A stretch of 64,000 nucleotides of DNA from positions 1 to 64,000 of the forward strand of contig NZ_JABEQK010000013.1 of NCBI RefSeq assembly GCF_014174275.1, in the 5' to 3' direction. The notes below the pieces were generated by a model, which saw only the letters and a program-made list of their open reading frames with translations, made no database searches and was not told the origin of the DNA. Below are positions 1 to 64,000 of this stretch, in pieces (position 1 is the stretch's first letter; the number at the start of each line of letters is the position of its first letter). The position numbers and the translations under genes were made by a program. Source of the DNA: Gluconacetobacter takamatsuzukensis (GTDB lineage Bacteria; Pseudomonadota; Alphaproteobacteria; Acetobacterales; Acetobacteraceae).

Positions 1-110
1 GGGTAGTAGATCATCGGCTTGTCGTAGACCGGCAGCAACTGCTTGCTGGTGGCCAGCGTCATGGGGTGCAGCCGGGTGCCCGATCCGCCGGCCAGCAGGA
101 TGCCCTTCAT
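1..110 (-). CDS. rfbA: Glucose-1-phosphate thymidylyltransferase, N-terminal fragment
   Basis: Reading the minus strand from position 110 gives about 36 residues beginning [16 protein letters not shown] and continuing to [15 protein letters not shown]. This is the nucleotide-binding signature of RmlA/RfbA sugar-nucleotidyltransferases, which make dTDP-glucose from glucose-1-phosphate and dTTP, the first step to dTDP-rhamnose for surface polysaccharides. The gene runs off the left edge, so roughly 250 residues of the usual 290 or so are missing. The ATG at 110 has a GGAAGG ribosome-binding site; an in-frame ATG at 122 would add four residues (MEGA). It is transcribed away from the PLP-fold gene. 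Family assignment is firm; assignment to rfbA rather than another thymidylyltransferase paralogue is inference. Confidence 0.85.
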
Positions 111-334
111 CGCGCCTTCCATCGTGCGGTCGTTTGCCGCCGGGGTGTTCGCGCGATAGGGGTGCAGGTGCGACAGGTTGGTCATCGGGGTCGGTTCCGA
201 TCCGGAGGGCTGCATGGTTCGCTCCTTTCCTGATGGCCGGCGACGCGCCGTCCGGGGGGCGGCGCCGGGTGGCCCGCGCGATTGCCGCGCCGGGGGCCTG
301 CGCGCATAGTGATGACGGCAACAGGGATTTTTGC

Positions 335-2482
335 GTGCTCGCCGAACGATTGACCCATGACCTGGCCTGTGTCCTCGAACGCCCCGACCTGCGCGTGATC
401 GCGGGGGGGCGGCGCATCGGGCTGGATCCGGCGCTGGAGCGGCCGTTCGTGGTGCGGGCCGACGGCATGGTCGTGCTGGGCGCGCCGTGCATGAGGGCGC
501 CGGCCTGTGCCCCCGCCCTGCTGCGCCACGCGCTGGAGCTCGCCCGCCTGATCGAGGCCGTGCCCGGCGATGATGTGGCCGGCGACGCGGTGCCCGGCGA
601 CGTGGTGCTGGCGGGGCTGTGCGCGGCCCGCACCGCCGCGCTGTTCGCGGAGCTGGACGGGCCCGGTGGGGTGGCGCGGGCGGACTGGCATGCCGACATG
701 GCCGCCGCGCATCCGCCGGGCGCGGGCCGCCTGCGGCAGGTCTGGATGGAGCTGGCGCCGTTGCAGCCGCCGGTTGCCCCGGAACATGCCGATGACGGTG
801 CGTTCGGGCTGCTGGCGGCCCGGCTGGGCGCATTGTGGCCGCTGCTGGAGCCGGCGGAAAAGCTGATGGCTGAAGGCGGGGATGCGCGGCTGGCGATCGA
901 CCCGGCGACGGGGCTGAATCATTACGGTTCTTCCCACCGGCCTCGCCCCTGGGCTGTGACCTATGCGTCTTCCACCGCGTCCTCGGTGTCCGAACGGGGT
1001 TTCGCGGGGGCCGAGGCGGCGCGGGCGCGGCTGGTGCAGGGCGGGTTGGCCGGGGAAGGTGCGGAGGTGCGGGCCGGCATGGTCGCGGAGGTCCGGCACC
1101 GGATCGCGGCGCATTACGGGATGAGCGGGGCGCAGGGCGTCGTGCTGGCGCCGTCGGGCACGGATTGCGAATTGTATGCCCTGGCCCTGGCGATGCTGGG
1201 TTCTGGTGGACATCCGGTCAGCAACATCCTTCTGGCCCCCGAGGAAACCGGGAGTGGCGTACCGTTAGCGGCAAAAGGTTGCCATTTTGCGAATGACACC
1301 GCGCTGGGCGCCCAAGTGGCCAAGGGCGGGTCGATCGCGGGGTTTCCGGCGGACACGCTGCTTCTGTCGGTGCCGCTGCGGCGGCCGGACGGGGCGTTGC
1401 GCGCGGCTGCCGAGATCGACGGGGAGTGCATCGAGCTGGCGCGGCGGGGCCGGCAGGCGGGGCGGCATGTGCTGCTGCACCGGCTGGACCTGTCCAAGAC
1501 CGGATTGCTGGCGCCGGGGCTTGAGATGCTGGACCGGCTGGCCGACGCGGCCCGGGCCGAGGGCGCGCCGGTGCCCGATATCGTCGTCGATGCCTGCCAG
1601 GCGCGGCTGGATCCGGCACGGGTGCGGGCCTATCTGGACCGGGGGTGGATGGTGATGATCACCGGCTCCAAATTCTTCACCGGGCCGCCTTTCTGCGGGG
1701 CGCTGCTGCTGCCGGAAAGCGTGGCTGCGCGGCTGCGCGACGGGGACCTGCCGTCCGGGCTGGCGGATTACTGCCATCGCGGTGCGTGGCCGGAGGCGCC
1801 GGCGGCGCGGGGATTGCCGGTGGGCGAGAATGTGGGGCTGATGCTGCGCTGGTATGCGGCGCTGGCCGAAATGGAGGCGCTGAGGGAGGTCCCCCGGCCG
1901 GTGGTGCGTGCCCGGCTGGCGCGGTTCCTGACCGCGCTGGAAGCGGCGATCGATGCCGACCCGGACCTGCGGCGGCTGCCGGTGCCGCATCCGGAGCGGC
2001 CGCCTCTGGCCGATGCCTGGGACGATCGCGGCACCATCCTGAGCTTTTTCGTGCGCGATCCGCTGGCCTCATTGCCCTGTGGGGACGATTTCGTGCCGCT
2101 GGGGCTGGAGCCGGCGCGTGCGCTCTATCGCTGGCTGAATGCCGACCTGTCGCGGGTGGTACCCGTGGGGGCGGATCGGGCCCTCGCGGGGTTGCTGTGC
2201 CATGTCGGCCAGCCGGTGCCGCTGCCGCACCCCATGCTGCCCGGCGGGGTGGCCGGGGCGCTGCGCCTGTCGGCCGGGGCGCGGCTGGTTTCGGGCGAGC
2301 CGTCGCATGACGGGCTGGTGCCCGATCTGCGCATGGATCGGGAAATTGCCGATGCACAGCGGGTTCTGGCCAAGATCGGGCTGATCCTGCGGCACTGGTC
2401 GACCCTGGCGGCGGCCGACCCGGTACAGACCTACGCGCCGCTTCCGGCTATGGATACCGGCGCACCCGTCACCCTGCCCTGA
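335..2482 (+). CDS. PLP-dependent aminotransferase-fold protein, function unknown
   Basis: A large fold-type I PLP enzyme of about 715 residues. The sequence shows an N-terminal region of some 200 residues without recognised motifs, then a class V-like core: a SGTDCELYA cofactor-binding stretch, an aspartate in [10 protein letters not shown], and [12 protein letters not shown], where the lysine near residue 446 is the expected Schiff-base residue. Substrate is unknown. The frame is open back to a TTG at 134, but residues before 335 look non-coding. The GTG at 335 follows an AGGGA site; an ATG at 233 is the alternative. The next gene starts 14 bases after the stop, so an operon with the histidine phosphatase is likely. 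It is longer than ordinary cysteine desulfurases or aminotransferases. Confidence 0.75.
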
Positions 2483-2496
2483 TCGGACCGGCCTTC

Positions 2497-3162
2497 ATGA
2501 ACCAGAATCACGGTCATTTCCTCGACACCCCCAAGCTGCCGGACGGTGTCACCCGCTTCTGGCTGATCCGTCATGCGCTGGTCGAGGAAAATGCCCGCAT
2601 GCGGGTCTATGGCACGCTGGATGTGCCGCTTTGCCCCGACAGCCTGGTGGCCCAGCGCGGCATGTACGAGGCGCTGGCGGCGCGCCTGCCGCAGAACGCG
2701 CAATGGTTTACCTCGCCACTGGGCCGCACCCAGCATACCGCGCGCACGATCCAGGAGGCGGGGTATGGCCTGGTGGACTGGACGGTCGAGCCCGGGTTCA
2801 CCGAGCAGTCGCTGGGCGAATGGCATGGGCTGCGCCATCACGAATTGCTGGACCAGTTGCAGCTGGCGCCGCATCTGTTCTGGTCGGTCGCGGCATCCGA
2901 GCGGCCGCCCGGCGGCGAGAGCATGCTGGAGGTCTGCGCCCGGGTGGGCGAGACGATGGACCGCATGGCGCGCGCGCATGCGGGACGGAACATGGTCGTC
3001 GTCAGCCATGGCGGGGCGATCCGCGCGGCGCTGGCCCATGCGTTGCGGGTGCATGCCGACACCGCGCTGCATTTCTCGATCCAAAATCTTTCCCTGACGA
3101 TCATCGAGCGCTTTCCCGAAGCGTGGCGCATCGTGGCCGTCAACGAACTGCCGGGGGTCTGA
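2497..3162 (+). CDS. Histidine phosphatase family protein (phosphoglycerate mutase-like)
   Basis: A 221-residue member of the branched histidine phosphatase superfamily. The motif WLIRHALVEE (Arg25, His26) is a variant of the RHG phosphate pocket with alanine in the glycine position; SPLGRTQHTA supplies the second arginine, an acid residue lies around EQSLGEWHG, and VVVSHGGAIRAAL carries the second catalytic histidine. The length and the GEWHG segment resemble CobC or GpmB-like small-molecule phosphatases, but the substrate cannot be read from sequence. It lies between the PLP-fold protein (14-base gap) and malic enzyme (54-base gap) on the same strand, suggesting a shared transcript. Confidence 0.85.
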   Translation: MNQNHGHFLDTPKLPDGVTRFWLIRHALVEENARMRVYGTLDVPLCPDSLVAQRGMYEALAARLPQNAQWFTSPLGRTQHTARTIQEAGYGLVDWTVEPGFTEQSLGEWHGLRHHELLDQLQLAPHLFWSVAASERPPGGESMLEVCARVGETMDRMARAHAGRNMVVVSHGGAIRAALAHALRVHADTALHFSIQNLSLTIIERFPEAWRIVAVNELPGV

Positions 3163-3216
3163 ACCTGCCCGGCATGGCGGTTTCGGCCGCCGATCAGTGC
3201 ATGGAGTACCCCGAAC

Positions 3217-4863
3217 ATGACGTCATCCGACCGCCAGACCCTGCGAGGCACGGCGCTGCTGAACGATCCGTTCCTGAACCGTGGGACCGCCTTCACGACC
3301 GCCGAACGCCGGGCCCTGGGCTTGGAAGGGCTGCTGCCGCCGCAGGTTGAAACGCTGGACCGGCAGGCCGAACGGGTGCTGGCGCATCTGGACGCCAAGC
3401 CGACCGACCTTGAGCGCTATATCTACCTCTCCGCGCTCGTCGATCGGAACGAGACCCTGTTCTACAAGGTGCTGATGTCCGACCCGGCGCGCTTCGTGCC
3501 GATCGTCTATGCGCCCACGCTGGGCGAGGTCTGCAAGTCGTTCAGCCATCTCTATCGGCGCCCTCGGGGCATGTATATCAGCCTGGACATGAAGGGGCGC
3601 ATTGCCGAGGTGCTGCGCAACTGGCCGGTGCCGGATGTGCGCTTCCTGTGCGTGACCACGGGCGGGCGCATTCTGGGGCTGGGCGATATCGGTGCCAACG
3701 GGATGGGCATCCCGATCGGCAAATTGCAGCTTTATACCGCCTGTGGCGCGGTGCCGCCGCATACCACGCTGCCGGTGCAGCTTGATATCGGCACCACCAA
3801 TGCGGCCCTGCGCGCCGATCCGCTCTATCTGGGCCTGCGGCGCGAGCCGCCGCCGGAAGCGGAACTGGATGCGTTCGTCGAGGAGTTCGTGGCGGCGGTG
3901 CAGGAGGTCTTTCCCGCCTGCTGCATCCATTTCGAGGACTGGAAGGGTACCGACGCGATCCGTTACCTGGAGCGCTATCGCGAAAAGGTGCTGTGCTACA
4001 ACGACGATATCCAGGGCACGGCGTCGGTGACGCTGGCGGGGCTTGTCACCGCGCTGCGGATCAAGGGCGAGCAGCTTTCGGACCAGAATTTCCTGTTCCT
4101 CGGCGCCGGGTCTTCGGCGCTGGGGACGTCGGACCTGCTGGTGACGGCCATGGAGGCCGAGGGGCTGACGGTTGCCGAAGCGCGCTCGCGCATCATTATG
4201 ATGGATGTGAAAGGGCTGGTCGAGCCTTCGCGCACCGACCTGACCGAGGCGCAGCGTCGCTATGCCCATGCGGCCGCGCCCACGCGCGATCTGCTGGAGA
4301 CCATCCGCCGTGTGCGGCCCAGCGTGCTGATCGGGGTTTCGACCGCCGGGGGGGCGTTTACCCAGCCGGTGGTGGAATTGATGGCCGAGATCAATGCGCG
4401 GCCGATCATCTTTCCGCTGTCGATTCCGCGCCCGGAATGCACGGCCGAGCAGGCCTATGGCTGGTCGGACGGGCGGGCGCTGTATGCCGCCGGCATCCAG
4501 TTTCCGCAGGTTCTGCGGGGGGACATGGTGTTTCGGCCCGGGCAGGCCAATAATTTCTATATCTTCCCCGGCCTGGGGCTGGCGGTCTATGCGACGCGGC
4601 CGCGCCTGATTACCGGCGCGGTGATCATCGAGGCCGCGCATGCGCTGGCCGATCAGGTATCGCCCTCGGCGCAGGCGCGGGGGATGCTCTATCCGCCGCA
4701 GTCGCAGATCCTGGAAGTGGAGGTGACGTCGGCCTGCCGGCTGGCGGAGTATCTGTTCGAGAACGGCATGGCGACCGTGCCGCGCCCGGAGGACATCCGG
4801 GCCTGGATCGAGGGGATGTGCTACAGCCCGGAATATGGGGCGATCGCGCCGGCTGAAGGCTGA
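3217..4863 (+). CDS. maeA: NAD-dependent malic enzyme
   Basis: A 548-residue malic enzyme catalysing oxidative decarboxylation of malate to pyruvate and CO2. The length matches the large SfcA/MaeA class. The malate-site motif VPIVYAPTLGEVC is near residue 97; FEDWKGTDAI and CYNDDIQGTAS contain the metal-ligand acids; FLFLGAGSSALG near residue 296 is the dinucleotide-binding loop. NAD rather than NADP preference is inferred from overall similarity to SfcA. Acetic acid bacteria use this route to make pyruvate from C4 acids, and pyruvate decarboxylase is encoded nearby. The stop codon TGA at 4861-4863 is also the left target-site duplication of a MITE-like element, so the original 3-prime flank was interrupted exactly at the stop. 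Confidence 0.93.
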   Translation: MTSSDRQTLRGTALLNDPFLNRGTAFTTAERRALGLEGLLPPQVETLDRQAERVLAHLDAKPTDLERYIYLSALVDRNETLFYKVLMSDPARFVPIVYAPTLGEVCKSFSHLYRRPRGMYISLDMKGRIAEVLRNWPVPDVRFLCVTTGGRILGLGDIGANGMGIPIGKLQLYTACGAVPPHTTLPVQLDIGTTNAALRADPLYLGLRREPPPEAELDAFVEEFVAAVQEVFPACCIHFEDWKGTDAIRYLERYREKVLCYNDDIQGTASVTLAGLVTALRIKGEQLSDQNFLFLGAGSSALGTSDLLVTAMEAEGLTVAEARSRIIMMDVKGLVEPSRTDLTEAQRRYAHAAAPTRDLLETIRRVRPSVLIGVSTAGGAFTQPVVELMAEINARPIIFPLSIPRPECTAEQAYGWSDGRALYAAGIQFPQVLRGDMVFRPGQANNFYIFPGLGLAVYATRPRLITGAVIIEAAHALADQVSPSAQARGMLYPPQSQILEVEVTSACRLAEYLFENGMATVPRPEDIRAWIEGMCYSPEYGAIAPAEG

Positions 4864-5025
4864 GAGGCTGTTTGCAAAGTCACCCTGCCGGCGATCCGAC
4901 GCGCATTTGCTGCGCTTCGGTGCTCACGGCCATCAAGGCCGCTCCGCTCCGATGCTCGAAAATACACGCCGGACGTGCCGCTTCGCGGCACTCTCGCTCG
5001 GCAGGCCGACTTTTCAAACAGCCTC
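4864..5025. mobile_element. MITE-like element, copy 1 (162 bp), TGA target duplication
   Basis: The ends are near-perfect inverted repeats of about 27 bases: the left end begins GAGGCTGTTTGCAAAGTC and the right end reads, on the opposite strand, GAGGCTGTTTGAAAAGTC. Both are flanked directly by TGA (4861-4863 and 5026-5028), a 3-base TNA duplication. TNA duplications and ends of this kind are typical of the IS1031 group of the IS5 family, known from acetic acid bacteria. There is no room for a transposase, so this is a non-autonomous derivative or an internally deleted IS. A shorter relative lies at 16753-16868. Confidence 0.85.
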
Positions 5026-5055
5026 TGAGGCGCGCGGCATACTCTTTAAATTAAA

Positions 5056-5502
5056 ATGGTCTTCAAGGGGCAGTTTGTGCAGTGCGAATGGCGTAGATCT
5101 TATGACAGGCTGGTTCCGATGCTGATCAAGGAACATTTCGGTGACCCGGGCGCCCTTACGCGGCAGTTTCCGTATATGAAATCGACGTTCCTGTGGAAAA
5201 GCGACGATTTCATCATCACTGCAGAGGCGCTCGCCAATCCGAATAACAAATATCACGGGCTCGAGCGGCTTGCCGTGGAGCATCAGCAGGCCGGATCCTG
5301 GCAACTTGCTGGTGAGTATTGGCTGATCGCGGCGGGTTGGCGCCGTCATACGATGGATGCCAGTAACGAACGTCATGTAGAAGCATTGCAGCTTGTCTTG
5401 CGGCATGTCGAATATAACAGGGCGATGGCCGAGTGGAAAAAGAAGAGGCTAGGCAGAAGCGCGATGCCTTACCCCGGCCAGTTCGGGCTGTCGGACGATT
5501 GA
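5056..5502 (+). CDS. Small hypothetical protein, possible ANR-like regulator
   Basis: A 148-residue protein that I do not recognise with certainty. Residues about 75-120 read GLERLAVEHQQAGSW, then LAGEYWLIAAGWRR and NERHVEAL. This alternation of AxxEHxxAGxWxxAxxYWxxAA and a final NxRHVEAL resembles the helical pattern of ANR-type small regulators (negative regulators of AraC activators); that is a suggestion only. It is hydrophilic with no signal peptide or membrane segment. A later ATG at 5119 would give 127 residues. Base composition is less GC-rich than the surrounding genes, and it sits just after a mobile element, so it may be acquired. The stop lies inside a perfect inverted repeat. Confidence 0.6.
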   Translation: MVFKGQFVQCEWRRSYDRLVPMLIKEHFGDPGALTRQFPYMKSTFLWKSDDFIITAEALANPNNKYHGLERLAVEHQQAGSWQLAGEYWLIAAGWRRHTMDASNERHVEALQLVLRHVEYNRAMAEWKKKRLGRSAMPYPGQFGLSDD

Positions 5503-5518
5503 AAATTGAAATTTTCAA
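5499..5518. terminator. A+T-rich inverted repeat over the stop codon
   Basis: TTGAAAATT (5499-5507) and AATTTTCAA (5510-5518) form a perfect 9-base inverted repeat covering the TGA of the preceding 148-residue gene. The two-base spacer makes a classical terminator hairpin weak; it could equally be a protein-binding palindrome. Confidence 0.35.
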
Positions 5519-5645
5519 AGAATATTCAGGATTGTTGCAGGGCGTGCGCCTTTGGAGCGCGGGGGAATGTCCTGTATTGGCGCAGATGAGGCGAAAGCGG
5601 AAATTCGGGATCTGACAAACCGGCTTCCAGCGTCAAACTATCGAA

Positions 5646-5673
5646 GCCTCTGGCGGAACGGTCCGCCAGAGGC
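5646..5673. terminator. Strong GC-rich hairpin, likely bidirectional terminator
   Basis: GCCTCTGGCGGA and TCCGCCAGAGGC form a perfect 12-base stem with an ACGG loop. It lies between the end of the small hypothetical gene (5502) and the end of pdc (5727, opposite strand), the position expected for a terminator serving convergent genes. The T-rich stretch after 5685 supports termination on the plus strand. Confidence 0.7.
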
Positions 5674-5683
5674 CATCGATTGA

Positions 5684-5719
5684 AAGTCTTCTTGCTTCTT
5701 TTTCTTCAGAAAAAGAAGG
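5684..5719. repeat. Dispersed A/T hairpin repeat, half copy
   Basis: Contains AAGTCTTCTTGCTTC followed by the inverted repeat CTTCTTTTTC/TTCAGAAAAAGAAG. The same block occurs at one end of the composite repeats at 21867, 53009 and 63266. It lies directly downstream of pdc and could act as its terminator. Confidence 0.7.
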
Positions 5720-5726
5720 CTCGTCC

Positions 5727-7403
5727 TCAGCTCACTTTGGGCGGGCGCCCATTGGCGGCGGCGACTTTCGTGCCCCATTTTACCAGGGTTTCGGTGCAGT
5801 CCGAGCGGTCGAGGTCGCATTCGATCAGGGTGGGGCCGTTTGTGTTGGCCCTGGCCTGTTCGATGGCGCTGGCGAGTTCGCCGGCTGTGGTGGCGCGGAG
5901 GCCGAGGCCGTGTCCGTCCTGGGCGTTGAAGGCGGCGATCAGGCCGGCATAGTCCCAGTTCTTGATGTAGTTGTAGGGGCCGTCATGGATCTTGATTTCG
6001 ATGACGTAGCCGTGGTTGTTCACGAGGAAGATGATGACCGGGAGCTCGTAGCGCACCATCTGCGCGACTTCCTGCGCGGTGAGCTGAAACGAGCCGTCTC
6101 CGACCATCAGGACGTGGCGGCGGTCGGGGGCGGCCAGCGCGCCGCCCAGTGCGGCGGGGACCGACCAGCCGATGCTGCCCCACTGCATTTCGCTTTCCAC
6201 CTTTGCGCCGCCGGGGAGGTTCATGCGCACGGCGTTGAACCAGCTATCGCCGGTTTCGGCCGTGAGCGTGGTGTTGCTGTCGACCAGGGCGTTGATCTGG
6301 CGGGCCATTTCATCGTTGGTCAGGCGGGCGTCGCGGGGTGCCTGGGGAATGGCGGGCAGGGGCTGGCGCGGGATTTCTGCGGAGCCGGCGCGGCGGGGCG
6401 CACGGGCGGCCAGGGCTTCGACATACTGGGCGATGGAAAAGCCTTCGAAGACGCGGCCGTTGACGGTGACGCTTTGCAGGTCGGCCAGCAGCGTGTCTTC
6501 CGGGCGCAGCGTGGCGCGCCAGCCGACGGTGGCGTAGTCGTTGAAGATCGGGCCGAGGCAGAGCACGCCGTCGGCGCCCTCGACGAGCTCCTGCGCGCCG
6601 GGGGAGCTGACTTCGCCCCAGTAGACGCCGCGATAGGCGGGGTGATCCTCGGGGAAGAAGCCCTTGGCGGCGGCCATGACCGTGACCGCGCAGCCCATGC
6701 GGTCGGCCAGGGCGGGGAGGAGGTCCAGGATGCCGGAGGCGCGCATGCGGCTGCCGACCAGCAGCACCACCTTGTCGCGGGCGTAGAGGAAGCGGCCGGT
6801 TTCTTCCAGCGCGGCTTCCAGGCTGGCCGGGTCGGCGGCGGGCTCGGACAGCAGGCTGCTGACGGGGCCCGGGGCCGGGCATGGGGCGTTGGCGAGGTTG
6901 CAGGGGATTTCGATATAGGCGGGCTTGCGCGCGCGCAGGGCGGTGCGGATGGCGTGGTCGATCTGGTGCGGTGCGTTTTCGGCCGAGAAGATCACCTCGG
7001 TCGCGCAGGTGATGTGGCGCATCATTTCGGCCTGGTAGCCGTAATTGGTGTTGCCCAGCGTGTGGTGCAGCAGGTGGCCCGACCCGTGGTCGTTGGTGTT
7101 GGGGGCGCCGGAGACCAGGATGACCGGTACATTTTCGGCATAGGCGCTGCCGATGGCGTTCATGGCGGAGAGCGCGCCGACGCTGAAGGTCACGATCATG
7201 GCGGCGGCGCCGTTGGCGCGGCCGTAGCCCTCGGCGCTATAGCCGCAATTCAGCTCGTTGCAGCTGTAGATCTGTTTGGTCGAGCCTTCCGTCAGCAGCT
7301 CGTCGAGCAGGATCAGGTTGAAATCGCCCGCGACGGCGAAATGGTGCTTCAGGCCGATCTGGCCGAGGCGGGTGGAAAGATATTGGCCGACTGTGGTGGT
7401 CAT
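5727..7403 (-). CDS. pdc: Pyruvate decarboxylase
   Basis: A 558-residue thiamine-diphosphate enzyme that converts pyruvate to acetaldehyde and CO2; bacterial Pdc is rare and characteristic of Zymomonas, Zymobacter and acetic acid bacteria. From the ATG at 7403, Glu50 lies in [15 protein letters not shown] (cofactor activation), His113-His114 in [12 protein letters not shown] (the Pdc-specific pair), and [11 protein letters not shown] followed by NNHGYVIE is the TPP/Mg motif. The frame stays open upstream to 7502, but [10 protein letters not shown] is the conserved start and the extra stretch overlaps the intergenic region. It is divergent from a LysR gene 120 bases away, a likely local regulator. 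Downstream lie two hairpins. Identification is very secure. Confidence 0.97.
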
Positions 7404-7523
7404 GGCGATGACTCCCCCGGTTTCCGGGGCGACCCGTTCGTCCCGGCTGCGTAGGGCGCAGACTGGGAGGCGCGGATTTTTCTGTCCAATATATGCGAAC
7501 AACGCTATCCATATATTTCAGAT
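7404..7523. promoter_or_regulatory. Divergent pdc/LysR promoter region
   Basis: This 120-base spacer separates two divergent starts. Its LysR-proximal half is unusually A+T-rich and contains two ATATAT blocks flanking GCGAACAACGCTATCC, and then ATATTTCAGATAT just before the LysR start. These are candidates for T-N11-A type LysR sites; no -35/-10 pair is clear enough to assign. Confidence 0.45.
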
Positions 7524-8429
7524 ATGAACATCGATTTCCGCCATCTGCGCTACATTGCCGCGATCGCCGAGCATGGCAGCTTCACGCATGCGGCACGGGC
7601 GCTGCACATGGAGCAGCCGCCGCTGAGCCAGCAGGTCCGCGCGCTGGAACAGGCGCTGGGGCTGAAGCTGTTCGTGCGGTCGCGGCAGGGCGCGGTGCCG
7701 ACCGAGGCGGGGGCCGAGCTGGTCAAGCGGGCGGGTATCCTGTTGCAGATGCGGCAGGAATTCACGGATGTCGCGACCGGGCTTGCGCGTGGCGAGCGGG
7801 GCAGCCTGCGTGTGGGGCTGGCGGGCGCGGTGTCGCTGCTGCCGCTGATTCCGGCGGCGATCCGCCAGCTTCGCCTGGCGCTGCCGCATGCGGTGATCAC
7901 GATGGAGGAAAGCAACACGCCGGCCTTGTGCGCGGCGCTGACCGAACGGACGATCGACGTCGCCATCATTCGTCCGCCGGCGCCGGGCGGGACGTTCGCG
8001 ATCGAGACATTGTTCGAGGAGCCGACGCTGCTGGCGGTGCCGGTGGGCCATCCTGCTGCCGGACAGGCCACGGTTGCGTTGCAGGATGTGGCGCAGGATC
8101 CGCTGATCCTGTTTCCGCGTGCGCTGGGGCCGGGTTTCTTCGATGCCATTCTGGCGGCGTGCCAGAATGCCGGCTTTACCCCGCAACTGGGGCAGGAGGC
8201 GCCGCAGATTACCGCCGCCGTGCCGCTGGTGGCGGCGGGGCTTGGCGTGTCGATCGTGCCGGCCTGCCTGGACCAGATCCATGCCGGCGGGGCAGTGTTT
8301 CGCCCCATTGCCGGCACCGCGCCGCGCGCGACCCTGGCTGTTGCGACGCGGCCCGAGCCGCCGGCGCCGTTGCTGCGGCGGTTTGTGGAGACGTTGCGGG
8401 AGCAGGTGCGCGGGAGGGGGGCAGGGTGA
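7524..8429 (+). CDS. LysR family transcriptional regulator
   Basis: A 301-residue LysR regulator. Residues 1-60 form the winged helix-turn-helix (FRHLRYIAAIAEHGSFTHAA, then PPLSQQVRALEQALGLKLF), and the rest is the periplasmic-binding-like effector domain, with LVAAGLGVSIVPACL near the C-terminus. It is transcribed divergently from pdc, the usual arrangement for a LysR protein controlling its neighbour, so pdc is the inferred target. The effector is unknown. The intergenic stretch 7490-7525 holds ATATAT and ATATTTCAGATAT dyads compatible with LysR boxes. Confidence 0.92.
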   Translation: MNIDFRHLRYIAAIAEHGSFTHAARALHMEQPPLSQQVRALEQALGLKLFVRSRQGAVPTEAGAELVKRAGILLQMRQEFTDVATGLARGERGSLRVGLAGAVSLLPLIPAAIRQLRLALPHAVITMEESNTPALCAALTERTIDVAIIRPPAPGGTFAIETLFEEPTLLAVPVGHPAAGQATVALQDVAQDPLILFPRALGPGFFDAILAACQNAGFTPQLGQEAPQITAAVPLVAAGLGVSIVPACLDQIHAGGAVFRPIAGTAPRATLAVATRPEPPAPLLRRFVETLREQVRGRGAG

Positions 8430-8470
8430 AAGGGGAGCATTATGTGTGCCGGCAAGAGGCTTCTGAACGA

Positions 8471-9541
8471 ATGGCTTCCAAAGGCGCCGCCTTTGGCGGG
8501 GTGTGGGGCGGAGCCCCACGGCTGGCGCTCTGCCTGATCCTGCTGCTGTCTCTGTGGCATGCCGGCGCATGGGCGCAGGGCCCGCGGGACCTGCCGACAT
8601 CGGGCATGGTGGTGGCGCTGGTTTCGCGGGTGACGGGGTCCGATTTCTTTTCCGGCTATCGGAAGGGGGCCGAGCGAACGGCGGCGGCGCTGGGGATGAT
8701 TCTGCTGGTGATTCCGGCGGGGACGACCGGCGTGTCGCAGCGTGAGGCGGTGGAAAAGGCCGTCGGCCTGAAGGCGCGGGGTATCATTCTGAACGATGTG
8801 GTCGGCCCCGATGTGGATGCCGTTCTTGCGCCCGCGTTGCAGGCGGGGGTGCCGGTCGTCTCCTTTGATTCCACGGAGAAAGATCCGCGCGTGATCCGGG
8901 TGGGGCAGGATGACGTGGCGATGGCCCGGCTGGTGGCGACGCAGGCGGTGGCGGACCATGCGGGGGCGGTGCGTGTTCTGGTGGCCCATATTACGGGTTT
9001 TCCGGAGATGGACCGGCGCTATGCGGCCTGGCAGGAGCGTGTGGGCCGTGCCGGGTGGCATGTGCGGAGTGTGGAGATGCCGGCTGGCGGCGATGTGCCT
9101 GGGCAGGCCGGGGAGCGGATTGCGCGGGCGATCCGGCGCGATCCGGGCGTGGCGGTTGTGTATGCGCCCTGGGACCAGCTTGCTTTTGGGGCGGTTGCGG
9201 CCTTGCGCGGGACGGCGTCGGGCGGGGCCGGGGGGCGCGCCGTTTATGGGAGCGACATAACGGATCAGGTCATTCGTGAGCTTGGCCGGAAGGGGACGCC
9301 GTGGGTGGGAACGGCGGGGACCGATCCTGCTGTCATGGGGGCGGTCTGCGTTCGTACGCTGGCGTTGCGGCTGGTGGGTGGGCTGCCGGGTGCGCCCGCG
9401 CCTGTGGCGCCGGTTCTCCTGACCGCTGCCTTTGTGCGGGGGGCGCGGATCGGGAGCATGGAGGATCTGGAGCGGGCCGTTCCGGCCTTTGCCCATAGTC
9501 CGGTTTCGGTGGCGCCGTGGATGCCGGAGGGGGCGCGCTGA
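8471..9541 (+). CDS. Periplasmic sugar-binding-like protein (ribose-binding fold)
   Basis: A 356-residue exported protein of the Peripla_BP_4 (RbsB-like) type. After a hydrophobic segment (LALCLILLLSLWHAG, ending AWAQG) it shows the fold's typical order: VVALVSRVTGSDFFSGYRKGAE, KARGIILNDVVGPD, AGVPVVSFDS and GSDITDQVIRELG. Such proteins bind sugars for ABC uptake or sensing, but no permease or ATPase is adjacent, so ligand and partners are unknown. It begins 41 bases after the LysR gene. The first 17 codons are made of a dispersed palindromic repeat (8478-8519), so the N-region of the signal peptide derives from repeat DNA; a GTG at 8501 inside the repeat is an alternative start. Confidence 0.8.
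   Translation: MASKGAAFGGVWGGAPRLALCLILLLSLWHAGAWAQGPRDLPTSGMVVALVSRVTGSDFFSGYRKGAERTAAALGMILLVIPAGTTGVSQREAVEKAVGLKARGIILNDVVGPDVDAVLAPALQAGVPVVSFDSTEKDPRVIRVGQDDVAMARLVATQAVADHAGAVRVLVAHITGFPEMDRRYAAWQERVGRAGWHVRSVEMPAGGDVPGQAGERIARAIRRDPGVAVVYAPWDQLAFGAVAALRGTASGGAGGRAVYGSDITDQVIRELGRKGTPWVGTAGTDPAVMGAVCVRTLALRLVGGLPGAPAPVAPVLLTAAFVRGARIGSMEDLERAVPAFAHSPVSVAPWMPEGAR
8478..8519. repeat. Two-hairpin palindromic repeat inside a coding start
   Basis: CCAAAGG (8478-8484) pairs with CCTTTGG (8490-8496), and GTGGGGC (8503-8509) pairs with GCCCCAC (8513-8519). The same two-hairpin design is found at 36084-36127 and 55960-56001, and a related one at 56079-56119. Here it is translated as the start of the periplasmic binding protein. 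Confidence 0.7.
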
Positions 9542-9550
9542 TGCGGGGGG

Positions 9551-10030
9551 TCAGGGCGCCTTTGCTTCGGGCATGGTTTCGGCCGGGCGTGGTTCCCGAA
9601 AGCGGCCGATCTCGAACGGAGTGATGACGTCGGCCAGCGTGTAGCGGTCCAGCACGGTGGTCATGGCCAGCAGGGCTTCGCCCAGGACGCCGCGCAGGCG
9701 GCAGGAAGGCATCAGCGTGCAGGGGCCGCGGGGGTCGGCTTCCGGAGTGTCGGTCATGCACGCCAGGAGCGCCATGTCGTCTTCCATGTACCGCACCACG
9801 GTGCCAATGACGATGTCGGAGGCGGGTCGGCCGAGGCGGATGCCGCCATTGCGGCCGCGGATGGTGTCGATGAAACCGCCCAGCCCGAGCCGGTGGACGA
9901 CCTTGACCATATGGGCTTCGGAAATGCCGTAGGCCTCCGCGATCTCGCGGATCGAGGACAGTCGTTCGGTCCTGATCCCCAGATAGATCAATGCGCGGAG
10001 CGCATAGTCGGTTTGCAGCGTCAGTTTCAT
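9551..10030 (-). CDS. nsrR: Rrf2 family transcriptional repressor, NsrR-type
   Basis: A 159-residue Rrf2 regulator with the N-terminal winged helix (MKLTLQTDYALRALIYLG, then REIAEAYGISEAHMVKVVHRL). Cys91, Cys104 and Cys110 have the spacing of the [Fe-S] ligands that make NsrR a nitric-oxide sensor. It is divergent from hmp, the classic NsrR target, with an 81-base spacer holding a dyad-symmetric site at 10076-10098. Both the cysteines and the neighbour favour NsrR over other Rrf2 proteins such as IscR. It is convergent with the periplasmic binding protein, with 9 bases between the two stops. Confidence 0.9.
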   Translation of the reverse strand: MKLTLQTDYALRALIYLGIRTERLSSIREIAEAYGISEAHMVKVVHRLGLGGFIDTIRGRNGGIRLGRPASDIVIGTVVRYMEDDMALLACMTDTPEADPRGPCTLMPSCRLRGVLGEALLAMTTVLDRYTLADVITPFEIGRFREPRPAETMPEAKAP

Positions 10031-10075
10031 GAGTGGAAGATGCGCGCTCTTGACAGGTTTTCCAATGGGTTCGAA

Positions 10076-10098
10076 AAGGTATATTAATAATGAACCTT
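10076..10098. promoter_or_regulatory. Candidate NsrR operator upstream of hmp
   Basis: AAGGT (10076-10080) and its inverse ACCTT (10094-10098) flank an A+T-rich core (ATATTAATAATGA), giving a 23-base imperfect dyad 14 bases before the hmp start. The spacing and AAGnT/AnCTT arms match the style of NsrR sites (AAGATGC arms in enterobacteria). Confidence 0.5.
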
Positions 10099-10111
10099 AA
10101 AGGATCACGCC

Positions 10112-11317
10112 ATGTCCGCACCCCTCGACGAGGCAACCCGCGCGATTGTCCGGGCCACCGTTCCGGCGCTGAAGGCGCATGGGGTGGCGATTACGACGGA
10201 GATGTACCGGCGCCTGCTGGCGCGGCCGGAAATCCGTGACCTGTTCAATCTGTCGCACCAGCGGGACGGCGAGCAGCCGCGCGCGCTGGCGCTGGCGGTG
10301 CTGGCCTATGCGGAGCATATCGACCGGCTCGACGCGCTGGGCGGGATGGTGGAGCGTATTGCCGGCAAGCATGTCGGGCTGAACATCCTGCCGGAACATT
10401 ATCCGTATGTGGCCGAGGCGCTGCTGGGGGCGATTGCCCATGTGCTGGGGGATGCGGCGACGCCGGACATCCTGGAGGCGTGGGGGAAGGCCTACTGGTT
10501 TCTCGCGGATATCCTGATCGGGCGCGAGAAGCAGATCTATGACGCGCATGCGGCGGCGCCGGGTGGGTGGACGGGCTGGCGTGCGTTCCGGGTCCGTGCG
10601 CGGCATCGGGAGACGGCGTCGATCGTCTCGTTCGAACTGGTGCCGGTCGATGGCGGGCCGATCGCGCGGCACAGGGCGGGGCAGTATCTCAGCTTCCGGC
10701 TGGAGGTGCCGGGGCATGGGGCGCAGCGGCGGAATTACAGCATTTCGTCGGTGCCCGGCGCGGATCATTACCGGATCAGCGTCCGTCGGGCCGAAGGGGG
10801 CGTGGTGTCGCCTTGGCTGCATGACAGCGTGGGGGAAGGGACCGAGCTTCAGGTGGCCAATCCGGCGGGTGACTTTGTGCTCGATGGAACGGGGCCCGTC
10901 ACGTTCCTGACGGCGGGCGTAGGGCTGACGCCTGCCATGGCGATGCTGGGCGAACTGGCGCAGGCGGGGGGCGGGCGGAGGGTCCGCTATGTTCATGGGG
11001 CGGAAAGCGAGGAATCGGCGGCCTTTGTGGCCGATGTGTCCGCGCTGGCTGCCCGGGGGGTGGTGACGGCGGATTTCTTCTATGCGCGGGAAAGCGGCGT
11101 TGCGGCGGAGGGCGGGCCCGGCATGACGCGCCATGCGGGGCGGATCGATGCCGACTGGGTGCGGGAAACGCTGGATCGTGCCGCGACCTATTATGTCTGT
11201 GGGCCGGATTCGTTCATGCGCGACATGGTGGGTGCCCTGCGGGCGGAGAAACTTCCGGCTGCGCAGATCCGCTATGAGGTCTTCGGGTCGGCGGCCGATC
11301 CCGAACTGGTCCTCTGA
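10112..11317 (+). CDS. hmp: Flavohemoprotein, nitric oxide dioxygenase
   Basis: A 401-residue flavohemoglobin that oxidises NO to nitrate with O2 and NAD(P)H. Residues 1-140 are the globin domain, with the proximal histidine in RIAGKHVGLNILPEHY. Residues 150-260 are the FAD domain (AGQYLSFRLEV, RRNYSISSVPG), and the rest is the NAD domain (VTFLTAGVGLTPAMAML, YYVCGPDSFMRDM). Length is standard. The start at ATG 10112 follows AAAGGA. It is divergent from nsrR, so derepression by NO is expected. In an aerobic, possibly plant-associated bacterium it would protect heme enzymes and Fe-S proteins. Confidence 0.96.
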   Translation: MSAPLDEATRAIVRATVPALKAHGVAITTEMYRRLLARPEIRDLFNLSHQRDGEQPRALALAVLAYAEHIDRLDALGGMVERIAGKHVGLNILPEHYPYVAEALLGAIAHVLGDAATPDILEAWGKAYWFLADILIGREKQIYDAHAAAPGGWTGWRAFRVRARHRETASIVSFELVPVDGGPIARHRAGQYLSFRLEVPGHGAQRRNYSISSVPGADHYRISVRRAEGGVVSPWLHDSVGEGTELQVANPAGDFVLDGTGPVTFLTAGVGLTPAMAMLGELAQAGGGRRVRYVHGAESEESAAFVADVSALAARGVVTADFFYARESGVAAEGGPGMTRHAGRIDADWVRETLDRAATYYVCGPDSFMRDMVGALRAEKLPAAQIRYEVFGSAADPELVL

Positions 11318-11353
11318 GGGGCGTCACGACGAACGGCCTGCCCGATATCCGGC

Positions 11354-11446
11354 TCAGGCGCGGATGATCGTGGGGATGGCGGTCACGGGGAAATTGACCG
11401 AGCGCGCGATGAAGCACATGGCATGCGCCTGATGGTGGAGGGCCAT
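11354..11446 (-). pseudogene. C-terminal remnant of an OsmC-family gene
   Basis: A 30-codon frame begins MALHHQAHAMCFIARSVNFP and ends in TAIPTIIRA. The HQAHxMCFIARSVNFPV segment closely resembles the conserved C-terminal end of OsmC-family peroxide-reductase-like proteins, which carry a catalytic cysteine there. Nothing of the upstream domain remains; 20 bases upstream the tyrA stop is reached in another frame. I read it as the tail of a deleted osmC-like gene. It could instead be a very small intact gene, but no ribosome-binding site stands out. Confidence 0.5.
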
Positions 11447-11466
11447 GTCGGTCTTTCGCCGTCGGT

Positions 11467-12375
11467 TCAGGCCTGCCGGTTTTCGAGCAGGCTGCGGCGG
11501 ATGCGGCGGCCGCGTTCGATGCGGTCGACGATGAAAGCCTCGTCGCCCCAGCGGATGGCGCGGGCCATGGCCTGGGCGTCTTCCATGAAGCGGGCCAGCA
11601 TTTCCAGCAGGGCCTCGCGGTTGTTCAGGAAGATGTCGCGCCACATCACCGGGTCGGACGCCGCGATGCGGGTGAAGTCGCGGAAGCCGGAGGCCGCGAA
11701 ATCCAGCACTTCGGACCGGGTTTCGTCCGCCAGGTCGTCGGCGGTGCCGCAGATGGTGAAGGCCAGCAGGTGCGGCAGGTGGCTGACGATGGCGCAGACG
11801 CGGTCGTGATGGGCCGGGTCCATGATCCGGGTGCGGGCGCCCAGGCGGTGCCACATCGTCTCGATGAGTGCTGTGGCCGCCGGGTCGGTATCTTCCAGCG
11901 GTGTCAGCAGGCACCAGCGGTCGTCGAACAGGGTGGCGAAGCCGGCATCGGGGCCCGAATATTCGGTGCCCGCCATCGGGTGGGTCGGCACGAAGGGGAT
12001 GTCGGGCCGCAGGGAGGGGGCGATGGCGTTGATGATCGACTGCTTGGTCGAGCCGACCTCGCTGAGGATCGCGCCGGGTTTCATGGCAGGCAGGATCCGG
12101 GCGCCGACCGTGGCGATGGCGCCCACGGGCACGCAGAGGATGACGCAATCGGCGTCGGCGGCGGCACGGAGGGGATCGGCCTCCACCCGGTCGGCGATGT
12201 CCAGTTCCGCGACGCGCCGGCAGACGGCGGGGTCGATGTCGCAGGCCACCAGTTCGGCCGCGATCGTGCCGTCGCGCCGGGCGCGGCGCAGGATCGACGA
12301 GCCGATCAGGCCGGGGCCGATGACGGCCAGCGTGCCGAAAAGGGATGGGGCGGGATCGGTCGGGCGGTCGGTCAT
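11467..12375 (-). CDS. tyrA: Prephenate/arogenate dehydrogenase
   Basis: A 302-residue TyrA that converts prephenate (or arogenate) to the tyrosine precursor with NAD(P)+. The nucleotide-binding motif is LAVIGPGLIGSSILR near residue 18; VPTHPMAGTEYSGPDAG carries the substrate-binding histidine; HDRVCAIVSHLPHLLAF is the second conserved histidine segment. There is no fused chorismate mutase or ACT domain. The ATG at 12375 lies 8 bases after the hpnL stop, so the two are probably cotranscribed; the open frame further upstream is an overlap with hpnL. Prephenate versus arogenate preference cannot be told. Confidence 0.92.
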   Translation of the reverse strand: MTDRPTDPAPSLFGTLAVIGPGLIGSSILRRARRDGTIAAELVACDIDPAVCRRVAELDIADRVEADPLRAAADADCVILCVPVGAIATVGARILPAMKPGAILSEVGSTKQSIINAIAPSLRPDIPFVPTHPMAGTEYSGPDAGFATLFDDRWCLLTPLEDTDPAATALIETMWHRLGARTRIMDPAHHDRVCAIVSHLPHLLAFTICGTADDLADETRSEVLDFAASGFRDFTRIAASDPVMWRDIFLNNREALLEMLARFMEDAQAMARAIRWGDEAFIVDRIERGRRIRRSLLENRQA

Positions 12376-12383
12376 GGGGCGGT

Positions 12384-13460
12384 TCAGCGCGAGCGTTCGG
12401 AGGCGGGGTAGGCGCCGTCCTCGCGCGCCGGGTCGGGCCGGTTGCCGCGCAGGCGGCGGACCTCGGCGGCCTGCCACAGCAGCAGGACGGGGATGCCGAT
12501 CACCAGGTCGCGGCCCCGGCGCAGCAGCGACAGGCCCAGCGAGACCGAGGGATCGATGCCGAAGGCCGAGCCCAGGGCGATATAGGCGGCTTCCTGCACG
12601 CCCAGGCCGGCGGGCACCAGGAACGAGACCGACATGATGCCGCAGGCCACGCCCTCGATCGCGATGGCGCCGCTGAGGCTGAGATGCGCGCCCAGGAAAT
12701 AATAGCCGACCCAGATGGCGGCGGCGCTGCCGATCCAGGCGACCAGGTGGGTCGCCGCGGCCTCGGCGATGCGGCCGGGGTGGGACCAGACTTCGTCGAG
12801 CTTTTCCTGCAGCGTGTCGGCGCTGCTGAGCATTGCGCTGTGCCATTGCGAGGCGATGTTGCGGCTGAGCCCGCGCGCCATGCGCTTGAGAATGGTGCCG
12901 CCATGCTGCTGGGTCCAGATGAAGCCGCCGATGCCCAGCGCCAGCAGCAGCGTGCCGATGATGACCGGCTTGGCGAACGGGCTGGATTGCTGGTGGGCCA
13001 CCAGGAACACCACCGCGATCAGCACGAACACGATCTGGCCCAGTACCTCGGTCGTCAGGTCGACGATGTTGGCGCTGGCGGCCTCGGGCCAGTCGATCGG
13101 CCGGCCGCCGGTGCGAGGCGAGGCGTCGCGGCCGGTCGCGCGGATGCCGATCAGGATGCCCCCGAGCTGCGAGAAGGGCAGGCATGTCGCCGCCGCATCG
13201 CGGACCATGCGGGCCATCGTCAGGTGCGCCAGACCGATCTCGCGGCAGGCTGCGTGCCAGGCAACACCCAGGATTGCATCCACTGCAAGCTGGGCGAGGA
13301 TCGTGGCGCCGAATCCGACGATGCCGATGGACAGGACGGCCTTCAGCACCGAGCCCGCGCCGAGCCACGCGGTACATCCGGTTACAAGGGCCAGTCCCAG
13401 GAAGGCCAGCAGGATCGTGAGCTTTTTCAAGGATTGACCGCACTTCGTCTGCCGCGCCAT
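12384..13460 (-). CDS. hpnL: Hopanoid-associated integral membrane protein HpnL
   Basis: A 358-residue polytopic membrane protein of the lysylphosphatidylglycerol synthase TM-like family, the HpnL subgroup found with hopanoid genes. It has several hydrophobic helices, FLVPAGLGVQEAAYIALG near residue 275 (the family's PGGLGVxE-like motif), and a hydrophilic C-terminal tail. HpnL is thought to move or help modify hopanoid or related lipids, but its reaction is not established. It faces away from hpnA across a 168-base spacer, and tyrA follows 8 bases downstream. The position beside hpnA-G supports the call. Confidence 0.85.
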   Translation of the reverse strand: MARQTKCGQSLKKLTILLAFLGLALVTGCTAWLGAGSVLKAVLSIGIVGFGATILAQLAVDAILGVAWHAACREIGLAHLTMARMVRDAAATCLPFSQLGGILIGIRATGRDASPRTGGRPIDWPEAASANIVDLTTEVLGQIVFVLIAVVFLVAHQQSSPFAKPVIIGTLLLALGIGGFIWTQQHGGTILKRMARGLSRNIASQWHSAMLSSADTLQEKLDEVWSHPGRIAEAAATHLVAWIGSAAAIWVGYYFLGAHLSLSGAIAIEGVACGIMSVSFLVPAGLGVQEAAYIALGSAFGIDPSVSLGLSLLRRGRDLVIGIPVLLLWQAAEVRRLRGNRPDPAREDGAYPASERSR

Positions 13461-13628
13461 GGCCAGTCCGCTGGGGAACCTGCCGACGCATGGGTTGGGC
13501 CTGACTTACACCAGAGGAGGGTCTGGCGCCACCATGTGGTGTCGGGATAAATGGTGCCCCGCCTTCCGCCGTCCTGGCGGCCCCCCGGGGCCGTGTGGAC
13601 GGGACCTGCCGGAGCATTTGAACGGATC

Positions 13629-14624
13629 ATGACTGCCCCCACGCTTGTTACCGGCGCGACCGGATTTGTCGGTTCGGCCGTTGCCCGTACGCTGTTGCAA
13701 CGGGGACACAGCCTGCGGCTGATGGCCCGCAAGGGCGCCGACCTGACCAATATCCGCGACCTGCCGGCCGAAATGGTGGAGGGCGACCTGTCCGCCCCCG
13801 CGACCTTCGCCGAGGCGGTCCGCGGCTGCCGCTACGTGTTTCACGTTGCCGCCGACTATCGGTTGTGGGTGCCCGACCCGGCGCCGATGATGACGGCGAA
13901 TGTGGAGGGCACGCGGCGGCTGATGCTGGCGGCGCAGGATGCGGGGGTGGAGCGGATCGTCTATTGTTCCTCGGTCGCGGCGCTGGGGCTGATCGGGGAC
14001 GGCACGGTGTCGGACGAGGAGACGCCGGTGCATGAGCATGCGGTGATCGGCATCTACAAGCGGTCGAAATACCGGGCGGAGCAGGAAGTGCTGCGGCTGG
14101 TGCGCGAGCGCGGCCTGCCGGCGGTGATCGTGAACCCCTCGACGCCCGTGGGGCCGCGCGACATCAAGCCCACCCCGACCGGCCAGATGATCCTGGATTG
14201 CGCGGGCGGGCGCATGCCGGCCTATGTCGATACCGGCGTGAACATCGTCCATGTCGACGACGTGGCCGAGGGCCATGCCCTGGCGCTGGAGCGCGGGTGG
14301 ATCGGCGAGAAATACATCCTGGGCAGCGAGAACCTGGCCCTGCACGACCTGTTTGCCATGACGGCGCAGATCGCGGGCGTGAAGCCGCCGCGCGTCAGCC
14401 TGCCGCAGGAGGTGATCTGGCCGGTGGCGGTGGTGTCGGAATGGCTGTCGCGCGGGTTCGGCATCGCGCCGCGCGTGACGCGCGAGATGCTCGCCATGTC
14501 GCGGAAGAAGATGTTCTTCTCCTCCGCCAAGGCCGAGCGGGAGCTGGGTTATGCGCCGCGTCCGGCGCGCGATGCGGTGACGGATGCGGTGACGTGGTTT
14601 CGCCAGAGCGGCATGCTGAAATAA
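13629..14624 (+). CDS. hpnA: Hopanoid-associated sugar epimerase HpnA
   Basis: A 331-residue extended short-chain dehydrogenase/epimerase. TLVTGATGFVGSAVA is the NAD-binding loop at residues 4-18, and YKRSK is the catalytic YxxxK. NPSTPVGPRDIKPTPTG and HVDDVAEGHALALERG are typical of the HpnA subgroup. It is thought to act on sugar-linked hopanoid side chains; the exact substrate is not established. The frame is open to 13551, but the ATG at 13629 begins the conserved sequence. It is the first gene of the hpnABCDE-shc-hpnG run, with hpnB 16 bases on. Confidence 0.92.
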   Translation: MTAPTLVTGATGFVGSAVARTLLQRGHSLRLMARKGADLTNIRDLPAEMVEGDLSAPATFAEAVRGCRYVFHVAADYRLWVPDPAPMMTANVEGTRRLMLAAQDAGVERIVYCSSVAALGLIGDGTVSDEETPVHEHAVIGIYKRSKYRAEQEVLRLVRERGLPAVIVNPSTPVGPRDIKPTPTGQMILDCAGGRMPAYVDTGVNIVHVDDVAEGHALALERGWIGEKYILGSENLALHDLFAMTAQIAGVKPPRVSLPQEVIWPVAVVSEWLSRGFGIAPRVTREMLAMSRKKMFFSSAKAERELGYAPRPARDAVTDAVTWFRQSGMLK

Positions 14625-14640
14625 GACGGACGCCAAGACG

Positions 14641-15810
14641 ATGGTCCTGCTGCTGACGGCGTCGCTGTGCGCCCTGGTCTGGCTGGTTCTGATCTGTTTC
14701 CATGGCCGCTTCTGGCAGGGAGGGCCGATCCTGGACCCTGTGCCGGTCGCCGCGGCGGAGGACTGGCCGCCGGTCTGTGTCGTCGTCCCGGCGCGGGACG
14801 AGGCCGGGTCGGTCCAGGCCTGCGTGGGGTCGCTGCTGGGGCAGGCCTATCCCGGCGCGCTGCGCCTGATCCTGGTGGACGACAACAGTACCGACGGCAC
14901 CGGCGGCCTGGCGCGCGCGGTGCCCGACCCGTTGCGCCGGCTGGCCGTCATCACCGGCCGCGAGCGGCCCCCGGGCTGGAGCGGCAAGCTGTGGGCCGTG
15001 GCCCAGGGCGTGGCCGAGGCGCGGCGGCAGATGCCCGAGGATACGGGATATGTCTTTCTGACCGATGCCGACATCACCCACGATCCGGCCCATATCGCGA
15101 CGCTGGTGGCCAAGGCGCGGGCCGATGGGCTGGACATGGTGTCGGAGATGGTGGAGCTGAACTGCGCCAGCGTGGCCGAGCAGATGCTGGTACCGGCCTT
15201 CGTCTTCTTCTTCGCGCTGCTGTATCCGTTCGCGCGGGTCAACGATCCGCGCAGCCGTGTCGCGGGGGCGGCGGGGGGATCGATCCTGGTGCATCGGGCG
15301 GCGCTGGCGCGGATCGGCGGCATTGAATCGCTGCGCGGCGCGCTGATCGACGACTGTACCCTGGCCACGCATGTCAAGCGCAGCGGGGGGCGGCTATATC
15401 TGGGGCATAGCCGGCTGGCGCGCTCGATCCGGCCCTATCCGCACCCCGTCGATGTCTGGCGCATGGTGGCGCGCACCGCCTATGTGCAACTGCGCTATTC
15501 GCCGCTGATGCTGGTGGGGACCGTGCTGGGCATGGTGGTGGTCTGGATGGCGCCGATGCTGCTGGCGCTGTTCGGCCACGGCCTGCCGCGCCTGCTGGGG
15601 GCGGTGGCGTGGATCGCCTCGATGGCGTCTTTCGTGCCGACGCTGCGGCGCTTCCGCCTTTCGCCGGCCTGGGCGCTGCTGTTGCCGCTGGTCGCGCTGT
15701 TCTATACCGCCGCGACCATCGGGTCGGCCATCGACCATCATCGGGGGCGCGGTGTGGTGTGGAAGAGCCGCGCCTATCGCGAACCGAACGGGAATGCCCC
15801 GCCAAAATGA
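14641..15810 (+). CDS. hpnB: Hopanoid-associated glycosyltransferase HpnB
   Basis: A 389-residue family 2 glycosyltransferase. An N-terminal membrane helix precedes VCVVVPARDEAGSVQACV and LILVDDNSTDGTGGLA (nucleotide-sugar site); FLTDADITHDPAH is the DxD-type metal motif, and several C-terminal helices end the protein. HpnB-type proteins are linked to hopanoid side-chain modification, with the acceptor unproven. It lies 16 bases after hpnA, and its TGA overlaps the ATG of hpnC (ATGA), indicating translational coupling. Length is as expected. Confidence 0.92.
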   Translation: MVLLLTASLCALVWLVLICFHGRFWQGGPILDPVPVAAAEDWPPVCVVVPARDEAGSVQACVGSLLGQAYPGALRLILVDDNSTDGTGGLARAVPDPLRRLAVITGRERPPGWSGKLWAVAQGVAEARRQMPEDTGYVFLTDADITHDPAHIATLVAKARADGLDMVSEMVELNCASVAEQMLVPAFVFFFALLYPFARVNDPRSRVAGAAGGSILVHRAALARIGGIESLRGALIDDCTLATHVKRSGGRLYLGHSRLARSIRPYPHPVDVWRMVARTAYVQLRYSPLMLVGTVLGMVVVWMAPMLLALFGHGLPRLLGAVAWIASMASFVPTLRRFRLSPAWALLLPLVALFYTAATIGSAIDHHRGRGVVWKSRAYREPNGNAPPK

Positions 15811-16715
15811 CAGGACAGCATGTGAACGCGACCCAGAGCCGGCAGGATGCCCATGCGCGAACCGACCAGGATGTCTGGGGCACCGAGGACGTGTCGTCCG
15901 GCAAAGGGGCTGGGGACGAGAATTTTCCCGTCGGGTCGCTGCTGATCAGCCGGCGGCTGCGCCCGCATGTCCATGCCTATTACGATTTCGCGCGGGTGAT
16001 CGACGATATCGTCGACAATGACCGGCTGTTGCCCGAGGCCAAGATCGCGCGGCTGGATGCGATGGAGGACGTGGTGCTGGGCCGGCGCGAGGCGCCGCCG
16101 CGCCGCGATGCCCAGACGGCGGTGCGCGTCGGCCGGACGCTGGCCGTGACGGGGGTGCCGGTCGAGACCGCGACCGACCTGATCGTGGCCTTTCGCCAGG
16201 ATGCGGTGAAGACGCGCTATGAATCGTGGGAAGAGCTGGCGGAGTATTGCCGCTATTCCGCCAATCCGGTCGGGCGCTTCCTGCTGGGGCTGCATGGCGA
16301 GAGCGCGGCCACCTTCGGCCCGTCCGACGCGCTGTGCACCGCCTTGCAGGTGCTGAACCATCTGCAGGATTGCGCGGATGACCTGCGCACGCTCGACCGC
16401 TGCTACCTGCCGCTGCCGTGGCTGGCGCGGGAGGGGTCTTCGGTCGATGATCTGCGGGCGGCTTATGCCTCGCCGGGGTTGCGGCGGGTGATGAATGCGC
16501 TGCTGGACCGGGTGGATGCCCTGAACGACGAGGCCGGGCGCCTGCCGGCGCTGGTGCGCGACCGGCGCATGCGGCTGGAGACGGCGGTGATCGTCGGCCT
16601 GTCGCGCCGCCTGGCCGCGCGGCTGCGGCGCCAGGACCCGCTGGCCGGGCGGGTGAAGCTGACGCGCGGCGATGCCGTGGGCGCGCTGGTGGGCGCGTTG
16701 CGCGTGCTGCCCTGA
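15807..16715 (+). CDS. hpnC: Hydroxysqualene synthase HpnC
   Basis: A 302-residue squalene/phytoene synthase-family enzyme. In the three-enzyme bacterial squalene route HpnC converts presqualene diphosphate to hydroxysqualene. Aspartate-rich motifs are DFARVIDDIVDND (near residue 62) and NHLQDCADDLRTLDR (near 190). The N-terminal 35 residues are hydrophilic and poorly conserved. The ATG overlaps the hpnB stop. Downstream the operon is split by a MITE-like element before hpnD, so hpnD expression may depend on read-through or a new promoter. Confidence 0.93.
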   Translation: MTGQHVNATQSRQDAHARTDQDVWGTEDVSSGKGAGDENFPVGSLLISRRLRPHVHAYYDFARVIDDIVDNDRLLPEAKIARLDAMEDVVLGRREAPPRRDAQTAVRVGRTLAVTGVPVETATDLIVAFRQDAVKTRYESWEELAEYCRYSANPVGRFLLGLHGESAATFGPSDALCTALQVLNHLQDCADDLRTLDRCYLPLPWLAREGSSVDDLRAAYASPGLRRVMNALLDRVDALNDEAGRLPALVRDRRMRLETAVIVGLSRRLAARLRRQDPLAGRVKLTRGDAVGALVGALRVLP

Positions 16716-16752
16716 TGAGCGGGGTTTTGTCTTGGGCGCCAATCCGCCCTAA

Positions 16753-16868
16753 GAGGCTATTTGCAAAGTCACCCTGCCGGCGTGTCCTCCGTGCATTTTC
16801 TGCGCTTCGGTGCTCACGGCCATATAGGCCGCACTCGCGCTCGGCAGGCTGACTTTTCAAACGGCCTC
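16753..16868. mobile_element. MITE-like element, copy 2 (116 bp), TAA target duplication
   Basis: The ends match those of the element at 4864-5025: left GAGGCTATTTGCAAAGTCA, right (opposite strand) GAGGCCGTTTGAAAAGTCA. It is flanked by TAA at 16750-16752 and 16869-16871, again a TNA duplication as made by IS5-family IS1031-group elements. The interior shares TGCGCTTCGGTGCTCACGGC with copy 1 but is 46 bases shorter. It occupies most of the 201-base hpnC-hpnD gap. Confidence 0.85.
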
Positions 16869-16916
16869 TAAACCGCGGCTGCGGAGTGAACGGATGACGG
16901 AAACGGGAAGGCGGGA

Positions 16917-17798
16917 ATGGAATTGACGCGGGCACGCACGGTTCAGGCGCCTCCCCTGGGGTGCGATCCGGCCGATCTGGCGCAGGTCGAGGCCGTGGTG
17001 AGCGCGTCGGGCACCTCGTTCGGCAAGGGGATGCGCATCCTGCCGCCCGACCGGCGCTATGGCATGTATGCGGTCTATGCCTTCTGCCGGCTGGTGGACG
17101 ACGTGGCGGACGATGACGGTGCGGCCGAGGACAAGGAAGCGCGGCTGGAGGCCTGGCGGCAGCGGATCGCCGACCTGTATGCGGGCAAGACCCATGATGC
17201 GCTGGACCGGGTGCTGGCGGTGGTGATTGCCCGCTTCGGGTTGCGGCAGGCGGATTTCGAGGCGGTGATCGACGGGATGATGATGGACGCGCGCGGCCCC
17301 GTCGTCGCGCCCGACGAAGCGGTTTTCGACCTGTATTGCGACCGCGTGGCCTCGGCGGTGGGGCGGCTGTCGGTGCGGGTGTTCGGCGATGCGTCGGAGG
17401 AAGCCGACCGGGTGGCGTACCATCTGGGCCGGGCCCTGCAGATTACCAACATCCTGCGCGACGTGGCCGAGGATTCCCGGCTGGGCCGGCTGTATCTGCC
17501 GCGCGAGCTGCTGACCCGCTTCAATGTGCCGCTCGACCCCGCGCGGGCGCCGCGCGCCCAGGGGCTGGAAGGTGTGTGCCGGGTGCTGGCGGGGCGGGCG
17601 CGCGATCATTTCCGCGCCGCGCACCGGGCGATGGCGCGGTGCAACCGGCTGGCGATGCGCCCGGCGCGGCTGATGGGGGCGACCTATGGTGCCATCCTGA
17701 CGGCGCAGGAGCGGCAGGGCTGGCGGCACCCGGAACGGCGCGTGTCGCTGTCGCGGCCGCGCAAGCTGCTGATCGCCGTCCGCGCCCTGGTCGGATAG
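16917..17798 (+). CDS. hpnD: Presqualene diphosphate synthase HpnD
   Basis: A 293-residue prenyl synthase that condenses two farnesyl diphosphates to presqualene diphosphate, the first step of the HpnCDE route. Motifs are FCRLVDDVADDDG (first Asp-rich, about residue 58) and ITNILRDVAEDSRLGRLYLP (second, near 175); ARDHFRAA follows. GAAGGCGGGA precedes the ATG at 16917. A 5-base gap leads to hpnE. It is separated from hpnC by the MITE-like insertion. Confidence 0.93.
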   Translation: MELTRARTVQAPPLGCDPADLAQVEAVVSASGTSFGKGMRILPPDRRYGMYAVYAFCRLVDDVADDDGAAEDKEARLEAWRQRIADLYAGKTHDALDRVLAVVIARFGLRQADFEAVIDGMMMDARGPVVAPDEAVFDLYCDRVASAVGRLSVRVFGDASEEADRVAYHLGRALQITNILRDVAEDSRLGRLYLPRELLTRFNVPLDPARAPRAQGLEGVCRVLAGRARDHFRAAHRAMARCNRLAMRPARLMGATYGAILTAQERQGWRHPERRVSLSRPRKLLIAVRALVG

Positions 17799-17802
17799 GG
17801 CG

Positions 17803-19101
17803 ATGGCGGGGCATGTCCATATCGTCGGCGGCGGGCTGGGCGGCCTGTCGGCGGCGGTCGAACTGGCGGGCAGCGGCGGGCGGCTGACGGTGTACGAGGC
17901 CGGGCCGGCCTGCGGGGGACGGGCGCGGTCGTACCACGACCGGCATCTGGGCTGCCGGATCGATAACGGCAACCATCTGCTGCTGTCGGCCAACGATGCG
18001 GTGTTCCGCTATCTGGGGCTGATCGGGGCGGAAAAGACGCTGGTCGGTCCCGACCGGCCGATCTTTCCCTTCGTCGACCTGGGCGACCGGTCGCGCTGGA
18101 CGCTGGACCTGTCGCGCGGGTTGATCCCGTTCTGGCTGCTGTCGAGGCATCGGCGGGTGCCGGGCATGCGGCTGAGCGAGATCCGGTCGCTGACCCGGCT
18201 GATGCAGGCGACGCCGGAGCAGACGGTGGCGGAGTGCCTGCTGCCGGGCATGCTGTCGACCCGGCTGCTGGAGCCGTTCGCGGTTTCCGCCCTGAACACG
18301 CTGTGCGACAGCGGCAGTGCCGCCCTGCTGGGGGCGGTGATCCGCGAGAGCCTGGCCAAGGGTGGCCGGGCCTGCCTGCCGCGCTTCCCGGCCATCGGCC
18401 TGTCGGAGAGTTTCGTCGATCCGGCGCTGGAGCATCTGGCGCTGATGAAGGCGGAGGTGCGCACCGGTTGCCGCGTGTCGGCCGTGATGGCCGCCGATGG
18501 GCGGGTCACGGGCCTGCGCCTGCCGGAGGGCGAGGTGGCGCTGGACGCGGACGACATCCTGATCGTGGCGGTTATGGCGCCGGTGGCGGCCGACCTGCTG
18601 GGGGGCGTGGTGCCCGGCCTGGTCGTGCCCGATGCGTTCGAGAGCATCGTCAATGTCCATTTCCGCCTGGACCCGGCGCCGGTGGCGCTGGGGGCGCTGG
18701 AGCGTGCCCGCTTTATCGGGGTTGTCGGCGGGGTCAGCGAATGGGTGTTCGTGAAGGAGGATATCCTGTCGGTGACGGTCAGTGCCGCCAACCGGTATGC
18801 CGACCGCGACAATGACGAACTGGCGGCCGTGATCTGGAACGAGGTGCGCGCGGCGGTGGGGCCGGCGCTGGCGCACCCATTGCCGGTGGACATGCCCCCC
18901 ATGCGCATGGTGCGGGAACGCCGGGCCACCTTCGCCGCGACCCCGGCGCAGGAGCGGCTGCGGCCGCCGGCCCGCACCCCCCTGGACAATCTGATTCTGG
19001 CAGGGGACTGGACGGCGACGGGATTGCCCGCGACAATCGAAGGTGCGATCAGGTCCGGTGTGACGGCGGCCCGTGCCGCCCGCGCCCCTATCCGGCGATG
19101 A
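17803..19101 (+). CDS. hpnE: Hydroxysqualene dehydroxylase HpnE
   Basis: A 432-residue FAD-dependent amine-oxidase-fold enzyme that reduces hydroxysqualene to squalene. VHIVGGGLGGLSAAVELA at residues 5-22 is the Rossmann dinucleotide motif, followed by VYEAGPACGGRARSY; the C-terminal FAD segment is LILAGDWTATGLPATIEGA. Length is as expected. It lies between hpnD (4-base gap) and shc, completing farnesyl diphosphate to squalene in one operon. Confidence 0.93.
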   Translation: MAGHVHIVGGGLGGLSAAVELAGSGGRLTVYEAGPACGGRARSYHDRHLGCRIDNGNHLLLSANDAVFRYLGLIGAEKTLVGPDRPIFPFVDLGDRSRWTLDLSRGLIPFWLLSRHRRVPGMRLSEIRSLTRLMQATPEQTVAECLLPGMLSTRLLEPFAVSALNTLCDSGSAALLGAVIRESLAKGGRACLPRFPAIGLSESFVDPALEHLALMKAEVRTGCRVSAVMAADGRVTGLRLPEGEVALDADDILIVAVMAPVAADLLGGVVPGLVVPDAFESIVNVHFRLDPAPVALGALERARFIGVVGGVSEWVFVKEDILSVTVSAANRYADRDNDELAAVIWNEVRAAVGPALAHPLPVDMPPMRMVRERRATFAATPAQERLRPPARTPLDNLILAGDWTATGLPATIEGAIRSGVTAARAARAPIRR

Positions 19102-19169
19102 GCCAGCCGCCGGAATTGTGAATGGCTGGCATTTTGGACAGGTCCCGCCCGGGGGCGGGAGACAATGGA

Positions 19170-21161
19170 ATGATGGTGAACGCGACCGATACCCTTGAAC
19201 GTCCTTCCGCCGATGTCGCGGACCCGGCGGTACCGATGATCGAAATCGACCGGGCGGTCGATGCCGGGCATGCGGCGCTGGGCCGCCGGCAGAACGATGA
19301 CGGGCACTGGGTGTTCGAGCTGGAAGCCGATGCCACCATTCCGGCGGAATATGTGCTGCTGGAACATTACCTGGACCGGATCGAGCCGGCGCTGGAAGCG
19401 CGGATCGGCGTCTATCTGCGGCGTATCCAGGGCGATCATGGCGGCTGGCCGCTCTATCACGGGGGCAAGTTCGATCTTTCGGCCTCGGTGAAGGCGTATT
19501 TCGCGCTGAAGGCGATCGGCGACGATATCGACGCGCCGCACATGGCGCGGGCGCGCGCGGCGATCCTGGACCATGGGGGGGCGGAGCGCAGCAACGTCTT
19601 TACCCGTTTCCAGCTTGCGCTGTTCGGCGAGGTGCCGTGGCATGCCACGCCGGCCATGCCGGTCGAGCTGATGCTGCTGCCGCGCCGCGCGTTCTTCTCG
19701 GTCTGGAACATGTCCTACTGGTCGCGGACGGTGATTGCGCCGCTGCTGGTGCTGGCGGCCCTGCGGCCGCGCGCGGTCAATCCGCGCGGCGTGCATGTGC
19801 CCGAGCTGTTCGTCACCCCGCCCGGGCAGGTGCGGGACTGGATCCGCGGCCCCTACCGGTCGCCGCTGGGCCGGGTGTTCAAATATGTGGACAAGGTGAT
19901 CCGCCCCGGCGAGAGGCTGATCCCCGAGGCGACGCGCCGCCGGGCGATCAAGGCGGCGGTCGATTTCATCGAGCCGCGCCTGAACGGGGTGGACGGGCTG
20001 GGCGCGATCTATCCCGCCATGGCCAATTCCGTGATGATGTTCCGCGCGCTGGGCGTGCCCGACAGCGATCCGCGCGCCGCGACGGCGTGGGAATCGGTGC
20101 GGCGCCTGCTGGTGGAGCATGGGGATGAGGCCTATTGCCAGCCCTGCGTCTCGCCGATCTGGGATACCGGCCTGGCCGGCCATGCGATGATCGAGGCCGC
20201 GTCCGGCCCCGAGGGAATCCGCCCGGAAGAGACGAAAAAGAAGCTGGCCGCCGCTGCGCACTGGCTGCGCGAGCGGCAGATACTGAACGTGAAGGGCGAC
20301 TGGGCGATCAACTGCCCCGACGTGGCGCCGGGCGGCTGGGCCTTTCAGTACAACAACGATTATTACCCGGATGTGGACGATACGGCCGTGGTCGGCATGC
20401 TGCTGCATCGCGAGGGCGACCCGGCCCATCACGAGTCGATCGAGCGTGCGCGGCAGTGGATCATCGGCATGCAAAGCACCAATGGCGGCTGGGGTGCGTT
20501 CGATATCGACAATAATATGGAATTCCTGAACCATATTCCCTTTGCCGACCACGGCGCGCTGCTGGACCCGCCGACCGCCGACGTGACCGCGCGCTGTGTC
20601 TCGTTCCTCGCCCAGCTTGGCCATCCCGAGGATCGGCTGGTGATCGAGCGGGGCATCGCCTATCTGCGCACCGACCAGGAGGCCGAGGGCTGCTGGTTCG
20701 GCCGTTGGGGCACCAATTATATCTACGGCACATGGTCGGTGCTGTGTGCGCTGAACGTGGCCGGCGTGTCGCACGATGACCCGGCGGTGGTGCGGGCGGT
20801 GGACTGGCTGCGCTCGGTCCAGCGCGAGGATGGCGGCTGGGGCGAGGATTGTGCCAGTTACGAAGGCGCCACGCCGGGCATCTATACCGAGAGCCTGCCC
20901 TCGCAGACCGCGTGGGCGGTGCTGGGCCTGATGGCGGCCGGGCTGCGCGACGATCCGGCCGTGGCGCGGGGCATGGCCTATCTGACCCGCACGCAGAAGG
21001 AAGACGGGGAGTGGGACGAGGACCCGTATAATGCCGTCGGGTTCCCCAAGGTCTTCTATCTGCGCTACCACGGCTATCGCCAGTTCTTCCCGCTGATGGC
21101 GCTGGCGCGCTATCGCAACCTGGAATCCAGCAACACCCGCCGCGTAGCGTTCGGTTTCTGA
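19170..21161 (+). CDS. shc: Squalene-hopene cyclase
   Basis: A 663-residue cyclase that folds squalene into hopene/hopanol at the membrane. The catalytic acid motif is PDVDDTAVVG (about residue 400), and QW-type repeats appear as QSTNGGWGAFD, REDGGWGED and QKEDGEWDED. The LGRRQNDDGHWVFELEADATIPAEY start is typical. The ATG at 19170 is preceded by GGGAGA and is preferred; an in-frame ATG at 19122 adds 16 residues. It follows hpnE by 68 bases, and hpnG starts 2 bases after its stop. Confidence 0.96.
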   Translation: MMVNATDTLERPSADVADPAVPMIEIDRAVDAGHAALGRRQNDDGHWVFELEADATIPAEYVLLEHYLDRIEPALEARIGVYLRRIQGDHGGWPLYHGGKFDLSASVKAYFALKAIGDDIDAPHMARARAAILDHGGAERSNVFTRFQLALFGEVPWHATPAMPVELMLLPRRAFFSVWNMSYWSRTVIAPLLVLAALRPRAVNPRGVHVPELFVTPPGQVRDWIRGPYRSPLGRVFKYVDKVIRPGERLIPEATRRRAIKAAVDFIEPRLNGVDGLGAIYPAMANSVMMFRALGVPDSDPRAATAWESVRRLLVEHGDEAYCQPCVSPIWDTGLAGHAMIEAASGPEGIRPEETKKKLAAAAHWLRERQILNVKGDWAINCPDVAPGGWAFQYNNDYYPDVDDTAVVGMLLHREGDPAHHESIERARQWIIGMQSTNGGWGAFDIDNNMEFLNHIPFADHGALLDPPTADVTARCVSFLAQLGHPEDRLVIERGIAYLRTDQEAEGCWFGRWGTNYIYGTWSVLCALNVAGVSHDDPAVVRAVDWLRSVQREDGGWGEDCASYEGATPGIYTESLPSQTAWAVLGLMAAGLRDDPAVARGMAYLTRTQKEDGEWDEDPYNAVGFPKVFYLRYHGYRQFFPLMALARYRNLESSNTRRVAFGF

Positions 21162-21163
21162 GC

Positions 21164-21865
21164 GTGTCCGGGCCTGATCTGCCGGCCGTGCGCCCCGGAA
21201 GCCGCGTGCCGTCCCCGGCGCGCCTGGGCGTCGTCGTCGGGATGGAAGCCGAGGCCGCGCTCGTGCGGGCCGCCTTGCCCGCCGCGCGGGTTGGCATCAG
21301 CGGTGCCACGGCCGAGGGGGCGCGGGCCGCCGTCCAAGGCCTGGTGCGAGATGGGGTGGATGCGCTGCTCTCCTTCGGGTTGGCAGCCGGCCTCGACCCC
21401 GATCTGCGGCCCGGCGCGGTGCTGGTGCCCCGGCATGTGCGGCTGCCCGACGGGAGGCTGCTGGCGGCGGCGCCCGCGCTGCTGGCCTGGCTGGGCGATG
21501 GACGGCCCGATCGGGTGGGTACCGACCTGCTGCACAGCGACGACGTCGTGGCCACTGCCGGGCGCAAGGGCGCGCTGTTTCGCCGCACCGGCTGCGCGGG
21601 GCTGGATATGGAAAGCGGGTTTGTTGCCGAGGGCGCGGAACGGGCGGGGTTGCCGTTTGCGGTGTTGCGCGTGGTGTGCGACCCGGCGGGGCGGACCCTG
21701 CCGCCGGCGGCGGTGCTGGCACTGCGGCCCGATGGCGGGATCGGGCTGGGGGGAATCCTGCTGAGTGTGCTGCGTCGGCCGGTGCAGATTCCGGCGCTGA
21801 TTGCGTTGGGGCGGGATGCGGCGCGGGCGCGGGCAAGGGCCGTTCAGGTTTTGCGGGAGTTGTAA
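21164..21865 (+). CDS. hpnG: Hopanoid-associated nucleoside phosphorylase HpnG
   Basis: A 233-residue PNP/UDP-phosphorylase-fold protein. HpnG removes adenine from adenosylhopane to give ribosylhopane. LGVVVGMEAEAALV near residue 22, ALLSFGLAAGLDPDLRPGAVLVP, and LDMESGFVAEGAERAGLPFAVLRVVCDPA (nucleoside-binding ME segment) identify the family. The GTG start lies 2 bases after the shc stop, implying coupling. The partner radical-SAM enzyme HpnH, which makes adenosylhopane, is not in this window. A composite hairpin repeat follows 1 base after the stop and may terminate the operon. Confidence 0.9.
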   Translation: MSGPDLPAVRPGSRVPSPARLGVVVGMEAEAALVRAALPAARVGISGATAEGARAAVQGLVRDGVDALLSFGLAAGLDPDLRPGAVLVPRHVRLPDGRLLAAAPALLAWLGDGRPDRVGTDLLHSDDVVATAGRKGALFRRTGCAGLDMESGFVAEGAERAGLPFAVLRVVCDPAGRTLPPAAVLALRPDGGIGLGGILLSVLRRPVQIPALIALGRDAARARARAVQVLREL

Positions 21866-21866
21866 G

Positions 21867-21990
21867 GTCTTCTTTTTCTGAAGAAAAAGAAGCAAAAAGA
21901 CTTTTATCCGTTCAGGGACATCGTGTGTCCCCAGCACAAAATCGCTGAACGAATCAGAAGTTTTTTGGTTCTTTTTTTCAAAAAAGAACG
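21867..21990. repeat. Composite A/T hairpin repeat, copy A
   Basis: Two inverted repeats bracket a variable centre: GTCTTCTTTTTCTGAAGAAA with AAGAAGC and AAAAAGAC, then a middle containing ATCCGTTCAGGGACA and GAACGAATCAGAAG, then GGTTCTTTTTTTC/AAAAAAGAAC. The same order is found at 53009-53130 and, inverted, at 63266-63388. It lies between hpnG and ackA. Confidence 0.85.
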
Positions 21991-22092
21991 GAAACACCGG
22001 CCCCGGGGGAATCTTGATACGGGTCAATGAGCCTTGCCCCCGCCCGGCGTTATGATGCGCGGCATAGCGGACAACAAGGGAACGGTGCTTCC

Positions 22093-23280
22093 ATGGCCAC
22101 GGCAATTCTTGCGCTCAATGCCGGCTCTTCCAGCGTAAAGTTCACGCTGTTCCATGAGGCGCGCCGCATCGCGCATGGCCAGCTGGAAGGGCTGCATACC
22201 CATCCGCATTTCCGCGCCACCGGCGCCGACGGGGCGGTGCTGGTGGACCAGACCTGGCCGGCGCCGGCACCCGAGGGCGAGGACCCGCATCAGGGGCCGG
22301 TGGCCAGCCTGCTGGAGTGGGTGACGTCTCATCTGGGGGATGTGCCTCTGCTGGGGGTGGGGCATCGGGTGGTGCATGGGGGGGCCGAGTTCGCGGCCCC
22401 GATCCGCATCACGCCTGAAATCCTGGAACGGCTGGAGGCGCTGACGCCGCTGGCGCCGCTGCATCAGCCGGCCAGCCTGGGGCCGATCCGTGCCTTGCTG
22501 GCGCTGCGGCCCGACCTGCCGCAGATCGCCTGTTTCGATACCGCGTTCCACCACACTCTGCCCGTGACGGCGACGCGCCTGCCCCTGCCCGCCAGCTATG
22601 GCGCGAAGGGCGTGCGGCGCTATGGTTTCCACGGCCTGTCCTATGAATATATCGCCTCCTGCCTGCCTGGCCTGTCGCCCCGGCTGGCGTCGGGGCGGAC
22701 GATCGTGGCGCATCTGGGCAACGGCGCGAGCCTGTGCGCCATGGCGGGGGCGCGCAGCATCGAGACCACGATGGGCTTCTCGGTGCTGGATGGGCTGGTG
22801 ATGGGCACGCGGTGCGGGCAGATCGATCCGGGCGTGCTGCTGTACATGATGCGCGCCGAGGGGCTGGATGCGGCGGGGATCGAGGCGGTGCTGTACCATC
22901 AGGCCGGCCTGCTGGGGCTGTCGGGCGTGTCGAGCGACGTGCGGGATCTGCAGGACCGGGCGGCCGGCGACGAGGCGGCCCGCGAGGCGCTGGAGATGTT
23001 CACTTATCGGCTCGTGCAGCAGATCGGCGGCATGATCCCGGTGCTGGGTGGGCTGGACGGGCTGGTCTTTACCGCCGGGATCGGCGAGCATGATGCTGCC
23101 ATCCGGCAGGCGGCCTGCGCCCGCCTGTCCTGGCTGGGCGTGCGGCTGGATGCGGCCGCCAACGATGCCCATGCCGCCGTGATCAGCACGCCGGACAGCG
23201 CGGTGGAGGTCCGGGTGATTCCGACGGACGAGGAGAGCATGATTCGCCGTCACGTCGCGGACAGTCTGATCCTGGCATAG
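22093..23280 (+). CDS. ackA: Acetate kinase
   Basis: A 395-residue acetate kinase interconverting acetyl phosphate + ADP and acetate + [19 protein letters not shown] at the N-terminus and [13 protein letters not shown] are the two family signatures; [11 protein letters not shown] and [13 protein letters not shown] are phosphate- and substrate-binding segments. The ATG at 22093 starts the conserved sequence; the frame is open to 22027. The phosphoketolase gene follows 50 bases later, so AckA most likely harvests ATP from phosphoketolase-derived acetyl phosphate. Confidence 0.96.
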
Positions 23281-23330
23281 TCCGGCACAGGCATGACGCC
23301 GGCCGGAAACGCAAAAGGGAAGGAACGAAA

Positions 23331-25712
23331 ATGAACGAGCCCCTTTCGGAGGCCCCGTCGGTCGCGCCTCTTTCGGAAACCGAACTCGCCCTGTTCAACC
23401 GCTGGTGGCACGCCGCCAACTACCTGTCCGTCGGGCAGATCTACCTGATGGCCAATCCGCTTCTGCGCGAGCCGCTGCAACTGGAACATACCAAGCCGCG
23501 CCTGCTGGGCCATTGGGGGACCACGCCGGGGCTGAATTTCCTCTGGCTGCATCTCAACCGCATCATCCGCGAGCGCAATACGTCCGTGCTCTTCATCGCC
23601 GGGCCGGGGCATGGGGCGCCGGGGCTGGTGGCCAGCACCTATCTGGAAGGCACCTACAGCGAATATTTCCCTGAAGTGTCGCAGGATTTGGAGGGGCTGG
23701 GGCGGCTGATGAAGCAGTTCTCGTTCCCCGGCGGCATTCCGAGCCATGCGGCGGCCACGACGCCGGGTTCGATCCATGAGGGCGGCGAGCTGGGCTATTC
23801 GCTGTCGCATGCCTATGGCGCGGCGTTCGACAATCCGGACCTGGTCGTGGCCTGCGTGATCGGTGATGGCGAGGCCGAGACGGGGCCGCTGGCGACGTCG
23901 TGGCACAGCAACAAATTCGTCGATCCCGCGACCGACGGCGCGGTGCTGCCGATCCTGCACCTGAACGGCTACAAGATCGCCAACCCGACGATCCTGGCCC
24001 GTATCGCGCCGCGGGAACTGACGGCGCTGCTGCGCGGCTATGGCTACGATCCGATCTTCGTCGAGGGGCATGACCCGGACCCGATGCACCAGAAGATGGC
24101 GGCGGCCATGGACCTGGCGTTCGACCGCATCCAGGCCATCCAGAAGGCGGCGCGCGAGGACGGGAAGACGGAACGGCCGGCATGGCCGATGATCGTGCTG
24201 CGCAGCCCCAAGGGCTGGACCGGGCCAAAGGAAATCGACGGGCTGCGGACCGAGGGTTACTGGCGGTCGCATCAGGTTCCGTTCTCGGACCTGACGCATC
24301 CGGGCCATTTGCAGGCGCTGGAGACCTGGCTGCGCAGCTACAAGCCGGAAGAGCTGTTCGACGCCTCCGGCCGCCTGTTCCCCGAGATTGCGGCCCTGGC
24401 GCCCACGGGGGCCCGGCGGATGAGCGACAACCCGCATGCCAATGGCGGGCAGTTGAAGCGGCCGCTGCGGTTGCCCGACATTGCCGATTATGCGGTGGCG
24501 GTGACCAGTCCCGGGCATGAGACCGGGGAGAGCACGCGCGTGATGGCCGCGTGGCTGCGCGACGTGATGAAAGAGAACCTGGCGTCGCGCAATTTCCGGG
24601 TCCTGTCGCCGGATGAGAACAATTCCAACCGCCTGAACGCGGTGCTGGATGCCACCAACCGGGCGTGGAATGCCGAGACGCTGGATTATGACGACCACCT
24701 GGCGCGCGACGGCCATGTGATGGAGATCCTGAGCGAGCATACCTGCCAGGGATGGCTGGAGGGCTATCTGCTGACCGGGCGGCACGGTTTCCTGTCCTGC
24801 TACGAGGCATTTATCCACATTGTCGATTCGATGGTGAACCAGCACGCCAAATGGCTGAAGACCGCGGCCGAGGTGCCATGGCGCCGGTCGATCGCGTCGC
24901 TGAACTACCTGCTGACATCGCATGTCTGGCGGCAGGACCATAACGGGTTCAGCCATCAGGACCCGGGCTTCATCGACCATGTGATCAACAAGAAGGCCGA
25001 GTTCGTCCGCGTCTATCTGCCGCCCGATGCCAATACCCTGCTGTGGACCACCGCCCACTGCCTGCAGAGCTGGGACCGTATCAACGTGATCGTGGCCGGC
25101 AAGCAGCCCGAGGCGCAATGGCTGGGGCTGGACGATGCGATCCGCCATTGCGAGGCGGGCATCGGCATCTGGGAATGGGCCAGCAACGACAAGGGCGGCG
25201 AGCCCGACGTGGTGATGGCCTGCGCCGGCGACGTGCCGACGCTGGAGACCCTGGCGGCGGTGAAGCTGCTGCGCGAGCATGCGCCCGACCTGAAGGTGCG
25301 CGTGATCAATGTGGTGGACCTGATGACGCTGGATTCCCCCAGCCAGCATCCGCACGGGCTGGACGATGCCGGCTTCGATGCGCTGTTCACCCTCGACCGG
25401 CCGGTGATCTTTGCCTTCCACGGCTATCCGCAGCTGATCCACAAGCTGATCTATCGCCGGGCGAATGCGCGGAATTTCCATGTTCATGGGTTCCGCGAGG
25501 AAGGGTCGACCACGACGCCGTTCGACATGGTGGTGCGCAACCATCTGGACCGGTTCCATCTGGTGTCGAACGTGATCGACCGCGTGCCGGGGCTGGCTGC
25601 CCGGGCGGCCTATGCCAAGCAGGCGATCCGCGACAAGCTGGTCGATCATACGCGCTATATCGCGGAGCATGGCCGCGACATGCCGGAAATCGAGGCCTGG
25701 CGCTGGTCGTAG
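23331..25712 (+). CDS. xfp: Xylulose-5-phosphate/fructose-6-phosphate phosphoketolase
   Basis: A 793-residue TPP enzyme that splits xylulose-5-P (and often fructose-6-P) with phosphate into acetyl phosphate and glyceraldehyde-3-P (or erythrose-4-P). [39 protein letters not shown] and [20 protein letters not shown] (near residue 175, TPP) are the family signatures. GGGAAGGAACGAAA precedes the ATG. Together with ackA it gives a short path from sugar phosphates to acetate plus ATP, relevant to acetic acid bacteria with limited glycolysis. Dual versus single substrate use cannot be told. Confidence 0.96.
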
Positions 25713-25716
25713 GCCT

Positions 25717-25753
25717 GTCAGGCGGCGTGGCGGCTTGCCGCCGCGCCGCTGAC
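25717..25753 (+). terminator. GC-rich hairpin after xfp
   Basis: GGCGGCGTGGCGGC (25721-25734) pairs with GCCGCCGCGCCGCT (25737-25750), with short GTCA/TGAC arms outside. It starts 4 bases after the xfp stop. A weak T-rich stretch follows, so termination is plausible but not strongly of the intrinsic type. Confidence 0.5.
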
Positions 25754-25945
25754 GGCGTGCCTAATTCCGATCTGTTTCATCACCTATCCATCTGATCCGG
25801 GCGGATTATTTCCGCCCGCCCTGCCGGCTGCAAACCATTTGTAAAGATGAATCTGGTTTGAATGTCCGGTCTGTTCCGGGACGCCGGGCAGGGGGAATCC
25901 GCTCCGATTCCACGGCGGTGGCGGAAAGCGTGATGGATAGGTGAC

Positions 25946-27370
25946 ATGAAGCTGGTCGGCGTAACACGGACGTTGAACGAAAACGATATTATCGAATCCG
26001 TCATTCGGCATCATCTGGCCATCGTCGACCATGTCATCGTGATGGACGATGGAAGCAACGACAATACGGCGGAGATCGTGCATGCCCTGATCGAGGAAGG
26101 GCTACCTGTTTCCATCATGCAGAGACGGTGCGTGATCTTCGATGAGGGGAACAGAAATACCGTCTTGTACAATATGGCCCGGGACAGGTTTTCGGCCGAC
26201 TGGGTGCTGTTTTTCGATGCGGACGAATTTGTCGATGTCAGGCGGGTCGGCAATGACCTGAAGAGCTATCTGGCGCGTGTTCCAGACCGATTCGATAGCG
26301 TTTCATTAGATATGTTCAATTATACCGACAGTATTTTCGACGACGGGAATGAACGGAACGTTCCGCGCAGGTTGCTGTGGCGGACGAAAGAGCCCCTGAA
26401 TGTCTTCAAGGTCGTCGTCAGGGGGAATCTGGAAGGCGACGTGTCCATCCATGCCGGCAATCATTGCGGTTATCGGGATGGTGTCCCCATGAATTCATAC
26501 CGGTCCGATGCCGTCTTTATCTCTCATTATCCCAGACGGTCGGGGTGGCAGGATATCTATAAATGGGTGATCGGGCGGCTGAAAATTACCGCCGCCGGTC
26601 ACAGGGAGACGGAGAACGGAACGGGGAGTCATTATATTCATCCGTTCAATATTCTGTCGAGAAATCCGATGGAGATAATAAATAATCATGATTTTTTCAA
26701 TGTAAGGCCGAACCCCGGGACATCGGAAAAAGATACGGGATTCTATCTCGGCACGGATTTGAGATACACGGAACTTGTGGATTACAAGGAAAAATGCATC
26801 AGGATGGTGCTGAAATATACCATGGAACTTGCGCATGATTTCGGGAAAATAATCGATAGTCATCCCGATATCTCGGACGAGGTGAGAGGGCATTTTTCCG
26901 ACGGACGGGATTATCGCGGCATAGCGGACAGTTTGCGAGAATATGAGGGAGGGATTGAAACCTCCCAAAGCTCAGTCGACGCGATCTGGTCGACCAGGAA
27001 GAACGTGAGGGACGATTCCGCCATTCTGGTCAACGGTTCGGTGCAGCCGGATAATTACAACCATTCGGCCCGGGAGGATGGGCCATGGTGGAGCGCCGAT
27101 TTTGGAGAGGAAATCGGCCTGAAGGAAATATTGGTCGTCAACCGCTTTGACCAGGACGGCGTCAGGAGCAGGTTGTTTCCGTTTGATATCATCCTTGAAG
27201 ATGGAAATGGCGATCAGAGGATAATATCGGTCGGAATCGAAAATATGAAGGCCGGGAAATATGTTCCTGTCGAGAACATTTCCGGAAATGCAAGAAAAGT
27301 TACGATATCTCTTCCCGGTCGTGACCGATATTTGAGTATTTCCCAGGTGAAGTTCTTTGTTCAGGGGTGA
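25946..27370 (+). CDS. Family 2-type glycosyltransferase fused to an F5/8C-like domain
   Basis: A 474-residue protein. Residues 1-230 are a glycosyltransferase of the Glyco_tranf_2_4 kind: VGVTRTLNENDIIESVIRH, DHVIVMDDGSNDNTAEI, and WVLFFDADEFVDV, in which DADE is the DxD metal motif. Residues from about 325 to the end (WSTRKNVRDDSAILVNGSV, PWWSADFGEEIGLKEILVVN, then a beta-rich tail) look like a discoidin or F5/8 type C carbohydrate-binding module. There is no signal peptide, so it acts in the cytoplasm, probably adding a sugar during surface-polysaccharide synthesis. The gene is visibly more A+T-rich than its neighbours, pointing to acquisition. The F5/8C call is from pattern only. Confidence 0.8.
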   Translation: MKLVGVTRTLNENDIIESVIRHHLAIVDHVIVMDDGSNDNTAEIVHALIEEGLPVSIMQRRCVIFDEGNRNTVLYNMARDRFSADWVLFFDADEFVDVRRVGNDLKSYLARVPDRFDSVSLDMFNYTDSIFDDGNERNVPRRLLWRTKEPLNVFKVVVRGNLEGDVSIHAGNHCGYRDGVPMNSYRSDAVFISHYPRRSGWQDIYKWVIGRLKITAAGHRETENGTGSHYIHPFNILSRNPMEIINNHDFFNVRPNPGTSEKDTGFYLGTDLRYTELVDYKEKCIRMVLKYTMELAHDFGKIIDSHPDISDEVRGHFSDGRDYRGIADSLREYEGGIETSQSSVDAIWSTRKNVRDDSAILVNGSVQPDNYNHSAREDGPWWSADFGEEIGLKEILVVNRFDQDGVRSRLFPFDIILEDGNGDQRIISVGIENMKAGKYVPVENISGNARKVTISLPGRDRYLSISQVKFFVQG

Positions 27371-27575
27371 GCCCTGTCGGTCATTCGTGTTCTCGGTTCC
27401 ATGCCCGGAGAATCGTCAGGACGATGTGGGATCTCGCTGAATCGAGGACGTTGTGAAGTGGCGTTCGGGAATATTGCGTAGGGCCTGCCGATGGGTGGGG
27501 TAGTGATGCGTATGTATGGGGTCCCGATTGATTAGGGGGACAGCGCGTTGGCCCGATATCTTGATCCCCCTGCTC

Positions 27576-29111
27576 TTACTTATGTCGGGTGGCCAGGCCG
27601 ACGGCGTCGTTCCATCGGCTGCCGTTAAACGTGACGTTGATCCCTGTCTGCGGATCGTCTGGGGGGCGTAATCCTGAATAGCAATCGGGGCAGAAGACGG
27701 TTTCACCCAGATCGGCTCGGGAAGGGAGATATTTGAATGGAAGAACCCGGACCGACATATGGCTTTTGCAGGCCGGAGATTCTACTGTCGGGTATTTTTC
27801 GGTATCGTTACTGCCGGCCGTGAGCAATTTCCGGTATGTGCCGTTTTCCTGTATGAATAACTGATGAGTGGATGTGTTGTTGACGAGAAAACCGTCAGCG
27901 TGCCGTTGAGTCCATATAGTGTCATTGCCCGGGTAATTGGGGGCGTGAAGTCCGCTTTGGAAGTGGGAATCTTTCAGGAAGAAGACGTCTCCGGTATCGG
28001 AGTTTATTCTTATATCGGTCGTTTCACCGGATCTTATTTCCAGATCTCTGTTTTCTGAATTATATTGCAGAGAAATTCCAGGAGGGTTTCCGAACTGTAT
28101 TTTTTGATCGTCCGGGATTTTCAGGCCATGATAGAATAATCCGGCGCCCGAACGGGCATCCAGTCCGAGGGACTTCTTTCCGCCTACCGTAAATTCAAGA
28201 TGCCCATTATGGGAATTGTATTTTTGCGTGGTTGCGCCATCGCTACTATAGGTGACGATCATATCGTCTCCCATCCAGATGATGGGCGGGCAGTACGAGT
28301 CGGCCCGATCTGTTTGGCACATGGGTTTCGTCTGTCGCAGATCGATCGCGGCCGTGGAGAATTTTCCGTCCAGCATAACGGTTTTTCCGTAATAGGCGTC
28401 ATCGCTGTTGACGCCCACCAATAGTCCCTGGGAGACGGACATCGGGATTCCGTGGTGAAGGGAATCGATTACCAGCAGAGCCAGGGTGCGATTGTTTGGT
28501 GCGCCGCCTGTCGTGTCCAGGCCATCCGCATAAATATCGGCCTCAAAAGCGCCCATTCCCCCGGAATGGAGAGCGGTTTCCCCCGTGTCGTCCTTGGCGA
28601 CGGCCGTGAGGGCCGTTATGGATGATCGCGGACCCTGGTGATCGTGCAGCGCATCGGGGGGGCGCTCGACAATGAAGTTTCCGGCAGAGTTTACGGGGCC
28701 GTTATAGGCAGACGTGATCATCCAGTTTGTTTGACAATAGAAACTTTCTTTTGTCGGAATGGCGGATTCATGACAATTTCCCAAAAGACCTGAAATTTGG
28801 GCATAATTTTCATGGGATGTATCGATATCGCGTTTGAAGAAAAGGGAGGGCGGTGATTCTTTTTGTCTGTTTCCCTGGAGTATTATGAAGAGGGGCCCGT
28901 TTATTGGCGTTGGGAGTGCATCGGATGGGTTTGTTCCGGGAAAAGAGATGTCTTCCAGAGAGTGGGGGTTTCGTTGCGGGATGGGAGGTCTTTTATACGG
29001 CGCGACATCGAGGGACCACGAATAGCGTGGGCGCTTCGATAGGGTACCCTGAGCGTCTGCTGTCTGAATCGATAAAATCATTATATAGAAAAATATTTTC
29101 TGTTTTCTCAC
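27576..29111 (-). CDS. Secreted protein of unknown function, tail-spike-like
   Basis: A 511-residue protein I do not recognise. The GTG at 29111, preceded by AAAAGGGAAG, gives a signal peptide (RKQKIFFYIMILSIQTADAQ), which supports this start over the longer open frame to 29195. The rest is beta-rich and low in charge, with scattered cysteines (for example CPDCY near the C-terminus). It ends with DPQTGINVTFNGSRWNDAVG; a similar short module closes many phage tail or spike-like and secreted proteins. DLEIRSGETTDIRINSDTGD is also of that style. Composition is A+T-rich, and it lies among glycosyltransferases, so a role in processing or carrying a surface polysaccharide is possible. Confidence 0.6.
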   Translation of the reverse strand: MRKQKIFFYIMILSIQTADAQGTLSKRPRYSWSLDVAPYKRPPIPQRNPHSLEDISFPGTNPSDALPTPINGPLFIILQGNRQKESPPSLFFKRDIDTSHENYAQISGLLGNCHESAIPTKESFYCQTNWMITSAYNGPVNSAGNFIVERPPDALHDHQGPRSSITALTAVAKDDTGETALHSGGMGAFEADIYADGLDTTGGAPNNRTLALLVIDSLHHGIPMSVSQGLLVGVNSDDAYYGKTVMLDGKFSTAAIDLRQTKPMCQTDRADSYCPPIIWMGDDMIVTYSSDGATTQKYNSHNGHLEFTVGGKKSLGLDARSGAGLFYHGLKIPDDQKIQFGNPPGISLQYNSENRDLEIRSGETTDIRINSDTGDVFFLKDSHFQSGLHAPNYPGNDTIWTQRHADGFLVNNTSTHQLFIQENGTYRKLLTAGSNDTEKYPTVESPACKSHMSVRVLPFKYLPSRADLGETVFCPDCYSGLRPPDDPQTGINVTFNGSRWNDAVGLATRHK

Positions 29112-29261
29112 GGTTTCTTCCCTTTTCGCGATGGTGTTGACTTGGGGGAAGGCGATTTTCCTGGAGCGTGCCGAAGGCGCAGGACAGGACTGCAAGGGGT
29201 TTGAAGATCGACCTCGTGGGGCAGGAAAGTCCGTGATATGGCTTGTGGAGTATGTGGTTTT

Positions 29262-29957
29262 TCAGGATTTGCTCTGGATGTCGAACAGGCGTTTTGTTTT
29301 TTGCAGTTCGCTCCAATGTTTTCCGTCTTCTCGATAGGTATAGTGCTTGTAAATTTCGAAACCGGCGCTTGAAGCGTGCTCCATGGTGATGAGTTTCACC
29401 ATGTTTCTGTATTCGTAGAATATATCTGTCTTGCAAAAGAGCGTGTCCATGATTGTCTGCGTTCCGGTTAAATCGAACACGTCGTAGGGTACATAGTCGC
29501 TCGTCATGTTTTCTTTTTCATAATGCCTTTCCAGGTTCAGGAATATTTTCTTTAAAATAGCCTTCAGCAGGAAGCTGTTCGACCGTCCGGCGATGACGGT
29601 GTTCATGACGTTTATCACCTCGTCATCATTTCTTTCCCATCCCTTTCCGAACAACAGAATATCGTATGTGGAGAGTTTTTCTAAGGTTGCGGGAAGGAGA
29701 TGGGGTTCTCTCTCTGCTATGCCCGTGTGGGCATCGACGTACATGCCGCCGTATTCGAGAAGAAGAATGATACGGGATATGTCGGATTTGGCCGCCGGGA
29801 TTGTGATCGAATTATAGATGGTTTTCAGTTTTTTGTTTTTTATCAATGGTATGACGTCTCTGTCCGTAAAAACCTTGAACCCTGGGAAATATTTGTCCCA
29901 CTCCGCCTTTGAATGCGGGTGCGGTATTTCGGGATGGGACCAATAGGTGAACAGCAT
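29262..29957 (-). CDS. DXD-type sugar-binding glycosyltransferase homologue (GT32-like)
   Basis: A 231-residue protein of the Gly_transf_sug family. It has the usual order: WSHPEIPHPHSKAEWDKYFP, FTDRDVIPLI, then AAKSDISRIILLLEYGGMYV. The catalytic metal motif that should read DxD right after YGGMYV is D75-A76-H77, so the second aspartate is replaced by histidine. It may be inactive, or use histidine as ligand. The gene is short and A+T-rich, and is 150 bases from the secreted protein on the same strand. An active family member would transfer a sugar to a growing capsule or exopolysaccharide unit. Confidence 0.75.
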   Translation of the reverse strand: MLFTYWSHPEIPHPHSKAEWDKYFPGFKVFTDRDVIPLIKNKKLKTIYNSITIPAAKSDISRIILLLEYGGMYVDAHTGIAEREPHLLPATLEKLSTYDILLFGKGWERNDDEVINVMNTVIAGRSNSFLLKAILKKIFLNLERHYEKENMTSDYVPYDVFDLTGTQTIMDTLFCKTDIFYEYRNMVKLITMEHASSAGFEIYKHYTYREDGKHWSELQKTKRLFDIQSKS

Positions 29958-30060
29958 CCTGGCTACCTTGCTGTGTGGAATGCGGGAAATTGCGGATTCT
30001 GTGACGGCTGGGGTGGAATCGGTTGCCGTGATGCGAGACGGTGGAACAGTGTATTGAGGC

Positions 30061-33015
30061 TCATTCGATTACCGATTGCAGCATGCGCAGATAGTCAGTC
30101 TTCCGGTTTTCCATGAAGATTCGGTGAATCGCGTTGCGGCGGAGCGTCGTCCAAAGGGTTTCGTCGGTGTAGGCGCGGGCCATGGCATTGGCGAATGCTT
30201 CCGGGTGGTCGGCTGGTGGGCAGGCGAGGTCCGATCCGGGGTGCCAGCCGAGTTGTCGGCTCAGGAGGTCGGTTGCGACGATGGGAATGCCGTGGGCGGC
30301 GGCGTCGTGGATCTTGTAGGGGAGGCCGGCGGCGAAGCGGGTGGGGGCGATGAAGACGCGGTGGGCTGCGTAGAGCGGGGCCAGGTCTTCGACGGCGCCG
30401 AGCAGGTCGAAGCGCGGGTGCGTCAGTATGGCTTGCAGGTCGATTCCGGGGGCGACGTGGCCGGCGACGGTGATGCGGGATTCGGGGGGGAGCAGATGGT
30501 CGTGGTTTGGCAGGAGCTGGTCGTTCATCCAGTGCAGGGCATCCAGATTGGGGGAGTCGGGGGTCTGGATCGCGCCGACGAACAGGAAATGCTTGCGGGC
30601 GGCGAAGGGCATGGGCTGGCGGGGTTGGGGGTGGGGCGATTTGACGTGGCCGAGGATTGTGACCGGGCCGCTTACGACCGGGGCGATCAGTTCGGCTTCC
30701 GCCGGGCTGACCGCGACGAAGCGGTCGACGAAATCGGTGGCGCGGAATTCGTGCCGCAGCATGTCCGCCAGGGGGGGCAGGTCCGGGCGGCCCTCCAGTT
30801 GCATCCGGCCGCGTTCGCGCAGGGTGGCGACGGCTTCGGTGTCGAGGATGATGCGGCAGTCGGCGAGCGGGGCGCGGCAGGCGGCGAGGATGGGGCGGAG
30901 GCGGCCGGCGTTGTGGGTGCGGCCGATCCACAGCACGTCGTAATAGCCCGGGCGGGCGTGGAGGAAGGATGCGAGGTCCGCGATCCCGCGGTCCCACATG
31001 ATTTCGGCGCGGTCCGGCAGGTCGCGATAGCGGCCCGCCGGGGCCTCGCGCGGGGGAAAGACCGGGTAGACGGTGACGTGCAGGCCGAGATCCTCGACCA
31101 TGGCGTGCAGGATGTCGTTCGAGCGGGGAAAGCCCGCGCCGATGGCGGGTTGGGGGAGGTAATCCTCGATGAACAGGATGTGCCTGCGCTGGCGGTCGCT
31201 GGTGCGGGCGCGCAGCAGGTTTGCGTTGTCCCGCGTATAGTAGGCTTCGATCCCGTCGCGGTGGCGGTGGAAGAACCGGCCGATATTCCGGCCCAGGATC
31301 GTGTCGATATCGGCCTGGTTGCCGCTGCCGGATTCGTAATGCAGCACCGTCACGTCCGGGTCGTAGATCACGTCGAATCCCTGGCGGCGGATGCGGACGC
31401 ACAGGTCGGTGTCTTCGTAATAGGCGGGGCTGAAATGCGGATCGAAACCGTGCAGCGCCTTGGCCAGTTCGGTGCGGACCATCAGGAACGCGCCCGAGCA
31501 GAAATCGACCGCGCGGGTGTAATTGGCTTCGGGGCATGAGGGGGAAGCGTCGCGCAGGTAGCCCGACGTGGTGCCGTCGTTCCAGATGATGCTCCCGGCC
31601 TCCTGAAGCCGGCCGGTGGTGCGGACCAGCTTCGCGCCCACGGCGCCGGTGCGCGCTTCAAGCCGCAGCCGGCGGAGCGCGGCGTCGATCGCGCCGGGGA
31701 GGAGTTCGACATCGTTGTTCAGGAACAGGACATGGGGTGCGACGACCCTGGCCAGTCCGGCATTGGAGCCGGCGAGGAAGCCGATATTCTCGTCCATCCG
31801 GATGATGTCGAGCCCGTGGACGTGCCGGGCGATCCGGGTGGTTTCGTCCCGCGAGCCGCTATCGATCACGATGACCTGCACCGGGCCCCGATAGGTCGCC
31901 CGCAGGGAGGACAGGGCCGTCATGGTGAAGGAAAACTGGTTGTGGACGACCATGACGACGCTGAGGGCGGGGAGGTCGCAGGAAAAATCGATCGGGTGGG
32001 CCAGCAGGGCGCTGGTGCGGGCCTCGGCCAGCAGGCGGAAGGCACGGCGGCAGCTCAGTTCGGCGGTATCCGCCGGCTTTTCGCCCTCCGGCACCTTGCC
32101 CGACAGGGCGGCATGGGCCGCGAACGGAGTGGGATAGCGGCCCTGGGCGAGGGCTGCGATCACGCCGGGGTCTTGCGCATAGGCGGCGAGGTCGACCCGT
32201 GGGTGCGGACGGCGGGCTTCCTGCTGGCCGTAACGCAGGAAGTGCGCGTAGCCGTTGCGGAAATCCCCCGCCGCGACGGCGGCGGCCACGTCGGGATGGC
32301 TGGCTGTGTAGAATGCTTCGGAGAAGGAGGGCAGGGGGGCGAAGCCGGCCGGGGTGGCGTTGATCAGGTAATGGCGCAGGGGGTGGCCCCATTCGTGCAT
32401 CCGCTCCGCTGCCGCCGGATAGGCGCGCAGATACCAGGCGGCGTCGAAGAACCATGAGGTGCGCCGGGCGGCGTTTTCTGGCGCGTGCAGGTTTTCCATG
32501 AACGCGACGAACGGGCCGAGGCGGCTGTCGTGGAGGAAATCCGGGTTTTCCGCGAGGAAGACCTTGGTGGAGAAGAAAAGGGAGGCGTCGCGGCCCTCGC
32601 CCGCGCCGTAGGACAGGAAATGATCGTAACCGTTGCGCAGGCCGTGCTGTTCCAGCCCCTCCAGCGACAGGCCGAGCTGGTGGTCCCGATAGAAGGATTC
32701 GTCGAAGAACGGGTTGGGATCGCGGTCCCTGAAGCCTTCGGTGCGGTAATGGGCGAAGCCTGACGGGATCTGCTGCGCCTGGATGGCTTCTTCCACGTCG
32801 GGATAGGTCTGGCGGTACCATTCCTCGTCGAAGAACGGGTTGGGGGAGTGGCCCAGCATTTCGCCGCATTCCCGGTAGAAGGCCAGGATGTCCGCTTCGT
32901 CGCGCAATGCGGCGACGGCGGGGATGACGGCGTAGCGGGTGCGATACCAGGCGGCGTCGAACTGCCACCAGGCGCGCTTCAGGGCCGGTTGGTCCGCTGG
33001 CTGGTCCATGGGCAT
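30061..33015 (-). CDS. Multidomain glycosyltransferase with N-terminal FDxxYY-NPDV repeats
   Basis: A 984-residue cytoplasmic protein. Residues 15-310 contain about six degenerate repeats of the type FFDEEWYRQTYPDVEEA, then SGFAHYRTEGFRDRDPN. Residues 350-590 are a GT2 domain (LSVVMVVHNQFSF, VIVIDSGSRDET, FLNNDVEL as the metal motif, and YYEDTDLCVRIRRQGFD). Residues from about 611 to the end resemble a GT4-type B-fold (ILFIEDYLP, ILGHVKSPHP, FIAPTRFAAGLPYKIHDAAAHG). Such two-enzyme proteins build O-antigen or exopolysaccharide chains. GGAGG lies 5 bases before the ATG at 33015. The next gene upstream on this strand ends 25 bases away, so an operon is likely. The same repeat is found alone in the small gene at 36164. 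Confidence 0.88.
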   Translation of the reverse strand: MPMDQPADQPALKRAWWQFDAAWYRTRYAVIPAVAALRDEADILAFYRECGEMLGHSPNPFFDEEWYRQTYPDVEEAIQAQQIPSGFAHYRTEGFRDRDPNPFFDESFYRDHQLGLSLEGLEQHGLRNGYDHFLSYGAGEGRDASLFFSTKVFLAENPDFLHDSRLGPFVAFMENLHAPENAARRTSWFFDAAWYLRAYPAAAERMHEWGHPLRHYLINATPAGFAPLPSFSEAFYTASHPDVAAAVAAGDFRNGYAHFLRYGQQEARRPHPRVDLAAYAQDPGVIAALAQGRYPTPFAAHAALSGKVPEGEKPADTAELSCRRAFRLLAEARTSALLAHPIDFSCDLPALSVVMVVHNQFSFTMTALSSLRATYRGPVQVIVIDSGSRDETTRIARHVHGLDIIRMDENIGFLAGSNAGLARVVAPHVLFLNNDVELLPGAIDAALRRLRLEARTGAVGAKLVRTTGRLQEAGSIIWNDGTTSGYLRDASPSCPEANYTRAVDFCSGAFLMVRTELAKALHGFDPHFSPAYYEDTDLCVRIRRQGFDVIYDPDVTVLHYESGSGNQADIDTILGRNIGRFFHRHRDGIEAYYTRDNANLLRARTSDRQRRHILFIEDYLPQPAIGAGFPRSNDILHAMVEDLGLHVTVYPVFPPREAPAGRYRDLPDRAEIMWDRGIADLASFLHARPGYYDVLWIGRTHNAGRLRPILAACRAPLADCRIILDTEAVATLRERGRMQLEGRPDLPPLADMLRHEFRATDFVDRFVAVSPAEAELIAPVVSGPVTILGHVKSPHPQPRQPMPFAARKHFLFVGAIQTPDSPNLDALHWMNDQLLPNHDHLLPPESRITVAGHVAPGIDLQAILTHPRFDLLGAVEDLAPLYAAHRVFIAPTRFAAGLPYKIHDAAAHGIPIVATDLLSRQLGWHPGSDLACPPADHPEAFANAMARAYTDETLWTTLRRNAIHRIFMENRKTDYLRMLQSVIE

Positions 33016-33040
33016 CGGGGCCTCCTTGTCGTCGCCTGGG

Positions 33041-36000
33041 TCAGTGGGTGCGGAGCAGCCATGGCGCCAGCAGCACGGTGGCGAGGGAGGCGATGGGCAG
33101 GTGCAGCGGCACGGCCAGGCCGGTGCCCGTCGCCTTGATGCGCGCGGCCGGCGCGCCGATGTCGAAGGTGATGACCGGTATGTCCTGCCGCCAGAACTCG
33201 GTCAGGATATAGGACCAGGTTTCCGGCCAGATCGCCGGCAGGAAGCCCCAGTCGCACGGGTGGTTCCGGATCAGCGCGGGCAGTTCATGCTCGCCATAGC
33301 GACCGGTGATCTCGACCACGTCGGTCGCCAGCAGCCTGGGGTCGTCGCAGGTATGGCCGATGATGGTGAAGCGCATCGGCAGGTCGTGGTCCGCGACATG
33401 CCGGGCCAGGGCAAGGAGGATATTATAGCCTTTCTCGATCCCGATGGCGCCGATCAGGAGGATGCGGCGTATCTCGTCCGCCGCCTTGGGCGGGAAGGTT
33501 GCGGGGCGCGTGGGGATGGGCGCCTCCCACTGGCCCAGCGTGATCGGGGCGTCGAGATGGCGGCGGTAGCGGTCCGCGACATCGTGGCAGGAGGCGATGA
33601 TGGCGGTGGCGCGCCGGAACAGATCGGCGCTGAGTTCGCGCAGCAAGGTCAGGGGCGTGTCGTCGCTGTTCAGGGGGCCGAGGTCGGCGACGCAGCGCTG
33701 GCAGGCGTCCGGCGCCGGTTCGCCGCAATACAGGCTGTTGTACGACACCAGCGTGATGCGCGGGCAGAACCAGGAATAATCGTGCAGGTAGACGACATGA
33801 TCGATGCCGCAGCGGGAGAGCTGGTGGACGTCCCTGATTCCGGCGCCGATATAGCTGTGGATTTCGATCCGCGCGCAGCCCAGCGCGCGCAGCAGGGTGG
33901 GCAGGTCCGCGCCTCCTCGGGGCACCGTGATGTTGGGATAATCCTCCGGCAGGAACGGGATGATCCGCCAGACTGGATCCTCGGTGGCGTGGCGCGGAGG
34001 GTGGGGCGAGACGATCAGCGGCACATGGCCTTCTGCCAGGTTTTCGCGCGCGCGGTCGGTCACGAAACGCTGGACGCCGCCCTGCCGGTCGTGGGTCAGC
34101 AGTGCCACGACCGGGCGCCCGGCGATGGCGTGGTGCAGGCGGGCCAGGTCCAGCTGCCGACGGAAGGGGCCCAGCGGGTCGCGGGCCTGCCAGGCCTGGA
34201 CCATCCGGTCGTAGCCGGGATGCAGGCCGTTGAGGGTTGCCAGGTTGCGGCGGATCAGGTCGCTGCGGACGGCGCTGAAGGACTGGCCTTCCGCATGGCC
34301 GACGAAGGTGTGCAGGCAGGCCACGTGTCGCCAGCCCAGGGCGGCGGCGCGGCGGCTGAAATCATTTTCCTCGCCATAGCCCTGCGCGAAGACGTCCTCG
34401 CGCAGCAGGCCGGTCTGATGCAGGCAGTCGGCGCGGATATACATGCAATAGCCGTGGGCGGTCGGGACCTCGACCAGCGCGTCGTTGCCGCAGGCCGCGA
34501 GCCGCTCTGCCGTTTCGAGAACCTCCTCGTAGGGCGGTATGGGATTCTGGCCGTCGGCGCTTGGGTAGCTGAAGATCGTCGCCGCGTTGGAGAGCGGGGT
34601 GGCGGTGCCGATATCGGGCGCGCGATGGACGGTGCGCCGCAGGGCGTCGATCCAGTGCGGGGGCGGCAGCGTGTCGCTGTTGAGCAGGATTGCGTCTTCG
34701 TCCCGCTCCACGGCGCGCAGGCCGCGATTGGAGGAGAAGGTGAAGCCGCGATTCTGGGCGTTGGTCAGGAGTGTGACGCCGTCCAGCGTTGCCAGCGTAT
34801 CGAGGAATGCGGTGATCCGCTCGTCCGGCGAGCAGTCGTTGACGATGACGACACGCTCGTGCACGCCGCGATGTTGCAGGACCAGCGTGATGCAGGTCCG
34901 GGTGGTTTCGTAACCGCGATAGACGGGGATGATGACCGCGACCCGGGGGGCGGGGATGGCCGGGGCATCGGTTTCGGACGCCGGGAAGCGGGGCGTGTAG
35001 AGGGTCGGGAAGGGCTGGTTGAAACTGGGCTGTACGGACGCGGGGTGGGCGCTGGGGAAGCGGGTGGCGACCCATTCCGCCTGGGTGCGGGCATAGCGCC
35101 CGCCGGCGAGCGGGTCGATGGGACTGCCGTAGAATGCGCGGCCGAACCGGTCGGTGACCTTGACGGCCGGGGTTTCGGGGCCCTGCAGGTCCTGCCATGG
35201 AATGACGAAGTCGGTGCGCGGTTTTTCGGGCCAGAGTCGTTCGTCATCCGGTTCGTCATCGGGGGGGCCGATTAGTGCGTCGAACAGCGTGCGGTCGCCT
35301 TCGACGGTGCGCACCTGGATGTGGTCGGTGGCCGCCAGATTGTTGGGATAGCGGCACCAGCCGCTCAAACCGTCGGTGGCGCCCTCGATGAATCCTTCGA
35401 AGGTCCAGACCGTGCGGCTGTCGATGCCGCTGCCCAGCAGGCCGCGACCCGCCTGGAGGATGTCGATGCGCGGCAGGTGGCGGGGCAGGACGAAATTGTC
35501 GATCGTCCAGACCCGGTAGCCGGGTGGGCGGGCCAGGAGGGTGAGGTCGGCGGGTCGTTCGTCGGCATCGTGGCGCAGGATCAGCGTGTGTGCGGCATGG
35601 TCCGGCAGGCCGGCGACGAGGCGCCCGTCGGGCAGCATGGCGCACCATCCCGAGCAGCGATTGGCCTCGGCCACGGCGCTGAAGAGCGGGAAGGCGATCT
35701 CGGGGAAAATGACCGCCGTTTCGCGCAGGAGCGCGCGCAGTTCGGCAAAGGCCCGGTCATGGGCGCCGAAGCGCATGCGGGTGATCAGCAGGAAAAACCG
35801 GGCCAGCGGCGACATCGTGACCGACGAGAGGAATTCGAAGGCCTCCGACGCGCGGGGCTCGTCCAGCGCCAGGCGGCAGAAGCCGATCCCCAGCGTGATG
35901 TCGCGCGCGCTGGGGTAGGATCGCTGGAGATACTCCAGCCTTGGCAACATGGTTCCCGGGGAGACGCCTTTCAGCCCTTCATGGCGGGCGGAGAGAAGGC

Positions 36001-36052
36001 GGCTGTAGCGGGCGGAGATGGTTTGTACGAACGTGTCGATCGGTTTCTCCAT
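33041..36052 (-). CDS. Bifunctional GT2-GT4 glycosyltransferase
   Basis: A 1003-residue protein. Residues 1-130 are helical and unassigned. Between 130 and 310 there are two GWC-type modules (CSGWCAMLPDGRL and LSGWCRYPNNLAATDHIQV). Residues 369-650 are GT2: RVAVIIPVYRGYETT, VVIVNDCSPDE, ILLNSDTLPP (metal motif), and QGYGEENDFSRRAA. From about 660 a GT4-like domain begins with VVALLTHDRQGGVQRFV and continues with LIGAIGIEKGYNILLALARH. The ATG at 36052 starts the conserved reading; 19 extra upstream codons run into an intergenic palindrome. It likely cooperates with the 984-residue enzyme 25 bases downstream in making a repeating surface polysaccharide. Sugars are unknown. Confidence 0.87.
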   Translation of the reverse strand: MEKPIDTFVQTISARYSRLLSARHEGLKGVSPGTMLPRLEYLQRSYPSARDITLGIGFCRLALDEPRASEAFEFLSSVTMSPLARFFLLITRMRFGAHDRAFAELRALLRETAVIFPEIAFPLFSAVAEANRCSGWCAMLPDGRLVAGLPDHAAHTLILRHDADERPADLTLLARPPGYRVWTIDNFVLPRHLPRIDILQAGRGLLGSGIDSRTVWTFEGFIEGATDGLSGWCRYPNNLAATDHIQVRTVEGDRTLFDALIGPPDDEPDDERLWPEKPRTDFVIPWQDLQGPETPAVKVTDRFGRAFYGSPIDPLAGGRYARTQAEWVATRFPSAHPASVQPSFNQPFPTLYTPRFPASETDAPAIPAPRVAVIIPVYRGYETTRTCITLVLQHRGVHERVVIVNDCSPDERITAFLDTLATLDGVTLLTNAQNRGFTFSSNRGLRAVERDEDAILLNSDTLPPPHWIDALRRTVHRAPDIGTATPLSNAATIFSYPSADGQNPIPPYEEVLETAERLAACGNDALVEVPTAHGYCMYIRADCLHQTGLLREDVFAQGYGEENDFSRRAAALGWRHVACLHTFVGHAEGQSFSAVRSDLIRRNLATLNGLHPGYDRMVQAWQARDPLGPFRRQLDLARLHHAIAGRPVVALLTHDRQGGVQRFVTDRARENLAEGHVPLIVSPHPPRHATEDPVWRIIPFLPEDYPNITVPRGGADLPTLLRALGCARIEIHSYIGAGIRDVHQLSRCGIDHVVYLHDYSWFCPRITLVSYNSLYCGEPAPDACQRCVADLGPLNSDDTPLTLLRELSADLFRRATAIIASCHDVADRYRRHLDAPITLGQWEAPIPTRPATFPPKAADEIRRILLIGAIGIEKGYNILLALARHVADHDLPMRFTIIGHTCDDPRLLATDVVEITGRYGEHELPALIRNHPCDWGFLPAIWPETWSYILTEFWRQDIPVITFDIGAPAARIKATGTGLAVPLHLPIASLATVLLAPWLLRTH

Positions 36053-36083
36053 CGTGCGCCGGTCTGGTTGCCAGGGGGATAGG

Positions 36084-36127
36084 CAAGGGCTTTGCCCTTG
36101 ACCCACCAAAGGGCAGTCGCCCTTTGG
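36084..36127. repeat. Two-hairpin palindromic repeat
   Basis: CAAGGGC-TTT-GCCCTTG (36084-36100) is followed by CCAAAGGGC-AGTC-GCCCTTTGG (36106-36127). Same design as at 8478-8519 and 55960-56001. It sits between the 1003-residue glycosyltransferase and the small repeat-protein gene. Confidence 0.8.
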
Positions 36128-36163
36128 AAACCCAGTTGTTGGGGTGCAGGGGGAGCCTTGGGA

Positions 36164-36580
36164 TTACGTGATGCAGAAGCCGCGCCAGCTGTCGTAGACC
36201 GGTTCCAGTGCCCTTGAAGGCGCGCGCAGTTCCGCGCGGCCGACGCTCAGCCAGTGCATCTTGCCGTTTGTCCATTCGCCGCGGAGGACGGAGGCGGCGA
36301 CGTCGGGATTATTCTTGAGATACCATTTCTCGTCGAATTCCTTGCCGTCCGTGTCGCGGCCTTCGAAAAATCCGACCTGGATGAAATGGTCGTGGCCGCT
36401 TTTCAGCTCGCCGCGATGGATCGCGGCGTCCACGTCGGGATTGGCGCGCAGATAGGCTGCTTCGTCGAACGGTACGGTCTTCAGGTACGCGGTGAGCAGG
36501 AATTTGAACACATCTTCCGGAATGACGATTTTTCCATTATCGCTTTTCAGTATCTTTTGGACTGAAGAATAAAGGATCAC
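36164..36580 (-). CDS. Small protein made of two FDxxxYLxxNPDV repeats
   Basis: A 138-residue protein without signal peptide or membrane helix. After an N-terminal helix (residues 1-35) it has two similar units: VPFDEAAYLRANPDVDAAI with HFIQVGFFEGRD (37-77), and EFDEKWYLKNNPDVAASV with HWLSVGRAEL (80-115). The same unit is repeated in the N-terminal part of the 984-residue glycosyltransferase at 30061, and is known from rhizobial and other exopolysaccharide proteins, where its job is not established. It lies at the head of the minus-strand glycosyltransferase run, 111 bases from the next gene. A scaffold or specificity role is inference. Confidence 0.75.
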   Translation of the reverse strand: MILYSSVQKILKSDNGKIVIPEDVFKFLLTAYLKTVPFDEAAYLRANPDVDAAIHRGELKSGHDHFIQVGFFEGRDTDGKEFDEKWYLKNNPDVAASVLRGEWTNGKMHWLSVGRAELRAPSRALEPVYDSWRGFCIT

Positions 36581-36786
36581 GATATCCTCCGGAAGAAGAA
36601 CACTTCAAATGGGCATTGCTTGCGTTGGATATCGGGTCAAAGTGAATATAAGGTAAAATTTCTTGACGTTCCGTGTGGGGGTTTGGATTTCTCTCCTGTT
36701 TTTTCATGCGGAGGAAAGGTGAATATTTTGTAAATGGAGGGTTTTGTTTGTTTGCAGGCGTGTGAAAAATCAGGCGCGCGTCTTTC

Positions 36787-36812
36787 TCCGTTCTTTTTTG
36801 CAAAAGAACGGA
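36787..36812. terminator. Perfect hairpin, related to the A/T repeat family
   Basis: TCCGTTCTTTT and AAAAGAACGGA form an 11-base perfect stem with TTGC loop. The core GTTCTTTT/AAAAGAAC is shared with one arm of the composite repeats at 21867, 53009 and 63266. Confidence 0.55.
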
Positions 36813-36847
36813 ACGGTTGTGCCGGAAGGATCGGGCTGTTCGGTTGG

Positions 36848-36881
36848 CCTTTCTTCCTGTTTTTCAGGACAGGAAGAAAGG
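36848..36881 (-). terminator. Hairpin downstream of the outer-membrane factor gene
   Basis: CCTTTCTTCCTGT (36848-36860) and ACAGGAAGAAAGG (36869-36881) form a perfect 13-base stem 8 bases after the stop of the minus-strand efflux gene. No T-run follows on that strand, so strength as an intrinsic terminator is uncertain. Confidence 0.55.
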
Positions 36882-36889
36882 ACGGCCGG

Positions 36890-38407
36890 TTATTCCTTGA
36901 AAGCGCGGGCGAGGATGTTCTGCTTTTCCAGCGAGACGGGCAACGCGGTCGCGGTGACGGCGACGCCCTGCCAGCCCCCGCCCATGGCGGTGTAGAGGTT
37001 GACCGCGTCCTGCAACCGCTCCAGCCGCGCCTCGGCCTCGGCATTCTCGGCCGCCAGCGCGGTGCGCTCGGTCGTCAGCACCTCCAGGAAGCCCACCAGG
37101 CCGGCGCTGTAGAGCTTGCGCGCCCGGTCGCTGGCCAGCCGGCTGTCCTCGGCCGCGCGGTGCAGCAATTCGGTGTGCTCGACATCGTCATGCCAGGCCG
37201 CCATCGCATCCTCGACCTCGCGGAAGGCCGTCAGCACCGTCTGGCGGTAGCTCAGCCGGCTGGCTTCCGCCGCCGCCTGCATCCCGCGCACCTGCGCCGT
37301 CAGCTTGCCGCCATGGGCCAGCGGCAGCGAGGCCAGCATGAAGAACTGCCAGCTCAGCGCCCCCGCTTGGAAGAGCTGGTACATCGCCGACGCATTGGGG
37401 TTGAAGTTCAGCGGAATGCTGAAATTCGGATACATCTGCGCCACCGCGACCCCGATCCGCGCCGTGGATTCGGCATAGGCCCGTTCCGCCCGGCGGATGT
37501 CCGGGCGGTTGGCCAGCACGATCGAGGGCATCGTCGCCGGGAAATCCGGCACCTTCGGCAAGGGGCGGGCGATCTTCAGTTCCGCTTCCGTCGTGCCGGG
37601 CATCTGGCCCATCAGCACGTCGAGCGCATGGGTGATCTGGGCGATATGGGTGCGCAGCGGCTCGCGCGCCGCAAGCTGGCTGTCCAGCTCCGCCTTCGCC
37701 TGCGCGATCTGCAGCGTGTTGCCCACGCCTTCCAGATACAGGCGCTGCGTCAGGTCGTAGGCTTCCTGCGCCACGCTGATGTTGCGGTTGGAGATTTCCA
37801 GCCGCAACTGGGTGTCGCGCAGCACCATATAGTCGCTGACCACGGCCGAGAGCATCGTCATCAGCACCGCGCGGCGGTCTTCGATCGTTTCCTCGACCGC
37901 GCGCTCCTGCGCCTCCACGCTGCGGCGGATGCGGCCGAACACGTCGATCTGCCAGCTGGCGCTGACCCCGTAGGACAGGTACGACGCCCCGGGACGGTTG
38001 GCCGGGTTGCCCGGGCGCAGCGGCCAGTTGTCGACATTGAGCGAGTAGCGGGAATCGCCGTTGGTGGTGTTGGCGTCGACCTGCGGATACCAGGCGGAGG
38101 CCTGGCTGTCGCGCAATGCGCGCTCGGCCAGGATGCGCTGGCCGGCGATCTGCAGATCGTAATTGCCGCCGATCGCGCGATCGACCAGCCGGTCCAGTTC
38201 GGCATCGCCGAAACGGTGCCACCAATCCTTCAGCTCGGCATTGGTGCGTGCGATCTCGGCGTCGGTTGCCGGATGCTCGTCCTCGGTGAAGTGCTCGGGC
38301 ACCTTCATCCGGTCGGGCTGGTAGCGCGGGCCGACCGTGCAACCCGCCATTACCAGGGCCGAGGTCAGGACCAGGCCGGCCCGTCGGGTCTTCGTCATCA
38401 TGGTCAT
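36890..38407 (-). CDS. Efflux outer-membrane lipoprotein (NodT/OprM family)
   Basis: A 505-residue outer-membrane factor. The N-terminus has a lipoprotein signal with lipobox LVMAGC (Cys23), followed by TVGPRYQPD, the usual start of NodT-type factors. Two repeated outer-membrane efflux domains follow (DLQIAGQRILAERALRD; SWQIDVFGRIRRSVEAQ; and RPDIRRAERAYAESTARIGVA). It forms the TolC-like exit duct for the pump encoded upstream. It starts 16 bases after the HlyD gene. Fourth gene of the FUSC-DUF1656-HlyD-OMF operon. Confidence 0.93.
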   Translation of the reverse strand: MTMMTKTRRAGLVLTSALVMAGCTVGPRYQPDRMKVPEHFTEDEHPATDAEIARTNAELKDWWHRFGDAELDRLVDRAIGGNYDLQIAGQRILAERALRDSQASAWYPQVDANTTNGDSRYSLNVDNWPLRPGNPANRPGASYLSYGVSASWQIDVFGRIRRSVEAQERAVEETIEDRRAVLMTMLSAVVSDYMVLRDTQLRLEISNRNISVAQEAYDLTQRLYLEGVGNTLQIAQAKAELDSQLAAREPLRTHIAQITHALDVLMGQMPGTTEAELKIARPLPKVPDFPATMPSIVLANRPDIRRAERAYAESTARIGVAVAQMYPNFSIPLNFNPNASAMYQLFQAGALSWQFFMLASLPLAHGGKLTAQVRGMQAAAEASRLSYRQTVLTAFREVEDAMAAWHDDVEHTELLHRAAEDSRLASDRARKLYSAGLVGFLEVLTTERTALAAENAEAEARLERLQDAVNLYTAMGGGWQGVAVTATALPVSLEKQNILARAFKE

Positions 38408-38423
38408 GCTCGCGCCGGGGGCC

Positions 38424-39335
38424 TTACAGATGGTCTTGCAGCCAGGTGGTCAGATGCCCCTTCTGGCTGCGCGATTGCGGGCCGACGGTCACCGTGCAGG
38501 TCATGCCCGCCGCCAGCGTCACGCTTTCGGGCACATGGTCGAGATGGATGCGCACCGGGATGCGCTGTGCCAGGCGGACCCAGGTGAAGATCGGGTTGAC
38601 GTCCTGCAGGCCCAGCCGGTCGGGATTGCCGTTCTGGTCGTTGATGCCGCGCGCGATGGAGACGACATGGCCGGGGATGATCTGCTTGTAGCCCATCAGC
38701 TTGACGCGGGCGACGTCGCCGACATGCACGCCCCACATCTTGGTTTCCTCGAAATATCCGTTCACCCAGTAGGAATCGGCGTCGATCACCGCCAGGCGGG
38801 GCTGGCCGGCCGTGAGATAGTCACCCACCCGCAGGTTCAGGTTGGTCACGTAGCCGTTGACCGGCGAATACAGCACCGAGCGTTGCAGGTTCAGCTTCGC
38901 CAGGTCCAGCGCCGCCCGGGCCGCGTCCACCGCCGCCACCTGCGTCGCCACGTTGGAGTTGAACACTTCCTGTTCTTCCGCCGACACGATGCCGCCCAGC
39001 CCCATGCGGCGCTTCGCGTCGTTGCGCTTGAGCTTCAGGTCTTCCTCGGCCCCGTCCAGCCGGGCCTGGGCCTCGCGGATCGCCAGGCGGAAACGGACCG
39101 GGTCCAGCACGAACAGCGGCTCGCCCTTGTGCACGAACTGGTTGTCCACCACCGGAACCTGCACCACCGTGCCCGGAACTTCCGGCGCCACGTCGACCAC
39201 GTAGACGCGCACGCGCCCGTCGCGCGTCCAGGGGGCAATCATGTACGTGTCCCACAGGGTCACCCCCAGAACGATCGCCAGTACGACGATGCTCAGGGTC
39301 AGGACCACGCGGATCAGGGTGCGTAGAAGGGGCAT
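38424..39335 (-). CDS. HlyD family membrane-fusion protein (AaeA-like)
   Basis: A 303-residue periplasmic adaptor. One N-terminal membrane helix (TLIRVVLTLSIVVLAIVLGV) is followed by a lipoyl half-motif (APEVPGTVVQVPVVDNQFVHKG), a coiled-coil hairpin (about 80-150), the second half-motif SPVNGYVTNLNLRVGDYL, and a beta-barrel. The length and partner genes match AaeA of aromatic-acid efflux pumps rather than RND adaptors. It lies 43 bases after DUF1656 and links the FUSC inner-membrane pump to the outer-membrane factor. Confidence 0.92.
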   Translation of the reverse strand: MPLLRTLIRVVLTLSIVVLAIVLGVTLWDTYMIAPWTRDGRVRVYVVDVAPEVPGTVVQVPVVDNQFVHKGEPLFVLDPVRFRLAIREAQARLDGAEEDLKLKRNDAKRRMGLGGIVSAEEQEVFNSNVATQVAAVDAARAALDLAKLNLQRSVLYSPVNGYVTNLNLRVGDYLTAGQPRLAVIDADSYWVNGYFEETKMWGVHVGDVARVKLMGYKQIIPGHVVSIARGINDQNGNPDRLGLQDVNPIFTWVRLAQRIPVRIHLDHVPESVTLAAGMTCTVTVGPQSRSQKGHLTTWLQDHL

Positions 39336-39378
39336 TGTCTATCTCGGACCTTGCAGGGGGCAGTTGTTCGGCCGTTTT

Positions 39379-39576
39379 TCAGACGAACAGGATCATCAGG
39401 CACAGAACACAAGTGTAGAGGGCGACCTCGAACAGCGCGAGATGCCAGAACCATTTCATGATGCCGGTCCACCAGAGCAGGAAGCGGATCAGCATGGTCA
39501 CCGGCAGGGCGGCGATCGCGTAGACGACGATCGGCGCCATGAAGACGCCGAAGAAATTGAACTCGGTCAGCATCAC
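39379..39576 (-). CDS. DUF1656 small membrane protein (AaeX-like)
   Basis: A 65-residue protein with two hydrophobic helices. The N-terminal MLTEFNFFGVFMAPIVVY is characteristic of DUF1656/AaeX, always found beside AaeA-AaeB pumps; its role is not established. The start is GTG at 39576 or the directly following ATG, overlapping the stop of the FUSC gene, which indicates translational coupling. Confidence 0.9.
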   Translation of the reverse strand: MMLTEFNFFGVFMAPIVVYAIAALPVTMLIRFLLWWTGIMKWFWHLALFEVALYTCVLCLMILFV

Positions 39577-41807
39577 GCGACTCTCATTCCGAACGAACGC
39601 GTCCTGGGTGGGATGGCCATACTCAGCCTGTTATCGGCGCCGGGCATGTCGCCAGGCAATTGCAGTGGACCATGTTTGTGAAAGAATCCGGGCGCCGAGT
39701 CTACCAGGAGCGATGCCTGTTCGAGGCAGGCGGCGATGCGCCGGGTGGGAACGTGGGAGGGCGCGGGACGGTCTTCGACGTCGCGCATGACTTCCTGCGC
39801 CGCCGTGCGCAGGACCAGCGCGGTACGGGTTGGATGGCTGCACAGGTGCTGGAACGATTCCAGCGCCGCCAGCGTGCGGGCGCGGTCCTGTGCATGGACC
39901 GCCGGATGCTGCGCCAGATGCCGCAGGCGCGTGATCAGGCGCCCCACCGAGACGCAGATGAACGCCGCGTCGGTGGTTTCGTAGACGCGCCGGGGAGGGG
40001 CGACCAGCGAGAAGCGCTGGATCATGCGCAGGATCTTCTGCATCTGCAGGTTTTCCCACACCGTCCAGCTGACCGGGCGGTCCAGCGGCAGGCGGGCCAG
40101 CTGCTGGGTGGCGCGGTTGATCGACATGACCAGCCGGCCGGTGTCGAGCCGGTGGTCGGAGGGGAGAATGACGCGGAATACCAGGGCCAGCCCGATCAGG
40201 GCGATGAGGTAGGACAGCCAGACATTCATCAGCGACAGGTCGTCGAAGGAGATCGGGTTGCGGATCTGCACCATCGCATTGAAGAACACCGCATAGCCGA
40301 AGCCCCGCATGGCGTGGCGGGGGTGGAACTGAAGCCAGATGCCCGGCAGCAGGCAGACCGAAAGGGACAGCCACAGCAGCGGATAGCCGTCGATGCGCGG
40401 CAGGAAAAAGGTCTGGCAGATGAAGGCGGCGGGGATCGCGGCCAGGGTGCCGCTGGCGAACATGACGCTGGCGCGGGATGCCACGGGGCTGGTGGCCAGA
40501 AGGCAGGAAGCCGGGATGAGGTAGGCGAGCATGCTGGCACCGTTGGACCAGCGGAAGACGTACCAGGTCAGGCAGCCCAGCAACGTCACGAACGCGCCGC
40601 GCGTGCCGTTGCGCAGTGCCGCCGGCCAGTCGAAGAACAGGCGCAGCCTGATGGGGCGGACATGGGCCTGGGGGCCCACGAAATCGTCCAGCGCGCCGCG
40701 CAGCTGCACCAGCATGTCGCGCTCATTGTCGATGAACGCGATCGTGGGCAGGTCTTTCGTTTCCTCGGCCAGATTGTCCAGCGTGGTGATGGCGGTAGCG
40801 AGACGCGCGCGCATGTGGCCCGGATCGTCAAGATGCAGGTTTTCCGGCGGGGTGACGGAGAAGCTGGCCATCACCTCGTGCACCAGGTCGCGGGCGGCTG
40901 TCGTCTGCGGGTTTTCCGGAGGCTGGTCGCGCCAGATCGGGTGGTGGGTGCTGAGCAGCCCCAGCAGCCGGGCCACGCCGGCGCGCAGGCCGTCGGCCCG
41001 GCGGCCGATCGCGAAATTGTCGGCGGCGGCGTATTCGATCGCCTCGACCAGCGCATTGGCCTGGGAGAGCAGGCGGGCGCGCGCATCGTAGCTGGTCAGC
41101 GTCATGGCGCGGAAGGACAGAGGCTGGCCGCCATCGTCGGGCATCGGGGTCTGGCCGGGTGCGATGTCCTCCATGTCCGTCGGGTGGGAGAACTGGCCGG
41201 TGATGTTGCGCAGCGTCTGGTCGACCTGGCGCAGGACCTTTTCCGGCCGGCTGACCGAGGTGACCAGGAACACCACCGCCGTGCTGACGATGCCGACCGT
41301 GACCGCCGACAGGCGCGACATGGCGGCCATGAAGATGCGGTCGGGGTCGGCGAAGGTGGAGATCGAGACCAGCACGATGGTGTAGCCCGCCAGCACCGCG
41401 GCATAGGCCTTGTAGAAGCGCAGCAGCGTCGACACGCAGCAGGCGATGCCGATGATGACCGACAGGCCCATGAAATAGAGCATCGGCGACTGGGGGAAGG
41501 CCGCCATCAGCAGGACCGCCGCCGTCGCGCCGATCACGGTGCCGAAGATGCGCCAGAAGCTCTTGGAGACCATCGCGCCGACGACCGGGTTGGCCACGAT
41601 CAGGACGGTCGTGACCGACGACATCGGTGTCTGGAGCTGGAAGAAGAAGGCGAGGAACAGGGCCAGCCCGACGGCGAGCAGCGCGCGGATGCTGTAGGCG
41701 ATGGTCGGCGAGAGCGTCTTCCAGTCGGGGAAGGCGAAGCCGCCGAAGCGGACCAGCGAGCGCGGGACGTGCAGCGCCGTGTGGGGGGGGACCAGCCGGA
41801 TGCTCAT
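39573..41807 (-). CDS. FUSC-family aromatic-acid exporter (AaeB-like)
   Basis: A 744-residue inner-membrane transporter with two sets of membrane helices (about 25-200 and 390-540) and cytoplasmic domains between and after them, the layout of FUSC/AaeB. TIAYSIRALLAVGLALFLAF starts the first set. With AaeX-, AaeA- and OMF-like partners it should export organic acids or toxic aromatics across both membranes, useful for an acid-producing bacterium; the substrate is inferred from family only. The ATG at 41807 is chosen because 14 further upstream codons read through low-quality sequence. First gene of the operon; a palindrome lies 170 bases upstream. Confidence 0.9.
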   Translation of the reverse strand: MSIRLVPPHTALHVPRSLVRFGGFAFPDWKTLSPTIAYSIRALLAVGLALFLAFFFQLQTPMSSVTTVLIVANPVVGAMVSKSFWRIFGTVIGATAAVLLMAAFPQSPMLYFMGLSVIIGIACCVSTLLRFYKAYAAVLAGYTIVLVSISTFADPDRIFMAAMSRLSAVTVGIVSTAVVFLVTSVSRPEKVLRQVDQTLRNITGQFSHPTDMEDIAPGQTPMPDDGGQPLSFRAMTLTSYDARARLLSQANALVEAIEYAAADNFAIGRRADGLRAGVARLLGLLSTHHPIWRDQPPENPQTTAARDLVHEVMASFSVTPPENLHLDDPGHMRARLATAITTLDNLAEETKDLPTIAFIDNERDMLVQLRGALDDFVGPQAHVRPIRLRLFFDWPAALRNGTRGAFVTLLGCLTWYVFRWSNGASMLAYLIPASCLLATSPVASRASVMFASGTLAAIPAAFICQTFFLPRIDGYPLLWLSLSVCLLPGIWLQFHPRHAMRGFGYAVFFNAMVQIRNPISFDDLSLMNVWLSYLIALIGLALVFRVILPSDHRLDTGRLVMSINRATQQLARLPLDRPVSWTVWENLQMQKILRMIQRFSLVAPPRRVYETTDAAFICVSVGRLITRLRHLAQHPAVHAQDRARTLAALESFQHLCSHPTRTALVLRTAAQEVMRDVEDRPAPSHVPTRRIAACLEQASLLVDSAPGFFHKHGPLQLPGDMPGADNRLSMAIPPRTRSFGMRVA

Positions 41808-41977
41808 GTCCGGATTGCCGCGCCCATGGGCCGGGCGGCCGGCCCGCAAGGCAGCGGAGCGCGACCGGGCCGTCCCTGGCGGGCGGGGCCTTTATGGGTC
41901 AGACGACGTCCAAAGGATCGTGCCCGTGCACTACGCTCGGAGTCCGCCATCCCTGCAGCTACCCGGTTCCCTGACTG

Positions 41978-41999
41978 TCATGAGCCCGCATGCTCATGA
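41978..41999. promoter_or_regulatory. Palindrome upstream of the efflux operon
   Basis: TCATGAGC (41978-41985) and GCTCATGA (41992-41999) form a perfect 8-base inverted repeat with a 6-base spacer, in the non-coding stretch between the FUSC start (41807) and the end of the next gene (42103). It could be an operator for the efflux operon; no regulator gene is adjacent. Confidence 0.4.
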
Positions 42000-42102
42000 T
42001 TTTGTGACGAGGGAACACGTTTCCAGAAATGGGGGGCGGGGGCCAATGCAATTTCAGCATGGTCCCCAACCGGCTTTGGCGTCTCTCCCGCCCAGGCGGG
42101 TG

Positions 42103-42543
42103 TCAGATGCCGCCCTTGCGGCCGAAGAGCGTGCGGACGATGTGCATCAGCGCACGCAGGGCCTGGCGGCCGACCGGGCCGGCGATCGCGCCCGTGACCG
42201 CCGTGATGGCCATGGCCTGGCGCAGTTCGTTCAGCGCATGTTCGCGGGCGAAGCGGGCGCGGATTTCGGTGGCGGTCATGATCGAGCGGCGGCCGAGCAG
42301 CAGGAAGAGCAGCGCCATGACGGCGTCTACCGCGAAGACCAGGATGGCCGCGCCGAGCACGCTGAACCCCAGCGTCTGGTAGGCGAAGGCCCACAGCAGC
42401 GCGTGCCCCGACAGGATCGCCAGCAGGCCGAACACGCCGGCGACGACCAGGAACGCCACCTGCCTGCCTATGCGGATGGCCATCTCGCGGCGTACGGTCA
42501 GTTCCGCCTGGACAGTGGCTTTGCCAAGTTCGGCTATCTTCAT
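42103..42543 (-). CDS. Holin-X/YqjE-like membrane protein
   Basis: A 146-residue protein with two central membrane helices (VAFLVVAGVFGLLAILSG and LGAAILVFAVDAVMALLFLLLG) flanked by charged helices, the architecture of the phage-holin-superfamily-III/YqjE group of small envelope proteins. Function is not known. The ATG at 42543 begins MKIAELGKATVQAELTVRRE; the longer frame upstream is not credible. It lies 295 bases upstream of the FUSC operon on the same strand. Confidence 0.7.
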   Translation of the reverse strand: MKIAELGKATVQAELTVRREMAIRIGRQVAFLVVAGVFGLLAILSGHALLWAFAYQTLGFSVLGAAILVFAVDAVMALLFLLLGRRSIMTATEIRARFAREHALNELRQAMAITAVTGAIAGPVGRQALRALMHIVRTLFGRKGGI

Positions 42544-42894
42544 GGTCCTTGCTTCTTCCCTCTGCTTCGTTGGCGGGCGTTCCGCCGGAATGCCCGCCCG
42601 GCCAGATAGCTGATCGCGGCACGGGTGGCGATGGCCGCCGGTGGCGTCTGGCGCCCGGCAGCGTGGATCGGGCGCGATGATCGGCCAGTTTGCGCGCCTT
42701 GGCAACGAGGGTCGGCCTGCCGCCGGGAGGGCGGCCCCGGGTCCGCTTGGGTGCCGATGGCGGTGCGGGGCCGGTTGCCCGGAAGGGGGTTCTGGCGATT
42801 TTACGCGCTGGGACCGCAAGATTGGTCGTATCTTTCATGGGGGTTGTCTACACTCGACGGCTTTCGTTCCGTCCTGTCAGGTTTCGCTTCTCGC
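42544..42894. other. Divergent intergenic region, 351 bases
   Basis: No gene is visible. A hairpin GGCGGGCGTTCC/GGAATGCCCGCC lies at 42572-42598, in the expected leader of the minus-strand membrane-protein gene. The right half must contain the promoter of the ABC-like cassette; GGTTGTCTACACTCGACGGC near 42842 is the least GC-rich stretch, but no -10/-35 pair is convincing. Confidence 0.5.
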
Positions 42895-44010
42895 ATGGCT
42901 CCCCTCTCTCCACGTCTTGACGTTCGCGGATTTGTGTGTGCGCCGGTGGGGGCCTGCACGCCCGCGCTGTCCTTTTCGGTCGCGCCCGGCGGATGCCTGG
43001 CCCTGCTGGGGGACCGCGCGGCCGACCTGTCGGGCCTGATGGATACGCTGGCCGGCCATCTGCCGTGCGTGGCCGGGGAGATCCTGCTCGATGGGCGGGA
43101 CGTGTCCGGGCTGCCGGTGGGCGGGCGGGGGCTGGGGCTGTTCAGTGCGCGGGACCCGCTGTTCGCGCATCTGACGGTGCGGCGGAACCTGGCCTTTCCG
43201 CTGGAGGCGCGGGGCATGGCGCGCCCGGCGATCGCGGCGCGGGTGGATGCCGTCCTGGCCCTGCTGGGGCTGGATGGATGTGCCGGCCACCGCCCGCGCG
43301 CGCTTGCCCCGCAGGATGAATGGCGTGCGCGGCTTGGCCGGCTGCTGGTGTTTGCGCCGTCGGTCCTGCTGCTGGACGACCCGTTCGCGGGGCTGGAGCG
43401 CGGGGACCGGCTGGCGATGCGCCGCCTGCTGGCGCGCGTGAGCCGGGCGCAGGGGCTGACGTTGCTGCTGGCGACCGGGGACCGGGACGACGCGCTGCTG
43501 CTGGGGGAGACGATCGGCATCCTGTCCGGCCGCGCGCTGTTGCAGACCGGCAGTGCGGCCGAACTGTTCGACCGGCCGGCCTGCGACCGGGTGGCCACCG
43601 GGTTTGGCGATGCCAACGCGCTGACCGGTCGGGTCGCGTGGGTGGAGGACGACCTGGCCTCGGTCCATCTGGCCAGCGGTGCGCGGGTCGAGGCCATGGC
43701 GGGGGAGGGGCTGGGGGACGACATGCTGTGTACGCTGTGCGTCCGGCCCGACCGGATCGCCACCCTGTTTCCGACCGGACGGGCTGCCGCCGACGAGGAC
43801 GGGGAGGACACGCTGCCGGCAGTGCTGGCGGGGCTGCACCATATGGGTGACCATATCCGGCTGCGTTTTCGCCTGGAGGACGGGCAGGAGGTGCTGGTGC
43901 GCCGGCCGCCCGCGCAGAACCTGACCGGGCTTGTGCCCGGACGGACCGCGCGGCTGGCGTGGCAGCCGGCCCATGCGGTGGCCTTTCCGTTTCGCGGGGA
44001 AATGGGCTAG
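42895..44010 (+). CDS. Degenerate ABC transporter ATPase-like protein with TOBE-like C-terminus
   Basis: A 371-residue protein that aligns end to end with PotA/spermidine-type ABC ATPases, but every nucleotide motif is altered. The Walker A place (39-47) reads GDRAADLSG with no lysine; the Q-loop glutamine is Ser84; the signature (137-144) is LAPQDEWR instead of LSGGQ; Walker B is VLLLDDPFAGLE (Asp161-Asp162, no Glu); the H-loop histidine is Gly195 (LLATGDRDDA). The C-terminal part (VRPDRIATLFP; VLAGLHHMGDHIRLRFRLEDGQEV) retains a TOBE-like fold. The frame is intact over its whole length, arguing against a simple pseudogene. ATG 42895 begins the conserved part. The binding protein starts 1 base after the stop. 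Confidence 0.75.
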   Translation: MAPLSPRLDVRGFVCAPVGACTPALSFSVAPGGCLALLGDRAADLSGLMDTLAGHLPCVAGEILLDGRDVSGLPVGGRGLGLFSARDPLFAHLTVRRNLAFPLEARGMARPAIAARVDAVLALLGLDGCAGHRPRALAPQDEWRARLGRLLVFAPSVLLLDDPFAGLERGDRLAMRRLLARVSRAQGLTLLLATGDRDDALLLGETIGILSGRALLQTGSAAELFDRPACDRVATGFGDANALTGRVAWVEDDLASVHLASGARVEAMAGEGLGDDMLCTLCVRPDRIATLFPTGRAAADEDGEDTLPAVLAGLHHMGDHIRLRFRLEDGQEVLVRRPPAQNLTGLVPGRTARLAWQPAHAVAFPFRGEMG

Positions 44011-44011
44011 C

Positions 44012-45043
44012 GTGCCCGGCTCTTTGTCCTGCCTCCTGCGAAAGTCCATCCCCCTGTCCGGCTCGTTCCGCACCCTCCGATCGTTCCGTCGTCTTCTGAT
44101 CGGGCTGCTGCTGCTGGCGATCGTGTCGACCGGCGGGAATGCCCGGGCGGGCTGGCGCGCGCATGCGCTGGTGGTGAACAGCCTGGGCGGCGCGCTGGGC
44201 AGCGCCCAGGACAAGGCGTTCTTCCGCCCCTTCGCGGCGCAGAAGGGGTTCGGCATCCTGCGCTATGTCTGGGATGGCACGCCGCAGCCCCGGACCGCGC
44301 ATGGCACCGGCCATGCCTGGACCGTGGCACTGATGGAAGACAGCACCGTGCGCGCCGCCTGCATGCAGGGGACCCTGCTGCGCCTGGGGGGCGCCCCGGG
44401 CAGCGCGGATGCCTGCGGCGTGCCGGCGCTGCGCGAGGGGATTGCGCTGGCGTGGGATCGCGGGCGCATTCCCGTAGCCCCGCACTGGAGCGATTTCTGG
44501 AACGTCGTGCGCTATCCCGGCAAGCGTGGCCTGCGCAAGGACCCGCGCTCGACGCTGGAGATCGCGTTGATGGCCGATGGGGTGGCGCCGGCCGATGTCT
44601 ATGCCGTGCTGGGCACGCCCGAGGGGGTGGCCCGCGCGTTCCGCAAGCTCAGCCAGTTGCGTCCTTATATCGTGTGGTGGACCAGCCCGGCGGAATCCGC
44701 GCGCATCATCGGCAATGGCAGCGTGCTGATGACCAGCGCGGCAGGGGGCGAGGTGGCGGCGGCCGGGACCGGCCAGCGCGATGTCGGGCTGCAATGGGAG
44801 CAGAGCCTGGATGAGGGCCTGTCCTGGGGGGTTGCGCCCGACCTGGACCGGGCCGCGCTGGATCGCGCGCGTAGCCTGCTGCATTTCATGGCCCAGCCCG
44901 AGCAGGTGGCGCGGTTTGCCGGGCTCTATCACGCGCACCCCGACGGATCGGCCGCGCAGCCGCTGCCGATGGATGCGTCCTTCTGGCAGGAGCATCTGCC
45001 CGATCTGTCCAGGCGCTTCGCGGACTGGCTGGCCGCGCCATGA
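44012..45043 (+). CDS. PotD-like extracellular solute-binding protein
   Basis: A 343-residue exported protein of the spermidine/putrescine-binding class. A signal peptide (LLIGLLLLAIVSTGGNARA, cleavage near GW) follows a basic N-region. LVVNSLGGALGSAQDKAFFRPF, then WDRGRIPVAPHWSDFWNVVRYPGKRGLRKDPRSTLEIALMADG and KLSQLRPYIVWWTSPAE are the PotD-type core. The GTG at 44012 is 1 base after the ATPase-like gene; its stop overlaps the start of the small permease-like gene (ATGA). The ligand may be a polyamine or another small cation, but this is inference. Confidence 0.8.
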   Translation: MPGSLSCLLRKSIPLSGSFRTLRSFRRLLIGLLLLAIVSTGGNARAGWRAHALVVNSLGGALGSAQDKAFFRPFAAQKGFGILRYVWDGTPQPRTAHGTGHAWTVALMEDSTVRAACMQGTLLRLGGAPGSADACGVPALREGIALAWDRGRIPVAPHWSDFWNVVRYPGKRGLRKDPRSTLEIALMADGVAPADVYAVLGTPEGVARAFRKLSQLRPYIVWWTSPAESARIIGNGSVLMTSAAGGEVAAAGTGQRDVGLQWEQSLDEGLSWGVAPDLDRAALDRARSLLHFMAQPEQVARFAGLYHAHPDGSAAQPLPMDASFWQEHLPDLSRRFADWLAAP

Positions 45044-45486
45044 CCGGACTGCCGGCTTTTTCGGCGCCGGCGCTGGCGGTCAGTCTGCTGGTGGAAGGGG
45101 GGGCGGCCGTGGCCGCCTGCGGGTTCGGCCTGCTGCTGCGGGCGGGGCCGGTCGGGCGGCGTGCGCTGTCGGGCGCGCGGGTCTGTGCGCTGGCGCTTGC
45201 GTTGCCGGGATGGATGGGGGCCGTTGCATTGTCCGGCCCCTGGCGGGAGGATGGCGTGGAGCCGGTGGTGACGCAGGCTGTCTGCCTGGTGCCGCTGGTG
45301 CTGTTGCCGCTGCTGCGTGCGCTCGACCGGTTGCCGCCCGGACTGGCGCGGACGGCGGCGGGCCTGGGAGCGGGGCGGGCCGTGCGGGTGCGGGGCCTGT
45401 GGGTGCCGCTGCTGGGGCCGGCGGCGCTGGCCGCGGCGGGGCTGGCGCTGGCGGGGGCGGTGATGGTGGGCGTGCTGGACGCGTAG
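45040..45486 (+). CDS. Truncated ABC permease-like membrane protein
   Basis: A 148-residue protein with about four hydrophobic helices. The segment ALDRLPPGLARTAAGLGAGRAVRVRGLWVPLL is placed like the cytoplasmic EAA loop by which ABC permeases dock on their ATPase (EAAxxLGA-x-x-F-x-x-V-x-LP), but the protein is about half the usual 270-290 residues. ATGA overlap couples it to the binding-protein gene. As its ATPase-like partner also lacks catalytic motifs, the set may no longer be a transporter, or may need subunits encoded elsewhere. Confidence 0.65.
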   Translation: MTGLPAFSAPALAVSLLVEGGAAVAACGFGLLLRAGPVGRRALSGARVCALALALPGWMGAVALSGPWREDGVEPVVTQAVCLVPLVLLPLLRALDRLPPGLARTAAGLGAGRAVRVRGLWVPLLGPAALAAAGLALAGAVMVGVLDA

Positions 45487-45534
45487 GCGGCGTTTTTCTT
45501 CTCTCCGGCCGCCGGATTCAGTAAGACGGTCGCC

Positions 45535-46017
45535 ATGACCGATACAAAGCCGTTCTGGCAGGTCCGCCGTCTGGACGAAATGACGACCGAGGAATGGGAG
45601 TCGCTGTGCGATGGCTGCGGGCGCTGCTGCCTGCACAAGCTGCGCGAGGACGTGACCGAGCAGATCCTGTTTACCGATGTCGCCTGCCGGCTGCTGGACC
45701 TGGAAAGCTGCCTCTGTTCGGATTACGCGTGCCGCCGGCGCAAGGTGCCCGATTGCGTGCAGCTGACGCCCGAGGCGCTGGCGGAGATCGACTGGCTGCC
45801 GCCCTCCTGCGCCTATCGGCTGCTGGCCGAGGGGCGCGATCTGGCATGGTGGCATCCGCTGGTGTCCGGCTCGCCCGACACCGTGCACGAGGCCGGGATT
45901 TCGGTGCGCGGGCGGGCGATCAGCGAACGGCGCGCGGGCCAGCTGGAGCATCATATCGTCGACTGGCCGGGCAGGATGCCCCGGCCGCGTCGGCCACGGG
46001 CGCGCGACCGGGGATGA
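45535..46017 (+). CDS. YcgN family cysteine-cluster protein
   Basis: A 160-residue member of the YcgN/UPF0260 family. The cysteine cluster [12 protein letters not shown] (Cys25, 28, 31, 32), a second group [16 protein letters not shown] and [22 protein letters not shown] are diagnostic. The family is predicted to bind metal or Fe-S; its reaction is unknown. The stop overlaps the ATG of the metallopeptidase gene (ATGA), so the two are coupled. Confidence 0.9.
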
Positions 46018-46736
46018 TTGCCGGCCTGTCCGGGCCGGTTCCGGCGGAGGCCGAGACCGTGCGGCTGGCGGGGCGGGACGTGCCGGTGCGCTGGCGCCGG
46101 TCGGGCCGGGCGCGGCGGCTGTCGCTGCGGATCGATGCGCGGGCGGCCGAGATCGTGATTACCCTGCCGCCGCGGGCGGAGCGCGAGGCCGGGCTGGCAC
46201 TGCTGCGCAACCATGCCGTCTGGGTGCTGTCGCGGCTGGACCATCTGCCGGCGGCGGTGCCGTGGCACGATGGTGGGCAGGTGGTGCTGGATGGGTGCCC
46301 GCTTGGTATCGCCCATTGCCCCGATGGGCGGCGGGGAGTGTGGATCGAGGACGGGGTGGTGAAGGTGAGCGGTGAGGCGCCGTTCCTGCGCCGCCGGCTG
46401 GCGACCTTTCTGCGGCAGGAGGCCGGGCACCGGCTGGGGGCGCGGCTGGCGCAGATTGCCGGGCCGGCCGGGCTGCGGCCCCGCCGGCTGGTGATCAAGG
46501 ATACCAGCAGCCGCTGGGGCAGTTGCAGCGCGGACGGCACGGTGATGCTGAACTGGCGCCTGGTGATGGCGCCGGTGGACGTGCAGCATTATGTGGTCGC
46601 CCATGAACTGGCCCATCTGCGGCACATGAATCATGGTCCGGATTTCTGGGTGCTGGTGGCGCGCCTGACGCCGCACCGGCATATGGCCGAGGCGTGGCTG
46701 CGCCGGCATGGGCCGGCATTGCTGCGCGCCGCGTGA
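46014..46736 (+). CDS. YgjP-type M48-like metallopeptidase
   Basis: A 240-residue protein of the YgjP/DUF45 family. The zinc motif [19 protein letters not shown] (near residue 195) gives HExxH plus a third histidine; [21 protein letters not shown] upstream is the family signature. Family members are cytoplasmic zinc peptidases of poorly known role. The ATG overlaps the ycgN-like stop; a tRNA gene follows 63 bases after the stop. Confidence 0.88.
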
Positions 46737-46799
46737 TCTGTCGAAAACCGCCTGCGCCGGATTTCACCCACCGCGCGAGTATGCTAGACGGCGAGCGGG

Positions 46800-46885
46800 G
46801 CGAGCTTGGCGGAATGGTAGACGCACGAGACTTAAAATCTTGCGCCCGCAAGGGCGTGCGGGTTCGAGTCCCGCAGTTCGCACCA
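46800..46885 (+). tRNA. tRNA-Leu (anticodon UAA)
   Basis: The acceptor stem GCGAGCT pairs with AGTTCGC (one G-U), followed by ACCA. The anticodon loop CTTAAAA between CGAGA and TCTTG gives UAA. A long variable arm (CGCCCGCAAGGGCGT) marks a class II leucine tRNA, and GGTTCGAGTCC is the T arm. CCA is encoded. Confidence 0.97.
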
Positions 46886-46912
46886 TAACCGGATTGCGCG
46901 GGTGTGCGGCGC

Positions 46913-46943
46913 CCTCCGATCAGGGGATTTCTCTGATCGGAGG
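46913..46943. terminator. Hairpin between tRNA-Leu and chemoreceptor gene
   Basis: CCTCCGATCAG and CTGATCGGAGG form a perfect 11-base stem with a 9-base loop. It lies 28 bases after the tRNA and 12 bases before the stop of the convergent chemoreceptor gene, so it can serve both. Confidence 0.7.
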
Positions 46944-46954
46944 ATGTGCGTCCG

Positions 46955-48334
46955 TTATGCCGCGAAGGCGGGGCGGGTTTCGTCTATTCTGAAATGATTG
47001 ACGATCTGGCGGAGGGAGGTTGCTTCCCGGGCCAGGTTGTGGACGGCCGCGGTTGTTTCCTCGACCATGGCCGCGTTCTTCTGGGTGATGAGATCCATCT
47101 CGTTCATCGCCGAATTGATTTCGTTCAATCCGCTGGACTGTTCCTGGGACGAGGTGGAGACGTCCTCGATCAGGGAGCCGAGTTCGTCGACCTGGCTTGT
47201 GATGTCCCTGATGCAGCGTTCGGTGTCGTTGACGAACTTTACGCCGTTGTTGATTTCCGCGTACGACCGGGAAATGAGTTCCTGGATGTTCTTCGACTCG
47301 TCGGCGGCTCTTTGCGCCAGGGTCCGGACTTCGCTTGCGACGACGGAGAAGCCGCGGCCCTGCTCGCCCGCGCGTGCGGCCTCGACGGCGGCGTTCAGGG
47401 CCAGGATGTTGGTCTGGAACGAAATTCCGTTGATGGTCTCGATGATTGTATTGATCATCTTCGAGGATTGCTCGATCCGGCCCATGGCGCCGATGGCTTT
47501 TGCGATGGCGTCCTGCGATATGGTGGCGCTCGACCGGGTCGAGGTGGCCGTGCGCTGCGCGGTCTTTGTGACAGCCGCTATCTTTTTCATGTTGTCCGTG
47601 ATCGAGGAAACCGTGGCCACCGTCTGTTCGAGGCCTGCGGCCTGTTCTTCGGTGCGGCGGGCCAGGTCGTCGGTCGCGATGGAGACTTCGGCGGAGGTGT
47701 TTCTGACAATCTCGCTATTGTTCGAGATCTTTCTCATGGCTTCCTTGATGCCATGGATGCCGTCGTTGAAATCCTTCCTGATGGATTCGTACTGGGTCGG
47801 AAACGGCTTGTCGAGGCTGACGGCCAGGTCGCCGGTCTTGATGGCCTCGAGGGCTTCGCTGAAGGAGTGCCGGACGAATTCGACATCTTCATCGAGCTTT
47901 TTCTGCTTTTCCTGATTGGCGAAATGTTCGCGGCGGTCTTCCCACACGACGGCGATCTGGTCGGTGCCTTCGATCGTGATCAGGAAGATAGTTGCGAAAA
48001 TCGGAAGAATCGTGCCGTCCAGGCGGACGTGCATCCAGTCGAACTGAATGGGCTCGCGGTATTTCAGGAGATTGCCGACGATTTCCTGCGCCGCCTGGCC
48101 CGAATTTCTGCCGTCGGGCTGGAATTCGGGGGAAAATTTTTCGACGCTGAGCCCTATGACCTGTTCCCTGCTTCCGCCCACCAGGTCGAGCATGGCCTTG
48201 TTGCAGTCGGCGACTTTTCCGTCTTTTAAATAGAAGCAGCCGGTAAGGGTGTGTTCAAATATCGATTCTGCGAGAATTTGGCGAACCGTTCTGTCGTCTG
48301 AATGTTTACTGTTCCGTTTTTTCGAAAACCACAC
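46955..48334 (-). CDS. Soluble PAS-containing methyl-accepting chemotaxis protein
   Basis: A 459-residue cytoplasmic chemoreceptor with no membrane helix. Residues about 15-130 form a PAS domain ([50 protein letters not shown]). A linker with HAMP-like features follows (residues 150-215), then the signalling coiled coil with the highly conserved hairpin tip ([39 protein letters not shown]). It would sense an internal signal, perhaps redox or a small ligand, and control CheA, which is not in this window. Adaptation sites are probable but not mapped. Upstream is A+T-rich DNA with a perfect ATATTTAAATAT at 48421-48432. Confidence 0.93.
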
Positions 48335-48451
48335 GCCGTCACGCTCCGTATTTTGGGAGGTGGGGATTCTAGATAAAACGCCCTGTGTGTCTCACGAATA
48401 TTTGTTATTAATCATATGCGATATTTAAATATATGAGCCTTGCGGAAGGAC

Positions 48452-49591
48452 TCAGGGCAGCCGGATCTGCGCGACGAGCCAGGGACGTTCCTGCCGGTCC
48501 TGGCCGTTATGGAAGACGGGCAGGCGGGACCATTGGCCGACCGTGAGCCACAGCGTATCGCCGTGCAGGGCCAGCCCGTCGGGCGAGATCAGGCGCGGAT
48601 CGTGCGCCACGATGGACAGCGTGCCGTCGGTCGCGCGGTGCAGGATGGCGTGGCGCTCCAGGTCCGTCAGGTAGAGGCTGCCGTCGGGCGCGGTTGCCAT
48701 GCCGTCCACGACCCCTGTCTCGCCTTCATCACGTACCGCGCGGGCCAGGGCGGCCGGGGTGGCGTGGGGGTTGCCGAGAATGGCGGTGGGGGCGCTGTAG
48801 AGCCGGCGCCCGGACAGGGGCTGCCAGTAGAGCACCGCGCTGTCGGGGCTGATGGCGATGCCGTCGGCGCCGCCCTGGCCCATGGCGGGGTGGGCCAGGT
48901 CGAAACGCTGCATCTGGCCGTCGACCATCATCGCGAAGCCCGGGGTCGGGCGGGTGGAGATGTCGCCATCGAGGATGCGCCATGCGGCCCCGGTGGCCAG
49001 GTCGACGACGATGAGCGCCGGGTGGTCGGCCGTGGACGTGTCGGTGATGAAGGCCAGGCCCGCGCGGCCGTGCGTGAGGTCGATCCGCAGGTCGTTGACG
49101 TGGCTGTCCGGGCGGATGGCCGGGGCGTGCAGCGGCACGATCCTGACCCCCGCCCCGCCGGGGGTGGGGTCGATCATGACCAGGGCCGGCTTTGCCGGGC
49201 CGGGGGTGCCGGCCACCGTGCCCTCGTCGACGATCCAGATCCGCCCGCGCGTATCCAGCGTCATGCCCAGTGGGGAGACCAGCCGGTCCTGTGTCGCGGC
49301 ATCGGGGTAGGGCGTGAGGTCCGGACGGCCGTCGGGGTGCGTCGTCAGGCGGGCGAGCCGCGGCCCCGCATGGTCCTGCGCGCTGCGCGGAAAGCCCAGG
49401 ATCACGGTGCCATCGGGCAGGGCGACGATGCCCGATGGCTGCATGTCGGCAAAGCGCGCCGCGACGGTGACGTTGCCCGTGGGGGTCGCGCCGTGATCGG
49501 TGCTGTCGGCGGCGCGTGCGCCCCACGGGGCGGCCGCCAGGACCGCGCAGAGCGCGAATGCCGCGCCGGTCTTCCTGCCATTCTGTCGCAT
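48452..49591 (-). CDS. Secreted SMP-30/major-royal-jelly-like beta-propeller protein
   Basis: A 379-residue exported protein. The ATG at 49591 has GGAGG four bases upstream and begins a signal peptide (GAAFALCAVLAAAPWGARA, cleavage before AD); an ATG at 49609 is possible. The mature part has propeller repeats with SGIVALPDGTVILGFP, LVSPLGMTLDTRGRIWIVDEG, HVNDLRIDLTHGRAGLAFITD and GGADGIAISPDSAVLYWQPL, matching the yellow/MRJP and gluconolactonase-like fold. A periplasmic sugar lactonase is attractive in a sugar-oxidising bacterium, but the substrate is not shown. It lies divergent from the shikimate dehydrogenase-like gene. Confidence 0.8.
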   Translation of the reverse strand: MRQNGRKTGAAFALCAVLAAAPWGARAADSTDHGATPTGNVTVAARFADMQPSGIVALPDGTVILGFPRSAQDHAGPRLARLTTHPDGRPDLTPYPDAATQDRLVSPLGMTLDTRGRIWIVDEGTVAGTPGPAKPALVMIDPTPGGAGVRIVPLHAPAIRPDSHVNDLRIDLTHGRAGLAFITDTSTADHPALIVVDLATGAAWRILDGDISTRPTPGFAMMVDGQMQRFDLAHPAMGQGGADGIAISPDSAVLYWQPLSGRRLYSAPTAILGNPHATPAALARAVRDEGETGVVDGMATAPDGSLYLTDLERHAILHRATDGTLSIVAHDPRLISPDGLALHGDTLWLTVGQWSRLPVFHNGQDRQERPWLVAQIRLP

Positions 49592-49815
49592 CCTGCCTCC
49601 GGCACGCATCGCGGTTCTTTCCCCGCCTGTATCATCGGCGCCCTGTGTGCGCGACCGTCGTGGTTTCGGAAAAACGTGATTGACGCACAATTGATCGAAC
49701 GCGGAGGCCGGCGGGCGCAGCTTTAACTTTGTGTCATTTCTCAACCTTGGACATGCCGATGTCGCTTGTGCATAGCTATGCAACATGATCGTAACCTCTG
49801 TTTTCGGAGCGCCGC

Positions 49816-50673
49816 ATGAGTGACAGAATCTTCTTGAGTATCCTGACCGGATCTTTTTCCACGCCCTGCGCCGACAATCCCACCGTGGCGATGATCGAGG
49901 CGGCGTATCGCCATCACGAGATCGACGCGCGCTATATCAACTGCGATGTGAAGCCCGACAATCTGGCCGATGCCGTGCGGGGCGCGAAGGCGATGGAGTG
50001 GGTGGGGTTCAACTGCTCGCTGCCGCACAAGGTCGCGGTGATCGAGTATCTGGATGCGCTGTCGGACGCCGCGAAGATTATCGGCGCGGTCAATTGCGTG
50101 ACGATCCGCGATGGCCGGCTGACCGGCGACAATACGGACGGCAAGGGGTTCCTGGCCTCGCTGAAGGGGGTGACGGACCCGCGCGGCAAGCGGGTCCTGC
50201 TGCTGGGTGCGGGGGGTGCCGCGCGCGCGATTGCCGTGGAGCTGGGGCTTGCCGGCACCGCGCATATCACGGTTGCCAATCGCGACCCGGCGAAAGGCGA
50301 GATCATCGCGGCGCTGGTGCGCGACAATACCAAAAGCGATGCGACGGCCATTCCGTGGAAGGGCGCGGTGGAGGTGCCCGGGGATGTCGATATCGTCATC
50401 AACGCCACCTCCGTCGGGCTGGGCGACAAGGACGCGATACCGGAGATTGCGCTGGACAGCCTGAAGAAAGGGCACATCGTCGCCGACGTGATTCCGAACC
50501 CGCCCAGGACGCACCTGCTGCGCGAGGCGAAGGCGCGCGGCTGCACGCCGCTGGACGGGCTTGGCATGCTTGTGAACCAGGGGGTGATCGGCGTCGAACT
50601 GTGGCTGGGGAAAACGCTCGATGCCGCCGTGATGAAACGCGCGCTCCAGGACATTTTCGGCGCCGCCGACTGA
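49816..50673 (+). CDS. aroE: Shikimate/quinate dehydrogenase-like protein
   Basis: A 285-residue enzyme of the AroE/YdiB family that reduces 3-dehydroshikimate or oxidises quinate/shikimate with NAD(P). CSLPHKVAVIEYLD carries the catalytic lysine; GAVNCVTI, GDNTDGKGF, VLLLGAGGAARAIA (nucleotide binding) and MLVNQGVIGVELWLG are present. The substrate-binding start SILTGSFSTPCADNPTVAMIE differs from the usual GxPxxHSxSPxxHN of biosynthetic AroE, so this may be a catabolic or specialised paralogue. It precedes a sugar-porter gene by 42 bases, which may import its substrate. Confidence 0.82.
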   Translation: MSDRIFLSILTGSFSTPCADNPTVAMIEAAYRHHEIDARYINCDVKPDNLADAVRGAKAMEWVGFNCSLPHKVAVIEYLDALSDAAKIIGAVNCVTIRDGRLTGDNTDGKGFLASLKGVTDPRGKRVLLLGAGGAARAIAVELGLAGTAHITVANRDPAKGEIIAALVRDNTKSDATAIPWKGAVEVPGDVDIVINATSVGLGDKDAIPEIALDSLKKGHIVADVIPNPPRTHLLREAKARGCTPLDGLGMLVNQGVIGVELWLGKTLDAAVMKRALQDIFGAAD

Positions 50674-50715
50674 TGTGAACGGCGGCAGCGCCGCGACCGC
50701 GGAAGGACCCAGCCC

Positions 50716-52191
50716 ATGGCACGCTCCAGCACGGCCGACATCGCGCACGACACGCGGCGGGACGAACGGCACCGGCGGGCTTTCTCGGTCATGCCGGCCA
50801 TCGAGCGGCTGGGCGACCGCACGGGGCCGGCGCGACGCTATGTCTCGGTTGCCGCCGCCGTGGCGGCCGTCGGCGGGCTGTTGTTCGGGTACGATACCGG
50901 GATCATCGCCTCGGCCCTGATCTTCATCACGCAGAGTTTCGCGCTTTCGACGGCGGGGCAGGAATGGATTGCGGCGGCGCTGAATATCGGGGCGATATTC
51001 GGTGCCGTGCTGAGCGGGCCGATATCGGACCGGTGGGGGCGGCGCCCCGCCATCATGGTCGCGGCGGCCATCTTCGTCGTGGCGTCGGTGGGGTGCGGCC
51101 TGGCGCCGGGCGTGGGCGTGCTGATTTTCGCCCGGCTGTGGCTTGGCGTGGCGATCGGCGCCACGACGCAGATCGTTCCGGTCTATGTCGCCGAACTGGC
51201 GCCGGCCGAGCGGCGCGGGGGGCTGGTGTCGCTGTTCCAGCTTGTCTTTTCGCTGGGGCTGCTGCTGTCGTTCTTCGTCGGCTATCTGCTGTCGGGGACG
51301 GCCGAATGCTGGCGGCCGATGTTCATGCTGGGGGTGATCCCGGCGCTGCTTCTGGCGCTGGGCATGGTGTTTCTGCCCGAGAGCCCGCGCTGGCTTCTGC
51401 ACCACCAACAGGAGCGGCGCGCGGTTTCGATCCTGTACCGGCTGCGCGGCCACCACCGGCATGTGCGCCGCGAGCTGAACGATGTGCTGGCCGCCGGCGA
51501 TGCGGACGCCCCGCAGGCGGGATGGGCGGACCTGCGCCGCCGCTGGGTTCGGCCGGCGCTGGTCGCAGCCCTGGGGATTGCCGCGCTTTCGCAGCTCTCG
51601 GGGCCGAATGTGATCGTCTATTATGCCCCGATCATCCTCTCGCAGACGGGGCTGGCCCATTCCGCCGCCCTTCTGACCTCGGTCTCGGTCGGGGTGACGT
51701 CGACCGTCACCACCGCGATGGGCATCGCGCTGATCGACCGGGTCGGGCGGCGGCGCATGATGCTGGTGATGCTGCCCTTTGCCGCCCTGTCGCTGTTCGT
51801 GCTCGGTGCCGTGTTCCTCGACCCCGCGCCGTTGGGGGGTGTGCGCATGGTGCTGATGGTCGTGTCCCTGCTGGGGTATATCTTCTTCAATTTCGGCTCG
51901 CTTTCCGTCGCCGTCTGGCTGGTGGCGGCGGAAGTCTTTCCGCTGGCCATCCGCAGCAAGGCGATGGGGCTGGCCAGTGCGACCGTGTGGCTGGCCGATA
52001 CGATCGTCTCGCTCGTCACCCTGTCGCTGGTCCAGGCGCTGGGGACGACGGGGACCTTCTGGCTGTTCGGGGCGATCAACGTCCTGTCCTTCCTGTTCGT
52101 CTGGAAATACGTGCCGGAGACGGTGGGGACGACGCTGGAGGAGATCGAGGGATCGCTGCGCGCCGGTACGTTCCGGCCCGCCGGGCGGTGA
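50716..52191 (+). CDS. MFS sugar porter
   Basis: A 491-residue twelve-helix transporter of the sugar porter family. GGLLFGYDTGIIASAL in helix 1, DRWGRRPAIM after helix 2, PESPRWLLHHQQE after helix 6, DRVGRRRMML in the second half and VPETVGTTLEEIE at the C-terminus are the family signatures. It likely imports a sugar or polyol (or a cyclitol such as quinate, given its neighbour) by proton symport. The N-terminal 40 residues are hydrophilic. It probably shares a transcript with the AroE-like gene. Confidence 0.92.
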   Translation: MARSSTADIAHDTRRDERHRRAFSVMPAIERLGDRTGPARRYVSVAAAVAAVGGLLFGYDTGIIASALIFITQSFALSTAGQEWIAAALNIGAIFGAVLSGPISDRWGRRPAIMVAAAIFVVASVGCGLAPGVGVLIFARLWLGVAIGATTQIVPVYVAELAPAERRGGLVSLFQLVFSLGLLLSFFVGYLLSGTAECWRPMFMLGVIPALLLALGMVFLPESPRWLLHHQQERRAVSILYRLRGHHRHVRRELNDVLAAGDADAPQAGWADLRRRWVRPALVAALGIAALSQLSGPNVIVYYAPIILSQTGLAHSAALLTSVSVGVTSTVTTAMGIALIDRVGRRRMMLVMLPFAALSLFVLGAVFLDPAPLGGVRMVLMVVSLLGYIFFNFGSLSVAVWLVAAEVFPLAIRSKAMGLASATVWLADTIVSLVTLSLVQALGTTGTFWLFGAINVLSFLFVWKYVPETVGTTLEEIEGSLRAGTFRPAGR

Positions 52192-52298
52192 CGCCGCCCG
52201 GCGGCGGATGCTTGCGGCGGGGTGCCGTTTTCGGCACGCTGCCGGGTGGCGACCGCCGGGGAAGGGCTGTCATGCGCTAATTTCTCTTCCCCCCGGGG

Positions 52299-52991
52299 GT
52301 GTTTTGCCGCCATCAACCATGCTGGTCGGTCAGCACAAGGAAAGCCCCCCTGCTTCAGCACCTGGACAGCCTGCTGCATCATTATGGTTACGGTATCGTG
52401 ACCCTGGCCGTTCTGCTGGAGAGCATGGGGATCCCCATCCCGGCCGAGACCTGCATCATCACGGCGTCGCTCTACTGCCTCAAGACGCACCATCTGGCCA
52501 TTCAGGGCGTGGCGCTGGCCGCCATCGCCGGGGCCATTATCGGCGACAATTGCGGCTATATGATCGGGCGGCATTTCGGGCTGCCGCTGCTGGAGAAATA
52601 CGGCGCGCGCATCGGCCTGACCCGGGAACGGCTGATCCTGGGGCGGTACCTGTTCAGCCATCATGGCAGCGCCATCGTCTTCCTTGGGCGCTTCGTCTCG
52701 CTTCTGCGCGTATTCGTGGCACTGCTGGCGGGGGCCTGCAACATGCGCTGGCGGCGCTTCATGCTGTTCAACAGCCTGGGGGGCACGTGCTGGGCGGGCG
52801 GCTATGCGCTGGGCACCTATATGCTCGGGCGCAAGATTTCGCAGGTTTCCGGCCCCACGGGCATTGCCATCGGCATCGTGACGATCGTCGGGCTGGTCGG
52901 CTCGGGTATCTTCCTGCGGAAGAACGAGAAGAGGCTGACCCAGCAGGCGATGAAGGAAGCTGCTGCACTTTCGGCTTATCCGGGGACGTGA
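52299..52991 (+). CDS. DedA family membrane protein
   Basis: A 230-residue integral membrane protein of the DedA/VTT (SNARE-associated) family. LLESMGIPIPAETCIITASLY near residue 40, GDNCGYMIGRHFG, and FLGRFVSLLRVFVALLAGACNMRWRRF are characteristic; such proteins act as undecaprenyl-phosphate or phospholipid carriers. The start is doubtful: GTG at 52299 gives an atypical cysteine-rich N-terminus, while conserved sequence begins at about codon 18, where a CTG follows AAGGAAAG. A composite hairpin repeat follows 17 bases after the stop. Confidence 0.88.
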   Translation: MFCRHQPCWSVSTRKAPLLQHLDSLLHHYGYGIVTLAVLLESMGIPIPAETCIITASLYCLKTHHLAIQGVALAAIAGAIIGDNCGYMIGRHFGLPLLEKYGARIGLTRERLILGRYLFSHHGSAIVFLGRFVSLLRVFVALLAGACNMRWRRFMLFNSLGGTCWAGGYALGTYMLGRKISQVSGPTGIAIGIVTIVGLVGSGIFLRKNEKRLTQQAMKEAAALSAYPGT

Positions 52992-53008
52992 GCCGGTCGT
53001 GAGGAAGG

Positions 53009-53130
53009 GTCTTCTTTTTCTGAAGAAAAAGAAGCAAAAAGACTTTTGATCGGCTCGGGAGTTTTGTGCCGGGGTACGCGAGGCCCTGAACGAATTAGAG
53101 TTTTTTGGTTCTTTTTTTCAAAAAAGAACG
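53009..53130. repeat. Composite A/T hairpin repeat, copy B
   Basis: Same order as copy A: GTCTTCTTTTTCTGAAGAAA, AAGAAGC, AAAAAGACTTTTGATC, a variable centre ending GAACGAATTAGAG, then TTTTTTGGTTCTTTTTTTC and AAAAAAGAACG. It lies between the DedA gene and sldB. The centre differs from copy A, so the arms are conserved more than the middle. Confidence 0.85.
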
Positions 53131-53361
53131 AAGACCATTCCGCGCCGTCCGTTCCGAAAAATACAGGAATAGAGCAGAAGCACAGAAATTCTTCCGGCCG
53201 CGAAAGTCGATCTCTTTCGGTGGTCCCTCCTGCCGGTTGCGAGTATTGTGTGGTGGTGATCGCACTTTATCTTGAAGGGCCATGTCGTCATCTGTTCTTT
53301 TCCGGATGAACCTGATGGTCCACAAAACGTTGGCGTTGTGTTTTGTTTGGAGCATTGTTGG

Positions 53362-53745
53362 ATGGCAGGTTTGTACAGGCCTCGAAGGGCCTCGGAATGG
53401 GCGACGTGCGCGGTTGCGTTTCTGCTCATCGTTCTCGGGCTTCCCCTGCTGATCATGGGGGCCGAGCTGGCCCTGCTCGGCGGGTCGCTTTACTATGTCG
53501 TGGCCGGGGCGGCCATTATTGCCGGCGGCGTGCTGATGCTGATGGGATCGGTGGCCGGGGCGCTGCTGTATCTGCTGGCATGGCTGCTGACCTGGCCCTG
53601 GGCCCTGTGGGAAGTCGGGTTCGACGGCTGGGGGCTGCTGCCGCGCCTGCTGGGCCCGACGCTGATTGCCGTTCTGGTGGTGTTCACCATTCCCGTTCTG
53701 CGCCGTATCCAGAAAACATCGTTGGCACAGAAGGGAATTGCGTGA
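53362..53745 (+). CDS. sldB: Polyol dehydrogenase small membrane subunit
   Basis: A 127-residue protein with about four to five membrane helices (FLLIVLGLPLLIMGAELALL, YYVVAGAAIIAGGVLMLMGS and others), matching in length and position SldB, the membrane anchor of PQQ glycerol/sorbitol dehydrogenase. It corresponds to the N-terminal anchor of membrane glucose dehydrogenases. The ATG at 53362, after TTGGAG, is preferred to the longer frame from 53272. It overlaps sldA (TGATG), indicating coupled translation. It should hold SldA at the periplasmic face and pass electrons to ubiquinone. Confidence 0.88.
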   Translation: MAGLYRPRRASEWATCAVAFLLIVLGLPLLIMGAELALLGGSLYYVVAGAAIIAGGVLMLMGSVAGALLYLLAWLLTWPWALWEVGFDGWGLLPRLLGPTLIAVLVVFTIPVLRRIQKTSLAQKGIA

Positions 53746-55940
53746 TGTCCAGGACAGATCTTTCTGCCGCCACGGCGCTGTGCGGCCTTGTGCTTCTGTC
53801 CGCCGTGGCGGGCAGCGTGCCGGCCCATGCACAGAGCGCCTACAAGGAAGCGCCTCCCGGTCCGGGGGATGCGGATGCGCCGGGCAAGCCGTCCGACAAC
53901 CGGTTTGCCGGCCCTTCGCCTTTCGCGCCGCAGGCGCCGGGTGTGAATGCCGCGAATATTCCCGATGGGCCGCCCGCCGAGCCCAGCGAGGCGACGCCGG
54001 CCGTCGAGCAGGTCAGCAGCCATCCGGCGCACGACGACTGGCCGGCCTATGGGCGGGATACCGATGCCACGCGCTTTTCGCCGCTGGAGCAGATCACGCC
54101 GGAGAATGTGGGGCGGCTTTCGCGCGCCTTCGTCTACCATACCGGCAGCAAGCCGGCGCCGGGGCAGGTGAACAAATGGGCCGCCGAGACCACGCCCATC
54201 AAGGTGGGTGACGGGCTGTACATGTGTTCGGCCATGAACGACATCGTGAAGCTGGACCCGGCGACCGGCAAGGAAGTCTGGCGGCACGATGCCGGGGTGA
54301 AATATGCCAGCATTCCCTATACGGCGGCCTGCAAGGGGGTGGTGTATTATACGTCCTCGAGCGTGCCGGAGGGACAGCCCTGCCATAATCGTATCCTCGA
54401 AGGCACGCTGGACATGCGGCTGATCGAGGTCGATGCCGATACGGGCAAATTGTGCGAGGGCTTTGGCTATCACGGCCAGGTGAACCTGATGAAGGGCATG
54501 GGCGAGTCCGTTCCGGGCTTCGTCTCCATGACCGCGCCGCCGCCGATCGTGAATGGTGCGATCGTAGTGAATCATGAAGTGCTGGATGGCCAGCGCCGCT
54601 GGGCGCCTTCGGGCCTGATCCGCGGCTACGATGCCGAGACGGGCAAGTTTTTGTGGGCGTGGGACGTCAATCGTCCGGACCAGCATGGGGAGCCTGCCGA
54701 AGGCCAGCATTACAGCCGGGGCACGCCGAATTCTTGGGCGACCATGACGGGCGATAACGGGCTTGGGCTGGTCTATGTGCCCACCGGCAATTCGGCGGCC
54801 GATTATTACTCGGCCATGCGTTCGCCGGAGGAGAACAAGGTTTCGTCGGCGATCGTGGCGCTGGACGTGAAGACCGGTTCGCCGCGCTGGGTGTTCCAGA
54901 CCGTGCACAAGGATGTCTGGGACTACGATATCGGCTCGCAGCCGACCATGATCGACTTCCCCGGCCAGGACGGCCCGGTTCCGGCGCTGGTGGTGCCGAC
55001 GAAGCGTGGCCAGACCTTTGTGCTGGATCGCCGCGACGGCAAGCCGCTGCTGCCGGTCGAGGAACGCCCGGCGCCGCTGGATACCGACGTGAAGGGCGAT
55101 CCGCGCTCGCCCACCCAGCCATGGTCGGTCGGGATGCCGCGCCTGGGTCTGCCGGACCTGAAGGAAAGCGACATGTGGGGCATGTCGCCCATCGACCAGC
55201 TTTTCTGCCGCCTGAAATTCCGCCGGGCCAAATATGAGGGCGAATTCACCGCCCCCAGCGTGGAACGGCCGTGGATCGAATATCCCGGCTATAACGGCGG
55301 CAGCGACTGGGGCAGCATGGCGTACGACCCCCGGACGGGCGTGCTGATCGCCAACTGGAACGTGACGCCGATGTACGACCAGCTGGTCACGCGCAAGAAG
55401 GCCGATGCGCTGGGCCTGATGCCGCTGGACGATCCGAACTTCAAGCCCGGCGGCGGCGGGGCCGAGGGCAACGGCGCCATGGCGGATACGCCCTATGGCA
55501 TTGTGGTTTCGCCCTTCTGGAACCAGTACACGCACATGATGTGCAACAAGCCGCCCTACGGCATGATCACGGCGATCGACATGCACACCCGCAAGGTGCT
55601 GTGGCAGCATCCGCTGGGCAGTGCCCGGGCCAACGGACCCTGGGGTGTGCCCACCTACCTGCCGCTGACGATCGGGACGCCCAATAATGGCGGGCCGGTG
55701 GTGACGGCCGGTGGCGTGGTGTTCGTCGCCGCCACGACCGACAACATGCTGCATGCATTCGATGCCAAGAGCGGCAAGGAAGTGTGGAACGACGTGTTGC
55801 CGGGTGGTGGGCAGGCGACGCCCATGACCTACGAGTACAAGGGCAAGCAGTATGTCGCCATCATGGCGGGCGGGCATCATTTCATGATGACGCCGGTCAG
55901 CGATGCGCTGGTGGTTTACGCGCTGCCTGACGGGAAGTGA
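53745..55940 (+). CDS. sldA: PQQ-dependent polyol dehydrogenase large subunit
   Basis: A 731-residue periplasmic quinoprotein. A signal peptide (LCGLVLLSAVAGSVPAHAQ) is followed by a proline-rich stretch (about 30-85) and the eight-bladed propeller: DDWPAYGRDTDATRFSPLEQI, LYMCSAMNDIVKLDPATGKEVW, HKDVWDYDIGSQPTMIDFPG (active-site and PQQ-binding region), and QATPMTYEYKGKQYVAIMAGG. SldA-type enzymes oxidise glycerol, sorbitol, arabitol or gluconate. The ATG overlaps the sldB stop; the GTG immediately before is an alternative. Substrate cannot be fixed, as inositol and related quinoproteins are close relatives. A two-hairpin repeat lies 20 bases downstream. Confidence 0.9.
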   Translation: MSRTDLSAATALCGLVLLSAVAGSVPAHAQSAYKEAPPGPGDADAPGKPSDNRFAGPSPFAPQAPGVNAANIPDGPPAEPSEATPAVEQVSSHPAHDDWPAYGRDTDATRFSPLEQITPENVGRLSRAFVYHTGSKPAPGQVNKWAAETTPIKVGDGLYMCSAMNDIVKLDPATGKEVWRHDAGVKYASIPYTAACKGVVYYTSSSVPEGQPCHNRILEGTLDMRLIEVDADTGKLCEGFGYHGQVNLMKGMGESVPGFVSMTAPPPIVNGAIVVNHEVLDGQRRWAPSGLIRGYDAETGKFLWAWDVNRPDQHGEPAEGQHYSRGTPNSWATMTGDNGLGLVYVPTGNSAADYYSAMRSPEENKVSSAIVALDVKTGSPRWVFQTVHKDVWDYDIGSQPTMIDFPGQDGPVPALVVPTKRGQTFVLDRRDGKPLLPVEERPAPLDTDVKGDPRSPTQPWSVGMPRLGLPDLKESDMWGMSPIDQLFCRLKFRRAKYEGEFTAPSVERPWIEYPGYNGGSDWGSMAYDPRTGVLIANWNVTPMYDQLVTRKKADALGLMPLDDPNFKPGGGGAEGNGAMADTPYGIVVSPFWNQYTHMMCNKPPYGMITAIDMHTRKVLWQHPLGSARANGPWGVPTYLPLTIGTPNNGGPVVTAGGVVFVAATTDNMLHAFDAKSGKEVWNDVLPGGGQATPMTYEYKGKQYVAIMAGGHHFMMTPVSDALVVYALPDGK

Positions 55941-55959
55941 GACTGTAGGGGGTGTTTTC

Positions 55960-56001
55960 GCGGGGCTCTGCCCCGCACCCCGCCAAAGGCGGTGCCTTTG
56001 G
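55960..56001. repeat. Two-hairpin palindromic repeat after sldA
   Basis: GCGGGGC-TCT-GCCCCGC (55960-55976) and CCAAAGGC-GGT-GCCTTTGG (55983-56001). Same design as at 8478-8519 and 36084-36127. It is between the convergent sldA and permease genes and may terminate both. Confidence 0.8.
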
Positions 56002-56076
56002 AAACCGCTTGTTTTGAGGGGCTGTTTTACAGGAACCGGTGGCGGGGCCTGTGAGGCAGTCCCCTGACGAATGGGG

Positions 56077-57420
56077 TCAAGGGGCCGACTGGCCCCTTGC
56101 GGGTTCGGGCAGAGCCCGACGCCTGACCACACGTTCCAGAACAAAAATACCGCCGATCGCAACCAGTCCGAGGGCAAGCTCGTGGCGGGCATGCGGATCG
56201 ACCGCCATCGCGGCGAGGACCGCGCCGAGGCCCGCGAGGGTGAGGAGCGCCGCGCGGCGCCCCTCGCGCACCAGGTACAACCGGGCGAGGACGATCATCA
56301 TGTTGCCCGCGATGATGAACACGCCGACGACGCTGATGAGGAATGCGAACACCACCGTCGGCGACAGGATGGCCGAGGCCGCGACGGCGGCGCTGGCGGC
56401 GGCGATGCCGAGAACGGCCCGGTGGGGGATGGCGCTTGCGCTGTCGGTGGCCCGCAGGGCGGCGGGGGCGTTTCCGGCCAGGGCGACGTCGCGCAGGATG
56501 CGCGACGAGGCGTAGAGGCCGGAATTGAGGGTGGAGAGGACGGCCGCGAGGATGACCACGGTCATCATCATGTTGGCGAAGGGGATGTGCAGGGCGTCCA
56601 GCACCGCCAGGAAGGGCGAGTGGCCGGGGGTGAGGGCGCGCCAGGGCAGCAGGCACAGGATGACCGCGACTGAGGTCAGGTAGAAGCCCAGCAGGCGGAT
56701 GGCGATGGTGCGGGCGAGGCGGGCGATATTTTTTTCCGGCCGGTCGGAATCGAGGGCCGCGATGGTGCCGATTTCGGTGCCCGCCATCGAGAAGACGACG
56801 ATGGGCACGGCGCTGAGGATGGCCACGCCGCCATGCGGGAACAGGCCGCCGGCCGCGAATGCGGCGCGGGGGACATGGTGGCCGGTGGCCAGGGCGATGG
56901 CCCCGATGGCGATGAAGATGACCACCGCGGCGACCTTGGTGAAGGACAGGCAATATTCGGTTTCGCCATATCCGCGCACCGAGGCGAGGTTGAGCGCCGT
57001 CATGCTGCCCAGCACCAGCAGTTCCAGCAGCCAGTAGGGCAGCGGCACCAGCGGGGCGATGAGCGAGGCGGCGGCCATGATTTCCGCCGCCAGCGTGGTG
57101 ATCCAGACCAGCAGGTAGGTCCAGCCCATGACGAAGCCGTAGCGTGGGCCGAGGATATGGCCGACCTGGCTGACGAAGGAGCCGCGCGGGGTGCGGCCCA
57201 GCAGGTCGCACAGGATCAGGTTGACGAAGAAGATCAGGATGCCGGCGACGGCGTAGGACAGCAGCACCGCCGGCCCGGCCATGGCGATGGCGCCCGACGA
57301 GCCGATGAAGAATCCGGCCCCCATGACGCCGCCGAGCGAGATCATGGTGATGTGGCGAATGCGCAGCGAGGATGCCGCCGGAGGGGCCGCCGGGATGGGT
57401 TGGGTGCTGCCTGGCGCCAC
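56077..57420 (-). CDS. APC-superfamily amino acid/polyamine permease
   Basis: A 447-residue transporter with about twelve helices. ITMISLGGVMGAGFFIGSSGAI at the N-terminus is the APC helix-1 motif, and GYGETEYCLSFTKVAAVVIFI and FSMAGTEIGTIAALDS follow. It resembles GABA/amino-acid permeases. The GTG at 57420 with AAAGGA upstream is chosen; the long upstream frame overlaps the oxidase gene. It follows the spermidine-dehydrogenase-like gene by 47 bases on the same strand, so it may import the product or a polyamine. The last dozen codons come from a palindromic repeat. Confidence 0.88.
   Translation of the reverse strand: MAPGSTQPIPAAPPAASSLRIRHITMISLGGVMGAGFFIGSSGAIAMAGPAVLLSYAVAGILIFFVNLILCDLLGRTPRGSFVSQVGHILGPRYGFVMGWTYLLVWITTLAAEIMAAASLIAPLVPLPYWLLELLVLGSMTALNLASVRGYGETEYCLSFTKVAAVVIFIAIGAIALATGHHVPRAAFAAGGLFPHGGVAILSAVPIVVFSMAGTEIGTIAALDSDRPEKNIARLARTIAIRLLGFYLTSVAVILCLLPWRALTPGHSPFLAVLDALHIPFANMMMTVVILAAVLSTLNSGLYASSRILRDVALAGNAPAALRATDSASAIPHRAVLGIAAASAAVAASAILSPTVVFAFLISVVGVFIIAGNMMIVLARLYLVREGRRAALLTLAGLGAVLAAMAVDPHARHELALGLVAIGGIFVLERVVRRRALPEPARGQSAP
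56079..56119. repeat. Palindromic repeat inside the permease C-terminus
   Basis: AAGGGGCC-GACT-GGCCCCTT (56079-56098) and TCGGGC-AGA-GCCCGA (56105-56119... arms 56105-56110 and 56114-56119). The pair resembles the two-hairpin family, and it encodes the last residues of the permease (about ALPEPARGQSAP). Confidence 0.55.
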
Positions 57421-57467
57421 GTCTTGTCCTTTTCCGTTGGTCCGGTTCGGTTGTCTGGGCGGGCGGC

Positions 57468-59456
57468 CTAGAAGGTGGCCGGGCCGGGGGAGGGGGCGAT
57501 GAAGGGAAAGGCCTGCCGGTCCAGCAGCTCGACGACCGCGCGGTGGGCGGATTCCAGCGCCGCGTCGGTATGCGGGCTGGCCGCGGAATCGGCATTGGCG
57601 ATGGCGATGCGGCCGAAGGGCTGGCGGCCGATGACGCAGGGGCGCTGCGCGCTTTCGGTGAAGACCCATTCGGGCGGGTCGTAGAGGCTGTTATAGGTAT
57701 AGGCGTAGCCGTGCGGCCAGCGATTGACGGTGATGGCGGCGATGTCGCGCCCCGCATCGAACCCGCCCGGGCCGAGGATGCGTTGCATCTGGGCGCGTAT
57801 TTCGGCCTCGAATGTCTGGAACGAGGTGGCCAGCAGCATGGCGCGGCCCGCGCGGTGCTGGTCGCGCTTGGTGGGCAGGCCGGGGACGCCGTAGGTCTTG
57901 ATCAGCCGCACCACGTTGGGCATCGCGGGATCGGAGGGCGCCCTGAGGCCGCCGAGGGATGCGGCCTCGGCGAGCTGCACCTGCTCGAAATACTGGCTGG
58001 GGCAATCGATGTCCGCGGCACCCAGCCTGTGGAACGCGTGCCAGTTGCGGATTGCGACGTTGGCGTAGACGATCGGGCCCTTGACGCCATAGGACAGGGC
58101 CGCCTTCTGCGGTGCCGGCAGGGTCGGGACCATGTAGGGGATCGCCATGTTCCAGCAGGCGAGCACCACCTGCCGGGCGCGCACGCGGGTAATCGCGTCG
58201 GGATGTGGGTTGCCGGCCGGGGCGCAGAGGATGGAAACGGTTTCGGCCTGGTCGGGCGGGCCGTCATGGGCGATTTCGAGGGCCAGGGTGGACAGGCGGA
58301 TGCGGGTGGGGGCGCCCGGCATATCCAGCTTCGCGTAATCGAACTGGGCCGTGCCCATCTCGTCCTGGCTGCGGGCGCGGGTGGCGGTGGGGACCAGGGC
58401 GGCGACCAGCAGGCGGGCGAGGGTGGCGTTGCCGTCGGGGAAATGTACCGACGAGCCGCTTTCGGCCTGCCGCCCATGCTGGCCGCCCGGCAGGTCGGAC
58501 AGCAGGCCCTGCGGCAATTCCCCCAGTCCCAGACCGGAAAAGCCGGGATAGCCCATGGCCCAGGCGAACAGGGCGGGCATGGCGTCGGCGCCCACGCAGA
58601 AGACCCCGGCCCCGGCCTTGGCGAAGATCCGGACCACCGAGGGGTCGACCCCGGCGCAGTCGGCCAGGTAGCGGTCGTAGGGCAGGGCTGCCAGCCGCTT
58701 CTTTTTCTCCGCGATGCCGAGTCCGGAGAGATAGTCGGGCTGGTGCGGCGCCAGGAGGCGGGCGAGATCGGCCCGGGCCTTTTCGCCCAGCGGGGCCCTG
58801 GCCACGAAATCGGGGCCGAAGCCGTACCAGGACGCGCCGGGGGGAATGCGCCTTGGCACCAGGGCTTCCGACGCCCAGGCGCCCTTGTCGAAGAAGAAGG
58901 CGCGGTCCATGCCCAGCCGGTCGTACAGGCCGGCTTCGCGCCTGTTCTCGCGCAGATAGGCCGTGAGGTCGACGCCGATATCGTCGAGCACGCGGCGGGC
59001 CCACTGGCCGTAGCGGGCGGGAGATTCGATTTCGAGCGTGCCGCCGTTGAGGGCGAGCAGGTGGCCGTCCACGACGAATTCGTTGCGCTTGGCATGGCCG
59101 CCGAAATCGTCGTGATTGTCGAGGATCAGGACCGATTTTCCGGCGCCGGCATAGCGGTGGAAGAAATGGGCGGCGGCGAGCCCGCTGAGGCCGCCGCCGA
59201 CCACCACGAGGTCGTGGACCGCGCCGCTGTCATGGCCGGTGGTGGGTTTCAGCGTGCCGTCGCGCAGGGCATGGGCGGCCTCGAACGCGCCGGGGTGGCT
59301 GCCGCGCAGGCCGGTGCGGCGGGGTGGGGGCACGCTGTCCGGCCCAGGGGTGGCAGCAAGGGTCGGGGCGGTGCCGAAGGGGGCGCCGGCCGACATTGTT
59401 GCGGCGGCAACGCCATTGATGAAATCGCGGCGCGTGATCGCGGGGCGGTCTGACAT
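57468..59456 (-). CDS. spdH: Tat-exported FAD-dependent spermidine dehydrogenase-like oxidoreductase
   Basis: A 662-residue flavoprotein. ITRRDFINGVAAATM at residues 7-21 is a twin-arginine signal, so it is exported folded to the periplasm. HDLVVVGGGLSGLAAAHFFH is the FAD Rossmann motif, ILDNHDDFGGHAKRNEF the second FAD segment. The latter, the length and the Tat signal match SpdH-type spermidine dehydrogenases. It would cleave spermidine to an aminoaldehyde and diamine, passing electrons to the respiratory chain. It is divergent from an XRE-cupin gene like PuuR and followed by an APC permease, consistent with polyamine use. The symbol is provisional. Confidence 0.75.
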   Translation of the reverse strand: MSDRPAITRRDFINGVAAATMSAGAPFGTAPTLAATPGPDSVPPPRRTGLRGSHPGAFEAAHALRDGTLKPTTGHDSGAVHDLVVVGGGLSGLAAAHFFHRYAGAGKSVLILDNHDDFGGHAKRNEFVVDGHLLALNGGTLEIESPARYGQWARRVLDDIGVDLTAYLRENRREAGLYDRLGMDRAFFFDKGAWASEALVPRRIPPGASWYGFGPDFVARAPLGEKARADLARLLAPHQPDYLSGLGIAEKKKRLAALPYDRYLADCAGVDPSVVRIFAKAGAGVFCVGADAMPALFAWAMGYPGFSGLGLGELPQGLLSDLPGGQHGRQAESGSSVHFPDGNATLARLLVAALVPTATRARSQDEMGTAQFDYAKLDMPGAPTRIRLSTLALEIAHDGPPDQAETVSILCAPAGNPHPDAITRVRARQVVLACWNMAIPYMVPTLPAPQKAALSYGVKGPIVYANVAIRNWHAFHRLGAADIDCPSQYFEQVQLAEAASLGGLRAPSDPAMPNVVRLIKTYGVPGLPTKRDQHRAGRAMLLATSFQTFEAEIRAQMQRILGPGGFDAGRDIAAITVNRWPHGYAYTYNSLYDPPEWVFTESAQRPCVIGRQPFGRIAIANADSAASPHTDAALESAHRAVVELLDRQAFPFIAPSPGPATF

Positions 59457-59583
59457 GGGCGCGCGACTCCGGACGTGATTCCGCGGACCCCTCCAGGCTG
59501 TTCGCCGGATGGGCATCGGGACGCGAACGATGGCTGGATTGTCGGTATTGTTATAGGAACGATACGATGGGCGGGCAAGAAAA

Positions 59584-59601
59584 TTTTCACGCTCGTGAAA
59601 A
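59584..59601. promoter_or_regulatory. Candidate operator for the XRE-cupin regulator
   Basis: TTTTCAC-GCTC-GTGAAAA is a perfect 7-base inverted repeat, midway between the divergent oxidase (start 59456) and regulator (start 59651) genes. Its TTTCAC/GTGAAA arms fit the kind of site bound by PuuR-like XRE-cupin repressors. Confidence 0.5.
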
Positions 59602-59650
59602 AACCGGTTATATCCGGACATGCTGATCGTTCACCCGGTGAAGGCGGTGC

Positions 59651-60217
59651 ATGGAAAATCCGGATGGTGGGTTGGGGCGGCATCTGCGCCAGCGGCGGAA
59701 GGCGCTGGGCCTGTCCCTGCAACGGATCGCGGATGGGGCCGGGATTTCGGTCGGGCATCTGAGCCAGATCGAACGCGGCCTGTCCTCGCCCTCGGTACGC
59801 GACCTGGTCCGGATCGCGGAGATGCTGCATGCTTCGGCCAGCGATTTTCTCGACCCGTCGGGGGCGGCGGACCCGATCATGGTCCGGCGGACGCGCCGGC
59901 CCCCGGTGGCGCTGGGGAACGGTATCGCGAAGCGGCTGCTGACGCCGCAGGACGAGGCGCCGCTGAAGATGTTCATGGTGACGCTGGCGCCGGACAGCAC
60001 GACGGGCGACGCACTGTATACCCATGAGGGCATCGAGGCCGGGCTGGTGCTGGAAGGGCGGATCATGCTGGTGGTAGAGGAGCGGGACATGCTGCTGGAG
60101 GCCGGCGACAGTTTCCGTTTTGCCAGTCCCCGGCCGCATCGTTTCATGAACGCGCATGACGGCGAAAGCCGGGTATTGTGGGTCAATTGCGCGCTGCCGG
60201 CCGGTGGGCCGGGCTGA
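59651..60217 (+). CDS. XRE-cupin transcriptional regulator, PuuR-like
   Basis: A 188-residue regulator. Residues 8-65 are an HTH_3 domain (GRHLRQRRKALGLSLQRIADGAGISVGHLSQIERGLSSP), residues 110-180 a cupin_2 barrel (TLAPDSTTGDALYTHEGIEAGLVLEGR; LEAGDSFRFASPRPHRFMN). PuuR and its relatives sense polyamines or amino acids through the cupin. It is divergent from the oxidase gene with a palindrome between. It overlaps the ABC permease gene (TGATG), so it may also control export. Confidence 0.92.
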   Translation: MENPDGGLGRHLRQRRKALGLSLQRIADGAGISVGHLSQIERGLSSPSVRDLVRIAEMLHASASDFLDPSGAADPIMVRRTRRPPVALGNGIAKRLLTPQDEAPLKMFMVTLAPDSTTGDALYTHEGIEAGLVLEGRIMLVVEERDMLLEAGDSFRFASPRPHRFMNAHDGESRVLWVNCALPAGGPG

Positions 60218-61449
60218 TGGCGGCGGGGGGAGGGCCGGGCCTGTATGGCCGGCTGGCCGGTCTGCGCCTGCGATGGTACGGCCGGGTGGGGCGCGACCTG
60301 CTGGCGCGGCATTGGCAATGGGCGCTGCTGGCGGGCCTGCTGGTGCCGGGGACGCCCGTCGTGGGGCCGTTTCTGGAATTTTCCCTGCTGCTGGGGGCTG
60401 TGGTCGCGCCCGGGATGGGGATGGCGGGGCATGTCGGGCCGGCGGTGGTGGTCGATCTGGCGGCCATGCTGTGGGTCCTGCCGCAGCGGCGGGCGCTGGC
60501 GGGGGGTGCGTTCATGACGTACGTGGCCACGCTGCCGGTGGGCCGCGCCGTTTGCCTGTCGGTCGCGGCGACGGTGCTGGCGGTGGCCGACGGCCCCTTG
60601 CTGCTGTCGGCGGGGGTGGCCGCCGGGCGGATCGGCCTGCTTGCCGGTGGGGCGTATCCGCTATGCTGTTTTCTGGTGGTGCTGGGGCTGGCGGGGGTGG
60701 CCCAGCATGCCGTTGTGATCCGGCGGTGGGTTCTTCTGGGCCCGGTTGTGGTGGGGGATGTGCTGGCTGTCGCCGGGCTGGATGTGGCGTCGCCCGTGGG
60801 GCGCTGGGGCCTGCTGGGCGTGGCGCTGGCCGGGACCGTGGGGCTGGCCGGGTTCGGTGGCCGCCTGGCCGGGATGGGGGGACGCCGGCGGGCCCGGCTG
60901 CCCGGGCGGGCGGCGGTCGTGTTCGATCGGGCGGGGTTTGTCACGCCCGCGCTGCGGGTGCAGTGGGGGATTCTGGCGGATCGGCCGGTGCTGTCCGTCC
61001 TGCGGATCGGGACGGCAGTCGGGCTGGCGCTGGGGGTGGCGCGGCTGGTTGCGCTGTTCGATTTCGACACGCGTGCGGTGCCGACCCTGATCGTGGCCGT
61101 GGCGGCGATCGGGCTGCTGCTGGCGGGCCTGTATCGCACCCTGTTCGATGCGCATCGGGCGGCGGCGGGTTATCTGGCCACGTTGCCGTTGCCGCCGCGC
61201 TATTGGCCATTGCGCGACACGGGGTTTCTGATGCTGGTCAATCTGGTGCCCCTGGCGATCCTGTTGCGGCCGCAGGGGCGTGCGGGGGGTGGCCTGCTGG
61301 CGGTCCTTGCCGGGCTGGCGGTGGCGGGGCAGGGGCTGCTGGTACTGCTGCGCTGGCCGGTGCTGCATGGCGGGCGCTATCGGCTGGTCCTGAGCCTGCT
61401 GCTGGCCGCCGGCTGGTCGGGGGCCGCGATGGCGGCGGTGTCGCGATGA
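60217..61449 (+). CDS. ABC transporter permease, exporter type
   Basis: A 410-residue membrane protein rich in Leu, Gly and Ala with about ten hydrophobic segments (for example FLEFSLLLGAVVAPGMGMAG and VPTLIVAVAAIGLLLAGLY). I do not recognise the family. Its overlap with a typical ABC ATPase gene (ATGA at 61446-61449) identifies it as the membrane partner of a two-gene exporter-like system. The ATG at 60217 overlaps the regulator stop. Substrate is unknown. Confidence 0.7.
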   Translation: MAAGGGPGLYGRLAGLRLRWYGRVGRDLLARHWQWALLAGLLVPGTPVVGPFLEFSLLLGAVVAPGMGMAGHVGPAVVVDLAAMLWVLPQRRALAGGAFMTYVATLPVGRAVCLSVAATVLAVADGPLLLSAGVAAGRIGLLAGGAYPLCCFLVVLGLAGVAQHAVVIRRWVLLGPVVVGDVLAVAGLDVASPVGRWGLLGVALAGTVGLAGFGGRLAGMGGRRRARLPGRAAVVFDRAGFVTPALRVQWGILADRPVLSVLRIGTAVGLALGVARLVALFDFDTRAVPTLIVAVAAIGLLLAGLYRTLFDAHRAAAGYLATLPLPPRYWPLRDTGFLMLVNLVPLAILLRPQGRAGGGLLAVLAGLAVAGQGLLVLLRWPVLHGGRYRLVLSLLLAAGWSGAAMAAVSR

Positions 61450-62084
61450 CGGGCGGGGGGCATCTGGCCTGTTCGGGGCTTCGGGCGTCCGTGCAGGGGC
61501 GCACGGTCTTTGCGGGGCTTGGGCTGGAGCTGGGGCCGGGGGTACATGCGTTGCGGGGGGAGAACGGCATCGGCAAGTCGACGCTGCTGCGCATGCTGGC
61601 CGGGGCGCAGCCGATCGAGGCCGGTCGGGTCCTGATCGACGGGATCGACCTGGTGCGGGCGCCCGGGGAGGCGCGGCGGCGGCTGGCCTATGTGCCGGAT
61701 GGGAGCCCTGTCTATCCGTTCATGACCGGCGAGGATCTGCTGCGGTTCGTCGCGGCCGCGCGGCGGGTAGAGGTTGGGGCCGATATCCGGGCCATGCTCG
61801 GCGGGTTCGGTCTGGACCGGCATCTGCGCACGCGCTTCGATGCCCTGTCGCTGGGGACGCGCAGGAAGATGCTGCTGTGCGCGGGCTGGATCGGCGCGCC
61901 GCCGGTGCTGCTGCTGGACGAGCCCTCGAACGGGCTGGACCGGGCCGCGCGCGACGATCTGGCGCGCCTGCTGCGGGAGGCCGGGCGGGACCGGATGGTG
62001 CTGTATGCGTCGCACGACGAGGCGTTCATCGCGGCGAGCGGGGCGGCCACCATCGGGATGCTGTCATTGTTCGGCGCCGGCTGA
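61446..62084 (+). CDS. ABC transporter ATP-binding protein
   Basis: A 212-residue ABC ATPase with intact motifs: Walker A GENGIGKST (about 40-48), signature LSLGTRRKM, Walker B PPVLLLDEPSNGLD, H-loop LYASHDEAF. The domain is short, like CcmA- or exporter-type ATPases. It is coupled to the preceding permease by ATGA overlap. Its 3-prime end overlaps the convergent MFS gene by 21 bases. Confidence 0.92.
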   Translation: MTGGGHLACSGLRASVQGRTVFAGLGLELGPGVHALRGENGIGKSTLLRMLAGAQPIEAGRVLIDGIDLVRAPGEARRRLAYVPDGSPVYPFMTGEDLLRFVAAARRVEVGADIRAMLGGFGLDRHLRTRFDALSLGTRRKMLLCAGWIGAPPVLLLDEPSNGLDRAARDDLARLLREAGRDRMVLYASHDEAFIAASGAATIGMLSLFGAG

Positions 62085-63329
62085 GGCGGGCGGCCGTGCC
62101 GCGACCAGGGACAGGGCGGCGAGGTCGAGGAGATAGAGGAGCGAGAGAAGGGCGATGGTCCTGCCCACGCCCCATGAGGCGGCCAGCGTGCCGATGGCCA
62201 CCGGGCCGAACCCGCCGACGAGCCGGCCCGCGTTGAACAGCAGGTTCTGGGCGGTGGCGCGGATCGGCGCGGGGTAGCAATCGCTGATCAGGGCGCCGTA
62301 GCCGCCGATCATGCCGTTGACGAAGAAGCCCATGGCCGCGCCCGCGAGCAGCAGGTCCAGCGGCGTCGTCATCCGGGAATAGACGATGACCATCGTGGCG
62401 GCGCCGAGCATCCAGACCCTGAAGGCGGTCCTGCGCCCGACCCGGTCCGCCACCTGGCCGAAGGCGAGCATGCCGGCCGCCATGCCCAGGACCGTCATGG
62501 CCGTCCACAGGCCCGTGCGGGTCAGGCTGTAGCCGAAACGGGTTGCCAGGTCGTTCGGCAGCCAGATCATGACGCCGTAATAACAGAAATTCTGGACCGA
62601 GCAGAGGATCAGGATGCCCAGCGCGTTGCGCCGCGCGGGGGCGTTGCCGAGGATCCGGCGCAGCGGCGCCACGATGCCGGTCGGGGCCGGGCGGGGTGCG
62701 CGCGTGGGCTCGGGCAGCCGGCTGCGGAGGAGTGCCGCGACCAGGGCCGGCGCGGCGCCGAGCAGGAACATGCCGCGCCAGCCGATCGTGGGCAGCAGGA
62801 TAGGCGTGGAGACCGCCGCGAGGAAGACCCCGGCCTGCCAGCCGAGCCCGACATAGGACGAGGCCCGGGCGCGGTAGGCCGGTGGCCAGGATTCGGCCAC
62901 CAGTGCCATGCCGATCCCGAATTCTCCGCCCAGTCCGGCGCCCGCCAGCACGCGGTAGGCCAGCAGTTCCGGGTAGGAGCGGGCGATGCCGCACAGGCCG
63001 GTAAACAGGGCGAAGAGGACGATGCTGATGGCCAGGACCCGCACCCGCCCCAGCGCGTCGGACAGCAGGCCGAAGACCAGCCCGCCGGCCACCGTGCCGA
63101 AGAGCGTGGCGCTGACCAGCCACGCCCCCTGCGTCAGGCTGAGATGCAGGTCGCGGACCAGGGCGGGCAGGATGAAGCCCAGGATCAGGAAATCGAAACC
63201 GTCCATCGCGTAGCCGGCGGCGGAGCCGGCTACGCTGGCCCATGGGCGGGAGAGGGTGGGAAGATGTTCTTTTTTGAAAAAAAGAACCAAAAAACTTTTG
63301 ATCTGTTTTTGAGTTTTTTGCTGGGGCAT
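62064..63329 (-). CDS. MFS transporter (aromatic acid:proton symporter-like)
   Basis: A 421-residue, twelve-helix major facilitator. GYAMDGFDFLILGFILPAL in helix 1, GLLSDALGRVRVLA after helix 2, GLGGEFGIGMALVAESWP in helix 4-5 and GQVADRVGRRTAFR in the second half match the AAHS/metabolite symporter group, which import aromatic or carboxylic acids. The first 24 codons (to about FKKEHLPTLS) are written in composite repeat C, so the true start may lie there (ATG 63329 or a TTG inside the hairpin). It overlaps the ABC ATPase gene tail to tail by 21 bases. Confidence 0.88.
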   Translation of the reverse strand: MPQQKTQKQIKSFLVLFFKKEHLPTLSRPWASVAGSAAGYAMDGFDFLILGFILPALVRDLHLSLTQGAWLVSATLFGTVAGGLVFGLLSDALGRVRVLAISIVLFALFTGLCGIARSYPELLAYRVLAGAGLGGEFGIGMALVAESWPPAYRARASSYVGLGWQAGVFLAAVSTPILLPTIGWRGMFLLGAAPALVAALLRSRLPEPTRAPRPAPTGIVAPLRRILGNAPARRNALGILILCSVQNFCYYGVMIWLPNDLATRFGYSLTRTGLWTAMTVLGMAAGMLAFGQVADRVGRRTAFRVWMLGAATMVIVYSRMTTPLDLLLAGAAMGFFVNGMIGGYGALISDCYPAPIRATAQNLLFNAGRLVGGFGPVAIGTLAASWGVGRTIALLSLLYLLDLAALSLVAARPPASAGAEQ

Positions 63330-63388
63330 GTCTGTCCCTTAACGAATCAAAGTCTTTTTGCTTCTTTTTCTTCAGAAAAAGAAGAGAC
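63266..63388. repeat. Composite A/T hairpin repeat, copy C (inverted)
   Basis: Read on the minus strand it matches copies A and B: GTCTCTTCTTTTTCTGAAGA with AAAAGAAG, CAAAAAGACTTTGATTCG, a centre with AAGGGACAGACATGCCCCAG, then TTTTTTGGTTC and GAAC arms. It lies between the MFS and DUF3325 genes and is translated at one end of each. Confidence 0.85.
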
Positions 63389-63670
63389 TTCGTTCGTGCG
63401 CCGCCGCTTCAGCACCGTGCAGGCCAGCGCCGCGACGAGCAGGGCCGGGCCGCAGGCCAGCGGCCATGCGACCAGGGCGAAGGGGAGATTGCCTTCGGCG
63501 TGGATCAGAAGGCACAGGAGAACGCCCAGCAGGACATAGCCGCCGAGGCGGGTGCGGCGGCGCGTGGCCTGGGTGCCCGCATGGCCCAGGAGTGCGCTTC
63601 GGCCCCGTTCGTTGCCCGCGGCCAGCAGCATGGCGGCTGCCAGGCCGCAGAGGATGAGGGCGAGCGGCAT
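63347..63670 (-). CDS. DUF3325 small membrane protein
   Basis: A 107-residue protein with three membrane helices (LALILCGLAAAMLLAAG, GGYVLLGVLLCLLIHAEG, ACGPALLVAALACTVL). The HAEGNLPFALVAWPL segment and its place after a PepSY-TM gene match DUF3325, found in siderophore- or iron-related operons with TonB-dependent receptors. It starts 1 base after the upstream stop. The last 14 or so residues (NEVSSFSEEKEAKRL) are written in the composite repeat and are probably not part of the ancestral protein. Confidence 0.75.
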   Translation of the reverse strand: MPLALILCGLAAAMLLAAGNERGRSALLGHAGTQATRRRTRLGGYVLLGVLLCLLIHAEGNLPFALVAWPLACGPALLVAALACTVLKRRRTNEVSSFSEEKEAKRL

Positions 63671-63671
63671 G

Positions 63672-64000
63672 TCAGGCTGCCGGGCGGTGCGAGGCGGCGT
63701 AGGCGAAGCCGGCGGCGAGCAGGATTGCGACGGCGCTGGTGCCCTGTTCGATGGCGCTGTGCCAGGGCGCGCCGAAGGCGGCGACTGCCGTGAGGGCCAG
63801 CACGGCGAGGCCGGACAGCACGCGCCAGCCCCGGGCGGCGGGCAGCAGCATGGCGAGGGCCAGCAGCAGGCCCCAGGCGATGAAGACCGCTTGCACCTCG
63901 CGGTCGGCATGGGCGGGCAGGGTGGGGGGCAGCAGGCGGTTGGCCAGGAAATAGGCGGCGAAGGCGGTTGGGGTGCCGGCGATCATGCCGACGTTCAGGC
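63672..64000 (-). CDS. PepSY-associated membrane protein, C-terminal part
   Basis: The minus-strand frame is open from the right edge to the TGA at 63672-63674, giving about 109 residues. TPTAFAAYFLANRLLP, then AWGLLLALAMLLPAARGW and two more hydrophobic helices match the C-terminal end of PepSY-TM proteins linked to iron-siderophore reduction. The gene starts outside the window. DUF3325 follows 1 base on, so they are coupled. Confidence 0.7.
   Translation of the reverse strand, partial: LNVGMIAGTPTAFAAYFLANRLLPPTLPAHADREVQAVFIAWGLLLALAMLLPAARGWRVLSGLAVLALTAVAAFGAPWHSAIEQGTSAVAILLAAGFAYAASHRPAA

Follow-up and report, generated by a model that had tools for sequence, protein, structure and literature searches.

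The three tandem genes at positions 42895-45486 of the window (the whole 64,000-nucleotide stretch of Gluconacetobacter DNA that was analysed) encode an ATPase-like protein, a binding protein (SBP) and a short permease. The cassette is judged somewhat likelier than otherwise to be of ancient origin, derived from a type I ABC importer in the GABA/polyamine/opine class but no longer a transporter, and held by purifying selection for a job other than ATP-driven transport; since the trio has lost transport features yet is retained across many vinegar-type bacteria, its job is probably other than transport. The chances are about even that a whole ABC importer has here become a non-transport complex, in which the dead ATPase on a four-helix stub serves as a scaffold or relay for a periplasmic protein that lacks its ancestral solute and is able to act alone. 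Comparison of sequences and predicted models establishes a single clade of dead ATPases with five-motif loss and a kept predicted fold, a permease core and loop that are kept, the loss of SBP ligand residues, purifying selection, and retention of the SBP alone in some genomes.

Layout of the cassette and its three proteins

One base separates the ATPase stop codon from the GTG start of the SBP gene, whose own stop codon is overlapped by the permease ATG. The genes and their syntenic flanks are as follows.

42895..44010, + strand: pseudo-ATPase gene, PotA/MalK-type NBD plus TOBE_2, 371 aa, without any catalytic motif
44012..45043, + strand: SBP-like gene, GTG start, 343 aa, signal peptide apparent by eye, ancestral-type ligand site gone
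45040..45486, + strand: short permease gene, 148 aa, four long helices predicted
45535..46017, + strand: flanking CxxCxxCC (YcgN-like) gene, syntenic, assigned with Pfam
46014..46736, + strand: flanking YgjP-like metallopeptidase gene, syntenic, assigned with Pfam, start codon chosen by the analyst

Of seven flank proteins compared with Pfam, two had matches above the cut-off, four had weaker matches under it, and one had none. YcgN or YgjP is present at 29 of 31 trio loci (L083-L091, L129, L137, L140-L159) and at nine of 13 loci with the SBP alone. Gene orders were taken from similarity searches; gene calling misread several high-GC loci, the window included. All three cassette genes are open in 14 of 14 Gluconacetobacter genomes, and the orthologue search that an earlier note on this DNA had proposed also found relatives across the Acetobacteraceae. 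With the same motif-less protein present in all 14 genomes, sequencing error or a chance open frame is ruled out.

Pfam recovered TOBE_2 (2e-13) and ABC_tran (2e-11) in the window ATPase, in agreement with the 371 in-frame codons and TOBE-like tail described in the earlier note; among 20 pseudo-ATPase members TOBE_2 was found in all 20 and ABC_tran in 19. The AlphaFold model (pLDDT 93.3) predicts a complete NBD plus TOBE fold, as in active ABC ATPases of the PotA/MalK class, and has PotA and MalK as its best PDB matches; both are also among the nearest solved relatives of the ATPase. Canonical Acetobacteraceae ATPases share 32-38% identity with the window protein. The state of each motif is given below for 55 orthologues, read in 53 of the 80 higher-scoring genomes described later plus G390 and G014.

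43009..43035, + strand: former Walker A, residues 39-47, GDRAADLSG; Lys in 0 of 55 orthologues against 17 of 17 canonical ATPases
43144..43149, + strand: former Q-loop, residues 84-85, SA; Gln in 2 of 55 against 17 of 17 canonical
43150..43164, + strand: RDPLF, residues 86-90, directly after the Q-loop; holds newly conserved residues
43306..43320, + strand: former LSGGQ signature, residues 138-142; among the 55, S in 15, first G in 1, second G in 2, S-G-G together in none
43375..43380, + strand: former Walker B Asp-Glu, residues 161-162, DD; Glu in 0 of 55, Asp in 40 of 55
43477..43479, + strand: former H-loop His, residue 195, Gly in the window; His in 2 of 55
43735..43986, + strand: TOBE_2 domain, residues 281-364; this half varies less than the NBD among pseudo-ATPases

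All 17 canonical relatives have the Walker B Glu, which was found in no pseudo-ATPase member. Of the 55 proteins, 52 have lost all five catalytic elements (Lys, Gln, LSGGQ, Glu, His), two keep one and a single protein keeps two. The losses pointed out in the earlier note are real and shared with orthologues. Across 46 loci with named organisms, many from genomes that overlap the 55, the Walker A Lys was found in none of the 45 that were readable; the remaining one starts downstream.

Entropy was calculated for 43 pseudo-ATPases and 13 canonical sequences and compared inside each set only, because the two sets differ in divergence. In canonical ATPases the NBD (0.77 bits) is less variable than the second half (1.22 bits), whereas the order is reversed in pseudo-ATPases (1.94 against 1.63 bits), in which the former Walker A reaches 2.52 bits. 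Just after the Q-loop, at the docking place of the coupling helix in known importers, entropy stays low in both sets (1.23 bits in pseudo-ATPases, 0.50 bits in canonical ones). R86 and P88 occur there in 81% and 93% of the 43 pseudo-ATPases and in 0 of 13 canonical proteins, and 18 columns in all, including D50, P88, G125, A185, G204, C282 and F292, are conserved in pseudo-ATPases yet rare in canonical ones. Judged by these patterns, constraint has shifted within the pseudo-ATPase relative to canonical ATPases.

The window permease matched Pfam BPD_transp_1 at 0.0044 only, under the cut-off. A profile of 44 short permeases, however, matches PotC (8y5g_C) over PotC residues 61-197 (E 5e-11), and by profile and structure matching PotC and PotB are its nearest solved relatives. 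This half-size protein keeps the coupling (EAA) loop and a core of approximately TM2-TM5, and lacks approximately the first and last helices; its predicted model (pLDDT 89.9) has four long helices, with a best Foldseek match at E 0.04. The 148-residue permease-like protein with an EAA-like loop proposed in the earlier note is thus upheld, and the loop, typical of type I ABC importers, is its least variable part, with the conserved pattern RTAxGLGAGxxxRxRxLWLPLLGP.

45349..45414, + strand: EAA-like coupling loop, residues 104-125; 1.30 bits against 2.2-2.8 bits in the four helices

A second permease was not found within the cassette, which therefore does not encode the two full-TM-core permease domains of a type I importer. 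The short permease is weakly recognisable in L084 (34 bits) and L089 (23 bits), and none was found at E 0.01 in permease-less relatives with live ATPases.

The window SBP matches SBP_bac_8 (1e-19 over residues 132-305), and in a profile search its closest solved relatives, matched over nearly the whole length at E 8e-54 to 3e-40, are GABA/polyamine/opine binders (4i1d, Pf622 9d57/6dgv, Atu4243 4eq7, MotA 5l9g and an agropine binder, 6hly), a class to which its overall sequence conforms. Residues of the Pf622 GABA site include W9, R205, D228 and Y264, according to the accessible part of PMC12999171. Each is kept in 11 of 11 permease-linked SBPs, whereas trio SBPs keep W9 in 3 of 40, R205 in 4 of 40, and D228 and Y264 in 0 of 40, the Y264 region being gappy. 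The protein is thus not the normal-looking PotD-like SBP that had been supposed: its ancestral ligand-site residues are nearly all gone in the trio set and it lies closer to GABA/opine binders than to PotD. W202 is lost even from permease-linked SBPs (Y in 8, P in 2 and V in 1 of 11), in which T13 and F100 are Tyr and Ile, so the ligand of these permease-linked proteins need not be GABA. The residue table left out near-duplicates and L127, L122, L205, L212 and L219; its eight permease-less SBPs comprise five beside intact ATPases, one beside the intermediate ATPase of L136 and two (L207, L215) beside ATPases with unread motifs. Part of the SBP N-terminal lobe is missing in several genera.

Distribution, phylogeny and selection

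Among the matches listed (down to 283 bits), 80 of 397 Acetobacteraceae genomes have an ATPase match of 352 bits or more; together with two lower-scoring members they span 18 of 102 genus codes. The 20 loci that were fetched from the range of 330 to 287 bits included two dead and two intermediate ATPases, and further members may therefore be missed. A class-wide search at E 1e-88 matched only the genome itself (1 of 289). A search of the order matched 129 of 299 genomes; since these and the 20 non-matching genomes listed are all same-family or nearer, it may have stayed within the family. A plasmid origin was rejected: a tblastn search of 72,556 plasmids at E 1e-40 returned four records, with 29-32% identity.

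A tree built without the motif columns from 51 of 74 fetched loci and three outgroup ATPases placed 37 dead ATPases in one clade among live ones (support 100/100), with two part-degenerate ATPases just outside it; this tree has a long pseudo branch, two long outgroup rows and some weak forks between canonical rows. ATPases with intact motifs were found solely in other genera, outside the dead clade. Lineage-specific decay is ruled out, the motif losses being common to one clade across genera.

Values of dN/dS were obtained by the Nei-Gojobori method under strong GC bias, with several dS values near saturation, and for the ATPase were 0.14-0.37 in seven within-genus pairs and 0.09-0.23 in six pairs from five other genus codes. 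For the SBP they were 0.21-0.36 in seven within-genus pairs and 0.12-0.30 in three further pairs, while SBP-only copies gave 0.17-0.25 in the five pairs, out of six, that had a computable dS (one of these five at dS 2.8). The short permease is the fastest-evolving of the trio, with values up to 0.64. These figures, sought at the suggestion of the earlier note, point to purifying selection on ATPase and SBP and speak against decay under relaxed selection. The note's account of an operon whose parts are non-catalytic and stem from a polyamine-class importer stands, given the nearest solved relatives of all three proteins; its alternative of early decay caught in progress does not, the losses being shared by a clade and followed by purifying selection, with intact motifs confined to ATPases outside that clade.

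Among 24 other genomes of 1.9-3.1 Mb, 13 have the SBP but not the adjoining two genes, and in 10 the SBP is absent as well. Nine of the 13 SBP-only copies sit at the same YcgN-YgjP locus. A genome-wide search for the ATPase in the 13 genomes gave a best match of 169 bits, and a search for the short permease within 1.5 kb of the SBP gave a weak opposite-strand match in L240 (E 0.029). SBP-only proteins occupy three places in the SBP tree, so the membrane part is dispensable or absent there; the place of L244/L245, beside permease-less canonical rows, may never have had the trio. These genomes weaken an account in which all three proteins always act together.

Neither dN/dS near 1 nor broken frames, as expected of a pseudogene or relic, was seen, with the exception of genome G137, in which the trio is breaking down into broken ORFs. 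That genome, the SBP-only genomes, the loose constraint on the short permease and an order of loss resembling dismantling would suit a slow relic, an importer taken apart in steps, first the permeases and the ligand site, next the ATPase and finally everything except the SBP, with weak residual function left. Such a relic is nonetheless unlikely in view of the ATPase dN/dS of 0.09-0.37, the open frames throughout the genus, a single loss followed by retention across 18 genus codes, and conserved residues that canonical ATPases lack.

Known systems and further alternatives

PotB and PotC of the E. coli spermidine importer are two six-helix permeases. The PotABCD structures (8y5f, 8zx1) resemble the cassette in the ATPase fold with TOBE (Foldseek E 2.5e-32, TM 0.84) and in the match of the short permease profile to PotC 61-197, but differ in that the cassette has an ATPase without catalytic motifs, one four-helix permease, and an SBP nearer to GABA/opine binders than to PotD. 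In heterodimeric ABC exporters with a degenerate nucleotide site, one site stays active. Like the cassette ATPase, these exporters (TM287/288, TAP; PMC7756269, PMC13351893 and PMC4242082, in the parts accessible) have a conserved NBD minus catalytic residues; unlike them, the cassette protein has lost all elements, and the cassette encodes no second ATPase to pair with it.

In the maltose system MalK acts with its regulators. A ligand sensor working in a similar way, in which an SBP with a changed ligand would use the short permease to pass its occupancy on to the TOBE domains, would agree with constraint on the coupling loop and TOBE half and with purifying selection on the SBP. SBPs acting with sensor kinases are also discussed for Pseudomonas in the accessible part of PMC11113362. 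A sensor is doubtful, however, as the known ligand residues are gone, which counts against a simple polyamine sensor, part of the SBP N-terminal lobe is absent in several genera, and no relay lies beside the SBP in SBP-only genomes.

The canonical Acetobacteraceae operon of ATPase, SBP, two permeases and MlaEFD (Elioraea L223, L138) encodes an ATPase and SBP related to those of the cassette, but has two full permeases and keeps the four ligand-site residues; motifs are intact in the canonical ATPase set, in which those of the Elioraea loci themselves were not tabulated. MlaE, MlaF or MlaD genes, MlaE and MlaD being confirmed by Pfam, follow at 8 of 19 canonical or intermediate genome loci, some of them cut by contig ends. 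Some Mla-linked loci have no permease at all (L120-L122, L136), and in others no SBP was detected (L131, L132). A PotA-type ATPase and SBP could feasibly have been recruited to MlaEFD phospholipid transport, with the trio still serving the envelope apart from mla genes. This is unlikely, slightly more so than a relic or sensor: the three MlaE genes of the window genome are on other contigs with no trio part near them (two checked to about 7 kb and one to 1.5 kb each side), and a trio-Mla interaction is without direct support.

Although the Walker B Asp is kept in 40 of 55 proteins and type I importers include examples with exchangeable ATPases (PMC7658222, accessible part), an ordinary importer, still binding or hydrolysing ATP or completed by another ATPase and permease encoded outside the cassette, is very improbable given that 52 of 55 ATPases have no Lys, Gln, SGG, Glu or His, that the P-loop varies above the NBD average, and that the outer permease helices and SBP ligand residues are gone.

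Proposed function and significance

For the favoured non-transport complex, the binding site, the permease pair and the ATPase motifs would have been lost in succession, either earlier than the radiation of acetic acid bacteria or in the course of it. The short permease, as a dimer, may anchor a pseudo-NBD dimer through its coupling loop, which would set the TOBE domains beneath the membrane to serve as a docking platform. The exported SBP-like protein would work in the periplasm and, in genomes with the trio, would do so through contact with the short permease. From this arrangement it is proposed that the complex is a static scaffold or a conformational relay and not a pump. The SBP-like protein would then be the core function, and the membrane part an adaptor dropped by some small genomes.

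Among kinases and other folds, dead enzyme copies that keep a job are a familiar finding. Literature searches found no description of a retained bacterial importer with motor, channel and binding protein all degenerate across a bacterial group, and in the accessible text of a Gluconobacter oxydans screen paper (PMC12041372) the terms polyamine, spermidine, putrescine and extracellular solute-binding were not found. The label of polyamine or ABC transporter part is probably wrong for these genes. Live, part-degenerate and dead stages all survive among the relatives, so that the succession of steps in the repurposing can be reconstructed; acetic acid bacteria also include industrial species in which these genes can be deleted.

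Organisation, predicted structures and distribution of the cassette

The earlier note placed three genes between positions 42895 and 45486, and inspection of the open reading frames in the window confirmed this placement, with the genes tightly packed as follows.

42895-44010, + strand: ATPase-like gene, with Pfam matches to ABC_tran and TOBE_2
44012-45043, + strand: SBP-like gene, with a GTG start 1 base past the ATPase stop and SBP_bac_8 over residues 132-305
45040-45486, + strand: short permease gene, overlapping the SBP stop, with BPD_transp_1 below cut-off

The ATPase-like gene matches NCBIfam models such as PhnT and PotA far under their own cut-offs, and the confidently predicted structure of its product (pLDDT 93.3, pTM 0.89) resembles PotA and MalK across nearly the full length. 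The short permease model (pLDDT 89.9) contains helices at 9-34, 39-63, 74-82 plus 84-96, and 113-147, with a coupling helix at 102-108. Foldseek returned PotB and PotC as top matches at a probability of 1.00, with E values of only 0.04-0.05, and a profile search aligned the short permeases to PotC 61-197 (E 5e-11), which, from PotC topology, we take to exclude the first and last helices. The short permease varies least in its EAA loop. Linkage to a holin-like gene upstream (42106-42819, - strand) and to YcgN-like and YgjP-like genes downstream (45535-46736, + strand) was observed across many genera.

The ATPase-like gene is an open frame in all 14 genomes of the genus (identity 70-91%), with the SBP and short permease genes adjoining in each. 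Within the named genome collection, Gluconacetobacter and Nguyenibacter ATPases fall in this same 70-91% range, and relatives occur in Komagataeibacter, Novacetimonas, Lichenicoccus, Brytella, Gluconobacter, Asaia, Swaminathania, Ameyamaea and Acidomonas. The ATPase profile scored at least 352 bits in 80 of 397 Acetobacteraceae genomes; together with G390 and G014, whose lower-scoring loci are likewise motif-less, these genomes span 18 of the 102 genus codes. SBP and then short permease follow in the same order at 54 of the 55 fetched motif-less loci, the remaining locus ending at a contig edge; at L087 the short permease lies 1.4 kb further on, and at L084 and L089 its match is weak. A class-wide ATPase search at E 1e-88 gave no match outside the gene's own genome.

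Motif loss and selection in the ATPase

Neither the Walker A lysine nor the Walker B glutamate is present in any of the 55 motif-less members, and the Q-loop glutamine and H-loop histidine persist in two each, versus 17/17 canonical relatives for all four residues; the Walker B aspartate is found in 40/55 versus 17/17. Similarly, the Walker A lysine is absent from all 45 readable named loci, the 46th beginning further down. Counting the signature as the fifth catalytic element, 52 of the 55 retain none, two retain one and one retains two.

In a tree of 54 ATPases from which motif columns were left out, the 37 motif-less sequences form a single branch (100/100), joined by L130 (97/95) and then L136 (90/63). 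Both are intermediates that keep the Walker A lysine and have lost the Q-loop glutamine, signature GG and H-loop histidine; L136 additionally retains the Walker B glutamate. The motif-less branch is nested within canonical Acetobacteraceae ATPases, with some canonical forks weak and with long branches for L002, L092 and the pseudo branch itself. Judged from this tree, motif loss is one ancient event.

Within-genus dN/dS values are 0.14-0.37 for the ATPase (seven pairs), 0.21-0.36 for the SBP and 0.29-0.64 for the short permease, with 0.08-0.26 for the flanking YcgN and 0.13-0.40 for YgjP, some pairs of the latter having an ill-defined N-terminus. Pairs from other genus codes gave 0.09-0.23 (ATPase, six pairs), 0.12-0.30 (SBP, three) and 0.21-0.36 (short permease, three). 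Variability in the pseudo-ATPases exceeds the NBD mean (1.94 bits) at the P-loop (2.52), signature (2.29) and H-loop (2.27), and falls below it in the post-Q-loop stretch (1.23) and in the second half, which carries the TOBE domain (1.63). The canonical set is reversed, its TOBE-containing half (1.22 bits) being more variable than its NBD (0.77); the post-Q-loop stretch shows conservation in both sets (0.50 in the canonical one). At eighteen columns, including D50, R86, P88, G125, A185, R197, G204, A240, C282, F292 and P365, conservation reaches 80% or more in 43 pseudo-ATPases, and under 25% of 13 canonical proteins have the same residue. This sequence pattern fits a protein with a new job as opposed to a free-drifting relic, though it may also reflect a weak residual function.

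Ligand site and origin of the locus

The closest solved relatives of the SBP bind GABA, polyamines or opines. In the Pf622 sensor, the residues that a recent structural study lists for the GABA site are W9, T13, F100, Y102, W202, R205, D228 and Y264 (PMC12999171). Position 102 is aromatic in all 11 SBPs of permease-bearing operons, and T13, F100 and W202 are not retained even in these.

Retention of Pf622 ligand-site residues, by SBP set (W9, R205, D228, Y264)
Permease-bearing operons: 11/11, 11/11, 11/11, 11/11
Permease-less operons: 0/8, 1/8, 0/8, 2/8
Trios: 3/40, 4/40, 0/40, 0/40
SBP-only proteins: 0/13, 1/13, 0/13, 0/13

Glutamate replaces R205 in 27/40 trio SBPs. Since intact-motif ATPases adjoin 5/8 permease-less SBPs, loss of the ancestral ligand site seems to have accompanied that of the permeases and to have come before ATPase death. 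In several genera the SBP lacks part of its N-terminal lobe, the AQxxFFxPF stretch (e.g. L090, L091, L140, L141, L143).

Among canonical relatives, L138 and the Elioraea loci L206 and L223 have the order ATPase-SBP-permease-permease followed by mla genes. Permease-less ATPase-SBP-MlaEFD occurs at L120-L122, L207 and L215, with MlaE and MlaF seen at L136, and ATPase-MlaEFD at L131 and L132. At these permease-less loci a PotA-type ATPase, with or without an SBP, sits directly upstream of mlaE-mlaF-mlaD, giving the Mla operon two ABC ATPases. In the window's genome, mlaE genes lie on contigs other than that of the trio. The permease-less canonical loci L128 and L134 adjoin a divergent holin-like gene akin to that flanking the trios of acetic acid bacteria, scoring 30.5 and 20.2 bits against the window's copy. 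L128 further has a DUF883-like neighbour with relatives at L088 and L073 (25.8 and 16.1 bits), Pfam support for these small genes being under cut-off. With such neighbours, L128 and L134 look like the trio locus before ATPase death. Separately, the MAG bins titled 'Asaia bogorensis' L212 (sharing a contig with L121), L205, L213 and L214 look misnamed, since their ATPase is of the canonical group, unlike the pseudo-ATPase of Asaia; motifs were read in L121, L139 and L205.

SBP-only loci and proposed function

Among 24 genomes of 1.9-3.1 Mb chosen for having no high-scoring pseudo-ATPase, the SBP was present in 14 and not found in 10. In 13 neither an ATPase nor a short permease on the same strand lies within 1.5 kb of it (L240-L248 and L250-L253; genus codes g14, g33, g41, g61, g70, g100 and g101), with YcgN and YgjP still downstream at nine. 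In G137 (L249) the trio is breaking down, the ATPase and SBP each lying in two ORFs and the short permease still recognisable. SBP-only proteins occupy three places in the SBP tree, which leaves open the branching of one (L244, L245) beside permease-less canonical rows; their dN/dS is 0.17-0.25 in five pairs, a sixth being saturated.

Full-text searches, with most subscription journals outside their reach, gave no paper recognised as describing this cassette or any conserved importer that is wholly dead. By its sequence the cassette is not a pump, because the motor motifs are absent, approximately half a channel remains and the ancestral-type ligand site is gone. The coupling loop and the post-Q-loop stretch, which make up the docking pair, are conserved, as are the TOBE domain and the core of the SBP, and for this reason we propose that the trio could be a membrane-anchored scaffold or relay; its parts and their conservation are observed, and from them we infer assembly and relay. 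The SBP-like protein would form its periplasmic, separable core.
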